This document shows positions 1 through 64,000 of a stretch of DNA of 64,000 nucleotides, piece by piece; the stretch's first letter is position 1; each line of letters begins with the position of its first letter. The notes below the pieces were generated by a model. It saw only the letters and a program-made list of their open reading frames with translations, was not told where the DNA came from and made no database searches. The DNA is from Veillonellales bacterium (GTDB lineage Bacteria; Bacillota; Negativicutes; JAAYSF01). A program made the translations under genes and the position numbers. The stretch is taken from the NCBI GenBank assembly GCA_039680175.1, contig JBDKTO010000089.1:1-64000 (forward strand), read 5' to 3'.

Positions 1-50
1 TCTACCGTCATTTTAGTATGATAAGATGCTATACATGTTTTTATTGTCAT
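1..50 (-). CDS. 5' end of a leftward gene running off the window
   Basis: On the minus strand an ATG at 50-48 follows a GAGGT ribosome-binding site at about 55-59 and stays open to the window edge, giving 16 codons (MTIKTCIASYHTKMTV). Two strong palindromes sit directly upstream. The family cannot be recognised from so short a stretch. That this is a real gene is inferred from the ribosome-binding site, the open frame and the operators in front of it. Confidence 0.45.
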   Translation of the reverse strand, partial: MTIKTCIASYHTKMTV

Positions 51-68
51 ATTTACCTCGATATGGCA

Positions 69-95
69 ATGTAACACAATCTTATTGTGTTACAT
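69..95. promoter_or_regulatory. palindromic operator, proximal copy
   Basis: Perfect 12-bp inverted arms (ATGTAACACAAT and its complement) are separated by CTT. The site lies 19 bp upstream of the leftward ATG at 50 and just downstream of a possible minus-strand -10 (TAAAAT, about 113-118). A bound repressor here would block early transcription. The 10-bp core GTAACACAAT recurs at 288-316. The regulator is unknown. Confidence 0.75.
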
Positions 96-287
96 CATTG
101 CAGTTATTGTGCATTTTAGCGTAAAAATGATTAATTAATTAACTTTAATTTGGTTAAACTAGCTATTATTTCCATGGATAAATAACCTTAATTAAGTTAC
201 TTTTACATGAAATTACAAAATTCTTTTAAAGCAAGGAGGAACGTGACTTATTTAAGCGTATTTTATACTATAAAGATAGAAAATTTT

Positions 288-316
288 ATAGTAACACAAT
301 AAGATTGTGTTACTAT
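288..316. promoter_or_regulatory. palindromic operator, distal copy
   Basis: Perfect 13-bp inverted arms (ATAGTAACACAAT and its complement) surround AAG. It shares the 10-bp half-site of the copy at 69-95. The two centres are 220 bp apart, about 21 helical turns, so proteins bound at both would face the same side of the DNA and could loop it. The stretch between the two copies is AT-rich and holds no convincing gene; a 19-codon GTG frame at 244 after AAGGAGG has poor spacing. Confidence 0.7.
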
Positions 317-418
317 CCCCCGAGGAAGGATTCTATTTCCGTTATTAAAAAATAGTCGCGTTTATCGTTTACCTGGTGTATTGACATCATGATTAAGCAT
401 TATGTTGATAAAATAAAT

Positions 419-485
419 CAAGTGCAATAAAAGTATGCCTAAATGTTCACCTGGTAAACATGTAGGCATACTTTTATTGCACTTG
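419..485. repeat. 67-bp near-perfect hairpin downstream of citC
   Basis: Arms of 29 bp (419-447 and 457-485) match with one mismatch around a 9-nt loop. It lies just past the 3' end of the leftward citrate operon, and on the minus strand is followed only by T-rich ATTTATTTTATC, so it may stop that operon although it lacks a clean T-run. A TTGACA at 381-386 points into it from the left, leaving open a short structured RNA. Apart from this hairpin and the two palindromes, 317-552 holds nothing recognisable. Confidence 0.6.
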
Positions 486-552
486 GCTAAGAGCATTATT
501 AATGTGAGCACAATGTTCCGAATTTAGACAGAAGAATCGTCGCCACGTCTGC

Positions 553-1608
553 TCAATAATGGATTACATTGGCAGCAAGTTGTATTTGTTTTACCACTTC
601 AGCGCCGGCTTCGGATACAAAAAAATTATAGGTCGATGCCGGAACCAGCGATTTTATTGCCTCAATCTGGCCATCACGGATATATTGTCGTACCCTGGAA
701 GCACTTATTGGTGTATCGCCAAACTGCTTGCGCGGCAGCACAATGCAAGTCATTTTTGATTTTTCCAGCTCTCTTTGCATAATTGTATTATAGATATTTG
801 TCACGCGGCTGAAAGGCTCGTCTCCCACATAGCGTTTTGTAATACCCAAGGCAGGAGCAATCTTATTTTTAAATATTTCAATATCCAGCTTTGCGTGGGC
901 TTCTATTACCGAATCCGCATCTTTGATGAAATAGGAGGGAAAAGTGGCGTGGGAAATTATATAATTTCCGGTTTCATGCAGCACTACATTTTTCAAGTGG
1001 GCTGCTCCCTTTTTCACCAGTTCATACCGGACCTGAAACGGCACGAGGGAGACATCTTCGGACACGACGAACACATGCAGAACATCGTTCTCGGCGGCGG
1101 CTGTTTCCAGTAAATATTGATGTCCCAGGGTAAATGGATTGGCATTGATGACTACGGCTGCAACGGAATGACCCGGCACGTTCTCCTGAGCTAAGCTGCG
1201 GAGATACTGCTTAAATCCGCTAGCCCTATTTTCCATAAACACGACCATGCCTTCCACTTTGGCGATCTCATAAAAACCAATATCGGCAAAAAATTTAGCT
1301 TTATCACATTTTGTATATAGAAAAACTCTTGTATTGCCATTTTGGTACTGAACATTTAACAGGTGGGTCATAACTTTATTCAGCAGGCCCTCCCCCTGAT
1401 ACCGCGAATCCACCGCCAAACAGCGTAATGTATTCTTAAAAAATGAGCCGGTCGCTACTAATTGATCACCATCAAATATCCCCATAGTATATTCTAAATT
1501 TTCGTCCTTTTGTATCCCTTCCTGCAGCAAAAGGTCATTCACTTGCTGCAGACGTCTTTTGTCACTCTTATAGATGCGGGATTCTTCATATTCGCCATAT
1601 TCACTCAA
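553..1608 (-). CDS. citC: [citrate (pro-3S)-lyase] ligase CitC
   Basis: Acetylates the thiol of the citrate lyase acyl-carrier prosthetic group using acetate and ATP, switching the lyase on. The protein (351 aa, normal family length) has an N-terminal GNAT-like half (roughly residues 1-130) and a C-terminal nucleotidyltransferase half with the HxGH-type motif in NANPFTLGH and a late SASRVR loop. Translation probably starts at TTG (1608), since no ATG or GTG lies nearby and the fold begins immediately. It is the last gene of citT-D-E-F-X-C, 21 bp after citX. The long hairpin at 419-485 follows it. Confidence 0.93.
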   Translation of the reverse strand: MSEYGEYEESRIYKSDKRRLQQVNDLLLQEGIQKDENLEYTMGIFDGDQLVATGSFFKNTLRCLAVDSRYQGEGLLNKVMTHLLNVQYQNGNTRVFLYTKCDKAKFFADIGFYEIAKVEGMVVFMENRASGFKQYLRSLAQENVPGHSVAAVVINANPFTLGHQYLLETAAAENDVLHVFVVSEDVSLVPFQVRYELVKKGAAHLKNVVLHETGNYIISHATFPSYFIKDADSVIEAHAKLDIEIFKNKIAPALGITKRYVGDEPFSRVTNIYNTIMQRELEKSKMTCIVLPRKQFGDTPISASRVRQYIRDGQIEAIKSLVPASTYNFFVSEAGAEVVKQIQLAANVIHY

Positions 1609-1629
1609 AACGGTATACCCCCTGTATTT

Positions 1630-2184
1630 TTATTTTCTCAGAGCGCTCTCATCAATCCCGAAATATTCATCGCACATTGCCTGAATTTTATTTTTCATCG
1701 CTTCAATACTATGAGCTCTTGACCGTGCACAGGCAAATGCCGGTTGGTCACAAAGAAAACAGCGGCGCTCATTTCTCTGCATAGCCTGCCGGCTGCATTG
1801 CTTTCCGGTTTTATCGATAATATCAAAGTCATATAATCTTCCCAGCGGGTGGTTTTCCTCAATATCCAATGTTATCTGCTTAGTCGCTGCCGCAGTTGCT
1901 GCCAGTGTGCCGAAAAACTCGGGACCGCTGTCTTTATACTGCACTTCTTCAAATAACAGCACCTGTTTTCGTTTGCCCAATTCGGATCGCAAGGCTTGTA
2001 AGCCTTCATCAAAAATTCGCTTAATGAGGTAATTAAATTTGATTTCTCCGGGAATATTTAATTTGAACGATATTAATGTTGTTTTATATTGCTGCAATAA
2101 CCTTTTCTGCAATGCCGCCCGCTCATCTCTGGCTTTTAAAATATCGTCTAACGTTTGGCATGTTCCCTGATCGATTGCCTTCAT
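1630..2184 (-). CDS. citX: holo-citrate lyase synthase CitX
   Basis: Transfers the phosphoribosyl-dephospho-CoA prosthetic group from its triphosphoribosyl precursor to the CitD carrier. The 184-residue protein carries the family motif GRLYDFDI near residue 115 and RSRAHS near residue 155, plus clustered cysteines CFLCDQPAFAC. It is separated from citF by about 160 bp containing a hairpin, and followed closely by citC. The partner enzyme CitG, which makes the precursor, is not in this window; it may lie elsewhere. Confidence 0.9.
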   Translation of the reverse strand: MKAIDQGTCQTLDDILKARDERAALQKRLLQQYKTTLISFKLNIPGEIKFNYLIKRIFDEGLQALRSELGKRKQVLLFEEVQYKDSGPEFFGTLAATAAATKQITLDIEENHPLGRLYDFDIIDKTGKQCSRQAMQRNERRCFLCDQPAFACARSRAHSIEAMKNKIQAMCDEYFGIDESALRK

Positions 2185-2258
2185 TAGTTCGCCTCCCCGT
2201 CTGACTGCGATTTCTCTATCTAGCTATATCATAGCATCTAACACCCCCAGATAGCAAA

Positions 2259-2302
2259 ATACACAAAATAGATTGCCGCTGGGAACAGTCTACTTTGTGT
2301 AT
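2259..2302 (-). terminator. intra-operon hairpin between citF and citX
   Basis: Arms 2259-2272 and 2289-2302 (14 bp, one mismatch) form a hairpin in the citF-citX gap. On the minus strand it is followed by a short T-rich stretch, so it could be a weak terminator or an RNA-stability element that makes the catalytic subunits more abundant than the maturation enzymes. The effect is inference. Confidence 0.5.
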
Positions 2303-2342
2303 CTGCACGGATTATCTGAGACGATCAGATAGCCGGTTATCC

Positions 2343-3893
2343 TTATTCTTCTTCTTTAATTTTTCTGACTACGTCAATGATTGTTCCGTCCCGATATTCA
2401 ATCAAGGCGACGACTTTGTCTTCGAACTCGATTTTTTCCGGCACGCCCACCAAGGAATAGGCTTCGTTTTTCAGATCTTCGATTGTCCGGACAGGAAGTT
2501 TCGCTTTTGTCAAAGATTCCAATAAATCCGGCCGCCTTGGATTTACCGCAATGCCTACTTCGGTAACGACAACATCAATACTTTCGCCGGGAGTCGTAAC
2601 GCTGGTTACGCTTTCCCGAATCGTCGGAATTCTGCCCCGCAATAACGGCGCAACAATGATGGAACATTTTGCTCCCGCCGCGGTATCTACATGTCCACCC
2701 GGCGCTCCGCGCAAAATACCGTCGGAACCGACAACGACATTGACATTAAAATTGGTATCGACTTCAAGCGCGCCAAGGATAACAAAATCAAGCTTATTGA
2801 CAAATGCTCCTTTATTAAACGGATTTGCATACTGAGAAGTAGAGATCTCAAAATGACGCGGATTGGAATTAACCGATTCAATGGAAGTCGTGTCAAAATC
2901 CTGAGCATCCACAATAGTTCGAATCAGGCCGTCATTTAAAAGATCGATCATCGGTTTGGTGATGCCGCCAATCGCAAAGCCCATCTTGATATTTTTTTCC
3001 TGCATATAAGGTTTCAAAAACCGGGTAACTGCCAATGAGGGACCGCCGCCGCCGGTTTGGAATGAAAATCCATCTTTAAAATATGGCGTGTTTACCAGTA
3101 CTTTGGTAGCGGTTTCCGCAATGATCAATTCCCGCGGATCTTCCGTAAACCTTAATAAAGCATTGGCTATTTTTTTCGGATCGCCAATTTCATCGACAAC
3201 AACGACATAATCAACGTCTACTTGTTCAATACTGGGGGGAAAATTCGGATAGTCTACTAAGCAATCGGTAATTACCACCACTTTATCGGCGTATTTGGCG
3301 TCTACCATTGAGTAAGAAAGAACTCCGCAGTTTGCTTTTCCGCCTTTGCCCCGTGCGTTTCCGCAGGCATCGGAGGAGGGAGCGCCAATGAACGCAACAT
3401 CAATATGAATATCGCCTGATTCAATAGCACGCACTCTTCCGCCATGGGAACGAATGAGCGCTGCTTTTTTTAAGCGTCCTTTTGAGATTGTCTCGCCGAT
3501 CCGGCCCCTGACGCCGCTGGTGGAAATGCCGGTAATCACTCCATTTTCAATATACTTGACAATCGGATTGTGCGCATCTCCCAGCGAGCTGGCGCATATC
3601 GTAATATCTTTAATACCCAGGGAAGCTATCGTTTCTACAACCATATTGACAATATAGTCTCCATCGCGGAAGTGATGATGAAAAGAAATCGTCATTCCAT
3701 CTTCTAAACCGCATTTTTGAATAGCCTCTTTCAATGTCGGTACCACTTTATCTTGAGCAGGATCAATATATGTCCTGACTGTAGGGCTGGCTTTTTTATA
3801 TTCTTTGCCAGTACGATAATACTGACCCTGAAATGCTTCGACGCCATTGACTAGATATTCGTCGGGTATATCCCTGCCCACTTTATTAATCAT
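2343..3893 (-). CDS. citF: citrate lyase alpha subunit CitF
   Basis: Citrate:acetyl-ACP transferase subunit. It swaps acetyl for citryl on the CitD carrier, forming citryl-ACP that CitE then cleaves. At 516 aa it has the usual length and is recognisable throughout (MINKVGRDIPDEYLVNG start, glycine-rich TGGGGPSLAVTRFL near residue 280, GSDGILRGAPGGHVDTAAGAK near residue 390). Its ATG overlaps the citE stop as TAATG, showing tight translational coupling. Confidence 0.95.
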   Translation of the reverse strand: MINKVGRDIPDEYLVNGVEAFQGQYYRTGKEYKKASPTVRTYIDPAQDKVVPTLKEAIQKCGLEDGMTISFHHHFRDGDYIVNMVVETIASLGIKDITICASSLGDAHNPIVKYIENGVITGISTSGVRGRIGETISKGRLKKAALIRSHGGRVRAIESGDIHIDVAFIGAPSSDACGNARGKGGKANCGVLSYSMVDAKYADKVVVITDCLVDYPNFPPSIEQVDVDYVVVVDEIGDPKKIANALLRFTEDPRELIIAETATKVLVNTPYFKDGFSFQTGGGGPSLAVTRFLKPYMQEKNIKMGFAIGGITKPMIDLLNDGLIRTIVDAQDFDTTSIESVNSNPRHFEISTSQYANPFNKGAFVNKLDFVILGALEVDTNFNVNVVVGSDGILRGAPGGHVDTAAGAKCSIIVAPLLRGRIPTIRESVTSVTTPGESIDVVVTEVGIAVNPRRPDLLESLTKAKLPVRTIEDLKNEAYSLVGVPEKIEFEDKVVALIEYRDGTIIDVVRKIKEEE

Positions 3894-4783
3894 TATAAGT
3901 CCCCCTCGTAAATGCCGGACGCCTTTGCCAGTGTTATTGTCCGTTTTGCTCCTTCAAGCATTGCCACATCCACCATTTGTCCGTCCACAGTAAATACGCC
4001 TATACCATCCTCTGAATTTGCTTTTAAAGCGCGGATATATTTTTCCGCTTTTTCAATTTCCTCTGGCGTTGGTGCGAAAACTTGATGCACAATGGGGATT
4101 TGTTTCGGACTGATAATAGATTTCCCATCAAAGCCCATTTGTTTAATCAGCTTTACTTCTTTTGTAAAGCCTTCCATATTATCAAGATCCGTATATACCG
4201 TATCAAAACACATAATTCCCGCTGCTCTGGCAGCAATAACCAGCTGGGCTCTAGCCCCGAGCATTTCAATTCCTTCCGCTGAACGCGTTGTATGCATCGT
4301 CCGCATATAGTCGCCTGCTCCAATGGCAATTCCCATCAGCCGTTCACTGCATTTGGCTATGTTATAGGCGTTGATTACACCCAGTGGAGTTTCCACCGCC
4401 GCCATCATCAATGTTTTCCCTACTGGAACATTAAATTCTTTTTCTGCCTTTTCAATCTCTTTTTCCACCACCAGGATATCTTCCGGCGTTTCCGTCTTCG
4501 GTAAGCGCAGCGTATCCGCTCCCGCGGCAACCGCGGCTCTGACATCTTCTTTGGCATGAGGAGTATCCCAGCCATTAATACGAACCACACGTTCTATCCC
4601 TCGGTAATCAATCGTCTTCAATGCATTATACAGGGATATTCTGGCAGAATCCTTTTGATTTTCCGCCACGGCGTCCTCTAAATCAAATATAATGGAATCG
4701 GGTTTATATACATAAGCATCTTTTATTAAGCTGGCTCGCTGTGCATTCAGAAACATCATCGTGCGGCGTAATCTGTTTTTCAT
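3893..4783 (-). CDS. citE: citrate lyase beta subunit CitE
   Basis: Citryl-ACP lyase subunit (HpcH/HpaI aldolase family), releasing oxaloacetate and leaving acetyl-ACP. The start is taken as the ATG at 4783, preceded by GGGGGAGG and overlapping the citD stop as TAATG; an upstream in-frame GTG at 4801 is less likely. The protein (296 aa) shows RRTMMFLNAQ, the metal-binding region SIIFDLEDAVAE and the later VETPLGVINAYNIA segment typical of the family. It sits between citD and citF. Confidence 0.95.
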   Translation of the reverse strand: MKNRLRRTMMFLNAQRASLIKDAYVYKPDSIIFDLEDAVAENQKDSARISLYNALKTIDYRGIERVVRINGWDTPHAKEDVRAAVAAGADTLRLPKTETPEDILVVEKEIEKAEKEFNVPVGKTLMMAAVETPLGVINAYNIAKCSERLMGIAIGAGDYMRTMHTTRSAEGIEMLGARAQLVIAARAAGIMCFDTVYTDLDNMEGFTKEVKLIKQMGFDGKSIISPKQIPIVHQVFAPTPEEIEKAEKYIRALKANSEDGIGVFTVDGQMVDVAMLEGAKRTITLAKASGIYEGDL

Positions 4784-5079
4784 TACATTTTCCTCCCCCA
4801 CGGCAAATTTTCAACAATCTCCGCGGCACGAAAAACGGCACATTCCACTCTCGCTTTAATAGTACAGTCCAGCGCTCCCTTATCGACAACACTGATTTTG
4901 GCATTTTCAACGTCTAATCGCTTCAGGGTTTCTAAAACCACGGTTTTGATTTGCTTGCCGTACTGTCCCATCACATTGCTGCTGAGAGTCAGTTCAATAC
5001 CGTTACTGCCGGGTTCGATTGCAATTTGCGCATCACTTGATTCCAAAGTTCCCGCGATTGCGCTTTTTTTTAGTATCAT
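4783..5079 (-). CDS. citD: citrate lyase acyl carrier protein CitD
   Basis: Gamma subunit of citrate lyase, carrying the covalent phosphoribosyl-dephospho-CoA arm. The ATG at 5079 follows AAGGTGG with good spacing, giving 98 aa; a GTG at 5091 would overlap the ribosome-binding site. The attachment serine is visible as Ser14 in AGTLESSDAQ, matching the known position in the family. It is the first structural lyase gene after citT. Confidence 0.93.
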   Translation of the reverse strand: MILKKSAIAGTLESSDAQIAIEPGSNGIELTLSSNVMGQYGKQIKTVVLETLKRLDVENAKISVVDKGALDCTIKARVECAVFRAAEIVENLPWGRKM

Positions 5080-5180
5080 TTTGTACTCCACCTTCTTTTT
5101 TTATGATGTTTAAATGCTAACCCCGTCAAGATTGAACAAGGCTGACACTTTTTTAATACGCTTTAAACAAACTATACATA

Positions 5181-6626
5181 TCACCAAAACCCTAGTATTT
5201 TCCACCAGATGCTGCCAATTCCCACCCAAATGACCAAATGAGTAATGGATGTCAGAAAACCTAATTTCCACCAGGTTCCCTGATCAACATAGCCAGCGCC
5301 AAAATACAAAGGTGCCGGTCCGGTACTATAATGAGTCAATCCGGCGCACAGACTGGAAAGATAGCCGAGCGACAGAGCCGCCAAAAGACTTGGAACACCC
5401 GCCGTAACCGCGACTGCGATGAAGGCGGCATACATGGCGCTTACATGAGCCGACAAGCTGGCAAAGCCGTAATGGGAATACATGTAAGCAACAAGTAAAA
5501 TGGCCAGAGCATAAAATCCGCTGATCCCGCTAATCTCGGTGCTCACTCCCGTGGCAAACCAGGCGATAAAACCGACCTTAACCAAAGACCCCGCCAATCC
5601 GAGTACGATGCTGGCCCAAACGAAAGTATCCCAGGCCGTTTTTTCTGTGGCTACATCATTCCAGTCCAATACCTCCGTAATCAGCAGAACACAAATGGCC
5701 GCTAAGGCGATAATCACCGTATCAAGTCCAGTGTACTGGGATGTTGACCAAAAAACAAGCGATAAAATAAAGACAACCAGCATGACCTTTTCCGCAAAGG
5801 AGGGTGACCCCATTTTTCTAAGTTCTTCTGATGCCATCACACGAGCCTCCGGCGTTTGCTTCAATTCCGGCGGGTATACGGCATACAGAATGAGAGGAAT
5901 CACGATTAGGGACAACAGAGCCGGTACAATAGCGCCCATGAGCCAAGTGCCCCAGGATATTTTCACATTCAAGGTCGTACTTGCCAATTCGGCAACCATT
6001 GGATTAGCTGCCATCGCTGTCATAAAAGTCGCGGAAGTAACGGCATTGCATTGAAAAACGGACTGGATCAAAAAGGCACCGATCTTGCGCGATGTTTCTC
6101 CCGGCTCTGATTTAAAGGTTGAACAGAGACTCCTAACGATAGGAAAAAGTACACTGCCGGCTCGCGCCGTGTTAGACGGGACGGCAGGCGCCATGATCAA
6201 ATCACTTAATGACAGAGCATACGCCAGTTTTATTGTTTTGTCACCGAAAGCTTTTGTAAGTAAAAAGGCGATGCGCCGGCCCAGCCCGGTTTTAATAAAG
6301 CCGCGGGCATAAATAAAGGCCGATACGATTAACCATGTATTGGAGTTACTGAAATACCCCAAAGCCTCCTTAGCCGAAACAATGTTAGTCAAAACAACTG
6401 CCACAAAACTGATGAGCGCGATCGCACCGGTGCTCATCGGCTGAGCAACAAAAGCAATGATCGTGCCTAGGAAAATAGCGAACAGATGCCAAGCCTGCGG
6501 CTTAAGTCCAATGGGAGTCGGCACAAACCATACGGCCAAAACAATGCCGACAATCAACAAGGAATAAAACCGCCGATGACTCATTCCCAAGATATCCTTC
6601 TTTTTTACTGTACTGATATCGGACAT
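5181..6626 (-). CDS. citT: citrate/dicarboxylate carrier of the DASS (CitT) family
   Basis: A 481-residue membrane protein with about 12 hydrophobic segments and the DASS signature SNTARAGSVLFP near residue 150 plus a second repeat near SHYGFASLSAHVSAMY. In citrate-fermenting bacteria such proteins exchange citrate for succinate or acetate. It is the first gene of the citrate lyase cluster (RBS GGAGGGGAG before ATG 6626), about 100 bp ahead of citD, and is transcribed divergently from a LysR gene. Citrate as substrate is inferred from context; the family also moves malate and oxoglutarate. Confidence 0.85.
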   Translation of the reverse strand: MSDISTVKKKDILGMSHRRFYSLLIVGIVLAVWFVPTPIGLKPQAWHLFAIFLGTIIAFVAQPMSTGAIALISFVAVVLTNIVSAKEALGYFSNSNTWLIVSAFIYARGFIKTGLGRRIAFLLTKAFGDKTIKLAYALSLSDLIMAPAVPSNTARAGSVLFPIVRSLCSTFKSEPGETSRKIGAFLIQSVFQCNAVTSATFMTAMAANPMVAELASTTLNVKISWGTWLMGAIVPALLSLIVIPLILYAVYPPELKQTPEARVMASEELRKMGSPSFAEKVMLVVFILSLVFWSTSQYTGLDTVIIALAAICVLLITEVLDWNDVATEKTAWDTFVWASIVLGLAGSLVKVGFIAWFATGVSTEISGISGFYALAILLVAYMYSHYGFASLSAHVSAMYAAFIAVAVTAGVPSLLAALSLGYLSSLCAGLTHYSTGPAPLYFGAGYVDQGTWWKLGFLTSITHLVIWVGIGSIWWKILGFW

Positions 6627-6904
6627 ATCTACATTCTCCCCTCCAAAATTTTCTCCCCAATGTCTCCAGTGATCACTGATTAACGAAGCGCGAATATATG
6701 TTGCGGTATTTTAGGAAGTACTCCAATAAGAACATAAAAGTAAAACGTATTTGAAATATTAAATAATTTTTGTATATTCAGCATTGTTTCGTTCTTATTA
6801 TTGTTATATCATGAAGAGGTAAATAGGTCTAATACTATAATATATATATATTGTATATGATTTATCCTATAGTAATGGATGAAATTGAATAGGAGGGAAC
6901 GGCC
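6627..6904. promoter_or_regulatory. divergent citT / lysR control region
   Basis: The AT-rich spacer holds inverted 9-mers AATAAGAAC (6725-6733) and GTTCTTATT (6791-6799), a TATAAT at 6836-6841 facing lysR, and a near-palindromic AT stretch at about 6834-6858 with the T-N11-A form of LysR sites. These are the likely binding sites by which the neighbouring LysR protein controls the citrate genes and itself. Which site is used cannot be told from sequence. Confidence 0.55.
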
Positions 6905-7831
6905 TTGGATTTTCGCCAATTGCATTATATGCTTAAAGTAGCCGAAGAAAAAAGTTTTTCTAAGGCGGCAAAAAAATTGTATATATCTCAGCCGTCTCTC
7001 AGTCAATACATCTCCAATGTTGAACAACAGCTGGGCGTTCGTTTATTTGACAGAACAACGAATCCCCTTACGCTGACTTATGCAGGAGAATTATACGAAG
7101 AGACAGCCAAAAATATATTGTATTTAAAAGATCAATTATTATCGCAAATGGACGATATCGCCAATCTCCAGCGCGGCCATATTACGATCGGAATTTCTCC
7201 TTTTCGCAGCACCTACTTTTTACCGACCATTCTCCCGTTATTTAAAAAAAACTACCCCGGTATTGACGTCAGCCTTGCAGAGGGCACCATGGCCGAGCTG
7301 CTAGAGCTGGCAATCAACGGGGCTACTGATTTTTCGATCATGACCTTGCCGATTCCCGGAGAGTTGATGTCATATGATCCGATTATGACCGAAGAAATAT
7401 TCGTCGCACTTCCGCCCAATCACTATTTGTGTCAGCAGCTGCCGCACACGCATGGCAGCTCTTCCGCAAGGCCCAAATTGAATCTTGGGATGCTGCGGGA
7501 TGAGCCCTTTATTATCTTAAAGCAAGGCCAGCGAATGAATCAAGTTGCTCTGGAGTTGTGTAAAAGAGCTTGCTTCAAGCCAAAAATTATTCTTGAAACA
7601 AAAAACATTGAAGCGGCACATGCTTTGGTTGCAGCGGGAATGGGAATTACTTTTATACCGGATACACTGGTTGGTTTCGGCAATATGACCGAACGGCCTG
7701 TTTATTTTTCTCTGGAAGATCTTCAGCCTACGCGGACAATTGTCATTGCCTATCGAAAGGGCAGATATCTTTCCAAAGCAGCCAGAAAATTTATTGCAAT
7801 GACAAAAGCCGTCATGACGCCGACACGTTGA
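6905..7831 (+). CDS. LysR-family regulator of the citrate operon
   Basis: A 308-residue LysR-type transcription factor: N-terminal winged helix-turn-helix (residues 1-60, FSKAAKKLYISQPSLSQYISNVEQQLG) and a substrate-binding-like effector domain (about 90-300). Translation starts at TTG 6905 after AGGAGGG. It is divergent from citT, the standard arrangement for a LysR activator of the adjacent operon. Citrate or a related acid is the probable inducer, inferred from position only. Confidence 0.88.
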   Translation: MDFRQLHYMLKVAEEKSFSKAAKKLYISQPSLSQYISNVEQQLGVRLFDRTTNPLTLTYAGELYEETAKNILYLKDQLLSQMDDIANLQRGHITIGISPFRSTYFLPTILPLFKKNYPGIDVSLAEGTMAELLELAINGATDFSIMTLPIPGELMSYDPIMTEEIFVALPPNHYLCQQLPHTHGSSSARPKLNLGMLRDEPFIILKQGQRMNQVALELCKRACFKPKIILETKNIEAAHALVAAGMGITFIPDTLVGFGNMTERPVYFSLEDLQPTRTIVIAYRKGRYLSKAARKFIAMTKAVMTPTR

Positions 7832-7943
7832 CGACTCTTTTGTCTTTTTGCCGACCGGTTTCATTGATGACAAAGGCTGCCACTCTCTCGGCCCCCGCTT
7901 CAACAACCTGCGGAATCCGATATGATGCAAGTAAGATTGTAAA

Positions 7944-7980
7944 ACAAAAAGCACCTTGTCGGTAACAAGATGCTTTTTGT
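7944..7980. terminator. bidirectional terminator between lysR and the DUF2680 gene
   Basis: Arms 7944-7959 and 7965-7980 (ACAAAAAGCACCTTGT and near-complement) end in T-runs on both strands. It separates the convergent lysR and DUF2680 genes. Confidence 0.8.
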
Positions 7981-7987
7981 ACGAGCA

Positions 7988-8374
7988 TTACTTATTATTT
8001 TGTTGCTGCCACATTGGGCCAAAACCAGGGCCACCGCGCATCATTCCGGGGCCCTTATTCATCATACCGGGACCGGGAAAACCTTGGTCAATCCGTTCCT
8101 TCATCCAGGCGATACGCTGGTCAGCCTGCTCTTGGGTCAGGTTGCCGAATTCGACTTGTTTTTGAATGACTTGCTTTTTGACTTCAAACATTTGTTTTCT
8201 GAGGTCGGTCATTTGATTAAAGAGGGGAGCCAGCTCCTGCTTTTGCTCATCGGTTAGATTCGCCTGGTTGCAGGCGAAGGAGGGCACGTTAGTCGGAGTT
8301 GCGGCAAACACCATGGAAGCGGCAAAGGCGAGCACCAATAAACCGACAACCGCGACGAGAAGAGATTTTTTCAT
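7988..8374 (-). CDS. secreted DUF2680 protein with Gly-Pro-Met tail
   Basis: The ATG at 8374 follows AAGGAGG and begins a clear signal peptide (MKKSLLVAVVGLLVLAFAAS..VFA). The mature part has the DUF2680 helical region (LTDEQKQELAPLFNQMTDLRKQ... to about residue 100), a Spy/CpxP-like two-helix arrangement, then a tail of GPGMM repeats rich in Met, Gly and Pro. It is probably an envelope stress or metal-responsive protein. The triple 11-bp repeat upstream of it is shared with the adjacent two-component system, so it is the likely main target. Confidence 0.85.
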   Translation of the reverse strand: MKKSLLVAVVGLLVLAFAASMVFAATPTNVPSFACNQANLTDEQKQELAPLFNQMTDLRKQMFEVKKQVIQKQVEFGNLTQEQADQRIAWMKERIDQGFPGPGMMNKGPGMMRGGPGFGPMWQQQNNK

Positions 8375-8399
8375 ATGGTATACCTCCTTATATTGATTA

Positions 8400-8423
8400 A
8401 TCAGTTGGATTTTCCCAACTGAT
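8400..8423 (-). promoter_or_regulatory. hairpin in the 5' leader of the DUF2680 gene
   Basis: A perfect 9-bp stem (ATCAGTTGG / CCAACTGAT, 6-nt loop) sits just upstream of the ribosome-binding site, with flanking AT bases able to extend it. It may protect the mRNA or modulate translation. Confidence 0.45.
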
Positions 8424-8444
8424 TTTAGTTTAATCAATAACTAA

Positions 8445-8477
8445 GGCGAAAGTATGGAGAAAGTGTAACAAAAGTGT
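8445..8477 (-). promoter_or_regulatory. triple 11-bp direct repeat, response-regulator site in front of the DUF2680 gene
   Basis: Read on the minus strand this is ACACTTTTGTT, ACACTTTCTCC, ATACTTTCGCC: three tandem 11-bp units, the spacing typical of OmpR/PhoB-type regulators. The first unit lies in a 17-bp block (8464-8480) identical to one in front of the response-regulator gene. A -10-like TAAACT lies 12-13 bp downstream of the last unit, so the repeats would take the place of a -35. Confidence 0.7.
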
Positions 8478-8517
8478 GAATTCGTTATTTATTCTATCTT
8501 CGGAATAGCTTTTGCCA

Positions 8518-10017
8518 TTATACTATGGGAAAACGAATCGTCACAATGGTACCTTGACCGATCTGGCTGGTGACTGTCACCGCAGCTTGATGCAGGTCTA
8601 TAATTTGCTTGGCGATAGCTAATCCCAGACCGGTGCCGCTGTCGTCCCGGCAATGAGATTTATTCACTTTATAAAAACGCTCCCAGATGTAGGGCAAATC
8701 TTCGGATGGAATCCCGACACCGGTGTCGGCAACTTGCACCGATACGGTGTCACCATCAATAAAGGTCGTGATAGTGACTTTTCCGCCGGATGGTGTGTAT
8801 TTTATGGCATTATCCAAGAGAATTAATAGAAGCTGGATAATCCGATCGCCATTAGCCTGAATAGCAGGAAGTGGCCCTTTGGTATTGGCCAATAGATGAA
8901 TTCCTTTCTGTTCTGCTTGTTGTTTGAGTATATGCACTACGCTGTCGGCTACCGCCTCCAATGGTATCTTTTCTTTGTCGGCGGTGACCTTAGCCGACTG
9001 TAGCCGACTGAGATCCAGCAAATCATTAATCAGTCGTTCCATTCGCACCGCTTCGTCACGCATTAGGCAATAGTATTTTTTTATTTGCGTGGTTTCGTTA
9101 ATCGTTCCGTCCAGCAGTGCCTCGTTATAACCCCGGATAATGGTCAGCGGCGTCCTGAGTTCATGGGATACATTGGCCACGAAATCGCGACGCAGTTTTT
9201 CCATTTTATTCAGTTCGACAATATAGATTGACAAATCCCGGGCAAGTGAATTGAGCGCCAGCCCAAGACGGCCTACTTCGTCGCTGGTTTCTACTTTGAC
9301 TAAAGTATTATAATCACCATGCGCCATGGCACCAGCCGTTTCCTGCATGGATTTAAGCGGGCGCACAATGTTGCAAGTGAGATAATTGACTACCAAGAGC
9401 GCTAACAGGACGGCCAGGAGACCCGCTCCGCCGATATAATAGTAAAGGTGCTGCAGAAAGGCGTCAATGCCAGCTATCGGCGCATGCAGCAACACCGCCC
9501 CTCCCACCTGACCGTTTGCCAAAGTGACGGGGACGGCTACGACTAGCATCTTTTCACCGTAATACGGGTTGTTGAAAGTCTTGGTCCATACCTTGCCGTC
9601 AAATACCGGGTCCAGTTCCTTGATAATAGAGTACATACCGCCCTGGATCTGAGATCCCATACCCGGGTGTCCGGAACTGCCCGGTCCGAATCTGCCGTTC
9701 ATCGGCCAGCCAGGACCCCTACCCATGCCGGACATATTAATCACGTGGCGGGAGGCGTCCAGTACCCATATTCGTGCGCCTAAGTAGCTGTCAGCGTTAG
9801 TCAGAAAAGTATCCAGGCCGGTCAAACTGCCAGTTTCGTCATAAAAATTTTTTAGGTTGTCGGCCAGCTCCGTCCCCTTGGCAATAAGTTCTTGTTGCTT
9901 GGCCGCTAATGTTTGTTCTTTGATGAGGGCCGATACCCCTAGTAGGACGCCACCTAATAGGACGGTAATCACCAGCATAAAGCTGAATAATAGTTTAAGT
10001 TGCAAGGAATGTTTCAT
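8518..10017 (-). CDS. membrane sensor histidine kinase (HAMP/HisKA/HATPase)
   Basis: Starting at ATG 10017 the protein has about 499 aa. Visible parts are TM1 (about 5-27), an extracytoplasmic domain to about 180, TM2 (about 185-205), HAMP, the phosphoacceptor H-box HELRTPLTIIRGY, and N/G1/G2 boxes of the ATPase (DNAIKYTP, DTGVGIP, GTGLGLAIAK). The external domain has a glycine/methionine/proline stretch (GMGRGPGWPMNGRFGPG) that resembles the tail of the DUF2680 protein. The ATG overlaps the regulator stop by 4 nt (ATGA), so the pair is co-translated. Confidence 0.93.
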   Translation of the reverse strand: MKHSLQLKLLFSFMLVITVLLGGVLLGVSALIKEQTLAAKQQELIAKGTELADNLKNFYDETGSLTGLDTFLTNADSYLGARIWVLDASRHVINMSGMGRGPGWPMNGRFGPGSSGHPGMGSQIQGGMYSIIKELDPVFDGKVWTKTFNNPYYGEKMLVVAVPVTLANGQVGGAVLLHAPIAGIDAFLQHLYYYIGGAGLLAVLLALLVVNYLTCNIVRPLKSMQETAGAMAHGDYNTLVKVETSDEVGRLGLALNSLARDLSIYIVELNKMEKLRRDFVANVSHELRTPLTIIRGYNEALLDGTINETTQIKKYYCLMRDEAVRMERLINDLLDLSRLQSAKVTADKEKIPLEAVADSVVHILKQQAEQKGIHLLANTKGPLPAIQANGDRIIQLLLILLDNAIKYTPSGGKVTITTFIDGDTVSVQVADTGVGIPSEDLPYIWERFYKVNKSHCRDDSGTGLGLAIAKQIIDLHQAAVTVTSQIGQGTIVTIRFPIV

Positions 10018-10709
10018 GATCGTACCTCGAAACGGTATCCTACACCCCATACCGTTTGAATATTCCAAGGTGAAGTATCTTTTATTCCCAGCTTTTGCCG
10101 GAGGCGTTTAATATGGCTGTCCACCGTGCGGGTTTCACCGCAGTAGGTGTATCCCCATACTTTTTCCAGCAACATTTCTCGAGAGAAAGTTCGCTTGGGA
10201 TGAGAAGCTAGACACCATAACAGTTCCATTTCCTTCGATGTTAGTGGAATAGTTTGACCAAAGGTAGTAATGGTATGTTCATTAATATTGATTTCCAGGT
10301 TGGTAAAGCGTAAAATATCGGCTTTGATAAATTCGGTGTCAGGTACTCGTCGCAGCACGGCATTAACCCGGGCTACTACCTCACGGGGGTTAAAGGGTTT
10401 AGTTATATAATCATCCGCCCCTAACTCCAGTCCCATAATCCGATCATCATCTTCAGCACGGGCTGTCAGCATGATGATCGGCACACGGGAAAACTTCCTG
10501 ATTTGTCGGCAAACTTCGATACCATCCAGTATCGGCATCATAATATCCAAAATAACCATATTAGGTTTTGTCTGCTCCGCTTTACGAATGGCATCCGCAC
10601 CGTCCGCCGCTTCCACAATAGTAAAACCTTCTTTGACAAAATACATAGCTAATATTTCTCGGATTTGTATATCATCATCGACAATTAATATCGTCTGTTC
10701 CCGTACCAT
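10014..10709 (-). CDS. OmpR-family response regulator
   Basis: A 231-residue regulator from ATG 10709 (RBS AAGGAGG). The receiver domain (1-120) has the acidic pocket VDDD and the phosphoacceptor Asp in PNMVILDIMMP, with the conserved K in TKPFNP. A winged-helix output domain (about 130-230, ending VWGVGYRFEV) follows. It is the first gene of the two-component operon. It probably binds the triple 11-bp repeats at 10759-10791 and 8445-8477, activating itself and the DUF2680 gene; this is inference from shared sites. Confidence 0.93.
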   Translation of the reverse strand: MVREQTILIVDDDIQIREILAMYFVKEGFTIVEAADGADAIRKAEQTKPNMVILDIMMPILDGIEVCRQIRKFSRVPIIMLTARAEDDDRIMGLELGADDYITKPFNPREVVARVNAVLRRVPDTEFIKADILRFTNLEININEHTITTFGQTIPLTSKEMELLWCLASHPKRTFSREMLLEKVWGYTYCGETRTVDSHIKRLRQKLGIKDTSPWNIQTVWGVGYRFEVRS

Positions 10710-10739
10710 AATGCCTCCTTGATAGCGATTATTATCCTC

Positions 10740-10791
10740 ATTATACTGGGAAACAGGCATAAAAAGTATGCATCAAATGTAACAAAAGTGT
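10740..10791 (-). promoter_or_regulatory. promoter with triple 11-bp repeat in front of the two-component operon
   Basis: On the minus strand 10791-10759 reads ACACTTTTGTT, ACATTTGATGC, ATACTTTTTAT. A TATAAT (10745-10740) starts 13 bp after the last unit. The 17-bp block at 10778-10794 is identical to 8464-8480. The repeat occupies the -35 position, as for PhoB/OmpR-type activation. Confidence 0.7.
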
Positions 10792-10831
10792 GAAATCTAT
10801 TTCTTCATACGCTGTGCGGATTGATTTATAT

Positions 10832-10864
10832 TAAAAAGCCTGAGAGTTAATCTCAGACTTTTTA
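10832..10864 (-). terminator. terminator of the gyrB operon
   Basis: A stem of AAGTCTGAGA / TCTCAGGCTT type (one mismatch, 5-nt loop) is followed by T-runs on the minus strand, 60 bp beyond the gyrB stop. Confidence 0.8.
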
Positions 10865-10925
10865 TATTAATTCATATTTATTGTATATACTTGCATAATT
10901 TCATTATGCCTAAACTCACACACGT

Positions 10926-13103
<2,178 letters not shown>

Positions 13104-13126
<23 letters not shown>

Positions 13127-13955
13127 GTTTTTTCCTCCTGAACTTTTCCAGAGTTGTCGTTACCATTTCCGCGGTAACAGCTTCCGGTTTCAACCCTGTG
13201 GTTAGCATCACCAGTGTTAAAATTTGCAGCTTGTCTTCCCTTTCTTTATGGATATCCCGCAATAAAGCTGTCAGCAGCATTTCTTTTCCTAAAGAATATT
13301 CCTGGGGGCTGCACTTCATATATTGACCTAGCTCCTGATAGGTAAGCCAAGGCACTTCCGTTAATAAATGGGAAACCTTAATAATCACCTGTTCTTTCCG
13401 TTCCCGCTGACACACGGCGCAGTACTGTTCTTCCGGTGGGCAAAGAGCGGCGCAATGTATGCATGGATGCCACTGTCGCTGCTGCTTTGCTTTCTTTAGC
13501 TTCAGATCTTTTTTTACAATCTGAAATATTTTTTTTCGCAGCTGTTCATCCTGCATTTTCTCGACAAGACTATAAGCAGCGCTGACCTCTGTTTCTTCCA
13601 GTCTCAACGAACGAAGCTGCTGCTGAATTGACGGCTCCGGCTCATTAGGTTCTTGATTCTGGCTATTTTTTAAATATCCTGCTTGAAAGCGGATATCTTC
13701 AATGAGTTTCTCGCCAATAAAGTGATTAATTTTACTTAAAATTTCTGCCTTCATCATGGAAAGATGATGACCCCAAACCGGACTGGAAACAGCAATCAGC
13801 AATACTCCCCGCTGCACCATCACCGGAGCGGCATGGGTCGAAATTTTTTCGCCCACTATCTCCTGCCAATGCTGAATCGCCGATTCGGCATTGTATTTTT
13901 TTTGCAGCCCAAGCTTTTTAATCGTCAGCGGCAATATATCCCGCAGACTATACAC
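13104..13955 (-). CDS. DciA-like (DUF721) protein with a zinc-ribbon extension
   Basis: The N-terminal ~100 residues match DUF721/DciA (AIQHWQEIVGEKISTHAAPV, LLIAVSSPVWGHHLSMMKAEIL), a family that includes the ancestral DnaB helicase loader. A further ~180 residues follow, containing a CxxC...CxxC knuckle (CIHCAALCPPEEQYCAVC) and a helical C-terminus. DUF721 proteins are usually only 90-180 aa, so this form is extended. The GTG at 13955 has ACAGGAG at good spacing; a GTG at 13964 lies too close. It overlaps recF by 8 bp. A role in helicase loading or DNA binding at replication is inferred. Confidence 0.75.
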
Positions 13956-15069
13956 AATGACCACTCCTGTCGGATTCGGTTACCTTGCCTTGCAGCACTT
14001 GATAATAACGGCCTGTTTGTTTTTCCGGAAAATATTTTGTCTCAGTGGCCGTAATAAAAGTCTGCACCCGTTCCCGGATAAAGGAAAGCAAGTGCTCGCG
14101 CCGCATAGAATCCAATTCGCTCATTACATCATCCAGCAGTAAAACCGGATATTCACCGGTTTCGGATTTTATAAATTCCAATTCAGCCAGTTTGAGCGCC
14201 AGAACACCTGTCCGCTGCTGCCCCTGAGAGCCGAAATTGCGCAAATTGATACCGTTCACTGTCAACTGCAGATCATCCCGGTGGGGTCCGACACCGGTAC
14301 TGCCGCGAAAGATATCATGCTCCCGCAATATGGGCAGTTGATGACAATACCAGGCTATCATATCATCAGCCGGTGACTGATCCACCCCCTGTACAAGATA
14401 GGTAACAGCCAAATTCTCCTGGTGATTGGTGATCTTTCGATGCATCAAATTGGCCAGCATCGATAGCTTTTTCACTGCCAGCCGGCGTTTGTCAACGATC
14501 CATCCGGCTGCCGCCGCAAACTGTTCGTCCCATGTATCCAGGAGTTCCGGCTTGGCTTTATGTTCCCGGATTTTCTTCAATAAATGATTACGCTGAGAAA
14601 GAATTCGATTGTACTGCAGCAATTGATGATAATAGGCCGGGCTTGCCTGAGAAATTTCAGTATCAAGAAATTTTCGCCGCCCTGCCGGTATTCCTTTAAT
14701 TAACAGCAAATCCTCCGGCGAAAATAGCACAGCATTAAAAGCGCCAATCAAATCCCGGGATTTTACCGGGTGACTATTCAATAGTATTTCCTTATTCTGG
14801 TTTTGTATTAGTTTAAAAGCTAAATGATTCGCGATATCCAAGCGGGAAAATTCAATTTGTATTCCACCAGCTGCCTGATTCCAGCGAATCAGCTCTCCTT
14901 CCAGATTCGTGCGGTGAGAGCGGCCCATAGCGCCAAAATAGATGGCTTCCAGAATATTAGTCTTTCCCTGGGCATTCGGGCCGATAAATATATTAATATG
15001 ATGATTAAAATTTAATGTTAGATCTATGTAATTGCGGTAATTATGCAATACCAGTTTTTTTACCTGCAT
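13948..15069 (-). CDS. recF: recombination mediator RecF
   Basis: SMC-like ATPase that helps load RecA at gaps and restart forks. The 373-residue protein has Walker A GPNAQGKTN near residue 30, an ABC-type signature (NFGSQGQQRT) near residue 275 and Walker B LLLDDVMSELD near residue 305. It starts at ATG 15069, 10 bp after yaaA, in the standard dnaN-yaaA-recF order. Confidence 0.97.
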   Translation of the reverse strand: MQVKKLVLHNYRNYIDLTLNFNHHINIFIGPNAQGKTNILEAIYFGAMGRSHRTNLEGELIRWNQAAGGIQIEFSRLDIANHLAFKLIQNQNKEILLNSHPVKSRDLIGAFNAVLFSPEDLLLIKGIPAGRRKFLDTEISQASPAYYHQLLQYNRILSQRNHLLKKIREHKAKPELLDTWDEQFAAAAGWIVDKRRLAVKKLSMLANLMHRKITNHQENLAVTYLVQGVDQSPADDMIAWYCHQLPILREHDIFRGSTGVGPHRDDLQLTVNGINLRNFGSQGQQRTGVLALKLAELEFIKSETGEYPVLLLDDVMSELDSMRREHLLSFIRERVQTFITATETKYFPEKQTGRYYQVLQGKVTESDRSGHCV

Positions 15070-15079
15070 AGAAATACCT

Positions 15080-15295
15080 TTAAACGGCTTTTACTTTCCA
15101 TATTCCCACCCCTTTGATTTCCACCACGTCATCAGGATGAATTTTTTTTCGGCGTTCTTTGACAAGTGTTCCGTTTAACCGGATAAGACTGTCTGCCAGC
15201 ATGATTTTAACCTGTCCGCCGGTCTCGGCAATACCGGCCCACTTTAACAATTGATCCAATTGAATCGTTGGCGTGGTAATTTCTATTTTCTCCAT
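15080..15295 (-). CDS. yaaA: S4-domain RNA-binding protein YaaA
   Basis: A 71-residue S4-like protein (LDQLLKWAGIAETGGQVKIMLADSLIRLNGTLVKERRKKIHPDDVVEI) in the conserved place between dnaN and recF. The family is linked to large ribosomal subunit assembly in Bacillus. It lies 17 bp after dnaN. Confidence 0.9.
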   Translation of the reverse strand: MEKIEITTPTIQLDQLLKWAGIAETGGQVKIMLADSLIRLNGTLVKERRKKIHPDDVVEIKGVGIWKVKAV

Positions 15296-15312
15296 GCAAC
15301 AAACTCCTTTAC

Positions 15313-16422
15313 TTAGTTGGTCCGCACCGGAGTAATGATATAAATATAATCCTCATCTTCCGATGATTGAATACTCGCCGCACTTAAGGAAGTATTCAGT
15401 GAAAAAATCAGTTGTTCGGCAGCGATATTTTTCAGAATATCGGTAATATATTTGGCGTTAAAGGCAATTTTCAGCTCATTTCCTTCGATTTGCGCCGCCA
15501 CTGTTTCACAGGCTTTACCGACTTCAGGGTTATTAGAGGTAATAATGACAGAATTTTCTTTAAAGTACAGACGAATAATATTATAATCACCGTCACGGGC
15601 TAATAAAGAAGCTCTTTCTACTGCATCAAGAAAATCATGGGTATTTAATTTAACAGTTGTGGCGAAATTAGGCGGGATGACTTTAGTATAGTCAGGAAAC
15701 TGACCTTCAATTAATCTGGAGATCATGTATACATTATCAAAAGCAAAAGCGACCTGATTTCTCAGCCAGTGGATTTGAACGTCCAGAGGAACCTCGGAAA
15801 CCATTACTCTTGCCAGCTCATTCATAATTTTAGCCGGAATAATCATTTTCACGCTGGCTGAATTGTTTTCAATAATATCTTTTTTGAGAGCCAAACGGTG
15901 GGTATTGGTAGCTACCATTATAATATTTTCCTGATTAATTTCCAATAAACCGCCGGTGAAAATAGGTCTTGATTCATCAGCGGCACAGGCAAAGACGGTT
16001 TTTTTAATCAGTTCCTTCAATACATTGTCTTTGACTGTTACGACTTGCTCACTTGTTTGTTTTTGCAAAACCGGGAATTCTTCGGCTGGCATGCTTAAAA
16101 GATTAAATTGAGCGGCGTTTGCAGTTATTTTAATGGTTCTGTCTTCTGTAGAGGACGAGATGTTAATTGTATCCCCGGGAAGACGACGAACCATTTCTTG
16201 AAAATATTTTCCAGATAATACAACATTTCCCGGTTCTTCGACGATTGCGTCAATGGTACAGCTCATGCCTATTTCATAATCAGTGGCTTGTAATTCCAGT
16301 GAGTTATCAGCTGCAGCCAGATAAATACCAGTTAAAATAGGTAATTGTGTTTTTGTTGATACTGCTTTTTGAACAGTTTGAACAGCGGTATTCAGCTGTT
16401 CTTTTTTGCAGGTGATTTTCAT
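15313..16422 (-). CDS. dnaN: DNA polymerase III beta sliding clamp
   Basis: The ring-shaped clamp that tethers the replicative polymerase. It has 369 aa in three repeated clamp domains, a start MKITCKKEQLN and a typical end (IYIITPVRTN). It follows dnaA in the leftward cluster with about 270 bp between them that hold DnaA boxes. Confidence 0.98.
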   Translation of the reverse strand: MKITCKKEQLNTAVQTVQKAVSTKTQLPILTGIYLAAADNSLELQATDYEIGMSCTIDAIVEEPGNVVLSGKYFQEMVRRLPGDTINISSSTEDRTIKITANAAQFNLLSMPAEEFPVLQKQTSEQVVTVKDNVLKELIKKTVFACAADESRPIFTGGLLEINQENIIMVATNTHRLALKKDIIENNSASVKMIIPAKIMNELARVMVSEVPLDVQIHWLRNQVAFAFDNVYMISRLIEGQFPDYTKVIPPNFATTVKLNTHDFLDAVERASLLARDGDYNIIRLYFKENSVIITSNNPEVGKACETVAAQIEGNELKIAFNAKYITDILKNIAAEQLIFSLNTSLSAASIQSSEDEDYIYIITPVRTN

Positions 16423-16528
16423 GTTGTAACCTCCAATTTGGATTTACATTGTTCAGGGATATGAATTTTTGTATATTATTACGGTTTAGGACATAATCTA
16501 TAAAAATAGTCGTAATAGTAGTAGGCGC

Positions 16529-16628
16529 TGTGAATATGTGAATAAGCGGAAGAAGTAAAGGAGCGAAGGTTAATTGCAATGTGTATAACTTGTGTATAAT
16601 GCTAACTGTAGTTATCCACATATTCACA
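16529..16628. other. DnaA-box cluster between dnaA and dnaN
   Basis: A perfect TTATCCACA lies at 16612-16620. One-mismatch or related boxes include TGTGAATAT (16529-16537), TGTGAATAA (16537-16545), TGTGTATAA (16580-16588 and 16591-16599) and ATATTCACA (16620-16628). Together with the larger cluster upstream of dnaA this gives a two-part origin, as in Bacillus. Confidence 0.8.
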
Positions 16629-16693
16629 AGAAAAACCAGTTATCAAGTTATGAACAAAGTATCTACAGGGATGTTCCGGGGATATAAACAGAG

Positions 16694-18160
16694 TTATACA
16701 CTTTCAATTTTTTTTATGAGTTCGTTAATAGTGTTATTTAATTTATTGTCTTCTTTTCGTTCCCGGCTGATTTTATCATGGGCGTGGATAACGGTAGTGT
16801 GGTCCCGGCCGCCAAACATTTCTCCAATTCGCGGCAAGGAAGTGTCAGTCAGCTCACGGCACAAATACATGGCGATTTGCCGGGGAAAAGCCACATTGCG
16901 GGTGCGTTTTTTCGCTAATAATTCATCAATCTTTATTTTAAAGTGTGAGCCAACTATTTCCTGAATAAGTTCCATGGTGATTTGTTTTGGCCGGCCATTG
17001 GGGAAAATATCTTTGAGGGCTTCGGTTGCCAAATCAATATCAATGCTTTGTTTCGTTAAGGAAGCATAAGCCATGACCCGGATCAAGGCGCCTTCCAGTT
17101 CACGAATATTATTATCAATCCGGCTGGCGATAAACACCATAACATCGTTGGGGACATTTAAGTTTTCAAGCATAGCTTTTTTTCGTAAAATCGCAATTCT
17201 GGTTTCTAGATCAGGTGGTTGAATGTCGGTAATTAAGCCCCATTCAAACCGGGAACGCAGCCGGTCTTCCAGAGTTTGAATTTCCCGGGGAGGACGGTCG
17301 CTGGAAATAATGATTTGTTTATTGGCTTCATGCAAGGTGTTAAAGGTGTGGAAAAATTCTTCCTGGGTATGTTCTTTTTTTGATAAAAATTGAATATCGT
17401 CGACCAATAAAACATCAATATTACGATATTTTTGCCGAAAACTTTCCGGATTGCCATCGCGAATAGAGTTGATCAGTTCATTGGTAAATTTTTCGCTGGA
17501 AATATATAAAACTTTAATTTTAGGATGATTTTGTAATATTCGATGACCAATGGCGTGCATGAGATGGGTTTTTCCCAGACCTACGCCGCCGTAAATAAAA
17601 AAGGGATTGTATACCTGAGCCGGCGCTTCGGCAACGGCCAGGGAAGCAGCATGGGCAAAGCGGTTGGAATTACCAATGACAAAGGTTTCAAAGACATATT
17701 TCGGATTTAATACCGCCATTGGTTCATCTGTTGACAGTGTTGCTGCTCCCATTGTTTGAGCTTGTTGGGTTTCATTTTCCCAGAGAGGCTGGGAAATCGG
17801 CAGCGGGGCCGGTTGATCGGCAGTCGGAGAATTTTTTGCCGGCTGGGTGGTATCGGTCAATTCGGGAGCTATTTTAGTTGTTTTGCTGGGAGTGGTCTCA
17901 TCGGTTAAATTCATATTTGTAATTTTTAATTGGATTGGCCGTTTAATAATTTGTCTTGCCGTATCGGTAATAAGGTCAAAGTAGCGGTTTTCTATCCATT
18001 CTTTCATGATTTGTTTTGGTGTGCCGATTTCTAAAACCGTTTCGGATAAGGATAAAATAACAGTTGGTTTAATCCAGGTATCAAATACCAATTTTGATAA
18101 TTCTTGCTCTAAATCCCGTAGTATTTGTTCCCATAGGGCCGCTAATTGCAGGTTTTCCAT
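16694..18160 (-). CDS. dnaA: chromosomal replication initiator DnaA
   Basis: Binds DnaA boxes and unwinds oriC. The 488-residue protein shows domain I (1-80), a Pro/Thr/Gln-rich linker (90-145), an AAA+ domain with Walker [11 protein letters not shown] and Walker [10 protein letters not shown], and the domain IV signature [15 protein letters not shown] near the C-terminus. It starts at ATG 18160 after AAAGGAC. It probably represses itself through the boxes upstream. Confidence 0.98.
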
Positions 18161-18500
18161 ATATTCAGTCCTTTCGTTAGGAAAATATCAACAAAATGTA
18201 ATAACAAGTGACATAAGTTATACACATTATTATCCACAACCTGTGTATAACTATATAAAATAGGAATAAATTAACGAAAAAAAAATACAATAGCGAATTA
18301 CGTATGGTTTCAGCTTTGTATTTTCTAAAGTCGTAAAGTTATTCACTGCTGTGGATAAAACTGTATATAACTTCAAAAGAATGTGAGTAACCAAATGTTT
18401 TATGTAGATAAATTCGCAATTGTGGAAAGAATGTGGATATCTTTCATGTTTTATATTAGCAAAACATGGCCAAGTTATCAACAGTTTTTTAGTAAGAATG
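18161..18500. other. replication origin oriC (dnaA-rpmH intergenic)
   Basis: DnaA boxes are dense: TTATACACA (18218-18226), TTATCCACA (18230-18238), TGTGTATAA (18242-18250), TGTGGATAA (18350-18358), TGTGAGTAA (18382-18390), TGTGGATAT (18432-18440), and TTATCAACA (about 18475-18483). An AT-rich tract at about 18244-18300 next to the first three boxes is the likely unwinding element. Gene direction switches here (leftward before, rightward after), which supports origin function. Confidence 0.9.
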
Positions 18501-18553
18501 AAGCAGGCAAAAAAAATAGCTTTGGATATCGGTAAAGGATCGGCGTTATTTCC

Positions 18554-18582
18554 TTGACACTGGCAATTGACTAGTCTATAAT
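18554..18582 (+). promoter_or_regulatory. consensus sigma-A promoter of rpmH
   Basis: TTGACA (18554-18559) and TATAAT (18577-18582) are separated by exactly 17 bp: a perfect consensus promoter ahead of the rpmH-rnpA-yidD-yidC-jag genes. Confidence 0.9.
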
Positions 18583-18652
18583 TTTTAATAGTTAAGATTG
18601 TAATATTTTAACCTGGGTGTTTCCGCGTTTTGATGAGGGAGGTGTATTATAA

Positions 18653-18787
18653 ATGAAACGTACTTATCAACCTAACACTTTATGGAAGAAAAGAACACAT
18701 GGCTTTCGTGAGCGTATGAAAACTAAAGGGGGCCGTCTTGTACTGAAAAAGAGACGTGCTAGAGGCCGTAAAAAGTTATCCGCATAA
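18653..18787 (+). CDS. rpmH: 50S ribosomal protein L34
   Basis: A 44-residue basic protein ([20 protein letters not shown]...) preceded by GAGGGAGGTG. It is the usual first gene to the right of oriC. A terminator-like hairpin follows immediately, which should lower expression of the downstream rnpA relative to L34. Confidence 0.98.
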
Positions 18788-18815
18788 TAGGCCGCCCATC
18801 AGTGGCCTATTTTTT
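18786..18815 (+). terminator. hairpin terminator after rpmH
   Basis: Arms AATAGGCC (18786-18793) and GGCCTATT (18804-18811), then a T-run. Probably partial read-through into rnpA. Confidence 0.8.
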
Positions 18816-18872
18816 GCATAAACGGAAAATAGTTTGACTTTTCGGTTTGTGTAGCGGCAGGATGATGTATAT

Positions 18873-19229
18873 ATGAAATATAAGTTATTAAAACAAAATG
18901 TATTGCGTAACAATAAACACTTTCAGGCAGTATACCGGACAGGAAAATCTTATGCGAACCGAATGATGGTGGTATATGTTTTACCTCAGGCTGGCAGTGG
19001 ACGGCGAATTGGTTTTACCGCCGGCAAGCGTTTGGGAAAAGCGGTTGTCCGCAATCGGGTAAAACGCCTGATGCGCGAGGTTTACCGGCTGAATCAGGCT
19101 CGTCTCACGAATGAGGGGGTTGATTTAGTGCTGGTAGGCCGTCAGGCCATGGTGAAAGCTGATTTACCGGCGGTAACCAGGGCTTTTTTGGATTTATGCG
19201 GTAAAGCTCGAATTTTATTAAAAAAGTAG
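18873..19229 (+). CDS. rnpA: ribonuclease P protein component
   Basis: Protein subunit of RNase P, which matures the 5' ends of tRNAs. The 118-residue protein has the signature [28 protein letters not shown]. It ends 2 bp before yidD. Ribosome-binding site is weak. Confidence 0.96.
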
Positions 19230-19231
19230 GT

Positions 19232-19444
19232 ATGGCTGTGAAACAGATGCTTATTTTGCTCATCAAATTTTATCGGATATTTATTTCTCCTTTAAAGCCG
19301 CCTACTTGCCGCTTTATTCCGACTTGTTCGGAATATGCAATATTGGCTATCGAAAAATATGGGGTTTTGCGGGGAGGAATATTGGCTGTAAAGCGGATTT
19401 TGAAGTGCCACCCCTTTCATCCTGGCGGATATGACCCTATTTGA
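19232..19444 (+). CDS. yidD: membrane protein insertion efficiency factor YidD
   Basis: A 70-residue protein with the family core [19 protein letters not shown] and a [11 protein letters not shown] end. It helps YidC-dependent insertion at the inner membrane. It lies between rnpA and yidC in the conserved order. Confidence 0.95.
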
Positions 19445-19481
19445 ATAAATAATATATTGTTGTAATTAAGGATGTGAGATT

Positions 19482-20129
19482 TTGGTCGATTATGGTATCG
19501 GTATACTTCAGGATATTTTGACCTTCTTTTATCATTTGACGGAAATAGTTGGTTTGGCGAATTATGGTTTGGCAATTGTTTTAATGACGATTGTAATCAA
19601 GATGGCTTTATACCCGTTAACGGCAAAACAAGTTCGATCGATGAAAGGTTTGCAGATTCTGCAGCCGAAAATGAAGGAACTGCAGGAAAAATATAAAGAC
19701 AAACCGGAAAAATTGAAAAAAGAAATGGCTGTTTTATATCAGGAGGCAGGTGTGAACCCTTTGGCCGGGTGCTTGCCTCTATTGGTACAGATGCCGATTC
19801 TGATTGGAATTTTTTATGCCATTCGTGATTTTAGTTATGTAAACATTCCTACTTTTTTGTGGGTAAAGGATTTGTCGCAAGCAGATCCGACCTATATTCT
19901 TCCCGTGTTATCGGCCGCGTCAACTTATTGGATGCAGAAACAGACTTCTACTGAGATGACGCAGCAAAATAAAATGATGCTGATTTTTATGCCGTTGTTT
20001 ATCGGTTACATCAGTACGACTTTCCCTGCAGGTTTGGTTGTATATTGGGTGATGAGCAATATTATTCAGATTGCTCAACAGTGGTGGATGTACCGTGAAC
20101 CGGCTGTGAATAAAGGGGAGGCTAATTGA
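19482..20129 (+). CDS. yidC: membrane protein insertase YidC
   Basis: Inserts proteins into the cytoplasmic membrane with or without Sec. The 215-residue protein has five predicted membrane spans and the conserved core (KMALYPLTAKQVRSM near 40, NPLAGCLPLLVQMPILIG near 95, FPAGLVVYWVMSN near 180). It starts at TTG 19482. There is no lipoprotein signal, unlike many Gram-positive YidC/SpoIIIJ proteins, and no large periplasmic domain as in Proteobacteria. Confidence 0.95.
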   Translation: MVDYGIGILQDILTFFYHLTEIVGLANYGLAIVLMTIVIKMALYPLTAKQVRSMKGLQILQPKMKELQEKYKDKPEKLKKEMAVLYQEAGVNPLAGCLPLLVQMPILIGIFYAIRDFSYVNIPTFLWVKDLSQADPTYILPVLSAASTYWMQKQTSTEMTQQNKMMLIFMPLFIGYISTTFPAGLVVYWVMSNIIQIAQQWWMYREPAVNKGEAN

Positions 20130-20133
20130 TACC

Positions 20134-20757
20134 ATGACTTCTGTGGAAATGACCGGTAAAACCATCGAAGAGGCGGTAGAACTAGCTCTGACAGAGCTTG
20201 GCGTTGGAGCGGATCGTGTTGACTATGAAGTTGTAGAGGAGCCTAATAAAGGGTTATTCGGCTTTATCGGCTGTAAGCCGGCTAAAGTCAGAGTAACGGT
20301 GAAGCCAATAGATTCGGTCGCTGTCGCCAGCGAGTTTTTACAGCAGATTTTTGAACAGATGAAGTTAACGGTAAAGATTGAAATCAGTAAGGATTCGGAT
20401 GGGGTTAAATTTGATTTAAGCGGTGCTGATTTAGGAATCTTGATTGGCAAACACGGTCAGACTCTGGATGCGCTGCAATATTTAACGAATTTAGCGGCCA
20501 ATCGGGATTCGGAGGAAAGAGTCCGCATTGTTTTGGATGTGGAAGATTACCGCAAACGTCGAACGGAAACGTTAAACCGGTTGGCGTACCGGCTGGCGGA
20601 AAAAGTAAAACGGTATGGCGATAAGATTGTGCTTGAGCCGATGAGTCCCCATGAACGGAAGATTATTCATATGGCGCTGCAGGATGACCATCGGGTTATG
20701 ACCTATAGCGAAGGGGACGAGCCGTATCGTAAAGTAGTGATTGCTTTAAAGCGATAA
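20134..20757 (+). CDS. jag: RNA-binding protein KhpB/Jag
   Basis: A 207-residue protein with the Jag N-terminal domain (TGKTIEEAVELALTELGVGADRVDYEVVEEPNKGLFGFIG), a KH domain (about 80-140, GILIGKHGQTLDALQYL) and an R3H domain (about 145-207). It lies 4 bp after yidC and is followed by a strong terminator. Confidence 0.95.
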   Translation: MTSVEMTGKTIEEAVELALTELGVGADRVDYEVVEEPNKGLFGFIGCKPAKVRVTVKPIDSVAVASEFLQQIFEQMKLTVKIEISKDSDGVKFDLSGADLGILIGKHGQTLDALQYLTNLAANRDSEERVRIVLDVEDYRKRRTETLNRLAYRLAEKVKRYGDKIVLEPMSPHERKIIHMALQDDHRVMTYSEGDEPYRKVVIALKR

Positions 20758-20805
20758 ATTCGCTTGTAACGGATTTGTGTAGTTTTGTTTATTTTGGCGT
20801 ATGCT

Positions 20806-20841
20806 AAAACCCAGTAATAATATTTATTATTACTGGGTTTT
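20806..20841 (+). terminator. strong terminator after jag
   Basis: A 17-bp perfect stem (AAAACCCAGTAATAATA and complement) with almost no loop ends in TTTT. It separates the rpmH-jag unit from mnmE. Confidence 0.85.
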
Positions 20842-20892
20842 GCCGCAGTTTCGGGCAGTCATTTGATTGTTACAGAACAGGAAGTGAATCAG

Positions 20893-22278
20893 GTGTTTGA
20901 GGAAGATACTATCAGTGCGATAGCTACGGCACCGGGAGAGGGCGGAATTGGCATTGTCCGGGTAAGCGGCCCTCAGGCGTTAGTTGTCGCCGACAGATTG
21001 TTTCGCGGGGTTAAAGGGAAGAAAGTGCAAGATATTGGATCGTACCAAGCGGCTTATGGACATATTGTTGATCCTCAGTCGGAAGCGTTCATTGATGAGG
21101 TGCTGCTTTTGGTGATGCGTTCTCCCCGGTCCTATACCCGGGAGGACGTGGTGGAAATACATTGCCATGGCGGGTCCGTACCCTTAAAAAATATTTTAAG
21201 GTTGACGCTGCTGACCGGTGCCCGACTGGCCGATCCGGGTGAGTTTACCAAGCGGGCTTTTTTAAATGGACGTCTTGATTTGACGCAGGCGGAAGCTGTT
21301 ATGGATGTCATCCGGGCGAAAACGGATTCTTCGCTGCGTATGGCTATGGGTCAATTGTCAGGCCGGTTATCCGCTGCGATTCACCGATTGCGCCATGAGA
21401 TTTTAGGCATGGTTGCCCATTTGGAAGCAGCGATTGATTTTCCGGAGGAAGATATTGAGGAATTGACGGCTGCTGAGACTGCCCGACAGGCAGCTGCTGT
21501 TTTAACCGATCTGGAGCGGTTGCTGGCAACCGCACAGACAGGCCGTATTTTGCGAGACGGTTTGGAAACGGTGATTATTGGCAAACCGAATGTGGGAAAA
21601 TCCAGTTTGTTAAATGCATTGCTGGGGGAAGAGCGGGCCATTGTTACTGATGTTCCGGGAACGACCCGGGATGTAATTGAAGAATATGTGAATATCCGCG
21701 GTGTACCCCTTAAGATCGTCGATACGGCTGGAATCAGGGAAACGGCTGATGTAGTAGAACAGCTGGGTGTGAAACGGGCCCGGCAGTTTGTTGCCAAAGC
21801 GGATCTGGTTTTGCTGCTCCTGGATGCGTCTCAGGCGTTATCAGTAGAAGATAAGGAGATATTAACTTTATTAAAGGGACGTCAGGCGGTGGTGCTGATT
21901 AATAAAAGTGATCTGCCTCAGGTTCTTGACTTGGCAACTGTTTCCGCTTTGGTGCCAAATCAGCAAATACTGTGGATTTCTGTTACGGCAGGCACGGGGC
22001 TGGATCAGCTGGAGCAGTGTATTGTGGATATGGTTTATGGGGGCCGGCTGCAGCAGGGAGAAGGAGGGTTTGTGAATAATCTGCGTCAGGCTGATTTACT
22101 GAGTCAGGCGCGGCAACATTTGCAGGATGTCCTAGCAGCGATTGATGCTGGTATGCCGCCGGACTGCATTGTTATTGATTTACGCGATGCCTGGGACAAG
22201 CTGGGGGAGATCACCGGCGATACTGTAGGCGAAGATATGATTCAGCAGATTTTTACCCGGTTTTGTATTGGTAAGTAG
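20893..22278 (+). CDS. mnmE: tRNA modification GTPase MnmE
   Basis: With MnmG it installs the carboxymethylaminomethyl group on wobble uridine of tRNAs. It has an N-terminal folate-binding domain (DTISAIATAPGEGGIGIVRVSG), a central G domain (GKPNVGKSSLLNAL, DTAGIRET, NKSD) and the C-terminal CIGK motif. The start is put at GTG 20893, which has AGGAAG at correct spacing and fits the usual short N-terminus. An upstream TTG at 20863 is possible but has no ribosome-binding site. Confidence 0.95.
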   Translation: MFEEDTISAIATAPGEGGIGIVRVSGPQALVVADRLFRGVKGKKVQDIGSYQAAYGHIVDPQSEAFIDEVLLLVMRSPRSYTREDVVEIHCHGGSVPLKNILRLTLLTGARLADPGEFTKRAFLNGRLDLTQAEAVMDVIRAKTDSSLRMAMGQLSGRLSAAIHRLRHEILGMVAHLEAAIDFPEEDIEELTAAETARQAAAVLTDLERLLATAQTGRILRDGLETVIIGKPNVGKSSLLNALLGEERAIVTDVPGTTRDVIEEYVNIRGVPLKIVDTAGIRETADVVEQLGVKRARQFVAKADLVLLLLDASQALSVEDKEILTLLKGRQAVVLINKSDLPQVLDLATVSALVPNQQILWISVTAGTGLDQLEQCIVDMVYGGRLQQGEGGFVNNLRQADLLSQARQHLQDVLAAIDAGMPPDCIVIDLRDAWDKLGEITGDTVGEDMIQQIFTRFCIGK

Positions 22279-22286
22279 GGAGATGA

Positions 22287-24173
22287 ATGGTTGTGTTTGT
22301 AGTAGGAACCTATGATGTGATTGTAATCGGCGCCGGCCATGCAGGCTGTGAGGCGGCTTTGGCTGCAGCCCGGCTGGGCTGTAAGACACTGCTGACAACA
22401 TTAAATATGGATAATATCGCCATGATGCCTTGTAATCCGGCTGTCGGCGGACCGGCGAAGGGCCATTTGGTAAGAGAAATCGACGCCTTGGGCGGCGAGA
22501 TGGGAATCAATACCGATAAAACGTGTCTGCAAATGCGAATGCTCAATACGGCAAAGGGTCCTGCGGTTCATTCCCTGCGGGCTCAGGCGGATAAAAAGGT
22601 CTATCAGGCTGCTATGAAAGAAACGGTGGAACGGCAGGATAATCTGGCGGTAAAGCAGCTGCTGGTAGACAATATTTTAGTGGAAAATGGTGCGGTAACC
22701 GGCATTCAGATTGAAACCGGGGAAGTATATCGCAGCCAGTGTGTAATTTTGGCTACTGGAACATATTTAGGGGGCAAGATCATTATCGGCGAAGTGGCTT
22801 ATACCGGCGGGCCCAATGGACAGCGGGCCGCATCAAAGCTTACTTCTTCGCTGCAGCAATTGGGCATCCGGCTGATGCGGTTTAAGACAGGAACGCCGGC
22901 CCGGGTTGACCGGCGTTCCCTGGATTTCGCCAGGATGATTATTCAACCGGGCGATGAGGAGATTCATAATTTTTCTTTTATGAGTGATATCGCGACTCGG
23001 GCTCAGGTCCCCTGCTGGCTGACATATACCAATGAAAAAACGCATGAAATTATTCGGGCAAATTTGCACCGGGCACCCATGTACACCGGGGTGATTGAAG
23101 GAGTGGGACCGAGGTATTGTCCCTCCATTGAGTCGAAAATTGTCCGCTTTGCCGAAAAAACGGCTCATCAGTTGTTCCTGGAGCCGGAAGGATTGCATAC
23201 TCAGGAGATGTATGTCCAGGGAATGTCCACCAGTCTGCCCATTGATGTTCAGTATGAATTTCTGCGGACAATTGCCGGATTGGAAAATGTGCAGATTATG
23301 CGTCCTGGCTATGCGATTGAATACGACTGCATTGATCCTACCCAGCTTTTCCCTTCCTTGGAATTCAAGCAGATTTCCGGCTTATTTTCCGCCGGTCAGT
23401 CTAATGGGACTTCCGGTTATGAGGAAGCGGCGGCTCAGGGGATTATTGCCGGCATTAATGCGGCTTTGACGGTATTGGGCCGGGAGCCGTTTGTCTTGTC
23501 CCGTTCCGATGCATACATTGGCGTTCTGATTGATGATTTGGTCACAAAAGGAACGAATGAGCCTTATCGGATCATGACATCCCGGGCGGAATACCGGCTG
23601 ATTTTGCGGCAGGATAATGCGGATCTGCGGCTGACGGAAAAGGGATGGCAGTTGGGACTGGTATCGGCGGAACGCTATCGGCGATTTACCGCCAAGCGGG
23701 AAGCCATTGAAAAGGTGCTGGCTGGATTAAGAAATACACCGGTTCTTCCCAGCGGGGAAGTTCAGGAAAAACTGGCATCTCTGGGATCAACGGAATTACG
23801 GACAGGCAGTACGCTGTATGATCTTCTGCGCCGGACGGAACTGAATTATAGTAAGTTAAAGGAACAATTTTCATTGCCTGATATACCGCCCTTTGTTCGG
23901 GAGCAGGTGGAAATTGCTATAAAATACGAGGGATATATTAAAAAGCAATTTGAGCAGGTGGAACGGGCGGCAAAATTGGAGATGAAACAGCTTCCCGCTG
24001 CTATGGATTATAGCCGGATCACCGGCTTGGGCTTGGAGGCGCGGGAGAAGCTGGCAAAGATTCGTCCTTTATCGGTAGGTCAGGCTGCCCGTATTTCCGG
24101 CGTATCACCGGCGGATATTGCCATTTTAATGGTGCATTTGGAGCAGCAGCGGCGCAGGGGGGAAGATGGATGA
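22287..24173 (+). CDS. mnmG: tRNA uridine-5-carboxymethylaminomethyl enzyme MnmG
   Basis: FAD- and folate-dependent partner of MnmE. The 628-residue protein begins with the dinucleotide-binding motif [21 protein letters not shown], has [23 protein letters not shown], and ends in the helical C-terminal domain ([17 protein letters not shown]). The start ATG 22287 follows AGTAGGGAG. Its stop overlaps rsmG by 4 nt. Confidence 0.97.
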
Positions 24174-24886
24174 ATTTTGCGGCAGAAATGAAGCAGGCGG
24201 CAATTCAATACGGTATGGTTCTCACGGCGGCTCAGCAGCAAGCTTTTGCCTCCTATTTTGAGCTGCTGGTGGAATGGAATGGGAAAATGAATTTGACAGC
24301 CATTACAGCACCCAAGGAAGTTGCGGTTAAACATATGATTGATTCTTTGTCTTGTTATCACGAAAAATATTTTCCAACTGACTGTAAGGTGATTGATGTG
24401 GGGACAGGAGCCGGATTTCCCGGTCTGCCTCTTAAAATTTTTCGTCCGGACATTACATTGACTTTATTGGATTCCCTCAATAAACGGCTGCTATTTTTAC
24501 AGGCAGTTGTGGATCGTTTGCAGCTGTCTCAGGTTCGACTGCTTCATAGCCGGGCTGAAGATGCCGCCAGGGAAAAATTTCTGCGAGAACAATATCAGAT
24601 TGCGGTTTCCCGGGCTGTTGCCAGATTGAACGTTCTTTGCGAGTTATGTCTGCCTTTTGTGGCGCCGGGCGGTTATTTTATTGCTTTAAAGGGTGCCCGT
24701 TTTCGGGAAGAAGTGGCGGAGGCGAAGGGGGCAATAGCCTTATTGGGCGGTGAGGTCGCAGACGTTTATCCTGTCAAGCTGCCGGAGACGGAGGATGTTC
24801 GCGCCGTTATTTATATTAAAAAACAACGAAATTCACCGCTACAGTATCCTCGAAAAGCGGGAATTCCCGAAAAAAAACCATTATAA
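24170..24886 (+). CDS. rsmG: 16S rRNA m7G527 methyltransferase RsmG
   Basis: Methylates G527 of 16S rRNA using S-adenosylmethionine. The 238-residue protein has the SAM motif [17 protein letters not shown] near residue 75 and the family segment [20 protein letters not shown]. It overlaps mnmG (ATGA). The following 215 bp up to noc hold no clear feature. Confidence 0.96.
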
Positions 24887-25100
24887 TTTCCATTTATTGG
24901 AGGAATTTATCGATTCGATGCCGAACATTTATAATATAAAAATTTGTGTAACCATTATTTTTTGCCAAGTGCTATGCGTCATAAACCGGAAAGGCGCCAG
25001 CGGTTTTGCTTATAAATTTTGCGCCAGATTACCGGGTATGGTATAGTTATGTGTGCAGGTGAATTTTTTGATTGTGATTTTGGGTTAAGGCGGTGTTCGG

Positions 25101-26024
25101 ATGAAGAATATAGCCAGATTATTAGGCTTTGGCGAGGAGAAGGTCGAGAAACTTCATTTGCCGGAAACGGAGGCTGTTGCTGCTGGTATTGGTGAGACTG
25201 CGGCAGATGCAGCTGTTGAGGAGGCTATGGCTGACAGCGAGATACAGTATATAGTCATTGATTCTATTGTGCCAAATCCTTTTCAGCCTCGCAAGACTTT
25301 TAATGAGGAATCCCTGCAGGAATTGTCGTTATCCATTCAACAGTATGGTGTGATTCAGCCGCTGCTGGTACGGCAAACGACGGCAGGCTTTGAACTGGTT
25401 GCCGGTGAACGGCGGCTGCGGGCATCGAAGCTGGCCGGATTAAATGAAGTTCCTGTAATTGTAAAAGAACTAACTGATAAAGAAATGGCCGAACTAGCTA
25501 TGATTGAAAATTTGCAGCGGGAAGATCTCCATTACCTGGAGGAAGCGGAAGGATTTCAGAAGTTAATTGCGAATTTTGGTTTTACTCAGGAAGAATTGGC
25601 TCATCGGGTTGGCAAAAATCAATCCACTATCGCCAATAAGCTGCGGCTGTTAAAATTGGCGCCGCAGGTTCGGGACATCCTTGCGGCTGAAAATCTGACT
25701 GAGCGCCATGCCCGTTCGCTGTTGAAACTTGAGGATACAAAGCTTCAGCTGGAGGTTTTACATACGGTTCGGGAAAAAGGACTCAATGTCCGGGAGACAG
25801 AGGGATTGATTGAGGATATTGTTACGAATATTTCCCGGGAAATCGAAAAGGAAAATACTCCGCGGCAAAATGTGGTTAAGGTTATTAAAGATGTACGAAT
25901 TTTTTTAAATAGTATTAATAAAGTAGTGGCGGAAATGAAAAAAGCAGGATTGAGGATAAAAGTCAGGCAGGAACAAGATGATCAATTTATTACGCTTACG
26001 ATGAAGATTCCCAAACGAAAGTAG
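25101..26024 (+). CDS. noc: nucleoid occlusion protein Noc (ParB-like)
   Basis: ParB-family CTPase clamp that coats the chromosome away from the terminus and blocks division over it. The 307-residue protein has an amphipathic N-terminus (MKNIARLLGFGEEK, the membrane-binding helix in Noc), the ParB catalytic box (IVPNPFQPRKTF, VAGERRLRASKLAG, AMIENLQREDLHYLEEA), a helix-turn-helix (TQEELAHRVGKNQSTIANKLRLL) and a dimer domain. It is distinguished from ParB by its position after rsmG and by the Noc site inside its own gene. The ribosome-binding site is weak. Confidence 0.9.
   Translation: MKNIARLLGFGEEKVEKLHLPETEAVAAGIGETAADAAVEEAMADSEIQYIVIDSIVPNPFQPRKTFNEESLQELSLSIQQYGVIQPLLVRQTTAGFELVAGERRLRASKLAGLNEVPVIVKELTDKEMAELAMIENLQREDLHYLEEAEGFQKLIANFGFTQEELAHRVGKNQSTIANKLRLLKLAPQVRDILAAENLTERHARSLLKLEDTKLQLEVLHTVREKGLNVRETEGLIEDIVTNISREIEKENTPRQNVVKVIKDVRIFLNSINKVVAEMKKAGLRIKVRQEQDDQFITLTMKIPKRK
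25830..25843. other. Noc-binding site inside noc
   Basis: A perfect 14-bp palindrome ATTTCCCGGGAAAT, identical to the published Noc binding consensus, lies within the noc reading frame. Noc bound here would spread from its own gene, and may autoregulate. Confidence 0.8.
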
Positions 26025-26114
26025 CTAATGTTTGTATTTTCTGATTGAAAAAATGGGGTTGACTGGTTTTAAAGAGCAAGCAGAAGAAAACATAGTTGTA
26101 AAATGGCTGATAGT

Positions 26115-26160
26115 AAAAGGGGCTGCCCTTTGTCTCTTGAGACGAAGGGCAGCCCTTTTC
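26115..26160. terminator. bidirectional terminator between noc and metH
   Basis: A GC-rich stem GGCTGCCCTTTGTCTC / GAGACGAAGGGCAGCC (one mismatch) flanked by A-run and T-run separates these convergent genes. Confidence 0.85.
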
Positions 26161-26223
26161 CAGTGCAAAATCACCTGGTTGAGCAGGCAATAATACTGCA
26201 AAAAGCTCGCAAGGTGCTATACT

Positions 26224-26258
26224 GAGCTATGAGCTATGAGCTATGAGCTATGAGCTAT
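26224..26258. repeat. heptamer tandem repeat (GAGCTAT)5
   Basis: Five perfect copies of GAGCTAT, the last overlapping the metH stop codon (TAG, 26257-26255). Slippage here would alter only the 3' flank of metH. Confidence 0.9.
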
Positions 26259-28642
26259 GACTCGCTTTCCATCAAGATCTTAGCTTTCGTAATGGCTTCA
26301 ATCCCATTAGCGGCATAGGCGTTAGCACCGGCCTGAGCGGCGTATTCAGCAGTTAGTACGGCCCCGCCTACCAAAATACGGGCTTTGCAGCCGCTTGTTT
26401 TTAGTTGATTAATGGTGATGTCAATTTGCGGCATAGTGGTGGTCATTAAAGCGCAGAGACCGATAATGTCTGCCTGACAGCGGGTTGCTGCCTTTACGAT
26501 GTTTTCCGGTGTGACATCTTTGCCCAAGTCAATGACTTCAAAGCCGCTGTTTTCCAACAGAGCGGCTACGATGTTTTTTCCTAAGTCATGAATATCTCCT
26601 TTTACTGTGGCCAACACAACTTTACCGGCGGTAGCGTTTTTTTGCGCTGGTAAAATTTCTTTAATAGTTTGGAAAGCGGCTCGCATGGTTTCGGCAGACA
26701 GCAGGACTTGGGGAAGGTAGCAGCGGCCGGCGCCAAAGGCTTGACCGATTTCATTCATCGCGGCGGTCAGACCTTTTTGGGTGATGTCGTTGGCGGGATA
26801 ACCCTGTTTTAATGCTTGTTTTATTAAAGGAATGACGGCTGCCTTTTCGCCTTGTATGACAGTTTCCCGGATTTCGGCTAGAATATCTTTGTTCGTTCTT
26901 TTTTTCCCTGTGCTCGGCTGGAGAGGGGCGCCGGCGGCAGCAAAGGATAAACTGTAATTCCGGCCATTGATATCATAGCCTAAGAGAACGGCTGCAGCGG
27001 ATAGCACATCCTGCATTAGCTGGTTATAGGGATTGAGGATAGGGGCATCCAGACCGGAAGCCAGTGCCATGGCGCAAAAAGTGCTGTTAATAATTTCCCG
27101 GCGGGGGAGGCCATAGGAGATATTGCTTAATCCCATTGTCGCCGGATAACCGAAATATTTCCGGTAAAGTTTTAAAGTCTCCAGTGTTTCGGCTGCGGCT
27201 GTATTGTCGGCGGCTACGGTCAGCACTAGGGCATCCAGGATAAAATCCTGGGGCCGCAAACCGGCTGACAGGGCAGCATGGATAATCTGCCGCATGACAG
27301 CAACCCGTTCACCTGCCGTGGCGGGGATGCCGCTTGGGGAGACAGGCAGGCATAATATGGCGGCGCCATATTTTTTTGCCAGCGGCAGAAAGTTGGTCAA
27401 TCGCTCCGGTTCAGCACTGACTGAGTTGATGAGCGCCCGGCCGGGATAGGCTCTTAAGCCTGCTTCCAGGGCTGCCGGATCGCTTGTATCAATGGAGAGT
27501 GGTGCATCCACCAGCATGGATAATTCCTCGATAGCCTGTTTCATGGCGGCCGCCTGGTCAATTCCCGGCACACCCATGTTTACATCCAGGATCGAGGCAC
27601 CGGCTTTTATTTGTGCCAGGGCTTCTTTTTTTACGGCAATAAGCTGCCGGGATTGAATGTCGGCGGACAAAGCTTTTCGTCCGGTGGGATTGATGCGTTC
27701 ACCGATGATGGTCTTGGGCAGTCCGGGACCGATGGATACTGTTTTGCTGCGGCTGGTTAGAGCAGTATGCTTTGTGAGGGTGATGGGTTGCTGTGGCCGT
27801 GATATTGTTCCGTTCAGAGCGTGATGCATTGCGTTGATATGCTGCGGTGTTGTGCCGCAGCAGCCGCCAATATAGCTTGCGCCGGCATTTGCCAGTTTAG
27901 GTGCCCAGACGGCCAGATCGGCGGGGGTCATGGGGAATTCGGTTTGGCCGTTAATGAGCCGTGGCATTCCGGCATTTGGCTGAACACTAATCGGGCGGTG
28001 GCAGGATTGGGTCAGAGTCGAAACAATAGGCAGCAGCTGAGCCGGGCCTAAAGAGCAATTGGCGCCGATAATGTCTGCTCCCATTGCTTCCAGGATGATA
28101 GCTGCGGTTTCGGGATCGGTTCCGGTTACAGTTCGGCCATCCTCGCCAAAGGATAATTGGCAAATTACCGGAGTATCGGATATGGATTTTGCTGCCAGCA
28201 GAGCAGCACGCATTTCTTGAATATCAATGATGGTTTCAATAATAATAAAATCAACACCGGCTTTGGTCAGTGCGGTAATTTGTTCTGTGTAGACTTCGAC
28301 CGCCAGATCAAAGGCTAAATCACCAAGGGGAGATATAAACCGGCCGGTTGGTCCGACGGAACCGGCTATCTTTGTATTTCTTCCGGCAGCAGCACGGGCT
28401 GCTTTTACTCCGGCGGCAGTAAGCAGCGGGACTTTGTTGGCAAGTCCGTAGTGGTTTAATTTGATCCGGTTGGCACCGAAGGTATTTGTTTCAATAATGT
28501 CGGCGCCATTTTCAATATATTGCCGGTGGATATTGGTTACGGCGGCGGGGTTGTCAATATTCAGGGTTTCCGGGCAGGCTCCCGGCTGCAGGCCGGCTTG
28601 CTGCAGCATTGTGCCCATGGCACCGTCAAAAATTGTAATCAT
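26255..28642 (-). CDS. metH: B12-dependent methionine synthase, without activation domain
   Basis: Makes methionine from homocysteine with methyl-tetrahydrofolate. From ATG 28642 (795 aa) the order is: homocysteine-binding domain (1-290, zinc cysteines in IGANCS and GGCCGTTP), pterin-binding domain (about 310-570, TIIGERINPTGRK), cobalamin cap and B12-binding domain (about 580-795, VKGDIHDLGKNIV). The C-terminal reactivation domain of the long E. coli type is missing and supplied by the adjacent gene. That gene's stop overlaps this start by 4 nt. Confidence 0.93.
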   Translation of the reverse strand: MITIFDGAMGTMLQQAGLQPGACPETLNIDNPAAVTNIHRQYIENGADIIETNTFGANRIKLNHYGLANKVPLLTAAGVKAARAAAGRNTKIAGSVGPTGRFISPLGDLAFDLAVEVYTEQITALTKAGVDFIIIETIIDIQEMRAALLAAKSISDTPVICQLSFGEDGRTVTGTDPETAAIILEAMGADIIGANCSLGPAQLLPIVSTLTQSCHRPISVQPNAGMPRLINGQTEFPMTPADLAVWAPKLANAGASYIGGCCGTTPQHINAMHHALNGTISRPQQPITLTKHTALTSRSKTVSIGPGLPKTIIGERINPTGRKALSADIQSRQLIAVKKEALAQIKAGASILDVNMGVPGIDQAAAMKQAIEELSMLVDAPLSIDTSDPAALEAGLRAYPGRALINSVSAEPERLTNFLPLAKKYGAAILCLPVSPSGIPATAGERVAVMRQIIHAALSAGLRPQDFILDALVLTVAADNTAAAETLETLKLYRKYFGYPATMGLSNISYGLPRREIINSTFCAMALASGLDAPILNPYNQLMQDVLSAAAVLLGYDINGRNYSLSFAAAGAPLQPSTGKKRTNKDILAEIRETVIQGEKAAVIPLIKQALKQGYPANDITQKGLTAAMNEIGQAFGAGRCYLPQVLLSAETMRAAFQTIKEILPAQKNATAGKVVLATVKGDIHDLGKNIVAALLENSGFEVIDLGKDVTPENIVKAATRCQADIIGLCALMTTTMPQIDITINQLKTSGCKARILVGGAVLTAEYAAQAGANAYAANGIEAITKAKILMESES

Positions 28643-29334
28643 CGTTCTGTGAACTCCTTTCGGGCGAAACAATTAGTTTTATTGCAGTTGCTGCAGTTGT
28701 TATCGCTAGTATAGCAAGATAATAGGTGAGTCTCATCTGCCGGTTTTAGGCCGATGATTGCTGTAACGGATTTACGGGGCAGCAGCATGCAGCGTTCGGT
28801 TGTAGTAATGCCTATTGTTTGTTGTTGGGCCAGTGATAAGATATAAGGCTGAACGGTAATATTCCAATCGCCATAACCGGGACTAAAGCGGCGCAGTGTC
28901 GTAAGTCCCTGACCGGCTGCTTGCCGAGTAATAAGTTTGTTTAATTGGTCGGCGGCACTTTCTACGGCTACAGTGCCTGCGGCATCAAGCAAGAGACCGG
29001 CGGTATATTCTCCGTTGCTGAAATTTTGTGTAACTTGTTGTTCCAGCGCCGGACCGATAGTAACCGCCAGAATAGCAACGGCGGTAGCCGATGCCAGGTG
29101 GGAACAGATACTGGCTCCCGTTAATTTTAAAGGGGAATCCGCCAGGATCATTCCGGTTGCGGCATCATAATCGTAATTTTGCCAGCAGCCTTTTGGTTGT
29201 GACAGAATATGACCTTGATTGCAGGCTTCCGACAATAATGATTCAGGGAAATAATTGGGTTTTTTTGTCAATCCAGCATAGCGCAGCAGTTCCGCTCTGT
29301 TGATTCCCGTCAGCCGGGCGTTAAATATTGCCAT
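28639..29334 (-). CDS. stand-alone methionine synthase activation protein
   Basis: A 231-residue protein similar to the activation domain of MetH (RFSPGYGDWNI, LPRKSVTAIIG), ending with a cysteine cluster NCSNCNKTNC that could bind metal or an iron-sulfur centre. The start is ATG 29334 after GGAGG. It presumably reductively methylates inactive cob(II)alamin on MetH using SAM. It is the first gene of the two-gene leftward operon. Confidence 0.88.
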   Translation of the reverse strand: MAIFNARLTGINRAELLRYAGLTKKPNYFPESLLSEACNQGHILSQPKGCWQNYDYDAATGMILADSPLKLTGASICSHLASATAVAILAVTIGPALEQQVTQNFSNGEYTAGLLLDAAGTVAVESAADQLNKLITRQAAGQGLTTLRRFSPGYGDWNITVQPYILSLAQQQTIGITTTERCMLLPRKSVTAIIGLKPADETHLLSCYTSDNNCSNCNKTNCFARKEFTER

Positions 29335-29474
29335 GGTTACTCCTCCGTTACTATAGGTAAGCAAATTATAGCATTATTTCGTTCTGATGTTAATGATATC
29401 TTAAATTGGCAGGAATATTAAAAACGGGTGTGGAATGTTTAGTTTTAGTTATGTAGGAATACGAGGTGGAACTT

Positions 29475-30236
29475 TTGGTAAAAGTAATTGCAATTGCCAA
29501 TCAAAAAGGTGGTGTAGGTAAAACAACCACAGCGGTAAATCTAAGTTCATGTCTGGCGGAACTAGGGAAAAAGGTATTGCTGGTCGATATCGATCCTCAG
29601 GGGAACTCGACCAGCGGTTTTGGCATTGATAAAGCGAAAATCAAGCGGTGCGTCTATGATACTCTGGTCAATGATGTTCCGGCAGAGTCGGTTAAACTGA
29701 CTACCGCTATTGATCAGCTTGAGTTATTGCCGGCAACGATTCAACTGGCTGGTGCCGAAATTGAATTGGTGTCGATTATGTCCCGGGAGACCAAGTTAAA
29801 GCGGGCATTGGATAAAATCAAATATAATTATGATTTTGTCATCATTGACTGTCCGCCGTCTTTAGGGCTGCTGACGATTAACTCGTTAACAGCGGCAAAT
29901 TCCGTATTGGTTCCCATTCAATGTGAATTTTATGCTCTGGAAGGATTGTCTCAACTCATGAAAACGGTATCGTTGGTGCAAAGAAACCTAAATCCGGCCC
30001 TTACTTTGGAAGGGGTTGTACTGACAATGTTTGATGCCAGGACGAATCTTTCCATTCAAGTGGTGGATGAGGTAAAAAATCATTTCCGTCATAAGGTATA
30101 TCAAACCATTATTCCCCGTAATGTACGGTTAAGTGAAGCTCCCAGTCACGGACAGCCGGTAATAAAATACGATCCAAAATCGAAGGGGGCGGAAGTATAT
30201 TTTGATTTAGCGAGAGAGGTGATTGGTGATGAATAA
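29475..30236 (+). CDS. parA: chromosome partitioning ATPase ParA/Soj
   Basis: Deviant-Walker ATPase that moves origin regions and, as Soj, controls DnaA. It starts VKVIAIANQKGGVGKTTTAVNLSS and has DIDPQGNSTSGFG and IIDCPPSLGLLT. The TTG at 29475 fits both the GAGGTGG ribosome-binding site and the usual N-terminus; a GTG at 29466 lies inside that site. It overlaps parB by 8 bp. Confidence 0.96.
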   Translation: MVKVIAIANQKGGVGKTTTAVNLSSCLAELGKKVLLVDIDPQGNSTSGFGIDKAKIKRCVYDTLVNDVPAESVKLTTAIDQLELLPATIQLAGAEIELVSIMSRETKLKRALDKIKYNYDFVIIDCPPSLGLLTINSLTAANSVLVPIQCEFYALEGLSQLMKTVSLVQRNLNPALTLEGVVLTMFDARTNLSIQVVDEVKNHFRHKVYQTIIPRNVRLSEAPSHGQPVIKYDPKSKGAEVYFDLAREVIGDE

Positions 30237-31134
30237 ACAGGCACGAGGCCTGGGGAGAGGACTGGAAGCCTTATTTTCCACCGCGGCTGCGGCAGAAGAG
30301 GATCAGGATCAGGTCAGCGGAATCTCTGTTCAGGAAATCGTCCCCAATCAGTTTCAACCACGGCGTGTGTTTGATGAAGAAGCCTTGGCTGAGCTAACCC
30401 AATCAATTCAACAATACGGCGTTTTGCAGCCAATCGTGGTTCGCCGGACACTAAAAGGTTATGAACTGGTTGCCGGAGAAAGACGCTGGCGGGCCTCTCA
30501 GAAGGCAGGGTTGTCGGTTATTCCGGCTGTTGTTCGTGAATATACCGATTCTGAGATGACGGAGATTGCCCTGATTGAAAATTTACAACGGGAAGACTTG
30601 AATCCCCTCGAAGAAGCGGCGGCTTATAAAATGCTGATGGAAAAATTCGGTCTTACTCAGGAGGAAGTCGCCCGTAAAATTGGTCGCAGTCGCTCCTTAA
30701 TTGCCAATACCCTTCGGCTGTTGAAACTGCATCCTGTTGTACAAGAATATGTTTCACGTGGAACATTATCCATGGGGCAGGTGCGGCCGCTGTTGGCCCT
30801 GGGAAACCCGGAACTTCAGCTTGAAGCGGCAGAAATGATTATAGAGGAAGATTTATCGTCACGGGATGCGGAAGAATTAGTAAAACGTATCGGTAAAACG
30901 AAACGAAAGCCTAGAACAGAGATTGTTGAAAAAGACAGAGAAATTTTTGTAGTGGAAGCTGAAGATCGGTTAAAGCTGATATTAGGGACTCAGGTAAAAA
31001 TTAAACCGGGGAAATTGAAGAGTAAAATTGAAATTGAATTTTATTCTGCCGATGATTTGGATCGAATCATTGAAGTTCTTTCCGCTCAACAGACTGCTGT
31101 TGCGACCCGGCCGCGGGGACCGATGGTTGTCTGA
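30229..31134 (+). CDS. parB: chromosome partitioning protein ParB/Spo0J
   Basis: CTP-dependent clamp that loads at parS and spreads. The 301-residue protein starts MNKQARGLGRGLEALFS (the ParA-stimulating N-terminus), then has the CTPase boxes (IVPNQFQPRRVF, VAGERRWRASQKAG, LIENLQREDLNPLEEA) and a helix-turn-helix (TQEEVARKIGRSRSLIANTLRLL). The start is ATG 30229 after GAGAGAGGTG. It is a paralogue of noc about 5 kb away. Confidence 0.97.
   Translation: MNKQARGLGRGLEALFSTAAAAEEDQDQVSGISVQEIVPNQFQPRRVFDEEALAELTQSIQQYGVLQPIVVRRTLKGYELVAGERRWRASQKAGLSVIPAVVREYTDSEMTEIALIENLQREDLNPLEEAAAYKMLMEKFGLTQEEVARKIGRSRSLIANTLRLLKLHPVVQEYVSRGTLSMGQVRPLLALGNPELQLEAAEMIIEEDLSSRDAEELVKRIGKTKRKPRTEIVEKDREIFVVEAEDRLKLILGTQVKIKPGKLKSKIEIEFYSADDLDRIIEVLSAQQTAVATRPRGPMVV
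30750..30765. other. parS site inside parB
   Basis: TGTTTCACGTGGAACA differs from the consensus TGTTTCACGTGAAACA at one base. It lies in the parB reading frame, as in Bacillus spo0J, about 12 kb from oriC. Confidence 0.85.
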
Positions 31135-31137
31135 AAA

Positions 31138-31153
31138 AGTTTCACGTGAAACA
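31138..31153. other. parS site after parB
   Basis: AGTTTCACGTGAAACA, one base off the parS consensus (first position), starts 4 bp after the parB stop. Confidence 0.85.
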
Positions 31154-31180
31154 TTGCTGGTTGAACCGAGGTGAAATTTT

Positions 31181-32563
31181 ATGCGCTGGGAAAAAGATTT
31201 GTTAGGCCGGCGCCAAGTACCGGACGATGTCTACTATGGGATTCATACCTTACGGGCCGTAGAAAATTTTCCCTTATCAGGGCAGAGGGTGAATCCTCGT
31301 TTGATTGCCGCCATAGCTCTCATCAAGAAAACTGCGGCAGAAGTGAACCGGGATTTAGGCTATTTGCCGGAAAATGTTGCTAACGCCATTATTCAGGCTG
31401 CGGATGAAATAGCAGCCGGAAAGTGGTCGGAGCAATTTGTAACCGATGCGCTGCAGGGCGGTGCCGGTACATCAACCAATATGAATGTAAATGAAGTCGT
31501 AGCCAATCGGGCTATTGAAATTCTAGGCGGCAAGCGGGGAGAGTATGAATTGGTGCATCCACTGAATCATGTCAATTTGCACCAATCGACAAATGATGTT
31601 TATCCCACTGCCTTGCGGTTGGCCGCTATTTGGCTGCTGGAACCGCTAAACAGCGGCTGTGCGGCGCTGCAGCAGGCACTGCAGGATAAAGAAGCGGAAT
31701 TTTCCGGAATTATTAAGGTCGGGCGAACCGAAATGCAGGATGCGGTGCCGATTACGCTGGGGCAGGAATTCAGTGCTTATGCCGGGTGCATTGGCCGGGA
31801 TCGCTGGCGGCTGTATAAAGTGGAGGAGCGTCTCAGACAGGTGAATCTGGGAGGAACTGCGGTAGGAACAGGTTTAAATGCTCCGAAAAAATATATCTAT
31901 ATGGTCAATGACCGGCTGCGCAATTATGCCAAGGTGGGATTGGCCCGGGCGGAAAACATGATTGATGTCACGCAAAATACCGACGTATTTGTCGAGGTAT
32001 CCGGTTTGTTAAAAGCACTGGCAGTCAATCTGGCTAAAATTGCCAATGATTTGCGGCTTTTGTCCTCCGGGCCCCGGGCCGGGTTTGGCGAGATACGCTT
32101 ACCGGAGCGCCAGGCGGGTTCGTCGATTATGCCGGGAAAAGTGAATCCTATTATTCCTGAGGCAGTAAATCAGGCCTCATTCCAGATTATGGCTTCTGAT
32201 TTGGCAATAACCCTGGCGGCCCAGGCCGGACAATTGGAACTGAATGCATTTTTGCCATTGATTGCCCATCATTTGCTGGGAAGTTTAGAATTACTAGTGA
32301 ATAGTATAGACATGTTTACTAAGTATTGCATAAAGGATATTGGGGCGCAGTCGGAGCAATGCCGGCTATCACTGGAAAATAGCTTGGTTGCGGTTACGGC
32401 ACTAACGCCTCATATTGGCTATGATGCAGCTACGCAGATTGCCCGGGATGCTGTTGTTAGCGGCAAGACGGTTCGTCAGGTCGTCGAAGCTAAAAGAATT
32501 TTAACGCCTCAGCAATTGGACGGAATATTAGATCCGCAAAATATGACTCGGCCGGGGAAATAG
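31181..32563 (+). CDS. aspA: aspartate ammonia-lyase
   Basis: Converts aspartate to fumarate and ammonia. The 460-residue protein has the fumarase/aspartase signature GSSIMPGKVNPIIPEA near residue 310 and TSTNMNVNEV near residue 105. It lies 37 bp before hydF. An aspartase next to hydF is also seen in other anaerobes; fumarate could be used as electron sink. Aspartase and the asparaginase and dicarboxylate carrier at 61-64 kb would form one pathway. Confidence 0.92.
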   Translation: MRWEKDLLGRRQVPDDVYYGIHTLRAVENFPLSGQRVNPRLIAAIALIKKTAAEVNRDLGYLPENVANAIIQAADEIAAGKWSEQFVTDALQGGAGTSTNMNVNEVVANRAIEILGGKRGEYELVHPLNHVNLHQSTNDVYPTALRLAAIWLLEPLNSGCAALQQALQDKEAEFSGIIKVGRTEMQDAVPITLGQEFSAYAGCIGRDRWRLYKVEERLRQVNLGGTAVGTGLNAPKKYIYMVNDRLRNYAKVGLARAENMIDVTQNTDVFVEVSGLLKALAVNLAKIANDLRLLSSGPRAGFGEIRLPERQAGSSIMPGKVNPIIPEAVNQASFQIMASDLAITLAAQAGQLELNAFLPLIAHHLLGSLELLVNSIDMFTKYCIKDIGAQSEQCRLSLENSLVAVTALTPHIGYDAATQIARDAVVSGKTVRQVVEAKRILTPQQLDGILDPQNMTRPGK

Positions 32564-32599
32564 CCGCGGAGGAATGATAGCCGTAAGGAGGGATAAAGG

Positions 32600-33823
32600 A
32601 TGCAAGATACACCGAAAGGCGGCAGATTGCATATTGCAATTTTTGGCCGGCGAAACGCCGGAAAGTCCAGCCTGATAAATGCTTTGACCAGTCAGGATAT
32701 AGCTTTAGTATCCGACGTACCGGGGACAACAACCGATCCGGTATACAAGGCGATGGAAATACTGCCCGTCGGTCCGGTGATGATCATTGATACTGCCGGC
32801 ATTGATGATGTGGGTGAACTGGGAACGCTGCGGATTGAGCGAACGATGCAGGTATTGCATAAGGCAGACGAGGCGCTTCTGGTTATTGATCCGGCAGCCG
32901 GTATTACTTCTTATGAGAGAAAGTTGATTGCCGATATTCGCCACCGGAACGTACCTCTTATTGGCCTTGTCAATAAAAGTGATATTGTGTCAATTAACGA
33001 GGAAACAGTAAGAAAATGGCAGCAAGCGACCGGACTGGACTTGTTATTGGTGAGTGCTAAAACGAAACAGGGAATAGAGGAAGTTAAGCAGCAGATTATT
33101 GCTAAAGCGCCGGACAATTGGGATGGTCCGCCGATTATCGGTGATCTGATCAATGCCGGTGATACGGTGGTGCTGGTCGTACCGATTGATCTGGCAGCGC
33201 CGAAAGGGCGGCTGATATTGCCTCAGGTTCAGACGATCCGTGATGTTCTGGACCATGATGCTTACAGTATTGTAGTAAAAGAACGGGAGCTGAAGGAAGC
33301 CCTGGATCAGTTAAGGCAGCTGCCGAAACTGGTTGTTACCGACTCTCAGGAATTTTTAAAAGTGGCAGCCGATACACCGCCAGAGGTACAGCTTACTTCT
33401 TTTTCCATTCTGTTTGCCCGTCATAAAGGCGATCTGGAAACACTGGTGGCCGGGGCCAGGGCCATTGATAGCTTGAAACCGGGAGATCGGGTGCTGATTG
33501 CCGAGGGCTGTACTCATCATCGTCAGGCAGACGACATCGGACAAGTAAAGATTCCCCGGTGGCTGCGGCAAATGGTGGGAGGAGAACTGGAGTTTGAATG
33601 GGTGTCGGGAGGAACATTTCCGCCGGACTTGCAGCAATACCAACTAATTGTTCATTGCGGCGCTTGCATGCTGAACCGCCGGGAAATGCTATACCGGTTA
33701 TCCCAGGCCCGACTGATGAAAGTGCCGATTGTAAATTACGGGGTATTAATTGCTTATGTCCATGGCATCTTGCATCGGGCTTTAATGCCGTTTCCTTTGG
33801 CGCAGATGATTTTGGAAGAGTGA
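32600..33823 (+). CDS. hydF: [FeFe]-hydrogenase maturation GTPase HydF
   Basis: Scaffold on which the 2Fe subcluster of [FeFe]-hydrogenase is assembled. The 407-residue protein has a GTPase domain (GRRNAGKSSLINAL, DTAGIDDVG, NKSD), a dimerisation domain and the C-terminal iron-sulfur ligands in EGCTHHRQ and VHCGACMLNRRE. It starts at ATG 32600 after AAGGAGGG. The partner genes hydE and hydG are not in this window. Confidence 0.95.
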   Translation: MQDTPKGGRLHIAIFGRRNAGKSSLINALTSQDIALVSDVPGTTTDPVYKAMEILPVGPVMIIDTAGIDDVGELGTLRIERTMQVLHKADEALLVIDPAAGITSYERKLIADIRHRNVPLIGLVNKSDIVSINEETVRKWQQATGLDLLLVSAKTKQGIEEVKQQIIAKAPDNWDGPPIIGDLINAGDTVVLVVPIDLAAPKGRLILPQVQTIRDVLDHDAYSIVVKERELKEALDQLRQLPKLVVTDSQEFLKVAADTPPEVQLTSFSILFARHKGDLETLVAGARAIDSLKPGDRVLIAEGCTHHRQADDIGQVKIPRWLRQMVGGELEFEWVSGGTFPPDLQQYQLIVHCGACMLNRREMLYRLSQARLMKVPIVNYGVLIAYVHGILHRALMPFPLAQMILEE

Positions 33824-33869
33824 TGGATAATGGAGAAGAAAGCGGGATTTCCGGAAGGGATGATATAGG

Positions 33870-34550
33870 ATGAAGGGGACATTGGTTAATGTGGTAACGA
33901 TATTAGTGGGATCCTCCGCCGGACTGCTGCTGAAAAGTGGAATTCCTTCAAAATATCAGGATATTCTTATGCAGGGCATGGCGCTTTCGGTTGGTTTAAT
34001 TGGTTTACAAATGGCATTAAAGACACAAAATATACTGATTGTCATTATAAGTATGGGTTTGGGCGCCGTTATCGGCGAAGCGCTGAATATTGACCGGTGG
34101 CTCAACCGGCTGGGGGAATGCCTGACAAGTCGGCTGGGGGGAAGGTATGGTGATGTGGGGCAGGGGTTTATTACTGCTACTTTGGTGTTTTGTATCGGCG
34201 CAATGGCTATTGTTGGCTCGATACAGGACGGATTAACCGGTGATGCCGGCACACTTTATGCCAAATCCATAATTGACGGAATTGCAGCGGCAGTATTTGC
34301 TTCCGGTATGGGAATCGGAGTAGCTTTTTCCAGCTTATCCGTTCTGGTGTATCAGGGGGGGATTACTTTATTGGCCGGAGCGCTGGGGCCGGTTCTAAGT
34401 GATAGGGCTATTGTTGAGATGACAGCAGTCGGCGGGCTGCTGATTGTTGCCATCAGCTTGCTAATGTTAAAGATTCATACCATCAAAGTTGCTAATTTAT
34501 TGCCGGCTATTCCGCTGGCAGCCGTAATCGCCATTTTTTGGCCGGCATGA
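33870..34550 (+). CDS. DUF554 membrane protein
   Basis: A 226-residue protein with about seven membrane spans and the DUF554 start (MKGTLVNVVTILVGSSAGLLL). Glycine-rich conserved segments IGAMAIVGSIQDGLTGD are visible. Function is unknown in the family. It follows hydF by 46 bp, perhaps in the same transcript. Confidence 0.85.
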   Translation: MKGTLVNVVTILVGSSAGLLLKSGIPSKYQDILMQGMALSVGLIGLQMALKTQNILIVIISMGLGAVIGEALNIDRWLNRLGECLTSRLGGRYGDVGQGFITATLVFCIGAMAIVGSIQDGLTGDAGTLYAKSIIDGIAAAVFASGMGIGVAFSSLSVLVYQGGITLLAGALGPVLSDRAIVEMTAVGGLLIVAISLLMLKIHTIKVANLLPAIPLAAVIAIFWPA

Positions 34551-34585
34551 TAAGGAAAATGCTGGAGAGAGAAAGGTAGGATACC

Positions 34586-35104
34586 ATGAATTATTTGGTT
34601 CAATTCTCAGCTTTAGTTATGGCCAACTTGCAGTATGTGTTATTGGCAATGACGGCTATGATTTTTTTGGCACTTATTATTTTTATTCATATTAATATTA
34701 AGCTGTCCCGAATGAATCGCCGCTATCGCAAAATGATGCAGGGCATGGAAGGAGCGAATTTGGAGCGATTGTTAACAGATCATATTGAAGAAGTTCGACA
34801 GGCTATGGTCAAAATTGATTCGGCGGCGGCGGCATATAATGCTATCGTAAAAACGCTGCAGCATTGTGTGCAAAAAATGGGAATTGTTCGCTTTAATGCT
34901 TTTGAAGATACCGGCAGCGATTTAAGTTATGCGATTGCCTTACTGGATTCGGCTGACAACGGGATCGTTTTGTCCAGCATTTTTGGCAGAAATGAGTCCC
35001 GATCTTACGCCAAGCCCGTCATCAACGGTCAGTCTTCTTATTTTTTGACGGAAGAAGAAAAGCAGGCACTACAGCAGGCAATGGGAAAAAAATCTTTTTC
35101 TTAG
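34586..35104 (+). CDS. DUF4446 protein with one membrane anchor
   Basis: A 172-residue protein with an N-terminal membrane span (about 10-37) and a cytoplasmic part with the DUF4446 core (VRFNAFEDTGSDLSYAIALLDSADNGIVLSSIFGRNESRSYAKPV). It is commonly located near parB in Firmicutes. Function unknown. Confidence 0.85.
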   Translation: MNYLVQFSALVMANLQYVLLAMTAMIFLALIIFIHINIKLSRMNRRYRKMMQGMEGANLERLLTDHIEEVRQAMVKIDSAAAAYNAIVKTLQHCVQKMGIVRFNAFEDTGSDLSYAIALLDSADNGIVLSSIFGRNESRSYAKPVINGQSSYFLTEEEKQALQQAMGKKSFS

Positions 35105-35173
35105 CAGGAATTTTAGCAAGGGGGGCCGAATAAAGAAATAGATTAACATTTTTTCCCAAAGGAGGGATCGTTA

Positions 35174-36103
35174 TTGGTATCAAAATTGCAAAGGCCGGAT
35201 CGAAGAGAATATACGCTAATAATTGTTCCGCACCGAGGGCAGGCTGTACGCAGTATTCGAATTCCAATTCGAATGGTTAAAATTGGGTTAGCGGCTTTAT
35301 GTGCGGTGCTTTTTATTGTGGCAGGAACATTTGTAAATTATCAGCACACTGTCAGTGCGGCAAATTCCGAGAAGGCCGAACTGGAACGATTGCGGCAGGT
35401 TAATGACGATCAGGGGCAGCAACTGGAGGAGCTGGGACAAGCCACGGCAGCCCTCCAGCAGGATATGAATCGGCTGGATGCCCTGGATAATGAAATCAGG
35501 CGGCTCGTAAACAGTGACGAAGCCAGCGGGGCTTCCCGGGGCGGGATTGTGCGGTCGAACAGCGGACTGTACCACGGCCAGGGCGGGCCGATGGTAACGC
35601 CGAGCGTGCAGGATCTTACCAAGCTGGTTCGGGAATTGCAGCAGGGAGTGCAGGCTCGCGAGGCGAGTCTTACTTCATTGCGGGATGCAGTGGCGGCACA
35701 ACAGGTTCGTTTGGCGGCGACGCCTTCGATTTGGCCGGCAGGAGGGGATGTAACTTCCCGGTTCGGTTGGCGGAGTTCGCCCTGGGGCAGGGGCAGTGAC
35801 TGGCATCCGGGCATTGATATTGCCAACAGTGCAGGTACGCCGATCGTTGCAACGGCAGACGGGATTGTGACAGAAAGCGGTTGGAATAGCGGCGGCTACG
35901 GCAATATGGTTCAAATTGATCATGGTAACGGCATTGTTACTATTTATGGACATACTTCGCAAGTGTTGGTCAGTCGGGGGATGCAAGTAAAAAAAGGGGA
36001 AGTAATCGCCTATATGGGCAGCACTGGGCTGAGCACCGGTTCTCATGTTCACTATGAAGTGCGGGTGAACGGCACGGCGGTGAATCCAGCCAGCTTTCTG
36101 TAG
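35174..36103 (+). CDS. M23 family murein endopeptidase with coiled coil
   Basis: A 309-residue protein with a membrane anchor (about 35-58), a coiled-coil stalk (65-110 and 155-180) and a C-terminal M23/LytM domain. Zinc ligands are visible in WHPGIDIANSAGTP (H, D) and HVHYEVRVNG (HxH). It should cut peptide cross-links of the cell wall outside the membrane. TTG start at 35174 after GGAGGG. It may work with the next gene, a bactofilin, as in other bacteria where M23 peptidases and bactofilins are paired. Confidence 0.9.
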   Translation: MVSKLQRPDRREYTLIIVPHRGQAVRSIRIPIRMVKIGLAALCAVLFIVAGTFVNYQHTVSAANSEKAELERLRQVNDDQGQQLEELGQATAALQQDMNRLDALDNEIRRLVNSDEASGASRGGIVRSNSGLYHGQGGPMVTPSVQDLTKLVRELQQGVQAREASLTSLRDAVAAQQVRLAATPSIWPAGGDVTSRFGWRSSPWGRGSDWHPGIDIANSAGTPIVATADGIVTESGWNSGGYGNMVQIDHGNGIVTIYGHTSQVLVSRGMQVKKGEVIAYMGSTGLSTGSHVHYEVRVNGTAVNPASFL

Positions 36104-36146
36104 CTGTTGTTCTAATGACGAGATTTATCGGAAAGGCGTGGAAGGT

Positions 36147-36518
36147 ATGTTTGGTAGAAAGCAGGATGCGGGTTTTAGCGAGAATGTAGCAACGATAATC
36201 GGCAGGGAGACTGAGTTCAAAGGCACGCTTACAGCTAAAGGATCCATTCGGGTTGAGGGGCAGCTGGAAGGGGAAGTGGTATCTTCCGGTCATTTGGTTA
36301 TTGGCGAAACAGGTATGGTGAAAGCAAATATCCAGGCTCAAGCGGCTATTTTTGCCGGAACGGTTATCGGCAATGTAACAGCATCAGGGCAATTGGAGCT
36401 TTTGCCGACCGCTAAATTATACGGGGATATTACCGTGGGTTCGTTGGTAATTGGCGAAGGGGCGTTGTTTAAAGGCGCTTGCGTAATGCGTCAGGAAAAT
36501 CAGCAACAGGCCGACTAG
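36147..36518 (+). CDS. bactofilin
   Basis: A 123-residue bactofilin (polymer-forming cytoskeletal protein) with the central beta-helix core (TIIGRETEFKGTLTAKGSIRVEGQLEGEV ... SGQLELLPTAKLYGDIT). Bactofilins scaffold cell-wall enzymes. ATG 36147 is used; a GTG at 36138 is too close to the ribosome-binding site. It follows an M23 peptidase. Confidence 0.9.
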   Translation: MFGRKQDAGFSENVATIIGRETEFKGTLTAKGSIRVEGQLEGEVVSSGHLVIGETGMVKANIQAQAAIFAGTVIGNVTASGQLELLPTAKLYGDITVGSLVIGEGALFKGACVMRQENQQQAD

Positions 36519-36588
36519 CTTATTTTTGTTCGCGTAAAATGGATACATTCCTCCGGTTTTGGCAATGATAAGGCCGGAGGTGTAATAT

Positions 36589-36825
36589 ATGCAAGGAATT
36601 ATCGCAGTGGAAAGAAATCTGAGCAAATTGATGGAGGCCTTGGAAACGGAAGGCTATGATGTTGTGGATTTGGATCACGTAAACATGGATACGGTGGATG
36701 CTGTTATTGTCAGCGGGGCTGATATCAATCTGATGAACATGCAGGATATCCATACGAACGTGCCGGTTATTCATGCGGCAGGGAAGTCGTCAGATGAAAT
36801 ACTGGAAGAACTTGAGCGGCTGTAA
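36589..36825 (+). CDS. UPF0180 (YkuS) family protein
   Basis: A 78-residue protein matching YkuS/UPF0180 (IIAVERNLSKLMEALETEGYDVVDLD). Function unknown; common in spore formers. RBS GGAGGTG upstream. Confidence 0.85.
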   Translation: MQGIIAVERNLSKLMEALETEGYDVVDLDHVNMDTVDAVIVSGADINLMNMQDIHTNVPVIHAAGKSSDEILEELERL

Positions 36826-36870
36826 TAAACAAAGCCAGGACTCGACGGCAGAGTCCTGGCTTTGTTTATT
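36824..36870. terminator. bidirectional terminator between ykuS-like and yyaC
   Basis: A perfect 20-bp stem (36824-36843 / 36851-36870) with a 7-nt loop and terminal A/T runs lies between convergent genes. Confidence 0.9.
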
Positions 36871-36905
36871 CCTTATCGTGTACAAGCCATGAGCTAACAA
36901 ATTCC

Positions 36906-37472
36906 TCAGGAACGTAATCCGAAGCAAAGGCCATGGGCAATGGTATCTGCCATTTTGATGACAAGACTTAAGCGGGTGCTTTGCAGCACCAGGTGTTCCA
37001 TAAAACCGCCGACATTGACAATTCCGGTGATATAAGCATTGCCCACCGGCGGCAGATTCTTATTTACAGCGGCCCCCGGCTTTACCGGGCCGCGGCCTAA
37101 GGAAACGCAGCCGATGTTTTCCAATTTTCCCAGGCAGGCATCAACGGCTAAAATAAAGGGCTGCACAGGAGAAGAGCGGATCTCTTCCAGGGCATGGGAT
37201 AAATTTGTGGCATGTACCGGTTGATCCAGGGTCCCATAGACTTTAAAGTCTACATTTAAAGTCTGCAGTTTGCTGCCGGTTAAAGGGCCTAAGGCATCGC
37301 CGGTAGAGCGGTCAGTGCCAATGCACAGTACGATGATGTCCTGACCGGCTGCTGCCGCTTCCTGTGACAGCGTTCGTACATGGAAAGCAATGTCATACAG
37401 GGTATGGGGCCGGTCAATATTGAATTTTAATTCAGGCAGAGACTTGGGGAAGGAAAGTAAATTATTCAGCAT
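36906..37472 (-). CDS. yyaC: spore protease YyaC
   Basis: A 188-residue protein of the YyaC family, related to the germination protease fold (IVLCIGTDRSTGDALGPLTG; ILAVDACLG; VGNAYITGIVNVGGFMEHLVLQSTRL). Found only in spore formers, and in Bacillus also close to parB. Supports a sporulating host. Confidence 0.92.
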   Translation of the reverse strand: MLNNLLSFPKSLPELKFNIDRPHTLYDIAFHVRTLSQEAAAAGQDIIVLCIGTDRSTGDALGPLTGSKLQTLNVDFKVYGTLDQPVHATNLSHALEEIRSSPVQPFILAVDACLGKLENIGCVSLGRGPVKPGAAVNKNLPPVGNAYITGIVNVGGFMEHLVLQSTRLSLVIKMADTIAHGLCFGLRS

Positions 37473-37579
37473 ACAGCGCTCCTAATGATTACATAGTATT
37501 AACAGTATGGATGAATTGGGATAATTTTATTCAATTATATTGGAATAAATTACATAATTAGGGAATAAAAGCAGCGGAA

Positions 37580-37864
37580 ATGTATGTATACCGAAAAACA
37601 ATTCAAAACATAAATCAGCTTGATCCACAAGATTTTATCAGTCAGCCTGCCATTACAGTAGCGGAATTACGGGATAGGCTTAACACTTCCCGCAAAGGGG
37701 CACTGCCGCTTTTAGGGGCCTTATATTGCATAAATATGCGGGACGGGCTGGAGGGTTTTACCGCTAAAGCCAAAAGATACGGGATTTTTCAGAATAAATT
37801 TTATTTTAATATTCATATTGACAGCATAAGTTTTCGTTTTTATAATAAGAGTTGGTTACAGTAA
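37580..37864 (+). pseudogene. SelB C-terminal winged-helix fragment
   Basis: A 94-codon frame with ITVAELRDRLNTSRKGALPLLGALYC. This closely resembles the final winged-helix domain of the selenocysteine elongation factor SelB (ITVAEFRDLLGTSRKYALPLLE type). The rest of SelB is absent, the C-terminal third has lost the similarity, and the ribosome-binding site is weak. It looks like a decayed remnant, though a short stand-alone protein cannot be excluded. Confidence 0.5.
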
Positions 37865-37934
37865 TGTATAATTACAATAGACAAACGTTTTAGTAAAAAG
37901 CAGTACCAATTGATTGTAGTGGTTGAGGCAAGAT

Positions 37935-38095
37935 AAGGAGAGTGCCTAGGGTTCCGCGCTCATTTGCTAGCGGACTGGACCAAGCGGCACAAGTGCAGTG
38001 TGGCACGCACTACACCGTGGGTATAAAAGACCCTGCGGAAGGTCCTGGAATCTGTTTCCGGTTCTTCCACAGAGTCTTTTGTTTTCTTTTTCACA
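37935..38095 (+). promoter_or_regulatory. ykkC-family riboswitch (ppGpp type suspected) with terminator
   Basis: The conserved ykkC core is visible: CTAGGGTTCCG (37947-37957), GGACTGGACC near 37972, ACACCGTGGG near 38022 and the terminal GGGTATAAAAGACCC hairpin near 38029. It is followed by a hairpin (GGAATCTGT / ACAGAGTCT type) and a T-rich tract (about 38075-38093) that would act as a terminator. The leader precedes the three-gene glutamate synthase operon. Subtype 2a RNAs bind ppGpp and are known upstream of glutamate and branched-chain amino acid genes; ligand assignment here is by context. Confidence 0.8.
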
Positions 38096-38131
38096 TGATT
38101 ACATTCTAGAAAAAATGAAGAGGTGGAAAGT

Positions 38132-39238
38132 ATGTGCAGAATTGGTGCGATTAAAAGCAAGGTGCCTTTTCACCCGTCAAAGGCGCTGTATCTCATGCTG
38201 CCGCAGCAGGAGGGACATGATAATTCCGGATTTGCTATGACGATGCAGGATTTGGCGGGAAGATTTACTCCCTATAAAGACAAACCGCTGCTGTCTCTGG
38301 CCTGTACGCAAAAAGGAGCGAAATTGGTCGAGGATTACATGGAGACAAACAATTTCCTGCCGGTACATGAATGGATACCCAAAGTGAAGCAGCAGCCGGG
38401 GCTGGACATTAAGGCAATGCCTTATTATATCTTTCGCAATTATGATTATCCTGAGCATTACGGTAATGCAACCAAGGCCGCAAAAGAAGAACTGCTGCTG
38501 AATACAAGATTGGCGCTTAGGGCGATCCTGGGAAAAAACGAGGAAGGATATGCATATTCTTTCTGGCCGGATGTTCTTACACTCAAGGAAATTGGTGATC
38601 CCAGGGATATTGCAACCTACTTTCACCTTTGGGATGACAACGGCGATATGATGGCCAGGAATATAGTCGTACAATGCCGCCAGAATACCAATTATGACAT
38701 TGTCCGCTATGCCGCCCATCCGTTCTTTTTACAGGGATATACGCTATGCGCCAATGGAGAAAACACTTTTTACACGAAAAACAAGGAATATCAAAAATCG
38801 CTGCACCGGGGTTATATCGGCTTTGAATCCGATTCCCAGAACTTTCTTTATACCTTACATTACGTACTCCATGAATTAAAATGGCCGATTAAATATTACA
38901 AGCACATTATTACACCGCTTCCGTTTGAGGAAATCAAGAGTCGTCCCGATTGTGCCGAGCTGACAGCGATTCGTCAGTCCCTGGGTCACTTGGAGATTAA
39001 CGGACCTAATACGATTATCGCGATGCTGCCTGACGGCAACATCATGACTTGCTGCGATTCGAAAAAATTGCGGCCGGTGGTAGTGGGCGGCGATGACACT
39101 ACGATGGCCATTTCCTCTGAGGTTTGTGGTATTAATACGATATTGCCGGATCGCAGCCGAGAAAATGATATCTATCCCAATGAACGGGAAATAGTCGTTA
39201 TTAACGACAGATTGGAGGTAGAGCGATGGAAACAGTAA
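38132..39238 (+). CDS. glutamate synthase glutaminase subunit (class II amidotransferase)
   Basis: A 368-residue class II glutamine amidotransferase. The true start is ATG 38132, which leaves Cys2 as the N-terminal nucleophile after removal of Met (MCRIGAIKSK). It has the family GHDNSGFA segment, and the RBS is GAGGTGG. It provides ammonia from glutamine to the synthase made by the next gene. This is the separated (archaeal-type) arrangement of GltB. Overlaps the next gene by 13 bp. Confidence 0.9.
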   Translation: MCRIGAIKSKVPFHPSKALYLMLPQQEGHDNSGFAMTMQDLAGRFTPYKDKPLLSLACTQKGAKLVEDYMETNNFLPVHEWIPKVKQQPGLDIKAMPYYIFRNYDYPEHYGNATKAAKEELLLNTRLALRAILGKNEEGYAYSFWPDVLTLKEIGDPRDIATYFHLWDDNGDMMARNIVVQCRQNTNYDIVRYAAHPFFLQGYTLCANGENTFYTKNKEYQKSLHRGYIGFESDSQNFLYTLHYVLHELKWPIKYYKHIITPLPFEEIKSRPDCAELTAIRQSLGHLEINGPNTIIAMLPDGNIMTCCDSKKLRPVVVGGDDTTMAISSEVCGINTILPDRSRENDIYPNEREIVVINDRLEVERWKQ

Positions 39239-40860
39239 AAATGCAGGATATGACGGTGACCGATTTACCGTGGAAGATAGAGTATCAGCCTGACCGATGT
39301 ACCATGTGCGGAAGTTGTGTGGCTGCCTGCAGTTTTGATGCCATAGAGGCGGCGATGGAACGCCGTTCCATTACCGTTTCTACCGGCTACCAGCCGTCGC
39401 CTACCCAAAAGCATATGGCGACACCGGTCATCAAGCAAAAAAGCCGTCTGGGAAATGTTTGCGTCGGCTGCGGCATGTGTGAAAAAGTTTGTCCCAATAA
39501 GGCGATCCGGCCGGTTCGCAATACGGATTCACGCTATAATTTACTGGCCCGAAACGGCGGCAATACAATTAAACGGGGCGGACGGACGAATCTAAATGCC
39601 GACCGTACCCTGGACCGCATCATTGTCGGCCGGATATCCCAAATGACCGACCCTTCCTTGGATTCGGTTCGTCACACCTTTGATATTTTGGCTCCCTTTG
39701 GCCGGGTTCTGCCGCCGAATGAGCTGCCTTTCGCCAGCGATGGACACAGCTTAAAGCTAACCCATGCCACGCCCCCGGTTAAGTGGATTTATCCGGTGAT
39801 TTTCAGCGATATGTCTATCGGCGCTTTATCCACCAGAGCCTGGGAGGCCATTGCTTTAGCCACCGCTTATTTGAACGAAAAGCATAATTTGCCGATTCGC
39901 ATGTGTTCCGGCGAGGGCGGTATGCCGGTAAAACTGCTGGAATCCGAACAACTTAAGTATATGATTATCCAAATTGCTTCCGGCCATTTCGGTTGGAACC
40001 GGATTATCAAGGCCATGCCCCGCATGAAGGTGGATCCGGCCGGAATATTAATCAAGATCGGCCAGGGCGCTAAACCGGGTGACGGCGGACTGCTGCCGGC
40101 AGCCAAGGTAGCTGAGCATGTCCAGGCTATCCGGGGTGTTCCTAAGGCCGATTTAATGTCACCGCCGAATCACCAGGGGTTATATTCTATTGAAGAATCG
40201 GTGCAAAAAATGTTTATGTCTATGAATGCCGCTTTTAAATTCCGGGTGCCCGTAGCGATTAAATGCGCCGCATCAGCTACTTCGGTTTCGGTATATAATA
40301 ATTTACTCCGTGATCCTTATAAAATTTGCGGCGGCTTTTTCATTGACGGTATTCAGGGCGGTACGGGAGCAGCCAATGAAATATCCCTTGACCATACAGG
40401 TCATCCTGTGGTTTCCAAGGCCAGGGAATGCTATTTGGCCGCAGTCAAGCAGGGTCGTCAGGGGCAAATTCCGCTGTGGGCCGGCGGCGGTATCGGTATG
40501 ACCGGCAATGCGGCGGCAGATGCTTTTAAAATTATCTGCCTGGGTGCCAACGGGGTGTTCATTGGCAAACTGCTAATTCAGCTTTGCGGCTGTATCGGCA
40601 ACGAACATGGCCGGTGCAATTCCTGTTCTACCGGCAAATGTCCGACCGGTATTTGTACTCAGGATCCACGGCTGGTGAAACGGCTGGATGTAGATAAAGC
40701 GGCACAGAATATTGTGGAATACATGCTGGCGCTGGATAGTGAAATGCGCAAGCTGATGGCGCCTATCGGCAATAGTTCGCTGCCGGTTGGCCGTTCGGAT
40801 GCCTTGGTTACCACAGATAAAGCAATCGCCGACAAACTGGGTATCCAGTATGTATGCTAA
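39226..40860 (+). CDS. glutamate synthase FMN/iron-sulfur catalytic subunit
   Basis: A 544-residue protein: N-terminal 4Fe-4S repeats (CTMCGSCVAAC...; CVGCGMCEKVC), then the FMN-binding TIM-barrel synthase domain (SGEGGMPVKLLES, GQGAKPGDGGLLPAAKVAEHV, GGTGAANEISLDHTGHPV) and a 3Fe-4S-like cysteine cluster (CNSCSTGKCPTGICTQ). It forms glutamate from 2-oxoglutarate and ammonia. RBS TTGGAGGT. Archaeal-type GltB middle domain. Confidence 0.92.
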   Translation: METVKMQDMTVTDLPWKIEYQPDRCTMCGSCVAACSFDAIEAAMERRSITVSTGYQPSPTQKHMATPVIKQKSRLGNVCVGCGMCEKVCPNKAIRPVRNTDSRYNLLARNGGNTIKRGGRTNLNADRTLDRIIVGRISQMTDPSLDSVRHTFDILAPFGRVLPPNELPFASDGHSLKLTHATPPVKWIYPVIFSDMSIGALSTRAWEAIALATAYLNEKHNLPIRMCSGEGGMPVKLLESEQLKYMIIQIASGHFGWNRIIKAMPRMKVDPAGILIKIGQGAKPGDGGLLPAAKVAEHVQAIRGVPKADLMSPPNHQGLYSIEESVQKMFMSMNAAFKFRVPVAIKCAASATSVSVYNNLLRDPYKICGGFFIDGIQGGTGAANEISLDHTGHPVVSKARECYLAAVKQGRQGQIPLWAGGGIGMTGNAAADAFKIICLGANGVFIGKLLIQLCGCIGNEHGRCNSCSTGKCPTGICTQDPRLVKRLDVDKAAQNIVEYMLALDSEMRKLMAPIGNSSLPVGRSDALVTTDKAIADKLGIQYVC

Positions 40861-40874
40861 GGGGGAATGGGCAA

Positions 40875-43184
40875 ATGTTTACGATAAGCACCATTGACGG
40901 TAATAACCGGATGTCGACCCAGGACCTGCTGCAGGCGATCAACAACGCTCTGGCGGCTGGGGAGACCGAATTTCGCATCGAGGGTTCAGGACAGCATGAT
41001 ATTGGCGGCCCTCTGTGGCATCCTGAAGGTAAAAATTTGAAGTTTTATGTAACCAATCCCGGTCAGCGGGTCGGTTCCATGTGCTTGGAAAATACGGAAA
41101 TCATTGTCGAGGGTTCAGCTCCTGCCGATGTAGGCTGGCTGAATGCAGGCGGTAAAATCGTCGTCAAGGGGGATGGCGGTGATACCACAGCCCACTGTGC
41201 TGCCGCTGGGACGATTTATGTCGGCGGCCGGGCCGGGACCCGGTCCGGTTCGCTGATGAAGCATGATCCTTTGTATGATCCGCCTGAATTCTGGGTTTTG
41301 AAGAACTGCGGCAGTTTTTCCTTTGAATTTATGTCCGGCGGTATTGCGGTAGTCTGCGGCTATGATTGCGAGGATTTTGAGTCGGTATTGGGTGACCGGT
41401 CTTGTGTCGGGATGGTCGGCGGAACGCTGTATTATCGGGGTGAGGCCAGTGGAATCTCAAAAAAGGATGCAAAAATTCTTTCTTTAGACGAAGCTGATAT
41501 TGCGTATATTGAAAGTCATATGGATGATTTTCTGGAATCCATTGAACAGCCTGAATTGCGGCAGGAACTGACACAATGGAGTGAGTGGCATAAAGTTGTG
41601 CCCCTTACTTATGAAGAGCGGCCGAAGAAAGCCAATACCGATATTTTATCTTTCCGTACGGAAAAGTGGGTACCGGGAGGAATTTTCAGCGATGTAGTCA
41701 AAGATGATCTGGGAGTAATCGGCCTAGTTGCTTCCGGCAAATACCGACAGCGTGTTCCCGTATGGGAAAACGCTAAATATGCGGCGCCGTGTGAATTTAA
41801 CTGTCCGGCGGGTATTCCCTCCCAGCAGCGGTTCAATCTGCTGCGGGAAGGAAAGATCGGGGAAGCCTACCGCCTTGTTTTAGAATATACTCCCTTTCCC
41901 GGTTCCGTATGCGGTGCCGTCTGCCCAAACCTATGCATGGAAGAATGTTCCCGTAAAAGCATGGATGAACCGGCTCAGATCGGTCTGTTAGGACGATATT
42001 CCGATGCTATTGTCCTGCCGGCGCCAACGGCGCGGACGGATAAAAAAATTGCAGTGATTGGCGGCGGGGCTGCCGGCCTAACGGCGGCGTGGGAACTGAG
42101 CCGCAAAGGACACCAAGTTACGGTTTATGAAGCAAATGATAAAATGGGCGGTAAGATGGAGCAGGTTATTCCCCGTTCCCGGCTGCCTCAGGCTACCCTG
42201 CGCAAGGAATTGCAGCGGATTGAAAATATGGGAGTTACTTTTAAACCCGGCACAAAGGTGGATGGAACCATGTTCCGGGAACTCCGGGAGAGTTATGATG
42301 CCGTGGTAGTAGCTGCCGGCAGCCATACTTCCCGGGTTATCAACTGGCCGGGCCACCAGCGGCTTGTTAAAGGTTTGGAATTCCTTAAAGCGGTGAACCG
42401 GGGCGAAAAACCATCGGTGGGGAAACGGGTAGTAGTCATCGGCTGCGGCAACTCCGGCATGGATGTGGCAGTCGGTGCCTACCAAATGGGGGCGGAGCAG
42501 GTTACCTGTATTGATGTGCAGAAACCCGCCGCATTTCCCAAGGAGATTGCCCATGTGGAAGAAATGGGCGGCAAGCTTTTATGGCCGGTTATGACCACGG
42601 AAGTTACGGCTGAAGGGGTGGTGACCCAAAGCGGAGAAATCATTCCGGCCGACACGGTCATTATCAGCATTGGCGAAATGCCGGATTTGGCTTTTCTGCC
42701 GGCGGATGTTGTCTTGCAGCGAGGCTGTCTCGTTCCCGATTCGGATTATCGTATTGCCGAAGGTGTGTACACCGCCGGCGACACCGTTAAGCCCGGCCGG
42801 CTGGTAGATGCCATTGCTGCCGGACGCAAAGCAGCGCTGGCCATTCATGCCGACTTGACAGGAGAAGCTTGTCAACAGCAAGGCAAAGCTAAAATAGCAG
42901 CCGAACGGCTGAGTACGGCCTATTTTAAGAAATGTCACAACTGTGATGTTCCCAAAGCCCGGGAGGATTACAACCGCTGTATCAGCTGCGGTACCTGCCG
43001 CGATTGTCATATGTGCTATAAATCCTGTCCGGAAAACGCTATCTCCCGTCAGATTAAAGCCGACGGAAGTTTCGAGTATGTTTCCGATCCGGAGAAGTGC
43101 ATTGGCTGCGGCATTTGCGCCGGCATCTGCCCCTGCGGCATTTGGACGATGGTTCCCAATGGGGAACCAATAGCTGTGGGATGA
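40875..43184 (+). CDS. GXGXG domain fused to NAD(P)H-dependent GltD-like oxidoreductase
   Basis: A 769-residue fusion: N-terminal GXGXG beta-helix of GltB (1-240), a GltD-type domain with iron-sulfur cysteines (CEFNCPAG, CGAVCPNLCMEEC), two dinucleotide-binding motifs (IAVIGGGAAGLTAAWELSRKG; VVVIGCGNSGMDVAVGA) and a C-terminal ferredoxin module (CISCGTCRDCHMCYKSC; CIGCGICAGICPCG). It feeds electrons to the synthase. ATG 40875 is favoured over ATG 40854 by AAGGGGG spacing. Last gene of the glt operon. Confidence 0.9.
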   Translation: MFTISTIDGNNRMSTQDLLQAINNALAAGETEFRIEGSGQHDIGGPLWHPEGKNLKFYVTNPGQRVGSMCLENTEIIVEGSAPADVGWLNAGGKIVVKGDGGDTTAHCAAAGTIYVGGRAGTRSGSLMKHDPLYDPPEFWVLKNCGSFSFEFMSGGIAVVCGYDCEDFESVLGDRSCVGMVGGTLYYRGEASGISKKDAKILSLDEADIAYIESHMDDFLESIEQPELRQELTQWSEWHKVVPLTYEERPKKANTDILSFRTEKWVPGGIFSDVVKDDLGVIGLVASGKYRQRVPVWENAKYAAPCEFNCPAGIPSQQRFNLLREGKIGEAYRLVLEYTPFPGSVCGAVCPNLCMEECSRKSMDEPAQIGLLGRYSDAIVLPAPTARTDKKIAVIGGGAAGLTAAWELSRKGHQVTVYEANDKMGGKMEQVIPRSRLPQATLRKELQRIENMGVTFKPGTKVDGTMFRELRESYDAVVVAAGSHTSRVINWPGHQRLVKGLEFLKAVNRGEKPSVGKRVVVIGCGNSGMDVAVGAYQMGAEQVTCIDVQKPAAFPKEIAHVEEMGGKLLWPVMTTEVTAEGVVTQSGEIIPADTVIISIGEMPDLAFLPADVVLQRGCLVPDSDYRIAEGVYTAGDTVKPGRLVDAIAAGRKAALAIHADLTGEACQQQGKAKIAAERLSTAYFKKCHNCDVPKAREDYNRCISCGTCRDCHMCYKSCPENAISRQIKADGSFEYVSDPEKCIGCGICAGICPCGIWTMVPNGEPIAVG

Positions 43185-43215
43185 CATAACTGGAAAAGTC
43201 CTCTTGTGTAAAGTA

Positions 43216-43244
43216 TTGACAGAAAGCCTGTTGTTTCCGATAAT
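43216..43244 (+). promoter_or_regulatory. sigma-A-type promoter after the glt operon
   Basis: TTGACA (43216-43221) and GATAAT (43239-43244) with 17-bp spacing, between the glt operon and the CDF gene. A second -10-like TATAAT lies at 43443-43448 just before the riboswitch. Confidence 0.6.
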
Positions 43245-43287
43245 AGGCTATAGATAAGACAAATTCAGCTGAAATACAGTCTCAATG

Positions 43288-43394
43288 AAGAGGGGCTGTC
43301 GCATTATAGAAAGATTCCACTATATATTGTGGTTGTATTTAAACAAAAATCACAATATGCGGTAGAAAAAATCTTAGTGCGATAGCCTCCTTTT
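43288..43394. repeat. MITE-like imperfect inverted repeat
   Basis: A 107-bp element whose ends pair as AAGAGGGGCTGTCGCATTA.. and the complement of ..GTGCGATAGCCTCCTT over about 43 bp each, with mismatches. The GGGGCTGTCGCA end resembles insertion-sequence termini. There is no transposase; no clear target duplication was seen. It may instead be a large hairpin of the glt 3' flank. Confidence 0.5.
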
Positions 43395-43454
43395 CTTGAT
43401 GAAAAATTTATAAAGATTTACACTAAAATCAGGGTATGCTAATATAATGAAATA

Positions 43455-43560
43455 AGGAACAAGGGACGGGTAAAACCCGGCAGCGGGTAGGCAGTATCTG
43501 CGGGATTTTTTGTGCTCGCAGGTGTTTTTTGCGTGATGCGCCTAACGGGGGGAACGTTTG
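43455..43560 (+). promoter_or_regulatory. probable NiCo (czcD) riboswitch with terminator
   Basis: The leader of the CDF gene contains G-rich repeated modules (GGGACGGGTA, GGCAGCGGGTAGGCAG, TATCTGCGGG) forming short stems CGGG/CCCG and GCAG/CTGC. The segment 43497-43530 can fold into a 9-bp stem (ATCTGCGGG / CTCGCAGGT) followed by TTTTTT, an intrinsic terminator that competes with the upstream GCAG/CTGC pairing. This matches the behaviour of the nickel/cobalt czcD riboswitch. Identification is from memory of the motif. Confidence 0.55.
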
Positions 43561-43576
43561 TGAAAGGGGTGTAGCC

Positions 43577-44500
43577 TTGAATCAGGCTAATAACATAGTA
43601 AAGCAGCGCACCGCACGCCTATCTGTTATGTCCAACACACTGTTGGTGCTTGCCAAGCTGGCGGTAGGAATGTATACGGGAGCTGTCAGTATTATTTCCG
43701 AAGCCGCTCACTCGGCAGTTGATCTGATTGCGGCGTTGGTTGCTTTTTATGCGGTAAAAAAATCCGGTCGGCCGCCGGATAAAAATCATGATTACGGGCA
43801 CGGAAAGATAGAGAATCTCTCAGGCGCCATTGAGGCTGTTCTTATTGTTTTGGCAGCAATCTGGATTGTGTATGAGGCGGCAGAAAAATTCACGGCGGCA
43901 AAACTGCCGGATTATCTGGGGGCCGGGCTCGGAGTAATGCTGGGGTCGATTGCGATTAATTATTGGGTATCCGGTAAACTGATGGCGGTAGCCCGGGTAA
44001 CTGGATCTCACGCTTTGGAGGCAGACGGACTGCATCTTAGGGCTGATATTTGGACTTCGGTAGGCGTATTATTCGGCCTGGGAATTATAAAATTGACAGG
44101 CTGGGCCTGGATTGATCCGGCGATTGCCATCGTAGTGGCGATGGTGGTATTTAAAGCTGGATATGGTATGAGTAAGAAGAGTTTGTACGAATTAACCGAT
44201 ATTAGTTTGCCGGAAGAAGAGGAAAATATAATTTCCGATATTGTGAACAGCCACAGCGAAGTCATTTCCTTTCATCAGCTGCGGACTCGCCGCTCGGGAA
44301 GCTACCGGTTGATTGATATGCATGTTATTTTGGATAAAAATATGCATCTGGATAAGGCTCATGCAGTCTGCGACCAACTGGAAGCGGAAATCGGGCAGCA
44401 ACTAGGTTCCTGCGATGTCGTGATTCACCTGGAACCCTGTGATTACCACAAAGAGCTGGGTTACTGCCCCCTGTCGCCGGAGAAGAATCAAAAAAATTGA
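43577..44500 (+). CDS. CDF-family metal cation exporter
   Basis: Cation diffusion facilitator: 307 aa from TTG 43577 (RBS AAAGGGG). Six membrane spans, with metal site A residues visible as HSAVD in TM2 and HLRAD in TM5 (HxxxD/HxxxD, the pattern of Zn/Co/Ni exporters), and a C-terminal cytoplasmic domain (HQLRTRRSGSYRLIDMHVILD). The neighbouring leader suggests control by Ni or Co. Confidence 0.9.
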   Translation: MNQANNIVKQRTARLSVMSNTLLVLAKLAVGMYTGAVSIISEAAHSAVDLIAALVAFYAVKKSGRPPDKNHDYGHGKIENLSGAIEAVLIVLAAIWIVYEAAEKFTAAKLPDYLGAGLGVMLGSIAINYWVSGKLMAVARVTGSHALEADGLHLRADIWTSVGVLFGLGIIKLTGWAWIDPAIAIVVAMVVFKAGYGMSKKSLYELTDISLPEEEENIISDIVNSHSEVISFHQLRTRRSGSYRLIDMHVILDKNMHLDKAHAVCDQLEAEIGQQLGSCDVVIHLEPCDYHKELGYCPLSPEKNQKN

Positions 44501-44535
44501 AAGCCGACTTGACACAGTAACCGTCAAGCCGGCTT
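44501..44535 (+). terminator. hairpin after the CDF gene
   Basis: Arms 44501-44513 and 44523-44535 (AAGCCGACTTGAC / GTCAAGCCGGCTT, one mismatch) directly follow the stop. There is no strong T-run. Confidence 0.6.
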
Positions 44536-44559
44536 CTATTAATGTGCTGTTGGCTATGA

Positions 44560-44580
44560 GCCAAGTGCCAAGTGCCAAGC
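44560..44580. repeat. heptamer tandem repeat GCCAAGT x3
   Basis: GCCAAGT, GCCAAGT, GCCAAGC in tandem between the CDF hairpin and the 3' end of the leftward gene at 44593. Like the repeat at 26224 it has a 7-bp unit and abuts the 3' end of a leftward gene. Confidence 0.75.
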
Positions 44581-44592
44581 GCCCCATCCCCC

Positions 44593-45150
44593 CTACTCGA
44601 TTTCTTTATTTACTTCGGTAAATAACTCGGCACCGGATTCGGCGATTAATTCGTCCAAGACTTCGTTTTCTTTTTGATGGATCGGTGGTTTAAAGCCATC
44701 GGTGTTAGTGGCGGAAGGGCTAGGCGGGTTAGGATGAGCTGAAGGGGCGGGGCTGAAGCAGGAAGTGTTGGAACGGCAGAGTTCCAGTACACGCCGGAGT
44801 ATTTCCAGTTCTACGATTTGTTCAGCAGTGTGGAAAGACGTGTCGGCGGCGGCAGAGCGGTTGGACAGAAGACGATAAAGGTCTACTGGGGCGCAGGTAA
44901 CGCTGAGGAAATCACTGCTAAAGGAAATTTTGCAGCATAGCAGTTCCAGCAAAATATCAATCAGGGCGCCGGCATGATCAAACCGGTCTACCGCCCTTTG
45001 AAAAATTTCGATCGGCACATCGGGGGTCCGGTGAATTTCTTCCGCTGCTCCGACTAAGAGACGATAAGAAGATACCAGGGAGGAAAAGTTAGGGACGATC
45101 GCAATGACGTCCGCTAAAATAGTGTTGATAATCGACAAAGTGAGGGCCAT
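44593..45150 (-). CDS. unrecognised protein, helical with Pro/Ser linker
   Basis: A 185-residue protein with a good ribosome-binding site (GGAGGTG) before ATG 45150. Residues 1-130 look helical (LSSYRLLVGAAEEIHRT, ALIDILLELLCC); 131-160 is a low-complexity Pro/Ser/Asn linker; the C-terminus is an acidic helix. No membrane span or signal peptide. It is divergent from mscS. I do not recognise a family. Confidence 0.65.
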   Translation of the reverse strand: MALTLSIINTILADVIAIVPNFSSLVSSYRLLVGAAEEIHRTPDVPIEIFQRAVDRFDHAGALIDILLELLCCKISFSSDFLSVTCAPVDLYRLLSNRSAAADTSFHTAEQIVELEILRRVLELCRSNTSCFSPAPSAHPNPPSPSATNTDGFKPPIHQKENEVLDELIAESGAELFTEVNKEIE

Positions 45151-45292
45151 AGCTTCACCTCCGCTATACTACCAGCAGTATATGCACAGGCGGTACATTT
45201 GGTTATCAGGCCGTGTTCATAAAAGAGGACTTTGGCGAGCAAAGTATAATTATAATCATATTAACGGAGACCGGAGAGGGGGGAGATCAGGA

Positions 45293-46117
45293 GTGATCAA
45301 TCTACTGACGCCGGATTTTTGGCTGGCGGCAGGCAACAGGATGCTGCGCGTTATTTTAATCATAGCGGGAGCCGGGCTTACCCTGCGCTTTTTCCGGCTG
45401 ATTGTCAGCAAAATGCTGATTCCCAATGTGAGCAGTACGGCCTTTTATTTGGAGGAAAAGCGGGCCCGGACATTAAGCCGGTTGCTGCAGAGCATGATTC
45501 GTTATGGAATTTACTTTGTTGCGATTGTCATGATTTTGCAGGAATTTCATGTGGATACAACATCAATCGTTGCCGGTGCCGGAATTTTGGGCCTGGCAGT
45601 TGGTGTAGGCGCCCAAAATCTCATTCGGGATGTTATTACCGGCTTTTTTATTATTTTGGAAGATCAATATGCAGTCGGCGACTATATTGCCTGCGGGGAT
45701 ATGGCGGGAACGGTAGAGGAGATCGGTTTTCGGGTTACTAAGCTGCGGGATGCCAACGGAATCCTGCATATTATTCCCCATGGCGGAATTTCCCGCGTCA
45801 GCAACTATACCCGTGGTCATATGCAGGCGGTGATCAATGTACCGGTAGCCTATGAGGCCGATATCGGCCAGGTGCTGAAACTCCTTAAGCAGGCGTGCGG
45901 CGAGATTGGCAAAACCTTGCCGGAAGTGTTGGAAACGCCGGAGGTGCTGGGAGTTGTCGATTTTCATTCCGGTGAAATCGTAGTGCGGATTATTGCGAAA
46001 ACGGCGCCTTTAAAACAGGTAAAGGTGGAAACGGCACTGCGGCAGAAGATTAAGCTGCTGTTTGATGATAATCACATTCCAGCCCCGGCGGAATCTATTG
46101 CCAGAATGGGCGGATAG
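45293..46117 (+). CDS. MscS-family small mechanosensitive channel
   Basis: A 274-residue channel from GTG 45293 (RBS GGGGGGAG). Three membrane spans are followed by the pore helix VAGAGILGLAVGVGAQNLIRDVITGFFIILEDQ and the beta domain (VGDYIACGDMAGTVEEIGFRVTKLRDANGILHIIPHG). It releases solutes under osmotic downshift. Lies before DUF951 and ychF, as mscS does in Bacillus. Confidence 0.93.
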   Translation: MINLLTPDFWLAAGNRMLRVILIIAGAGLTLRFFRLIVSKMLIPNVSSTAFYLEEKRARTLSRLLQSMIRYGIYFVAIVMILQEFHVDTTSIVAGAGILGLAVGVGAQNLIRDVITGFFIILEDQYAVGDYIACGDMAGTVEEIGFRVTKLRDANGILHIIPHGGISRVSNYTRGHMQAVINVPVAYEADIGQVLKLLKQACGEIGKTLPEVLETPEVLGVVDFHSGEIVVRIIAKTAPLKQVKVETALRQKIKLLFDDNHIPAPAESIARMGG

Positions 46118-46125
46118 GAGGAAAT

Positions 46126-46326
46126 ATGGAGTTTGTTCGTTATGAAGTTGGCGATATTGTGAAGATGAAAAAAAGTCATCCCTGTGGTTCCGATCGCTGG
46201 GAGATCCTGCGCACCGGCATTGATTTTGGCCTGAAGTGTCAGGGCTGCGGCCGCCGGGTCATGGTGCCCCGGCCAAAATTTGAAAAAGCGGTTAAGGCTA
46301 TTGTCGGCAAAGTAGGACAGGAATAG
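46126..46326 (+). CDS. DUF951 family protein
   Basis: A 66-residue protein with the DUF951 core (YEVGDIVKMKKSHPCGSDRWEILRTGIDFGLKCQGCGR) including a CxxC pair, between mscS and ychF as in Bacillus (yyzM). Function unknown. Confidence 0.9.
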   Translation: MEFVRYEVGDIVKMKKSHPCGSDRWEILRTGIDFGLKCQGCGRRVMVPRPKFEKAVKAIVGKVGQE

Positions 46327-46450
46327 CTGCGGCCGACACAGCGTCCTTCGTTGGCGGAAGCCCATTGAAATTAACCGGGGGATGCTCTACAATAAGAAAA
46401 GACATAAAGCGATTCGGGGGAAATACCATAAAGTAAGGTGGAATCAAACC

Positions 46451-47557
46451 ATGAGTACGAATTTGGAAGTGGGCATAGTCGGATTGCCCAATGTGGGTAA
46501 AAGTACGTTGTTTAATGCTATTACCAAGGCCGGTGCCGAAGCGGCCAACTATCCTTTTTGCACCATTGAACCCAATATCGGGGTGGTTGAGGTGCCGGAT
46601 GAGCGCCTTTGGAAACTAACGGAAATGTACAAGCCGAAAAAAACAACTCCGGCGGCCATGCGATTTGTCGATATTGCCGGTTTGGTCAAGGGGGCTTCTC
46701 AGGGAGAGGGTTTGGGCAATAAATTTTTGGCTCATATCCGACAGGTTGATGCGGTGGCTCAGGTTGTGCGCTGCTTTCAGGATGAGGATATTACTCATGT
46801 GGAAGGCGGACTGGATCCCTTGCGGGATATAGAGATTATCAATACCGAGCTGTGTCTAGCCGATCTGGAAACACTGGAAAAGCGGCTGGACCGCTGCCGG
46901 AAACTGCTAAAGACGAATGATAAAAAAATTCCGGCCGAACTGGCAGTGCTGGAGCGGATACAGGAAGTCCTGCAGCAGGCTCAGCCGGCTCGGCGGGTGG
47001 AGATTAGCGAAGTGGAGCAGGAGTTTATCACCGACCTCAACCTTATGACCTTAAAGCCGGTTTTATTTGTGGCCAATATCGGCGAGGACGAAGTCGCCAA
47101 TCCGGAGACCAATCCTTATGTAAAAAAGGTGCAGGAATATGCCGCTCAAGAAGGAGCGGAGGTCATCGCCGTTTCCGCCAAAGTCGAGTCGGAAATCGCT
47201 GAATTGCCGGAAGAGGATGCCCGGGAATTTCTGACCGAACTAGGACTGTCAGAATCTGGGCTGGACAAGTTGATCCGGGCCAGCTACAAGCTTCTCGGCT
47301 TGATGAATTTCTTTACCGCCGGCGAGGATGAAGTGCGGGCCTGGACTATTAAACGGGGAACGAAGGCACCTCGGGCTGCCGGAAAAATCCACACCGATAT
47401 TGAGCGCGGTTTTATCCGGGCCGAGATCGTGTCCTATAATGAGTTGATGGCTGCCGGCAGTCACAATGCCGCCAGAGAAAAAGGACAGGTTCGGCTGGAA
47501 GGCAAAGAATATATTATGCAGGACGGAGATGTAACCTATTTCCGGTTTAATGTATAA
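46451..47557 (+). CDS. ychF: redox-regulated ATPase YchF/EngD
   Basis: Obg-family P-loop protein that prefers ATP and binds ribosomes. From ATG 46451 (RBS AAGGTGG) it has 368 aa with [38 protein letters not shown] and a C-terminal TGS domain ([36 protein letters not shown]). Confidence 0.96.
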
Positions 47558-47673
47558 CGACAAATAGATTGTTCAGCAGGAGGCTTGGCGCAGGTCAGGT
47601 CTTTTTCTCTACCCAAAATAACTGTCTTCTTGTATAATTATGGATAGGGCAGCAACCGGGGAGGAAGAATAGT

Positions 47674-48825
47674 ATGGCACGAAAAATAAAAAAGATGCCG
47701 GGACGTCCTTTGGCTTTAAACGGGGAAGAACGCAAGGAAAAACAGGATGAACGGCTGGCCCGATATTACAAAGAGCACCAGCAAAACCAGGCGGCAGAAC
47801 AAGAACTCAGTAAACTGAGTCACTTTGTGTATGAACCGGTTGACTATGAATTGCTGCTTGTCAGGAAAGTACGTCCTGAACCGCCGGTTCCGGATTTCAG
47901 CTATCTGCTGACAGAGGCGCAGTTGAAGATTTCCAATCAATATTTCCAGCCCATTGCAATGCATCTTGGGGTATTAGTGGCAATTGTTCTTGTTTCTCTT
48001 TTAAATCTTAAGGAATATTCTCTCGTTTTGGCGGTAGTTGGGGTGATCTGCGTTTGTTATTCCTTTCAGCGGCTTCTGAAAAATCGCGAGCAAAGTATGA
48101 CAAAAGCTTTAATGGTAGCCAGAAATGAAATTAATACCAAATTGCAGGAATTTAAGGAAACCAATCAGCGGGAAAAGGACCAATTTGAAAAGGAGGAAGA
48201 CGACCGAATCAACAAACTTCAGGAATTGCTGAATGGCGAGCGATCTGCTGTTATCAGGAAGATGGAAGAAGTGCTAAGCGGTATGCGGTTCCCTTTTCTT
48301 TGTCAATGTACAACGCATTTATATGATTTGGAAAATCCGGTGATTTTTATTGCCCTGCCGCCGGTTTCCATTATTCCCACTACAGTCAGCGATATTATTG
48401 CCAGCGGCGAGGTGGAATACGAAGATAAGGCACCAGTCAGCATCAATAAACAATATGCGGAGGTTGTAACGGGAATCGGCGTTCAGATCGCTTTAGCGAT
48501 TCACGCCAGCCTGCCGACCTTAAACAGTCTGTTCCTTTGCGGTTTTTCTCCGGCAGAACAGGACAATGAATTTTTTTACAGCGTCACGGTGCCCAAAGAG
48601 GCGGCGGCCGAAGCCGCACAGTACCACAGTGCCATGCAATATTTGAACAAACTGGGCGTACAGATGAAACTGACAAGCAATCTGGAATTTACTCCGGTTA
48701 AACCGGATTTTCCTGAGTGGTGGGATAACGTGCGGCTGACGCAGGTTCATTCCTTCGATTCGGTTTGTATTAATACGGCCCTGAACGGAGCGCTTTTTAG
48801 AACAGGAATTTCTTCAGATGTGTAG
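47674..48825 (+). CDS. unrecognised membrane protein with coiled coil
   Basis: A 383-residue protein with a GGGGAGGAAG ribosome-binding site. A basic/charged N-terminus (1-65) precedes two membrane spans (about 95-132), a charged coiled coil (about 140-195, QEFKETNQREKDQFEKEEDDRINK) and a globular C-terminal domain (200-383). No signature is recognised. It stands alone with its own -10-like TATAAT at 47633-47638. Confidence 0.75.
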   Translation: MARKIKKMPGRPLALNGEERKEKQDERLARYYKEHQQNQAAEQELSKLSHFVYEPVDYELLLVRKVRPEPPVPDFSYLLTEAQLKISNQYFQPIAMHLGVLVAIVLVSLLNLKEYSLVLAVVGVICVCYSFQRLLKNREQSMTKALMVARNEINTKLQEFKETNQREKDQFEKEEDDRINKLQELLNGERSAVIRKMEEVLSGMRFPFLCQCTTHLYDLENPVIFIALPPVSIIPTTVSDIIASGEVEYEDKAPVSINKQYAEVVTGIGVQIALAIHASLPTLNSLFLCGFSPAEQDNEFFYSVTVPKEAAAEAAQYHSAMQYLNKLGVQMKLTSNLEFTPVKPDFPEWWDNVRLTQVHSFDSVCINTALNGALFRTGISSDV

Positions 48826-48882
48826 AATAGTAGAATAATTGAATAGAATTATCAGATAGTAAGAGCAAAGGAGCGATAGAAC

Positions 48883-49230
48883 ATGATTAAACGTGCGGGA
48901 ACTATAACGGAACAAATCCGGCCTCAAATGTTTGGCGGCAAAGGTGAGGTAAAATTTATTCATTTGCTGGAAAACGAAGAATTTCAGGGTAAGGGCAGAG
49001 TATTTGCCCACACAATTATTAAACCAGGCTGTTCCATCGGCAGCCACACCCACAAGGGGGATATCGAAGCCTACTATTGTTTAAAAGGCGAAGGCATATA
49101 TTGGGATAATGGCGGAGAAACCGTGCTGAAACCGGGAGATTTAGCCTTTACAGATAACGGCCAAAGTCATTCCGTCGAGAATAAGGGGACGGAAGATCTG
49201 GAACTGATTGCTTTAGTGCTGTTTTGTTAA
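48883..49230 (+). CDS. cupin-domain protein
   Basis: A 115-residue small cupin with metal-ligand motif GSHTHKGDIEAYYCLKGEG (two His and Glu) and a second motif DNGQSHSVENKG. Its substrate is unknown; small cupins bind metals and sugars or act as isomerases. It is followed by a terminator. Confidence 0.85.
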   Translation: MIKRAGTITEQIRPQMFGGKGEVKFIHLLENEEFQGKGRVFAHTIIKPGCSIGSHTHKGDIEAYYCLKGEGIYWDNGGETVLKPGDLAFTDNGQSHSVENKGTEDLELIALVLFC

Positions 49231-49246
49231 GAGTTTATCATTCCAT

Positions 49247-49270
49247 AGCGCAGCGGATATCCGTTGCGCT
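49247..49270 (+). terminator. terminator after the cupin gene
   Basis: An AGCGCAGCGGAT / ATCCGTTGCGCT stem (one mismatch, almost no loop) followed by AATTTT. Confidence 0.7.
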
Positions 49271-49483
49271 AATTTTAACTTCATAGGTTTTATTGGTTAT
49301 GAACCTTGAGCGGTTGCTGCCACCGACATTAATCTAGGGAAAAGTATGCTATTGATATGCCAGACGGGTTTCTATCTAGCAATTTCAGCTTGGGACTATG
49401 TACCGCAGGCCAAAGACACGCAGGATTTTCTGGACAGAAAGTGAATGGAGCACCCTAAGAGTTTTTTGGGAGGAAAGCCATAT

Positions 49484-50599
49484 ATGGCATATTACAATGC
49501 GATTCTCTATTATTTTACCGGCACAGGCAATTCTTATCGTGTTGCTTGCTGGTTGGGAGAAGAATTAGCCAATCAAGGCAGTGCTGCCCAATTACTGCCG
49601 ATTGACAGAAGGGAAAACATTTGCTGGGACGGCGATTTGTTGGGCCTTGTTTTTCCTACCCATGGCTTTACCGCTCCTTGGCAGGTGATCCGTTTTGTCT
49701 TAGGACTGCCCCGCAGTAAAAAAGGTCATGCTTTTGTGGCGGTAACTCGGGCCGGAACCAGGCTGTGGGAGAGGAACCTACCGGGTATGGAAGGGTCGGC
49801 AGGGTATCTAATTGCCCTGCTTCTGTTTTACAAAGGGTATTCGGTGCGGGGCGTAACCGGTCTGGATATGCCGTCTAATTGGCTGACTTTTCACTCCGGT
49901 ATCAATCCGGTGAATGCTGCCGCCATTATAGACAGGACAAGACCGAAGACAAGAAATTTTGCTTTGCGTATTACGGCTGGAAAACGTTATTATAACGGTA
50001 GATTGCCTTTATTTCTGGGACTTATTTTATGGAAAATTTCTCTTGCCTATTTGGTCTTGGGACGATTTTTTCTAGCTAAACTAGCTTTCGCTTCAGCTCA
50101 ATGTGACGGCTGCGGGGTATGTGCCGCCGGCTGTCCGGCAAATGCGATCAAGCTGAGGGGCCGAACAAGGCTCCGACCTTATTGGACTTTTGCCTGTGAA
50201 AGCTGTATGCGCTGTATGGCTTATTGCCCGAAACAGGCGGTACAAAGCAGCCATTCCCTCTTCTTTATCCTTTATATGTTGACTACTGTACCGGCAGCAG
50301 CCTATTTGTTGCAGCTGGCGGCGGATAAAATGGTCTGGTTGCCTAGCTGGATGGAAGAACTGCTGCAATATGGATATATTCTTTTGTCTATCTATCTGGT
50401 TTATCAAATATTTAATGCAATGCTCTATGTTCCGCTTCTGAATAAAATGTTTGCTTATACAACATTAACCCGTATCTACCGCCGCTACCACGCCCCGGGA
50501 GTTGGATTGGGACAAATAGTAAAACCGCGAATTCTTGCCGGTCGACTGCAGAATAAGAATAAGCTCACAGAAAATGAAAGCAAGCATAGCTTAAAATAG
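49484..50599 (+). CDS. EFR1-type flavodoxin/ferredoxin membrane protein
   Basis: A 371-residue protein from ATG 49484 (RBS GGGAGGAAAG). An N-terminal flavodoxin-like domain (YYFTGTGNSYRVACWLGEEL) precedes a central 2x[4Fe-4S] ferredoxin (CDGCGVCAAGCPANAI; CESCMRCMAYCPKQAV) and two C-terminal membrane spans (about 265-320). It likely moves electrons at the membrane; partner unknown. Confidence 0.88.
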   Translation: MAYYNAILYYFTGTGNSYRVACWLGEELANQGSAAQLLPIDRRENICWDGDLLGLVFPTHGFTAPWQVIRFVLGLPRSKKGHAFVAVTRAGTRLWERNLPGMEGSAGYLIALLLFYKGYSVRGVTGLDMPSNWLTFHSGINPVNAAAIIDRTRPKTRNFALRITAGKRYYNGRLPLFLGLILWKISLAYLVLGRFFLAKLAFASAQCDGCGVCAAGCPANAIKLRGRTRLRPYWTFACESCMRCMAYCPKQAVQSSHSLFFILYMLTTVPAAAYLLQLAADKMVWLPSWMEELLQYGYILLSIYLVYQIFNAMLYVPLLNKMFAYTTLTRIYRRYHAPGVGLGQIVKPRILAGRLQNKNKLTENESKHSLK

Positions 50600-50631
50600 T
50601 AATTGGTGATTGTTTTTGCAAAGCAATTTTC

Positions 50632-50757
50632 TTGCATTGTTTTCGTCAACAGTGCTATAATATATAGGTCGAGGCACTATATTAGTTTTTCAAAGCTATT
50701 TTGTGACCTTCCCTGCTCCCTTAAGGGAGCCATAAGTCCAAAGGAGGAGGTGATTTC
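50632..50757 (+). promoter_or_regulatory. rpsF promoter and structured leader
   Basis: TTGCAT (50632-50637) and TATAAT (50656-50661), 18 bp apart, precede a leader with hairpin GCTCCC-TTAA-GGGAGC (about 50725-50740). The upstream ACCTTCC can pair with the GGAGGAGGT ribosome-binding site. S6:S18 is known to repress this operon in many bacteria through a leader hairpin; the specific motif was not confirmed here. Confidence 0.55.
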
Positions 50758-51042
50758 GTGAGAAAATACGAAGTCATGTTTATCATCAAGCCGGCCGAAG
50801 AAGAGGCTCTTAATACGGTTATTACCAAATTCGAGAACCTGATAAAAGATAACGGCGGCGAAGTTGAAAAAATTGACCGTTGGGGTAAAAAACGCTTGGC
50901 CTATGAGATCAAAGATTTTGCCGAGGGTTATTATTGTCTCATCTATTTCAGCGCTGAACCAAAAGCAGTTTTTGAACTTGAGCGTGTAATGAAGATTACA
51001 GATGAGATTCTTAAACATATGGTCATTAAAGAAGAAGAATAG
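50758..51042 (+). CDS. rpsF: 30S ribosomal protein S6
   Basis: 94 aa; [17 protein letters not shown] with [21 protein letters not shown] start at 50758 after AAAGGAGGAGGTG. First gene of rpsF-ssb-rpsR. Confidence 0.98.
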
Positions 51043-51059
51043 GCCAGGGGGAATTTACC

Positions 51060-51473
51060 ATGAATAAGGTTATATTAGTCGGTAATCTTGCTCGTGATCC
51101 GGAAGTTCGCTATACGCAGACCGGTAAAGCGGTCGCTTCCTTTACTATCGCCGTTAATCGTTTTGGCGGCGGGCAGGGTCAGAATCAAGCCGATTTTATT
51201 CCCATTGTAGCATGGGAAAAACTGGCCGAAGTTTGTGGCAATAATCTTACCAAAGGACGCCGTGTCCTTGTCGAAGGCCGACTGCAGATTCGCAGCTACG
51301 ATGCCGCGGACGGACAAAAGCGACGCGTAGCCGAAGTCATTGCTCAAAATATTGAGTTTTTGGGCGGCAGACCGGCAAGCGGGGGCGACGGCAATACGAG
51401 TACGAGTACTCCGCCAAGCGGCGCGAATTCCTTTGGCAGTGAGGTCTTCCCTGAAGAAGAAATACCATTTTAA
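51060..51473 (+). CDS. ssb: single-stranded DNA-binding protein
   Basis: 137 aa with the OB-fold (MNKVILVGNLARDPEVRYTQ; FIPIVAWEKLAEVCGNNLTKGRRVLVEGRLQ), a disordered linker and the acidic C-terminal tip EVFPEEEIPF used to recruit partner proteins. In the conserved rpsF-ssb-rpsR operon. Confidence 0.98.
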   Translation: MNKVILVGNLARDPEVRYTQTGKAVASFTIAVNRFGGGQGQNQADFIPIVAWEKLAEVCGNNLTKGRRVLVEGRLQIRSYDAADGQKRRVAEVIAQNIEFLGGRPASGGDGNTSTSTPPSGANSFGSEVFPEEEIPF

Positions 51474-51486
51474 AGGGAGGTAACTA

Positions 51487-51720
51487 TTGGTGAGACGCGA
51501 AAGAGGAAGAAAGCCAAAGAAAAAAGTTTGCAGCTTCTGCGTTGATAAAGTAGAAGGTATTGATTATAAAGATGTTCCTAAACTGCGCCGTTATACGACT
51601 GAACGCGGCAAAATTCTGCCCCGTCGTATTTCCGGCAACTGCGCTAAACATCAACGGCAGTTAACGCTTGCTATTAAACGGGCTCGGATGATCGCCTTGC
51701 TGCCGTTTACAGCAGAATAA
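51487..51720 (+). CDS. rpsR: 30S ribosomal protein S18
   Basis: 77 aa basic protein with [15 protein letters not shown] and [30 protein letters not shown] 51487 or GTG 51490 could start translation after GGGAGG. Followed by a terminator. Confidence 0.97.
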
Positions 51721-51732
51721 AAAGATTCGAGG

Positions 51733-51767
51733 AGCAAGAATGTGCTTGAGTGCATTCTTGCTTTTTT
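51733..51767 (+). terminator. terminator of rpsF-ssb-rpsR
   Basis: AGCAAGAATG / CATTCTTGCT stem followed by TTTTTT, directly after rpsR. Confidence 0.9.
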
Positions 51768-51868
51768 GTTCATTCGGGCAGATAAACCGGCAAGTAATGA
51801 CATCATTTTTTGGCCAAAGGCTAAGCACCAATTACTAAGAAAGAAAACCGCTTTATTTTTAGGCAAAA

Positions 51869-51906
51869 CAAAAGAGAGAGCCTTTTCCGATCCGCTCTCT
51901 CTTTTG
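51869..51906. terminator. second hairpin between rpsR and the MazG-like gene
   Basis: CAAAAGAGAGAGC / GCTCTCTCTTTTG, 13-bp perfect stem with 12-nt loop. The rest of 51771-52073 holds no recognisable gene. Confidence 0.65.
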
Positions 51907-52073
51907 CCACCATCCATTGGCTGCAGCACCACCTGCAACCAATCGCCCCTCTATTATCATACAGCAAGGAGAGCGGGAATGCAAGTTTTGTCCGAAAATT
52001 GGTTAGGATACAAGCAGGAAACGGTCGGACTGCTTACGAATATTACAAAGATAACTGTAAGGGGGGGTGGCCG

Positions 52074-52382
52074 GTGTTTTCTCATGAGTCGGACATCTTG
52101 CGGAAATTGCGATTGATTGAAGGGCTCAAGGCGGAATTGGTGACAAACGTCGGCCAGCTTTATCAGGCGATGGCTCAAAACAGCGAGGGGGCGATTCGGG
52201 AGGGAATCGCCGGAATTATAGTGCTTTGCTATGTCCTGGCCCGCAGACTGGGCATTGATTTTGCATCGCTGGACGAAGAAGTTTTAACCCGGGCCGGTCA
52301 ATATATAAAACGAGAACACGAAGCGGAGCAGTGGTTTGGTGATTTCAGCGAATATCAGCGCCATCTTCGCCGTAAGGAGTGA
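52074..52382 (+). CDS. MazG-like family protein
   Basis: A 102-residue protein from GTG 52074 (RBS GGGGGTGG), helical and resembling short MazG-like proteins (ILRKLRLIEGLKAELVTNVGQLYQAM; EGIAGIIVLCYVLARRLG). Larger MazG enzymes hydrolyse nucleotides; catalytic acidic residues of the typical EExxE..D type are not clear here. It ends 4 bp before the DUF2232 gene. Confidence 0.65.
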   Translation: MFSHESDILRKLRLIEGLKAELVTNVGQLYQAMAQNSEGAIREGIAGIIVLCYVLARRLGIDFASLDEEVLTRAGQYIKREHEAEQWFGDFSEYQRHLRRKE

Positions 52383-52386
52383 ATTC

Positions 52387-53346
52387 ATGCAGCAGACTCG
52401 CGTAAGACCTATGGTTGAAGGTGGTGTATTATCCGCCGTTGCTCTGATTTTTGCTTTAATCAGCGCTTATTTGCCGATTGTCGGCCCGTTTGTCAACCTG
52501 ATCTGGCCGGTGCCGATTATTTTACTGGGTGTGCGCCACGGCTATAAATGGAGTATGCTGGCAACGGCAGTAGCAGGCGTGCTGATTGCTATTCTTATGC
52601 ATCCCCTGCACGCCGTATCAGTGGTGGTAGGATTTGGCCTGATTGGTATTGTCTTAGGTCATGCGTTTCGAGCCGATTACAGCCCGGGGAAAACTTTGTT
52701 ATGGGGCACGCTGGCTTCGCTGATTTCCAAAGTGGCGGTATTGGCCATAGGCGCCGTGGTGATGGGGATCAATCCTCTTAATATGCAGACCGATGCGATG
52801 AGCAGCGCGGTGGATCAGGCGCTGGGAATGTACCGCAGCATGGGTATGAGCGAAGAAAATTTGCAGCAAATGTCGGGCAGCATGCAGGCTATGATTAACT
52901 TGGTAAAAATTATTCTGCCGGCCGGATTTGGTATGGCGGCAGTTCTGGATACCTATTTAAACTTTGTAATTGCCAAAGCCGTGCTGAAGAAGCTTGGACA
53001 TCAGGTTGCACCTTTTCCCCCGTTTAGGCGGTGGAACCTGCCTCCCTTTCTTGCCTATATTTTTATTCTGTCAATTGTGGGCATGTATTGGGGTAAGGTC
53101 AAGGAGATTGATATGCTGTATAAAGCAGCGATGAATTTCCAGGTGATCACCAGCATGTTCCTTTTGCTGCAAGGGTTGGCGCTATTTTACTTTCTTGCCG
53201 ATAAATACAAATTGTCAAGGTTCGTGCGGGGTATTATACTGGTCTTATTACTTACCAACGGCTTTTTAACCCAGGGAGTAATTTTTGCCGGCGGCTTTGA
53301 TATGGCGGTGGATTATCGCCGTTTGCGCAGACTGCGTTCTGAATAG
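52387..53346 (+). CDS. yybS: DUF2232 (YybS) membrane protein
   Basis: A 319-residue protein with about eight membrane spans, from ATG 52387 (RBS AAGGAG). Matches YybS (MVEGGVLSAVALIFALISAYLPIVGPFVNLIWPVPIILLGVRHG). Placed before gdpP as in Bacillus. Function unknown; resembles small-molecule or vitamin transporter subunits. Confidence 0.88.
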   Translation: MQQTRVRPMVEGGVLSAVALIFALISAYLPIVGPFVNLIWPVPIILLGVRHGYKWSMLATAVAGVLIAILMHPLHAVSVVVGFGLIGIVLGHAFRADYSPGKTLLWGTLASLISKVAVLAIGAVVMGINPLNMQTDAMSSAVDQALGMYRSMGMSEENLQQMSGSMQAMINLVKIILPAGFGMAAVLDTYLNFVIAKAVLKKLGHQVAPFPPFRRWNLPPFLAYIFILSIVGMYWGKVKEIDMLYKAAMNFQVITSMFLLLQGLALFYFLADKYKLSRFVRGIILVLLLTNGFLTQGVIFAGGFDMAVDYRRLRRLRSE

Positions 53347-53357
53347 GAGGGTATATT

Positions 53358-55358
53358 ATGCCTCAGGGGCCGTCTTTTTGGTTTGACACCCGAATTTATC
53401 TGGCTGTAGCAGCAGCGCTGCTGCTGGTGATCGTGTTTTATAATAAATATGTCGCGGTATTGGGCGCAATTTTGCTGGTCGTGCTGTATCTCTACGGACG
53501 CGAACGGCATATTGAGCAGCAGAAGGCGATGAATGCCTATTTAAACAGCATGGCCCATAATGTAGAGTCGGTGACCACTTATGCGCTGAAAAATTTACCG
53601 CTGGCAATGGCCTTGGTGGATGAAGCCGGCCGGCTTCAGTGGGGGAACAGCATTTTATTTGACTGGACGGACAATCAGGTGAAGGCCGGGCAATCGCTGC
53701 TGACAGCTTGGCCCGAATTACCCCTTAAAGCGATGTGGGGCCAGTCGGGCCAACAGGTGGTTTCTGTTGCCAGCCGGTATTATCAGATACTCCACAAGCC
53801 TTTGGAACCCAGCAGTGAAGATAATTTGCTGATGCTTTATATCAGTGATATTACCGACAGCGAAATTGAACGGGCTGTTTGCGAAGCGGCTATGCCGGTG
53901 CTGGCCTATATCCAGATTGATAACTTTGATGATGTCCTCCAGGGGCTGGCGGAAAATCAGCGCAGCGATGTTCTGCTGGAAGTCAATAAGCTGCTGTCCG
54001 GGTGGGCGGTGGAGTCAGATGGATTTTTGAAAAAATATACGGAAGATACTTATATTGCCCTTTTCAGCAGCAATGCATTGAAGGGGGTAATGCATGATCG
54101 GTTTGAAATATTGGATCGGATCCGGGCGGTTCGGGCCGGAAATAAAATTCCGGTCACTTTGAGTATGGGGGTTGTGGCCGATGAATCCTCCTATGCCGCC
54201 ATGGGGGAACGGGCTCAGGCCGGACTTGATCTGGCTCTGGGCCGGGGCGGTGATCAGGCTGTGGTTCATGTCGGTGGCAAGGTGGAATTTTATGGCGGCA
54301 AGGCCAAGGCAGTGGAAAAAAATACCCGGGTGAAAGCCCGACTGGTATCTCAGGCTATCCGGGAGAGTATGGAAACCGCAGAGATGATTCTGATTATGGG
54401 TCATGTCAACGAGGATTTTGATAGTCTGGGAGCCGCTATTGGTGTAGCAAAAATGGCCCGCTACCTGGGGAAAACAGCGTATATTGTTGTCAGTCAGGTT
54501 AATTTGACGGTCAATAAGCTGTCGGAGCTATTTGCGGATTATACCGAATATCAGGATATATTTTTGACTCCGCTGCAGGCGGCCGGCCTGATAACAGATC
54601 AAACGCTGCTGTTTGTAGTGGATACGCACAGGGAGAAACTAGTGGCTGCGCCTGAGCTTTTAGTTAAGGCGGAACGGGTCATTGTCATTGATCATCACCG
54701 ACGCAGCGAGGGCTTTATCAATAATCCCCTGCTGGTATATCTGGAACCGTCGGCTTCTTCCACCAGCGAACTGGTAACGGAACTGCTCATGTATTTTGAC
54801 GATCGGCTGGATATGACTCGGCTGGACGCTACCGCGCTGTATGCCGGCATTGTCGTGGATACTAAGAATTTTGCCGTACAGGCAGGAGTGCGTACTTTTG
54901 ATGCTGCCGCCTATTTAAGGCGGGCCGGGGCTGACCCGGCACTGGTAAGACATTTGTTCCGGGTTGATTTTGACACAATGAAAGCCCAGGCGGAAGTCCT
55001 TAGCCACACCGAACTGCTACCGGGGGGCGTAATAATTGGTCTTTGTTCTCATAACGTCAAAAATATCCAGATCGTAGCCGCGCAGACGGCGGATATGCTG
55101 CTGCTTATCGAAGGAACACGACTGAGTTTTGTATTGTTTCCCTTAGAGGATGGAGTCGGAGTCAGCGCCCGTTCTCAGGGCGAGATCAATGTACAGGTGA
55201 TTATGGAGCAAATGGGCGGCGGCGGTCATCAAACAGTGGCCGGGGCGCAAGTAAAAAATGCTACCTTGGGTCAAGTCAGAGAGAAACTGCTGGAACTGGT
55301 TGTTAATTATATAGGGGAGAGTGACCATCATGAAAGTAATCTTACAGCAAGAAGTTAA
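53358..55358 (+). CDS. gdpP: cyclic-di-AMP phosphodiesterase GdpP
   Basis: Degrades c-di-AMP to pApA. The 666-residue protein has two membrane spans (about 8-45), a PAS-like domain (about 70-150), a degenerate GGDEF domain (about 170-300), a DHH domain (GHVNEDFDSLGAAIG, DHHRR) and DHHA1 (GGGHQTVAGAQV). Starts at ATG 53358 after AGGAGGG. Its last 29 bp overlap rplI. Confidence 0.95.
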   Translation: MPQGPSFWFDTRIYLAVAAALLLVIVFYNKYVAVLGAILLVVLYLYGRERHIEQQKAMNAYLNSMAHNVESVTTYALKNLPLAMALVDEAGRLQWGNSILFDWTDNQVKAGQSLLTAWPELPLKAMWGQSGQQVVSVASRYYQILHKPLEPSSEDNLLMLYISDITDSEIERAVCEAAMPVLAYIQIDNFDDVLQGLAENQRSDVLLEVNKLLSGWAVESDGFLKKYTEDTYIALFSSNALKGVMHDRFEILDRIRAVRAGNKIPVTLSMGVVADESSYAAMGERAQAGLDLALGRGGDQAVVHVGGKVEFYGGKAKAVEKNTRVKARLVSQAIRESMETAEMILIMGHVNEDFDSLGAAIGVAKMARYLGKTAYIVVSQVNLTVNKLSELFADYTEYQDIFLTPLQAAGLITDQTLLFVVDTHREKLVAAPELLVKAERVIVIDHHRRSEGFINNPLLVYLEPSASSTSELVTELLMYFDDRLDMTRLDATALYAGIVVDTKNFAVQAGVRTFDAAAYLRRAGADPALVRHLFRVDFDTMKAQAEVLSHTELLPGGVIIGLCSHNVKNIQIVAAQTADMLLLIEGTRLSFVLFPLEDGVGVSARSQGEINVQVIMEQMGGGGHQTVAGAQVKNATLGQVREKLLELVVNYIGESDHHESNLTARS

Positions 55359-55779
55359 AAAATTAGGTAAAAAAGGCGATATTATCGAGGTTTCGGAGGG
55401 GTACGCCCGCAATTATTTATTGCCACAAAAGCTGGTGATCCCGGCTACCAACTCCAATATGAATACAGTTAAGCAGCAGAAGGCTTCCGAGGCTCGCAAA
55501 CAGCAGCGCCTATTGGATGAGGCCAAAATGCTGGCAGCCCAAATGGGCAAAGTCGAAGTATCCATTCCGGTGAAGATTGGCGAAGGCGGTAAGCTGTTCG
55601 GTTCCGTAACCGGTAAGGATATTGCCGAAGCGCTCCAGACTCAGCATAAACTGGAAGTTGATAAGCGGAAAATTGAACTCAAAGATGCGATTAAAGCACT
55701 GGGATCCTATCCGGTAGTGATTAAAGTTCATCCAGAGGTTAGTGCGACGATTCAGGTACACATTACTGCTAAGAGCTAA
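55330..55779 (+). CDS. rplI: 50S ribosomal protein L9
   Basis: 149 aa; MKVILQQEVKKLGKKGDIIEVSEGYARNYLLPQKLVIPA, then a helix and the C-terminal domain. ATG 55330 lies inside gdpP, after GGGGAGAG, so translation of the two is probably coupled. Confidence 0.97.
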   Translation: MKVILQQEVKKLGKKGDIIEVSEGYARNYLLPQKLVIPATNSNMNTVKQQKASEARKQQRLLDEAKMLAAQMGKVEVSIPVKIGEGGKLFGSVTGKDIAEALQTQHKLEVDKRKIELKDAIKALGSYPVVIKVHPEVSATIQVHITAKS

Positions 55780-55798
55780 GTAGAAAGAGGAACAAGGA

Positions 55799-57730
55799 AT
55801 GAAAGATTTTTTTAATAAAATACTTCGGGGGACACTGCCAGTATTAAAAATTGATGAAGATGATCAGCTGAAGCGGCAAGTGGCAGCGATGTACAGCCTG
55901 TATTCCGGGATTATCGGACCGGAAAAGCTGGTATTGAAAGCCGGCAAAATGGAGGCTCTCACATTAATAAAATCGGAAAGACTGCCGGAACGGGTGCTGG
56001 CGTTGCAAAAATTGGTATTTGAGGACCCTACACTGGAGGAGCTGCCGGGGAAAGCCGACATTCCGGCCATATTGACTGCTATTGAGGATGAACTGGCGGA
56101 TATGATGGCCCGCCGGGTTGTGGAAGAGAACATTGAAAAAAAAATTAATGACAAGATGGATGAGCGTCATCAGGAATATGTGAAAGAACTAAAAATGCAA
56201 GTGCTGAAAGAGGAAGACAACAATGTGGAGAACCCACAGACACTAAAGAAGTATGCTATGCTGGAAGTAATGGATCAGAGAAAGCTGACTAAATCGGTGA
56301 TGGAACTCTTGCGTCCGGCGTCATTAGGTGAGATCGTGGGGCAGGAACGGGCGGTGGAAGCACTGCAAGCCAAGCTGGCCTCACCGTATCCACAGCATTT
56401 GCTTTTATATGGGCCGCCGGGGGTGGGGAAAACCACTGCGGCCAGACTGGTACTGGAAGCGGCAAAAAAGTTGAAATTTACTCCCTTTGCCGGGGATGCC
56501 CCTTTTGTGGAAGTGGACGGAACGACATTGCGCTGGGATCCCCGGGATATGACCAACCCGCTTCTGGGGTCGGTGCATGACCCTATTTATCAGGGGGCCA
56601 AACGTGATTTGGCGGAAACCGGCGTGCCGGAACCGAAACCCGGTCTGGCTACCGATGCTCATGGCGGTATTTTATTTATTGATGAAATCGGTGAAATGGA
56701 AAGTATGCTGCAAAATAAGCTGCTGAAAGTACTGGAGGACAAGCGGGTATTTTTTGATTCGGTTTATTACGATCCTAGTGATCCCAATGTGCCGAAGTAT
56801 ATTCAAAAGCTGTTTGAGGACGGAGCACCGGCGGACTTTATCCTCATCGGTGCTACTACCCGGGAATCACAGGATATCAATCCGGCCATCCGATCCCGCT
56901 GTGCCGAAATTTACTTTGAACCGCTTACACCCAAATATATTGAGGAGATTGTATACAACGCTGCCGTTAAACTAAAGGTAGAGATGGAACCGGATGTGCC
57001 CCAGCTGATCAGTGAATACACCATTGAAGGCCGTAAGGCCATCAATATTCTGGCTGACGCCTATGGCATTGCCTTATACCGGGCCGGAGAAAACACGGAT
57101 AAAATTACCATTACCCTGCCTGATGTGTACCGGGTATTTCAGGTCAGCCGGCTGACTCCCTATGTCAGTCACAAGGCTTCTGCCACCTGGGAGGTCGGTA
57201 AAGTTTTCGGTCTGGGCGTTGCCGGGTATCTGGGCTCGGTATTGGAAATTGAAGCGGTGGCCTTTCCTGCCGCTACCCCGGGCAAAGGCGGAATCCGCTT
57301 TAATGACACGGCCGGCAGTATGGCCAAAGATTCGGTGTTTAATGCGGCGGCAGTTGTCCGCAAAGTAACGGGACAGGACTTGGCCAACTATGATTTGCAT
57401 ATCAATGTCATCGGCGGCGGTAGAATTGATGGGCCATCGGCCGGTACCGCCATTGTGGCAGCCATTGTTTCTGCTGTTACCGGCAAGCCGATTTGCCAGG
57501 AGATTGCCGTTACCGGTGAAATTTCCATTCAAGGCAAAGTCAAAGCCGTAGGCGGGGTGTTTGAAAAAGCCTACGGGGCCAAGCAGGCGGGTATTGTCAC
57601 GATGATTATTCCGCAGGAAAATGAACAGGATATCCCTGCCGGGCACTTGGGCCTTGCCATTCGTCCGGTGGCAACAGTGGAAGAAGCCCTGAATATTTTG
57701 TTTACCGCTGGGGTAAAAGTGAGCGCGTAG
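55799..57730 (+). CDS. lonC: LonC-type ATP-dependent protease of spore formers
   Basis: A 643-residue Lon-family protease. An N-terminal helical region (1-180) precedes an AAA+ domain with Walker A GPPGVGKTTAARL and Walker B GGILFIDEIGEME, and a C-terminal Lon protease domain with catalytic Ser in DGPSAGTAIV and a Lys in EKAYGAKQAG. It belongs with LonB/LonC of endospore formers, next to dnaB. It differs from the ATP-independent LonC of Meiothermus by an intact P-loop. Confidence 0.88.
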   Translation: MKDFFNKILRGTLPVLKIDEDDQLKRQVAAMYSLYSGIIGPEKLVLKAGKMEALTLIKSERLPERVLALQKLVFEDPTLEELPGKADIPAILTAIEDELADMMARRVVEENIEKKINDKMDERHQEYVKELKMQVLKEEDNNVENPQTLKKYAMLEVMDQRKLTKSVMELLRPASLGEIVGQERAVEALQAKLASPYPQHLLLYGPPGVGKTTAARLVLEAAKKLKFTPFAGDAPFVEVDGTTLRWDPRDMTNPLLGSVHDPIYQGAKRDLAETGVPEPKPGLATDAHGGILFIDEIGEMESMLQNKLLKVLEDKRVFFDSVYYDPSDPNVPKYIQKLFEDGAPADFILIGATTRESQDINPAIRSRCAEIYFEPLTPKYIEEIVYNAAVKLKVEMEPDVPQLISEYTIEGRKAINILADAYGIALYRAGENTDKITITLPDVYRVFQVSRLTPYVSHKASATWEVGKVFGLGVAGYLGSVLEIEAVAFPAATPGKGGIRFNDTAGSMAKDSVFNAAAVVRKVTGQDLANYDLHINVIGGGRIDGPSAGTAIVAAIVSAVTGKPICQEIAVTGEISIQGKVKAVGGVFEKAYGAKQAGIVTMIIPQENEQDIPAGHLGLAIRPVATVEEALNILFTAGVKVSA

Positions 57731-57742
57731 GAGGTTTTTTCC

Positions 57743-59080
57743 TTGTTAGATAGAGTACCACCGCAAAACGTCGAGGCGGAACAGGCCGTTCTCGGCGCCA
57801 TGCTGATAGAGCGTGAGGCCATCTCTAAGGTGGCCGAATTTTTACGTCCGGAAGATTTTTATCGGGAAGCCCACCGGTTGATTTATAAAACGGCTCTGGA
57901 ATTGTTCAATCGCAACGACGCCGTGGACATGGTTACCATCATTGAGCATCTTCGTAAAGTGGATAAACTGGAAGTGGCAGGCGGTATTGCTTATGTCACT
58001 TCTCTGGCTAACAGTGTGCCAACGGCGGCTAACGTCCTCTACCATGCCAGGATCGTGGAAGAAAAATCCTTGCTCCGGCAGCTCATTAACGCTGCTACCA
58101 ATATTGCCGGAATGGGGTATGAAGACAGCGAAGAAGTAGCCGATATTCTTGATCATGCCGAAAAAATGATTCTGGATGTGTCAAACCGTAAATTGGGTCA
58201 GGAATTCACCCCCATTAAAAACATTATTTTTGAAGCCTTCGACCGTATCCAGGGATTATATGAATCTAAAGGCGGCATTACCGGGTTGCCGTCCGGCTTT
58301 GTCGATTTAGATAAGCTGACTTCCGGCCTGCAGCCTTCCGACCTTATTTTGATTGCTGCCCGGCCCAGTATGGGGAAGACCGCCTTTGTGCTGAACATTG
58401 CCGAGCACGTGGCGGTCCATGAAAAGCAGGCGGTAGCCTTTTTTAGTTTGGAAATGTCCAAAGAGCAGTTGGTGCAGCGGATGTTATGCGCCGAGGCGCC
58501 AATTGATTCCCAGCGGCTGCGGATTGGCGATTTGGAAGGGAAAGACTGGCAGAAACTGGTTGGCGCAGCGGACCGGCTGTCGGCCGCGCCGATTTTTATC
58601 GACGACACCCCCGGTATTACCGTGCTGGAAATGCGGGCGAAAGCCCGGCGGCTGAAGATTGAGCATGATTTAAAGTTGATCATCATTGACTATCTGCAGC
58701 TGATGCAGGGAAGCATCAGGGGCGGTCGCACCAGCGAAAACCGGCAGCAGGAAATCTCGGAAATTTCCCGTTCCCTTAAAGGTCTGGCCAGGGAACTTCA
58801 TGTTCCGGTCATCGCTTTGTCCCAGCTCAGCCGCAGCGTTGAGTCCCGTCAGGTGAAAAAGCCGATGTTAAGTGACCTCAGAGAATCCGGCTCGTTGGAG
58901 CAGGACGCTGACATTGTGATTTTTTTGTACCGGGAAGATTACTACGATCCGGATACTGAAAAGAAAAATATCACCGATGTCATTATTGCCAAGCACCGCA
59001 ATGGCCCGGTGGATACGATTCAACTCTTTTTCCACAAGCAGTTTACCAAATTTGTTGACTTGTCCAAACGGCCGGAGTAA
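57743..59080 (+). CDS. dnaB: replicative DNA helicase DnaB
   Basis: Hexameric fork helicase: 445 aa, N-terminal DnaG-binding domain (VPPQNVEAEQAVLGAMLIE), RecA-like motor with Walker A AARPSMGKTAFVLNIAE and LSQLSRSVESR. TTG start at 57743 after AGGAGG. Its possible loader is the DciA-like protein at 13.1 kb. Confidence 0.97.
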   Translation: MLDRVPPQNVEAEQAVLGAMLIEREAISKVAEFLRPEDFYREAHRLIYKTALELFNRNDAVDMVTIIEHLRKVDKLEVAGGIAYVTSLANSVPTAANVLYHARIVEEKSLLRQLINAATNIAGMGYEDSEEVADILDHAEKMILDVSNRKLGQEFTPIKNIIFEAFDRIQGLYESKGGITGLPSGFVDLDKLTSGLQPSDLILIAARPSMGKTAFVLNIAEHVAVHEKQAVAFFSLEMSKEQLVQRMLCAEAPIDSQRLRIGDLEGKDWQKLVGAADRLSAAPIFIDDTPGITVLEMRAKARRLKIEHDLKLIIIDYLQLMQGSIRGGRTSENRQQEISEISRSLKGLARELHVPVIALSQLSRSVESRQVKKPMLSDLRESGSLEQDADIVIFLYREDYYDPDTEKKNITDVIIAKHRNGPVDTIQLFFHKQFTKFVDLSKRPE

Positions 59081-59120
59081 ACAAAAAGGGATAAGAAAAA
59101 AATGAGACGGGGTTGATTCC

Positions 59121-59525
59121 ATGAAAGTAGCAGTTGTAGATGGGCAAGGCGGCGGTATTGGAAAACTCATTACAGAAAGGCTGCAAAAAGAAATCGGTGA
59201 AAAAATAGAAGTTTTTGCTTTTGGAACAAACGCTTTGGCCACTGCGGTTATGCTTAAGGCCGGCGCTAATGAGGGTGCGACTGGCGAGAACGCAATTGTT
59301 CAAAACATGGCTAAAATGGATATTATTGTGGGACCGGTTGGCATAGTAGTTGCCCATTCCATGCTGGGGGAATTGACGCCGGCGATGGCGGAAGCCATTG
59401 GTAAAAGTGACGCCCGAAAAATGCTGTTGCCAATTAACCGCTGCGGTATCCTGGTTATTGGAACCGGGGGCGAGTCATTACCGCATTTAGTGGATAGCTT
59501 AGTCAAAGAAATTAAAGAAATGTGA
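59121..59525 (+). CDS. DUF3842 family protein
   Basis: A 134-residue protein with the DUF3842 pattern (MKVAVVDGQGGGIGKLITERL; FGTNALATAVMLKAGA; GPVGIVVAHSMLGELTPAMAEAIG). Nucleotide-binding-like N-terminus; function unknown. Confidence 0.85.
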   Translation: MKVAVVDGQGGGIGKLITERLQKEIGEKIEVFAFGTNALATAVMLKAGANEGATGENAIVQNMAKMDIIVGPVGIVVAHSMLGELTPAMAEAIGKSDARKMLLPINRCGILVIGTGGESLPHLVDSLVKEIKEM

Positions 59526-59589
59526 AGCAAAATTAGATCACATACAATCGCCGAAAAGCTGTGCCCCATTTAGGAAAGGAGCAGAAGGC

Positions 59590-61320
59590 GTGACGTATAT
59601 ATACACACCTTTTGTCTGGCCGTTTGTAGCAACAGTCATTATGAACCTGTTGATGATTGTGTATGTTTTAAAAAATCCAGACAGAAAAGGTGTCGTTGCT
59701 TTTAGCCTTACTATGGTGTTTTGTTCGCTGTGGTGTGTGGAAACCGTGATGGTATATAGTGCCACCAGTTTGGAGATAAAAAATTTCTGGGCTAAAGCGG
59801 GGTTTCCTACCCATAGCTTCGGGGCGTTGGCCTGGCTGATTATGATTTTGCAAATGACCGATCAGCCATATTGGGCAAATCGGAAAAGGGTTGTGGTGCT
59901 TAGTATTATTCCTACAATCACCATGCTGCTGGCCTGGACGAATGATCTTCACGGCTTGGTGTGGCAGCAGGCGGCGATTAATAGTGACGGAACCTTTACC
60001 CGAATCTGGGGCTGGTGGTTTTGGGTGCATTCCGTTTACTCGGACGGGATGAGCTTTTTTTCCGTTTTCCTTGCCGCTTGGTTTTGGCGGAGCAAGGCAC
60101 CGCTTTACGGCAGGCAATTTGGGTGCCTGACTTTTTCCGTATTGTTTGTTATGGTCGTCAATGCCTTGTATATCCTGGGGATCTGGCGAGGTATCGATCC
60201 GACTACCGTGGCTTGGGGAATAGCCAGCTTGTTTGTTACCAGGGCTTTGTTTCGCAACAAACTGTTTGACCTTGTACCCATTGCCCGGAACCGGATTATG
60301 GAAAGTGTGGCAGACGGCATTGTGGTGTTGGATGGGGAAAACCGGATTGTTGATATGAATCCTGCCGCCCAGGTAATATTTGACTGTAACGTGGCGGAAA
60401 ATATCGGTCGTTATGCGGTTGAATTTTTTGAGCAGCAGCCGGTGCTGCAGGAACTGATTATCGCTGAAGGGACGTATGCCGAATTTCAATCCATGCGGTT
60501 TCAACAAGAACGTTACTATGAAATTTTCTGCTCACCGCTGAAGAATGAGCGGGGGATTTTTTTGGGAAAACTTTTAAACATTCGTGATATTACAGGCAAA
60601 AAATTAGCGGAGCAGGAACTTTTACAAAAGCAGCAGGAAATAGCGAGACAGGAAGAAAGAGAGCGAATGGCGCGGGATCTTCACGATAATCTGGGACAAA
60701 TACTGGGGTTTGTCAATGTTCAGGCCCGGGCCATTAGGGAGTATTTAAGCCAAGATCAACTGGACATTGCAGTCCGGTGTCTGGATCGTTTAACCGAAGT
60801 GGCACAGGAAGCGCACAAAACCGTGCGGAAGACGATTTTATCCATGCAAGGCGATATGATACCCCAAGTGGCGGGAGCAGCTGATTTTTTTCAGGCGGTA
60901 GACCGGCAGGTTAATTTATTTGTACAAGGCTTCGGCCTTGCTGCCGAAATTGATTATGCCGGGGCGCAAAACTTTGTACTGCATGATTCCAGGATGTACG
61001 GACAAATCCTAAACATTTTAAAGGAAGCAATGAATAATATTGTTAAGCACTCTCAGGCCAGGTCCATGAAAATTGTATTTAGGGAAAAAGACAATACCTT
61101 GCGCTTGTCTGTTACGGATAACGGCTGTGGCTTTGATACCAAGTTTGCCGGATTGGCTTATGCGAATCGTTACGGGCTGCTGTTTATGAAAGAGCGGGCA
61201 GCAGAGTTGGGAGGCTGCTGCCAGATCCGTTCCACAGTGGGACAAGGGACAACCGTATTACTGCAAATCCCTACGCAGCCGAAAAGAGCCATTCGGCAAG
61301 AGTTCTCTGCGTTGTTATGA
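59590..61320 (+). CDS. orphan NarL-type sensor histidine kinase with 7TM input domain
   Basis: A 576-residue kinase: seven membrane spans (1-230; HisKA_7TM type), a PAS domain (240-345), then a HisKA_3 dimerisation domain with REERERMARDLHDNLGQILGFV as H-box and a HATPase domain (EAMNNIVKHSQA, DNGCGFD, GLLFMKERAAELGG). GTG start at 59590. No response regulator gene is adjacent in the window, so the partner is elsewhere. Confidence 0.9.
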   Translation: MTYIYTPFVWPFVATVIMNLLMIVYVLKNPDRKGVVAFSLTMVFCSLWCVETVMVYSATSLEIKNFWAKAGFPTHSFGALAWLIMILQMTDQPYWANRKRVVVLSIIPTITMLLAWTNDLHGLVWQQAAINSDGTFTRIWGWWFWVHSVYSDGMSFFSVFLAAWFWRSKAPLYGRQFGCLTFSVLFVMVVNALYILGIWRGIDPTTVAWGIASLFVTRALFRNKLFDLVPIARNRIMESVADGIVVLDGENRIVDMNPAAQVIFDCNVAENIGRYAVEFFEQQPVLQELIIAEGTYAEFQSMRFQQERYYEIFCSPLKNERGIFLGKLLNIRDITGKKLAEQELLQKQQEIARQEERERMARDLHDNLGQILGFVNVQARAIREYLSQDQLDIAVRCLDRLTEVAQEAHKTVRKTILSMQGDMIPQVAGAADFFQAVDRQVNLFVQGFGLAAEIDYAGAQNFVLHDSRMYGQILNILKEAMNNIVKHSQARSMKIVFREKDNTLRLSVTDNGCGFDTKFAGLAYANRYGLLFMKERAAELGGCCQIRSTVGQGTTVLLQIPTQPKRAIRQEFSALL

Positions 61321-61327
61321 ATAAAAG

Positions 61328-61366
61328 AAAAGTGCCCTGCTGCGTATTATAACAGCAGGGCACTTT
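61328..61366. terminator. bidirectional terminator between the kinase and asparaginase
   Basis: AAAGTGCCCTGCTG / CAGCAGGGCACTTT perfect stem with A/T flanks between convergent genes. Confidence 0.9.
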
Positions 61367-61382
61367 GTGTCAGAGGAAAAGA

Positions 61383-62459
61383 TTAATATTCATTAAACAT
61401 GGTTTGAATCTCTTCGAGATTATCTGTTTTGGTTAGTGCCAGCATTAACAGAATACGTGCTTTTTGCGGATTCAGGGTATCGGCCATTAAGAAATGTTCC
61501 TTATCCCATTTTGGCACGGAATTGATCACTGTGCCATTGCCGGTACGGGAACTGCGGACGATGACGACTCCCTGCTTTTGGGCATCGATCAATCCGGCTT
61601 CCGCGGCATCGTGAATACTTCCGTTGCCTGTTCCGGCATAAATAATACCTTTGGCTCCGGCAGCCACTGCAGCGTCGACTAAGGCGCGATTTTCACCGGA
61701 ATGACTATAAATAATTTCAACATCCGGCAGTTGGGTAAGACCGGTTATATCAAAAACGGACTGACTGGTATGCAGCCGGGTGGTGTTCCGGTAAAAATAG
61801 GGTTTCCCATTGTTGATATAGCCGAGACAGCCAAGTTCTGGTGCTTTAAAGGTATCTACATGGGTTGTATTGGTCTTGGTGGCATCTCTGGCACTGTTGA
61901 TTTCATCATTCATGGCGATCAGCACGCCTTTGCCCCAAGCATCTTTGCTGGCTGCCAGGCGGACTGCGTTTAATAGATTCACCGGTCCGTCGGCACTGAT
62001 TGCAGTGGCAGGACGCATAGCGCCGACAAGGACAACCGGTTTGTCACTTTTTACTACTAGATTTAGGAAATAAGCGGTTTCTTCCAGTGTATCGGTACCG
62101 TGAGTGATCACAATACCGTCAACATCGTCACTGGTCAGTAACTCATTTACTCTCTTGGCAATTTTCAGCCAAATCTCGTCAGTCATATTGTTGCTGCTGA
62201 TGCTGCAAACTTGTTCGCCGCTGACGTTGGCGTATTGCTTCATTTGCGGAACAGCATTCATCAAAACATCAATACCCAGAGCGCCGGCTTTGTAGCCTGT
62301 CATTTGCGTATTGGAGGCGGCGCTGCCGGCAATCGTACCGCCTGTGGCCAAAATCTTGACGTTTGGTAAAGGAGTGGGAGCTTCTTCTGCCAATGCAACT
62401 TGAAAGCTGCAGAGAAGCAGGCAAATTACAGCAAGTGTGGCTAAAAAACTTTTTTTCAT
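61383..62459 (-). CDS. ansB: secreted type II L-asparaginase
   Basis: Hydrolyses asparagine to aspartate and ammonia outside the cytoplasmic membrane. A 358-residue protein with a signal peptide (about 1-24, MKKSFLATLAVICLLLCSFQVALA), the first active-site motif ILATGGTIAGS and the second VITHGTDTLEETAYF. It links to aspartase and the dicarboxylate carrier. The following 300 bp up to 62759 hold its promoter region and nothing else clear. Confidence 0.95.
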   Translation of the reverse strand: MKKSFLATLAVICLLLCSFQVALAEEAPTPLPNVKILATGGTIAGSAASNTQMTGYKAGALGIDVLMNAVPQMKQYANVSGEQVCSISSNNMTDEIWLKIAKRVNELLTSDDVDGIVITHGTDTLEETAYFLNLVVKSDKPVVLVGAMRPATAISADGPVNLLNAVRLAASKDAWGKGVLIAMNDEINSARDATKTNTTHVDTFKAPELGCLGYINNGKPYFYRNTTRLHTSQSVFDITGLTQLPDVEIIYSHSGENRALVDAAVAAGAKGIIYAGTGNGSIHDAAEAGLIDAQKQGVVIVRSSRTGNGTVINSVPKWDKEHFLMADTLNPQKARILLMLALTKTDNLEEIQTMFNEY

Positions 62460-62758
62460 TCTTCAATCTCCCTTCGGTTATTCTGATGATATCTATTACT
62501 AAGTTTATCATAAAATAGTAAGAAAATACAGTGAATTAGAGAATGTGCGTATTGTTCCTCGCACCGAGGAAATATGAATAAATGTTTGCAATATTTACAG
62601 GGAAAATTTACGCGTTGTCGAAAATATAAAATGAAAAGGAACAGAGAGAATGGCAGCTGAAAGAATCAAAAATAAGCTTGCACGGTGGAGTGGGATGAGC
62701 GGCCGGGACGGATTGCCTGACCGTTTGTTGCCAAAGCGGGCTGAAAGCAGGGATAGAC

Positions 62759-63118
62759 GTGTATATTTCGCTGTACGATATGGGTTTGTTTATTCTTTTT
62801 ACAGTTATCGTCATTGCCGGCTGCTATTTGATTGCTGTTTTGCGCCGGCTTTTTGGCTTGTTGGGGACCGTCCGGGATTTTTTTGATGCTCATAATGGGG
62901 ATATTGGCGAGATGCTTTCCGTACTGCCGAAAACACTGGCAACTGTTAATGAACTGGCGTTCAGCGTGAAAAATGCAATTGGGCAAACAAGCAGCGCTCT
63001 CGCTCCACTGCAGGATGATTTTATTAATACTGTTGCTGAGTTGCGTCAAGGGTTGGAACCTTTTCTCTTCTATGTCAAAGTCATCGGGAAAGTTTTTCGG
63101 CGGCTATTTTCAAAATAA
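62759..63118 (+). CDS. small membrane protein (DUF948-like)
   Basis: A 119-residue protein with one N-terminal membrane span (LFILFTVIVIAGCYLIAVL) and a helical tail (DFFDAHNGDIGEMLSVLPKTLATVNELAFSVKNAIGQ), resembling DUF948-type anchored coiled-coil proteins. GTG 62759 follows AGGGATAGAC. Function unknown. Confidence 0.65.
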   Translation: MYISLYDMGLFILFTVIVIAGCYLIAVLRRLFGLLGTVRDFFDAHNGDIGEMLSVLPKTLATVNELAFSVKNAIGQTSSALAPLQDDFINTVAELRQGLEPFLFYVKVIGKVFRRLFSK

Positions 63119-63215
63119 CAAAAAACATTCGACATGATATTACAAAGTTAGACAAAAGATTCATAGTATAATGTATACAAATAGTGCTTTTATTATAGTA
63201 GAGGAGAGTGATAAA

Positions 63216-64000
63216 ATGATTTGGATTGGCGCTGTAATTGTGATTTTAGCTTTTGTTGCAATTATTAAACGCTGTGAAACAAGGCTGGCTCTATTTGTCG
63301 CCGGCTTGGCCATGGCCGCTATTGCCGGGAAGCCTTTAGCGGCGATTGACGCTTTTGCCAAAGCGATGGTGAATGCGGGACTTGTCACAACGATTTGTAC
63401 GGTTATGGGTTTTTCGTATGTCATGAAACTTACCGGCTGTGACAGTCATCTGGTACAGTGTTTAACCGGTTTACTAAAAAAAGTCAAAATTTTCTTAATT
63501 CCAGGAGCGGTTTTGCTGACTTGGGTTTTGAATATCGCTTTACCGAGTACCGCCGGCTGTGCCGCTGCCGTGGGTGCTGTGTTGATTCCCACATTGATTA
63601 AAGCGGGGGTTCACCCGGCTATGGCGGCTGCCTGTGTCATGTCAGGTACTTTCGGCAGTACGCTGAGTCCGGGCCTCAGCCATAATCCCTTTGTTGCCAA
63701 ACTGGCCAATGTGGATGTTATGACAGTTATCGCCGGCCATACTCCGGCGGTGCTGGCGGCACTGGCTGTTGCGGTGCCGGTGCTGACCATTGTCTGTTAT
63801 GTGCGGAAAGAAGGTCCCAGTGAGGAGCGGGCTGCTGCAGCCGGCGGCGGGGAACAAATTTTTAAAGTAAACCCGATTAAAGCCTTGGTTCCGATTCTTC
63901 CACTTGTCTTGCTGGTAGTAGGCAGCAAGCAGGTTGCTTTAATTCCTACAGTTACTGTTCCTCAGGCGATGATTCTGGGAGCTATCGTTGGCTTTGTCGT
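63216..64000 (+). CDS. DcuC-family C4-dicarboxylate carrier, truncated by window end
   Basis: The first 261 codons of a multi-span transporter starting at ATG 63216 (RBS GAGGAGAG). It resembles anaerobic C4-dicarboxylate carriers (VLNIALPSTAGCAAAVGAVLIPTLIKAGVHPAMAAACVMSGTFGSTLSPGLSHNPF). Such proteins exchange fumarate, aspartate and succinate. Linked to asparaginase and aspartase in this window. The C-terminal part lies beyond the window. Confidence 0.85.
   Translation, partial: MIWIGAVIVILAFVAIIKRCETRLALFVAGLAMAAIAGKPLAAIDAFAKAMVNAGLVTTICTVMGFSYVMKLTGCDSHLVQCLTGLLKKVKIFLIPGAVLLTWVLNIALPSTAGCAAAVGAVLIPTLIKAGVHPAMAAACVMSGTFGSTLSPGLSHNPFVAKLANVDVMTVIAGHTPAVLAALAVAVPVLTIVCYVRKEGPSEERAAAAGGGEQIFKVNPIKALVPILPLVLLVVGSKQVALIPTVTVPQAMILGAIVGFV

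Follow-up and report, generated by a model that had tools for sequence, protein, structure and literature searches.

An autoregulated OmpR/PhoB-type two-component system with triple 11-bp operators and an exported DUF2680 protein is predicted in the Negativicutes

The closest described counterparts of the locus presented here are the CpxA-CpxR-CpxP/Spy system of enterobacteria and CssRS, the autoregulated secretion stress system of B. subtilis with its htrA/htrB regulon. YclJK of B. subtilis likewise has an OmpR-family regulator, and the YclJ box, said to have been given by Ogura in 2010 as TTCATANTTTNTTCATANTTT, would be very similar to the half-site found here. The known YclJK targets, however, are the yngABC and ykcBC glycosylation genes (PMC7961091) and not DUF2680. 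The CssR box of B. subtilis reads TTTTCACA (PMC6749698). Tandem 11-bp direct repeats are a documented binding mode of the OmpR/PhoB family, and triple repeats in particular have been described for ArcA and are under discussion for PhoB and OmpR (PMC3798270).

We analysed a 64,000-nucleotide stretch of the genome of a Veillonellales bacterium (the window), in which the minus strand between 7988 and 10794 carries, in order, an operator, a -10 element, a response regulator gene, a histidine kinase gene, a second operator, a second -10 element and a DUF2680 gene. The regulator gene and the kinase start overlap by 4 bp, with the kinase in the same operon. The individual features are the following:

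7988 to 8374, minus strand: DUF2680 gene, encoding a 128-aa protein predicted to be exported (PF10925, 59.7 bits, cut-off 25)
8399 to 8424, minus strand: stem-loop in the 5' leader of DUF2680, where the mRNA is predicted to begin (-13.7 kcal/mol, z -3.2)
8427 to 8432, minus strand: predicted -10 of the DUF2680 promoter, TAAACT, 16 nt from the operator, with support from orthologues
8449 to 8480, minus strand: operator 1, upstream of DUF2680, a triple 11-bp direct repeat whose third unit lies at the -35 position
8518 to 10017, minus strand: sensor histidine kinase, 499 aa (Pfam domains, AF2 model, fold match)
9652 to 9735, minus strand: disordered loop, rich in Met and Gly, within the sensor domain of the kinase, around residues 95-122 (pLDDT <50 at 99-125; composition)
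10014 to 10709, minus strand: OmpR/PhoB-family response regulator, 231 aa (Pfam domains)
10740 to 10745, minus strand: predicted -10 of the regulator-kinase promoter, TATAAT, 17 nt from the operator
10763 to 10794, minus strand: operator 2, a triple 11-bp direct repeat and putative autoregulatory site upstream of the regulator-kinase operon

The leader stem-loop is weaker but present in Sporomusa acidovorans and in the relative L056, as judged by folding against shuffled sequences; in the DUF2680 leader of G009 the fold is no better than that of shuffles.

The operators upstream of DUF2680 (TTCACACTTTTGTTACACTTTCTCCATACTTT, 8480-8449, minus strand) and upstream of the regulator-kinase operon (TTCACACTTTTGTTACATTTGATGCATACTTT, 10794-10763, minus strand) are identical over their first 17 bases, and in both the ACAYTTT/ATACTTT elements are spaced exactly 11 bp apart. 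The initial annotation had described this shared triple repeat, and both its 17-bp identity and its 11-bp period were borne out at the two promoters; the sites exist, but the coordinates it gave (8445-8477 and 10759-10791) are about 4 bp off. Its description of the operator as new did not survive, since tandem and triple 11-bp repeats were already known for OmpR/PhoB regulators (PMC3798270) and the half-site is near the CssR box (PMC6749698). Like the PhoB and ArcA boxes, the sites are head-to-tail repeats with an 11-bp centre distance, third repeats being known for ArcA (PMC3798270); they differ in their half-site, here TTCACAnTTT. Compared with the CssR box, the regulator site ATTTCACA agrees at 7/8 positions and the DUF2680 site AATTCACA at 6/8. 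A new operator class is ruled out, as the 11-bp tandem architecture is standard for OmpR/PhoB regulators. The architecture is already known, and the module offers a useful prediction of operator and regulon.

Allowing up to 3 mismatches, the IUPAC pattern proposed in the initial annotation matched twice in the window; 100 dinucleotide shuffles gave a mean of 0.00 matches. The same search across the genome, which had been expected to reveal the rest of the regulon, recovered these two sites but only one further match, with 3 mismatches, as against two matches of a reversed control pattern in the whole 4.08-Mb genome. In 60 relatives at 2 mismatches the hits were mostly noise and the control was as frequent, so that the pattern was rejected as too loose for regulon searches and replaced by a profile built from 14 sites, most of them drawn from one class of bacteria and both window sites included. 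Across the whole genome this profile gave the two sites E values of 1.1e-6 and 2.1e-6; no other site did better than E 0.26. Because the profile contains both window sites, we performed an independent test with a matrix whose six training sites all come from other genera: the window sites ranked first and second (30.8 and 26.8), the next elsewhere in the window scored 15.1, and the maximum over 30 Markov-simulated windows was 20.4. A chance origin of the repeats is ruled out by the shuffles, the simulations and the cross-genus training, and beyond these two the 4.08-Mb genome holds no strong site.

The third, promoter-proximal repeat occupies the -35 position, as had been proposed, and the hexamer found there, TACTTT, matches TTGACA at only 1/6 bases. 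The two promoters had also been thought to share the same spacing to the -10, which they do not, the gap being 16 nt at DUF2680 and 17 nt at the regulator. In orthologues the operator-to-(-10) gap is 16 nt nearly everywhere before DUF2680, where the -10 is usually TATACT, and 16-17 nt before the regulator, with the automatic -10 choice unreliable in the L091 and L078 rows and picking a hexamer at 21 nt in three DUF2680 rows. The DUF2680 promoter of the window itself holds a second AT-rich hexamer, TAAAAT, with a gap of 21 and a higher score by consensus alone; we chose the -10 at 16 nt because orthologues support that distance. A missing -35, a recognisable -10 and a fixed operator distance together form the pattern of an activator-dependent promoter, and by analogy with established PhoB-type promoters we infer that both promoters depend on an activator. 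The overlap of the third repeat with the -35 position would also suit repressor sites, at which the regulator blocks RNA polymerase until a signal alters its state, in negative autoregulation; for the prsA promoter of B. subtilis, repression by a CssR box that overlaps the -35 has been suggested (PMC6749698). We judge repression unlikely here, as no recognisable -35 lies beneath the site, so that the promoter would be weak even when unrepressed, and as the 16-17 nt distance is kept across genera, which fits polymerase contact better than simple occlusion.

The regulator combines a receiver domain (Response_reg, 3.4e-32, 111.3 bits, cut-off 30.2) with a winged-helix Trans_reg_C domain (7.8e-29, 100 bits, cut-off 26.2), the composition of an OmpR/PhoB-type protein. 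The kinase consists of a transmembrane segment, an extracytoplasmic PAS/Cache domain, a second transmembrane segment, HAMP, HisKA and HATPase_c. Its sensor is predicted by AF2 to be a PAS/Cache domain (mean pLDDT 73.6) and finds its best fold matches in the sensor domains of WalK and CitA, with Z 15.8 and an rmsd of 2.1 over 131 residues for the WalK extracellular domain 4ywz. Although this fold resembles that of WalK, the kinase scores 294.4 against a cut-off of 725 with the curated WalK model, and among the best 25 listed curated kinase and regulator subfamilies none reaches its cut-off. The DUF2680 gene is the only one in the genome, and its product is predicted to be exported and to form a helical hairpin followed by a disordered tail rich in Met and Gly: behind a signal peptide, the AF2 model (mean pLDDT 68) has confident helices at 42-75 and 81-97 and a tail at 100-128 with pLDDT <50. 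A fold search with this model returned generic helical matches and no specific structural match. With the LTXXQ (Spy/CpxP, PF07813) profile DUF2680 reaches 17.4 bits, below the cut-off of 24.3, and it is therefore not filed as Spy/CpxP. A plasmid search found no DUF2680 relative, and a full-text literature search gave one passing mention only. Sensor loop and DUF2680 tail are both Met- and Gly-rich, and often His-rich too.

Related loci were gathered using the kinase as query. Conservation of the repeats in related genomes had been named beforehand as a test of the operator, and the repeats were found to be kept. Alignments of the promoters from the window, G058, S. acidovorans, the soil MAG CTSoil_075 and G009 have conserved islands at the operator, the -10 and the ribosome site, and across the Negativicutes and outside them no part of these promoters is as well conserved as the repeats. 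The genes of the module are arranged in three ways (regulator-kinase-DUF2680, DUF2680-regulator-kinase, and divergent), with linkage across many families. Outside the training set, the profile found sites upstream of DUF2680 in G034, G053 and contig 46 of G009; those it found upstream of the regulator lie in G043 and G009. In G053 and G033, DUF2680 lies on a different contig from the kinase and still has the operator repeats, which speaks for regulation and not for common descent of a locus. Across 61 genomes, 13 held-out matches had E <=0.01, several of them weak taken singly; 7 to 8 lie at module genes or remnants, and those without a clear link probably reflect noise or the binding of other regulators.

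Some operators in relatives lie before other genes. In S. acidovorans, just downstream of DUF2680, one precedes genes for an HlyD-type fusion protein, a MacB/FtsX permease and an ABC ATPase, a weak site when taken alone (E 0.024 in that genome); the same pump gene has an operator in G033 and a shortened, two-repeat operator in CTSoil_075 / L056. An operator also stands before an exported beta-lactamase-family protein in L063 and before an HtrA-type protease with a PDZ domain in L078 (Clostridia), the HtrA target being seen in this one distant relative alone, with a kinase identity of 36%. In the window genome, the profile search found no operator at a comparable score before an HtrA gene, a pump or a beta-lactamase-family gene, and the best homologue of the S. 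acidovorans pump has 31% identity; with no close homologue, the pump is not counted as a target there. The circuit of sensor, regulator and secreted effector seen in the initial annotation, in which the effector is a putative one, is thus self-contained in the window genome but not in relatives, in which the operator reaches these further genes.

As the sites are shared, non-random, conserved and limited to the promoters of one module, a small circuit of sensor, regulator and exported protein is the best reading. The operators before pump, beta-lactamase-family and HtrA genes in relatives suggest envelope maintenance, as in Cpx and Css, and together with a half-site near the CssR box they point to a Cpx/Css-like circuit; since the window genome has no operator before an HtrA gene or a pump, the envelope-stress label is taken from the relatives. 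Negativicutes are double-membrane Firmicutes and possess an outer membrane. We consider it probable that the locus encodes an autoregulated, Cpx/Css-like two-component activator system of the OmpR/PhoB type for cell-envelope maintenance, with DUF2680 as a Spy/CpxP-type product. Judging by the protein families, the kinase would sense an envelope condition through its extracytoplasmic PAS/Cache domain and phosphorylate the regulator, which would then bind the three 11-bp repeats head-to-tail, the last repeat replacing the missing -35. Bound in this way, the regulator may activate transcription by contacting RNA polymerase, as PhoB does, raising its own regulator-kinase operon in a positive feedback and the neighbouring DUF2680 gene as well. 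The exported DUF2680 protein, which probably acts in the periplasm as a small CpxP/Spy-type stress protein, would protect the envelope and possibly damp the kinase.

The likeness to CssRS lies in the autoregulation predicted here, in the closeness of the CssR box to the half-site (A)TTTCACA, and in an orthologous Clostridia module with an operator before an HtrA-type protease. In contrast to CssRS, the predicted targets here are DUF2680 and the system's own operon rather than htrA, the window genome having two strong sites only, both in the module, and the HtrA case being confined to L078; moreover, each operator here is a triple 11-bp direct repeat that replaces the -35. With Cpx the locus shares a kinase with an extracytoplasmic domain, an OmpR-family regulator, a small exported helical protein encoded alongside under a common operator and, in a relative, a protease among the predicted targets. 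It differs from Cpx in that the curated CpxA and CpxR models give 139.8 against 486 and 166.1 against 341 bits, and in that the small protein is DUF2680 and not LTXXQ at the cut-off.

The most unusual point of the system is the resemblance between kinase and DUF2680: the disordered sensor loop, SGMGRGPGWPMNGRFGPGSSGHPGMGS, is much like the disordered tail, GPGMMNKGPGMMRGGPGFGPMW. In 24 pairs of kinase and DUF2680, loops with a higher M+G content go with tails with a higher M+G content (Spearman rho 0.68; 0.65 after GC), and with the pairs collapsed to 13 groups, picked by hand and handling phylogeny only roughly, the partial correlation is 0.62 (permutation P 0.016). Met content alone does not co-vary between loop and tail (rho -0.12). 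The co-variation in M+G is modest after correction, and given the hand-chosen groups and the rough handling of phylogeny we treat it as a lead, not proof. Kinase orthologues of the Acidaminococcaceae type are without the loop (M+G 0.03-0.12), and four such genomes are without any DUF2680. We tentatively raise the idea, itself doubtful, that the sensor loop mimics the DUF2680 tail, the two having a shared ligand or binding each other, so that a build-up of DUF2680 would be read by the sensor and shut the response off, a feedback that may have evolved by copying the tail into the sensor.

The same composition could belong to a module for metals or other soft ligands, such as copper or silver, sensed by the Met/Gly-rich loop and buffered by DUF2680, rather than to general envelope stress. 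Loop and tail are rich in Met, Gly and often His, their M+G content co-varies, and an efflux pump is part of the predicted regulon of some relatives. Yet the lack of co-variation in Met argues against such a module, as do scores far below the cut-offs of the heavy-metal CusRS/CopRS models TIGR01386 and TIGR01387 (151.4 against 292.55 and 164.5 against 279.2); the pump is of the FtsX/MacB type and not a metal RND or P-type one, and HtrA and beta-lactamase-family targets do not suggest metals. We therefore hold a metal module to be improbable, and prefer the envelope-maintenance circuit. That the sites belong to another regulator of the same family, with the adjoining regulator binding elsewhere, is highly unlikely: the whole family uses tandem 11-bp sites and similar repeats occur at other two-component systems in these genomes (L152, L222, L240), but the operator travels with the regulator-kinase-DUF2680 module across families and gene orders and is found nowhere else in its own genome.

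Taken together, these results place DUF2680 in a regulatory context, with an operator and a regulon predicted for it, and propose an envelope-stress system for the Negativicutes. With the operator sequence the regulon can be sought in any related genome, and the resemblance of loop and tail makes the feedback hypothesis directly testable. If true, this feedback would be the first function for DUF2680, a widespread family with essentially no literature.

The DUF2680-regulator-kinase module (window 7988-10794, minus strand) has gyrB as its neighbour:

10926-12842, gyrB, adjoining the module in the window

The window kinase shares 84-85% identity with its counterparts in the related genome G058 and in Sporomusa acidovorans, whereas GyrB is only 82-83% identical to the same two. 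Among other relatives, whose GyrB is 80-82% identical to that of the window, kinase identity is 54-68%. Two genomes of the same family have no counterpart of the module in this form. These observations suggest that the cassette has been transferred horizontally.

G058 also carries decayed parts of the module (L167, G058:C1:1282000-1294500, and L150). There the regulator adjoining the kinase has a broken reading frame and no operator, the triple 11-bp direct repeat predicted to bind the regulator. A second operator site lies away from the kinase at 2723180, where it precedes two fragments, one a decayed regulator and the other TolC-like, and a site at 1287433, downstream of DUF2680, looks like a relic of the promoter of the HlyD-FtsX-ABC pump genes. 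Between operator and pump genes, two related loci share a further element that perhaps encodes a leader peptide:

L055:6140-6270, very short ORF with a ribosome site
L056:6160-6250, very short ORF with a ribosome site

In the window, the DUF2680 mRNA is predicted to have a strong stem-loop at its 5' end (8399-8424, minus strand), kept in part among close relatives and possibly acting as a 5' stabiliser. In four loci (L029, L032, L057 and L066) orthologous regulator-kinase pairs have no adjacent DUF2680; judging by the upstream sequence, a thioredoxin-like gene appears to precede them.

Further two-component systems of the related genomes have 11-bp tandem repeats as well, of the type TTGTCAYATTT/TTGTTACAATT. 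At L152 and L222 these lie upstream of the system's own regulator, and at L240 upstream of a gene for a small exported protein adjoining the kinase. A paralogous DUF2680-regulator-kinase module, with a kinase of ~620 aa, is found in L177-L183 (for example L183, second cluster of G058); both paralogues occur in G058. Upstream of DUF2680 in the paralogous module the 11-bp architecture is the same but the half-site differs (TTCCnAATTTG, 3-4 copies), and HV replaces HI in the recognition helix of all seven regulators (7/7). Taken together, the HI to HV replacement and the changed half-site look like a specificity switch between the paralogues.
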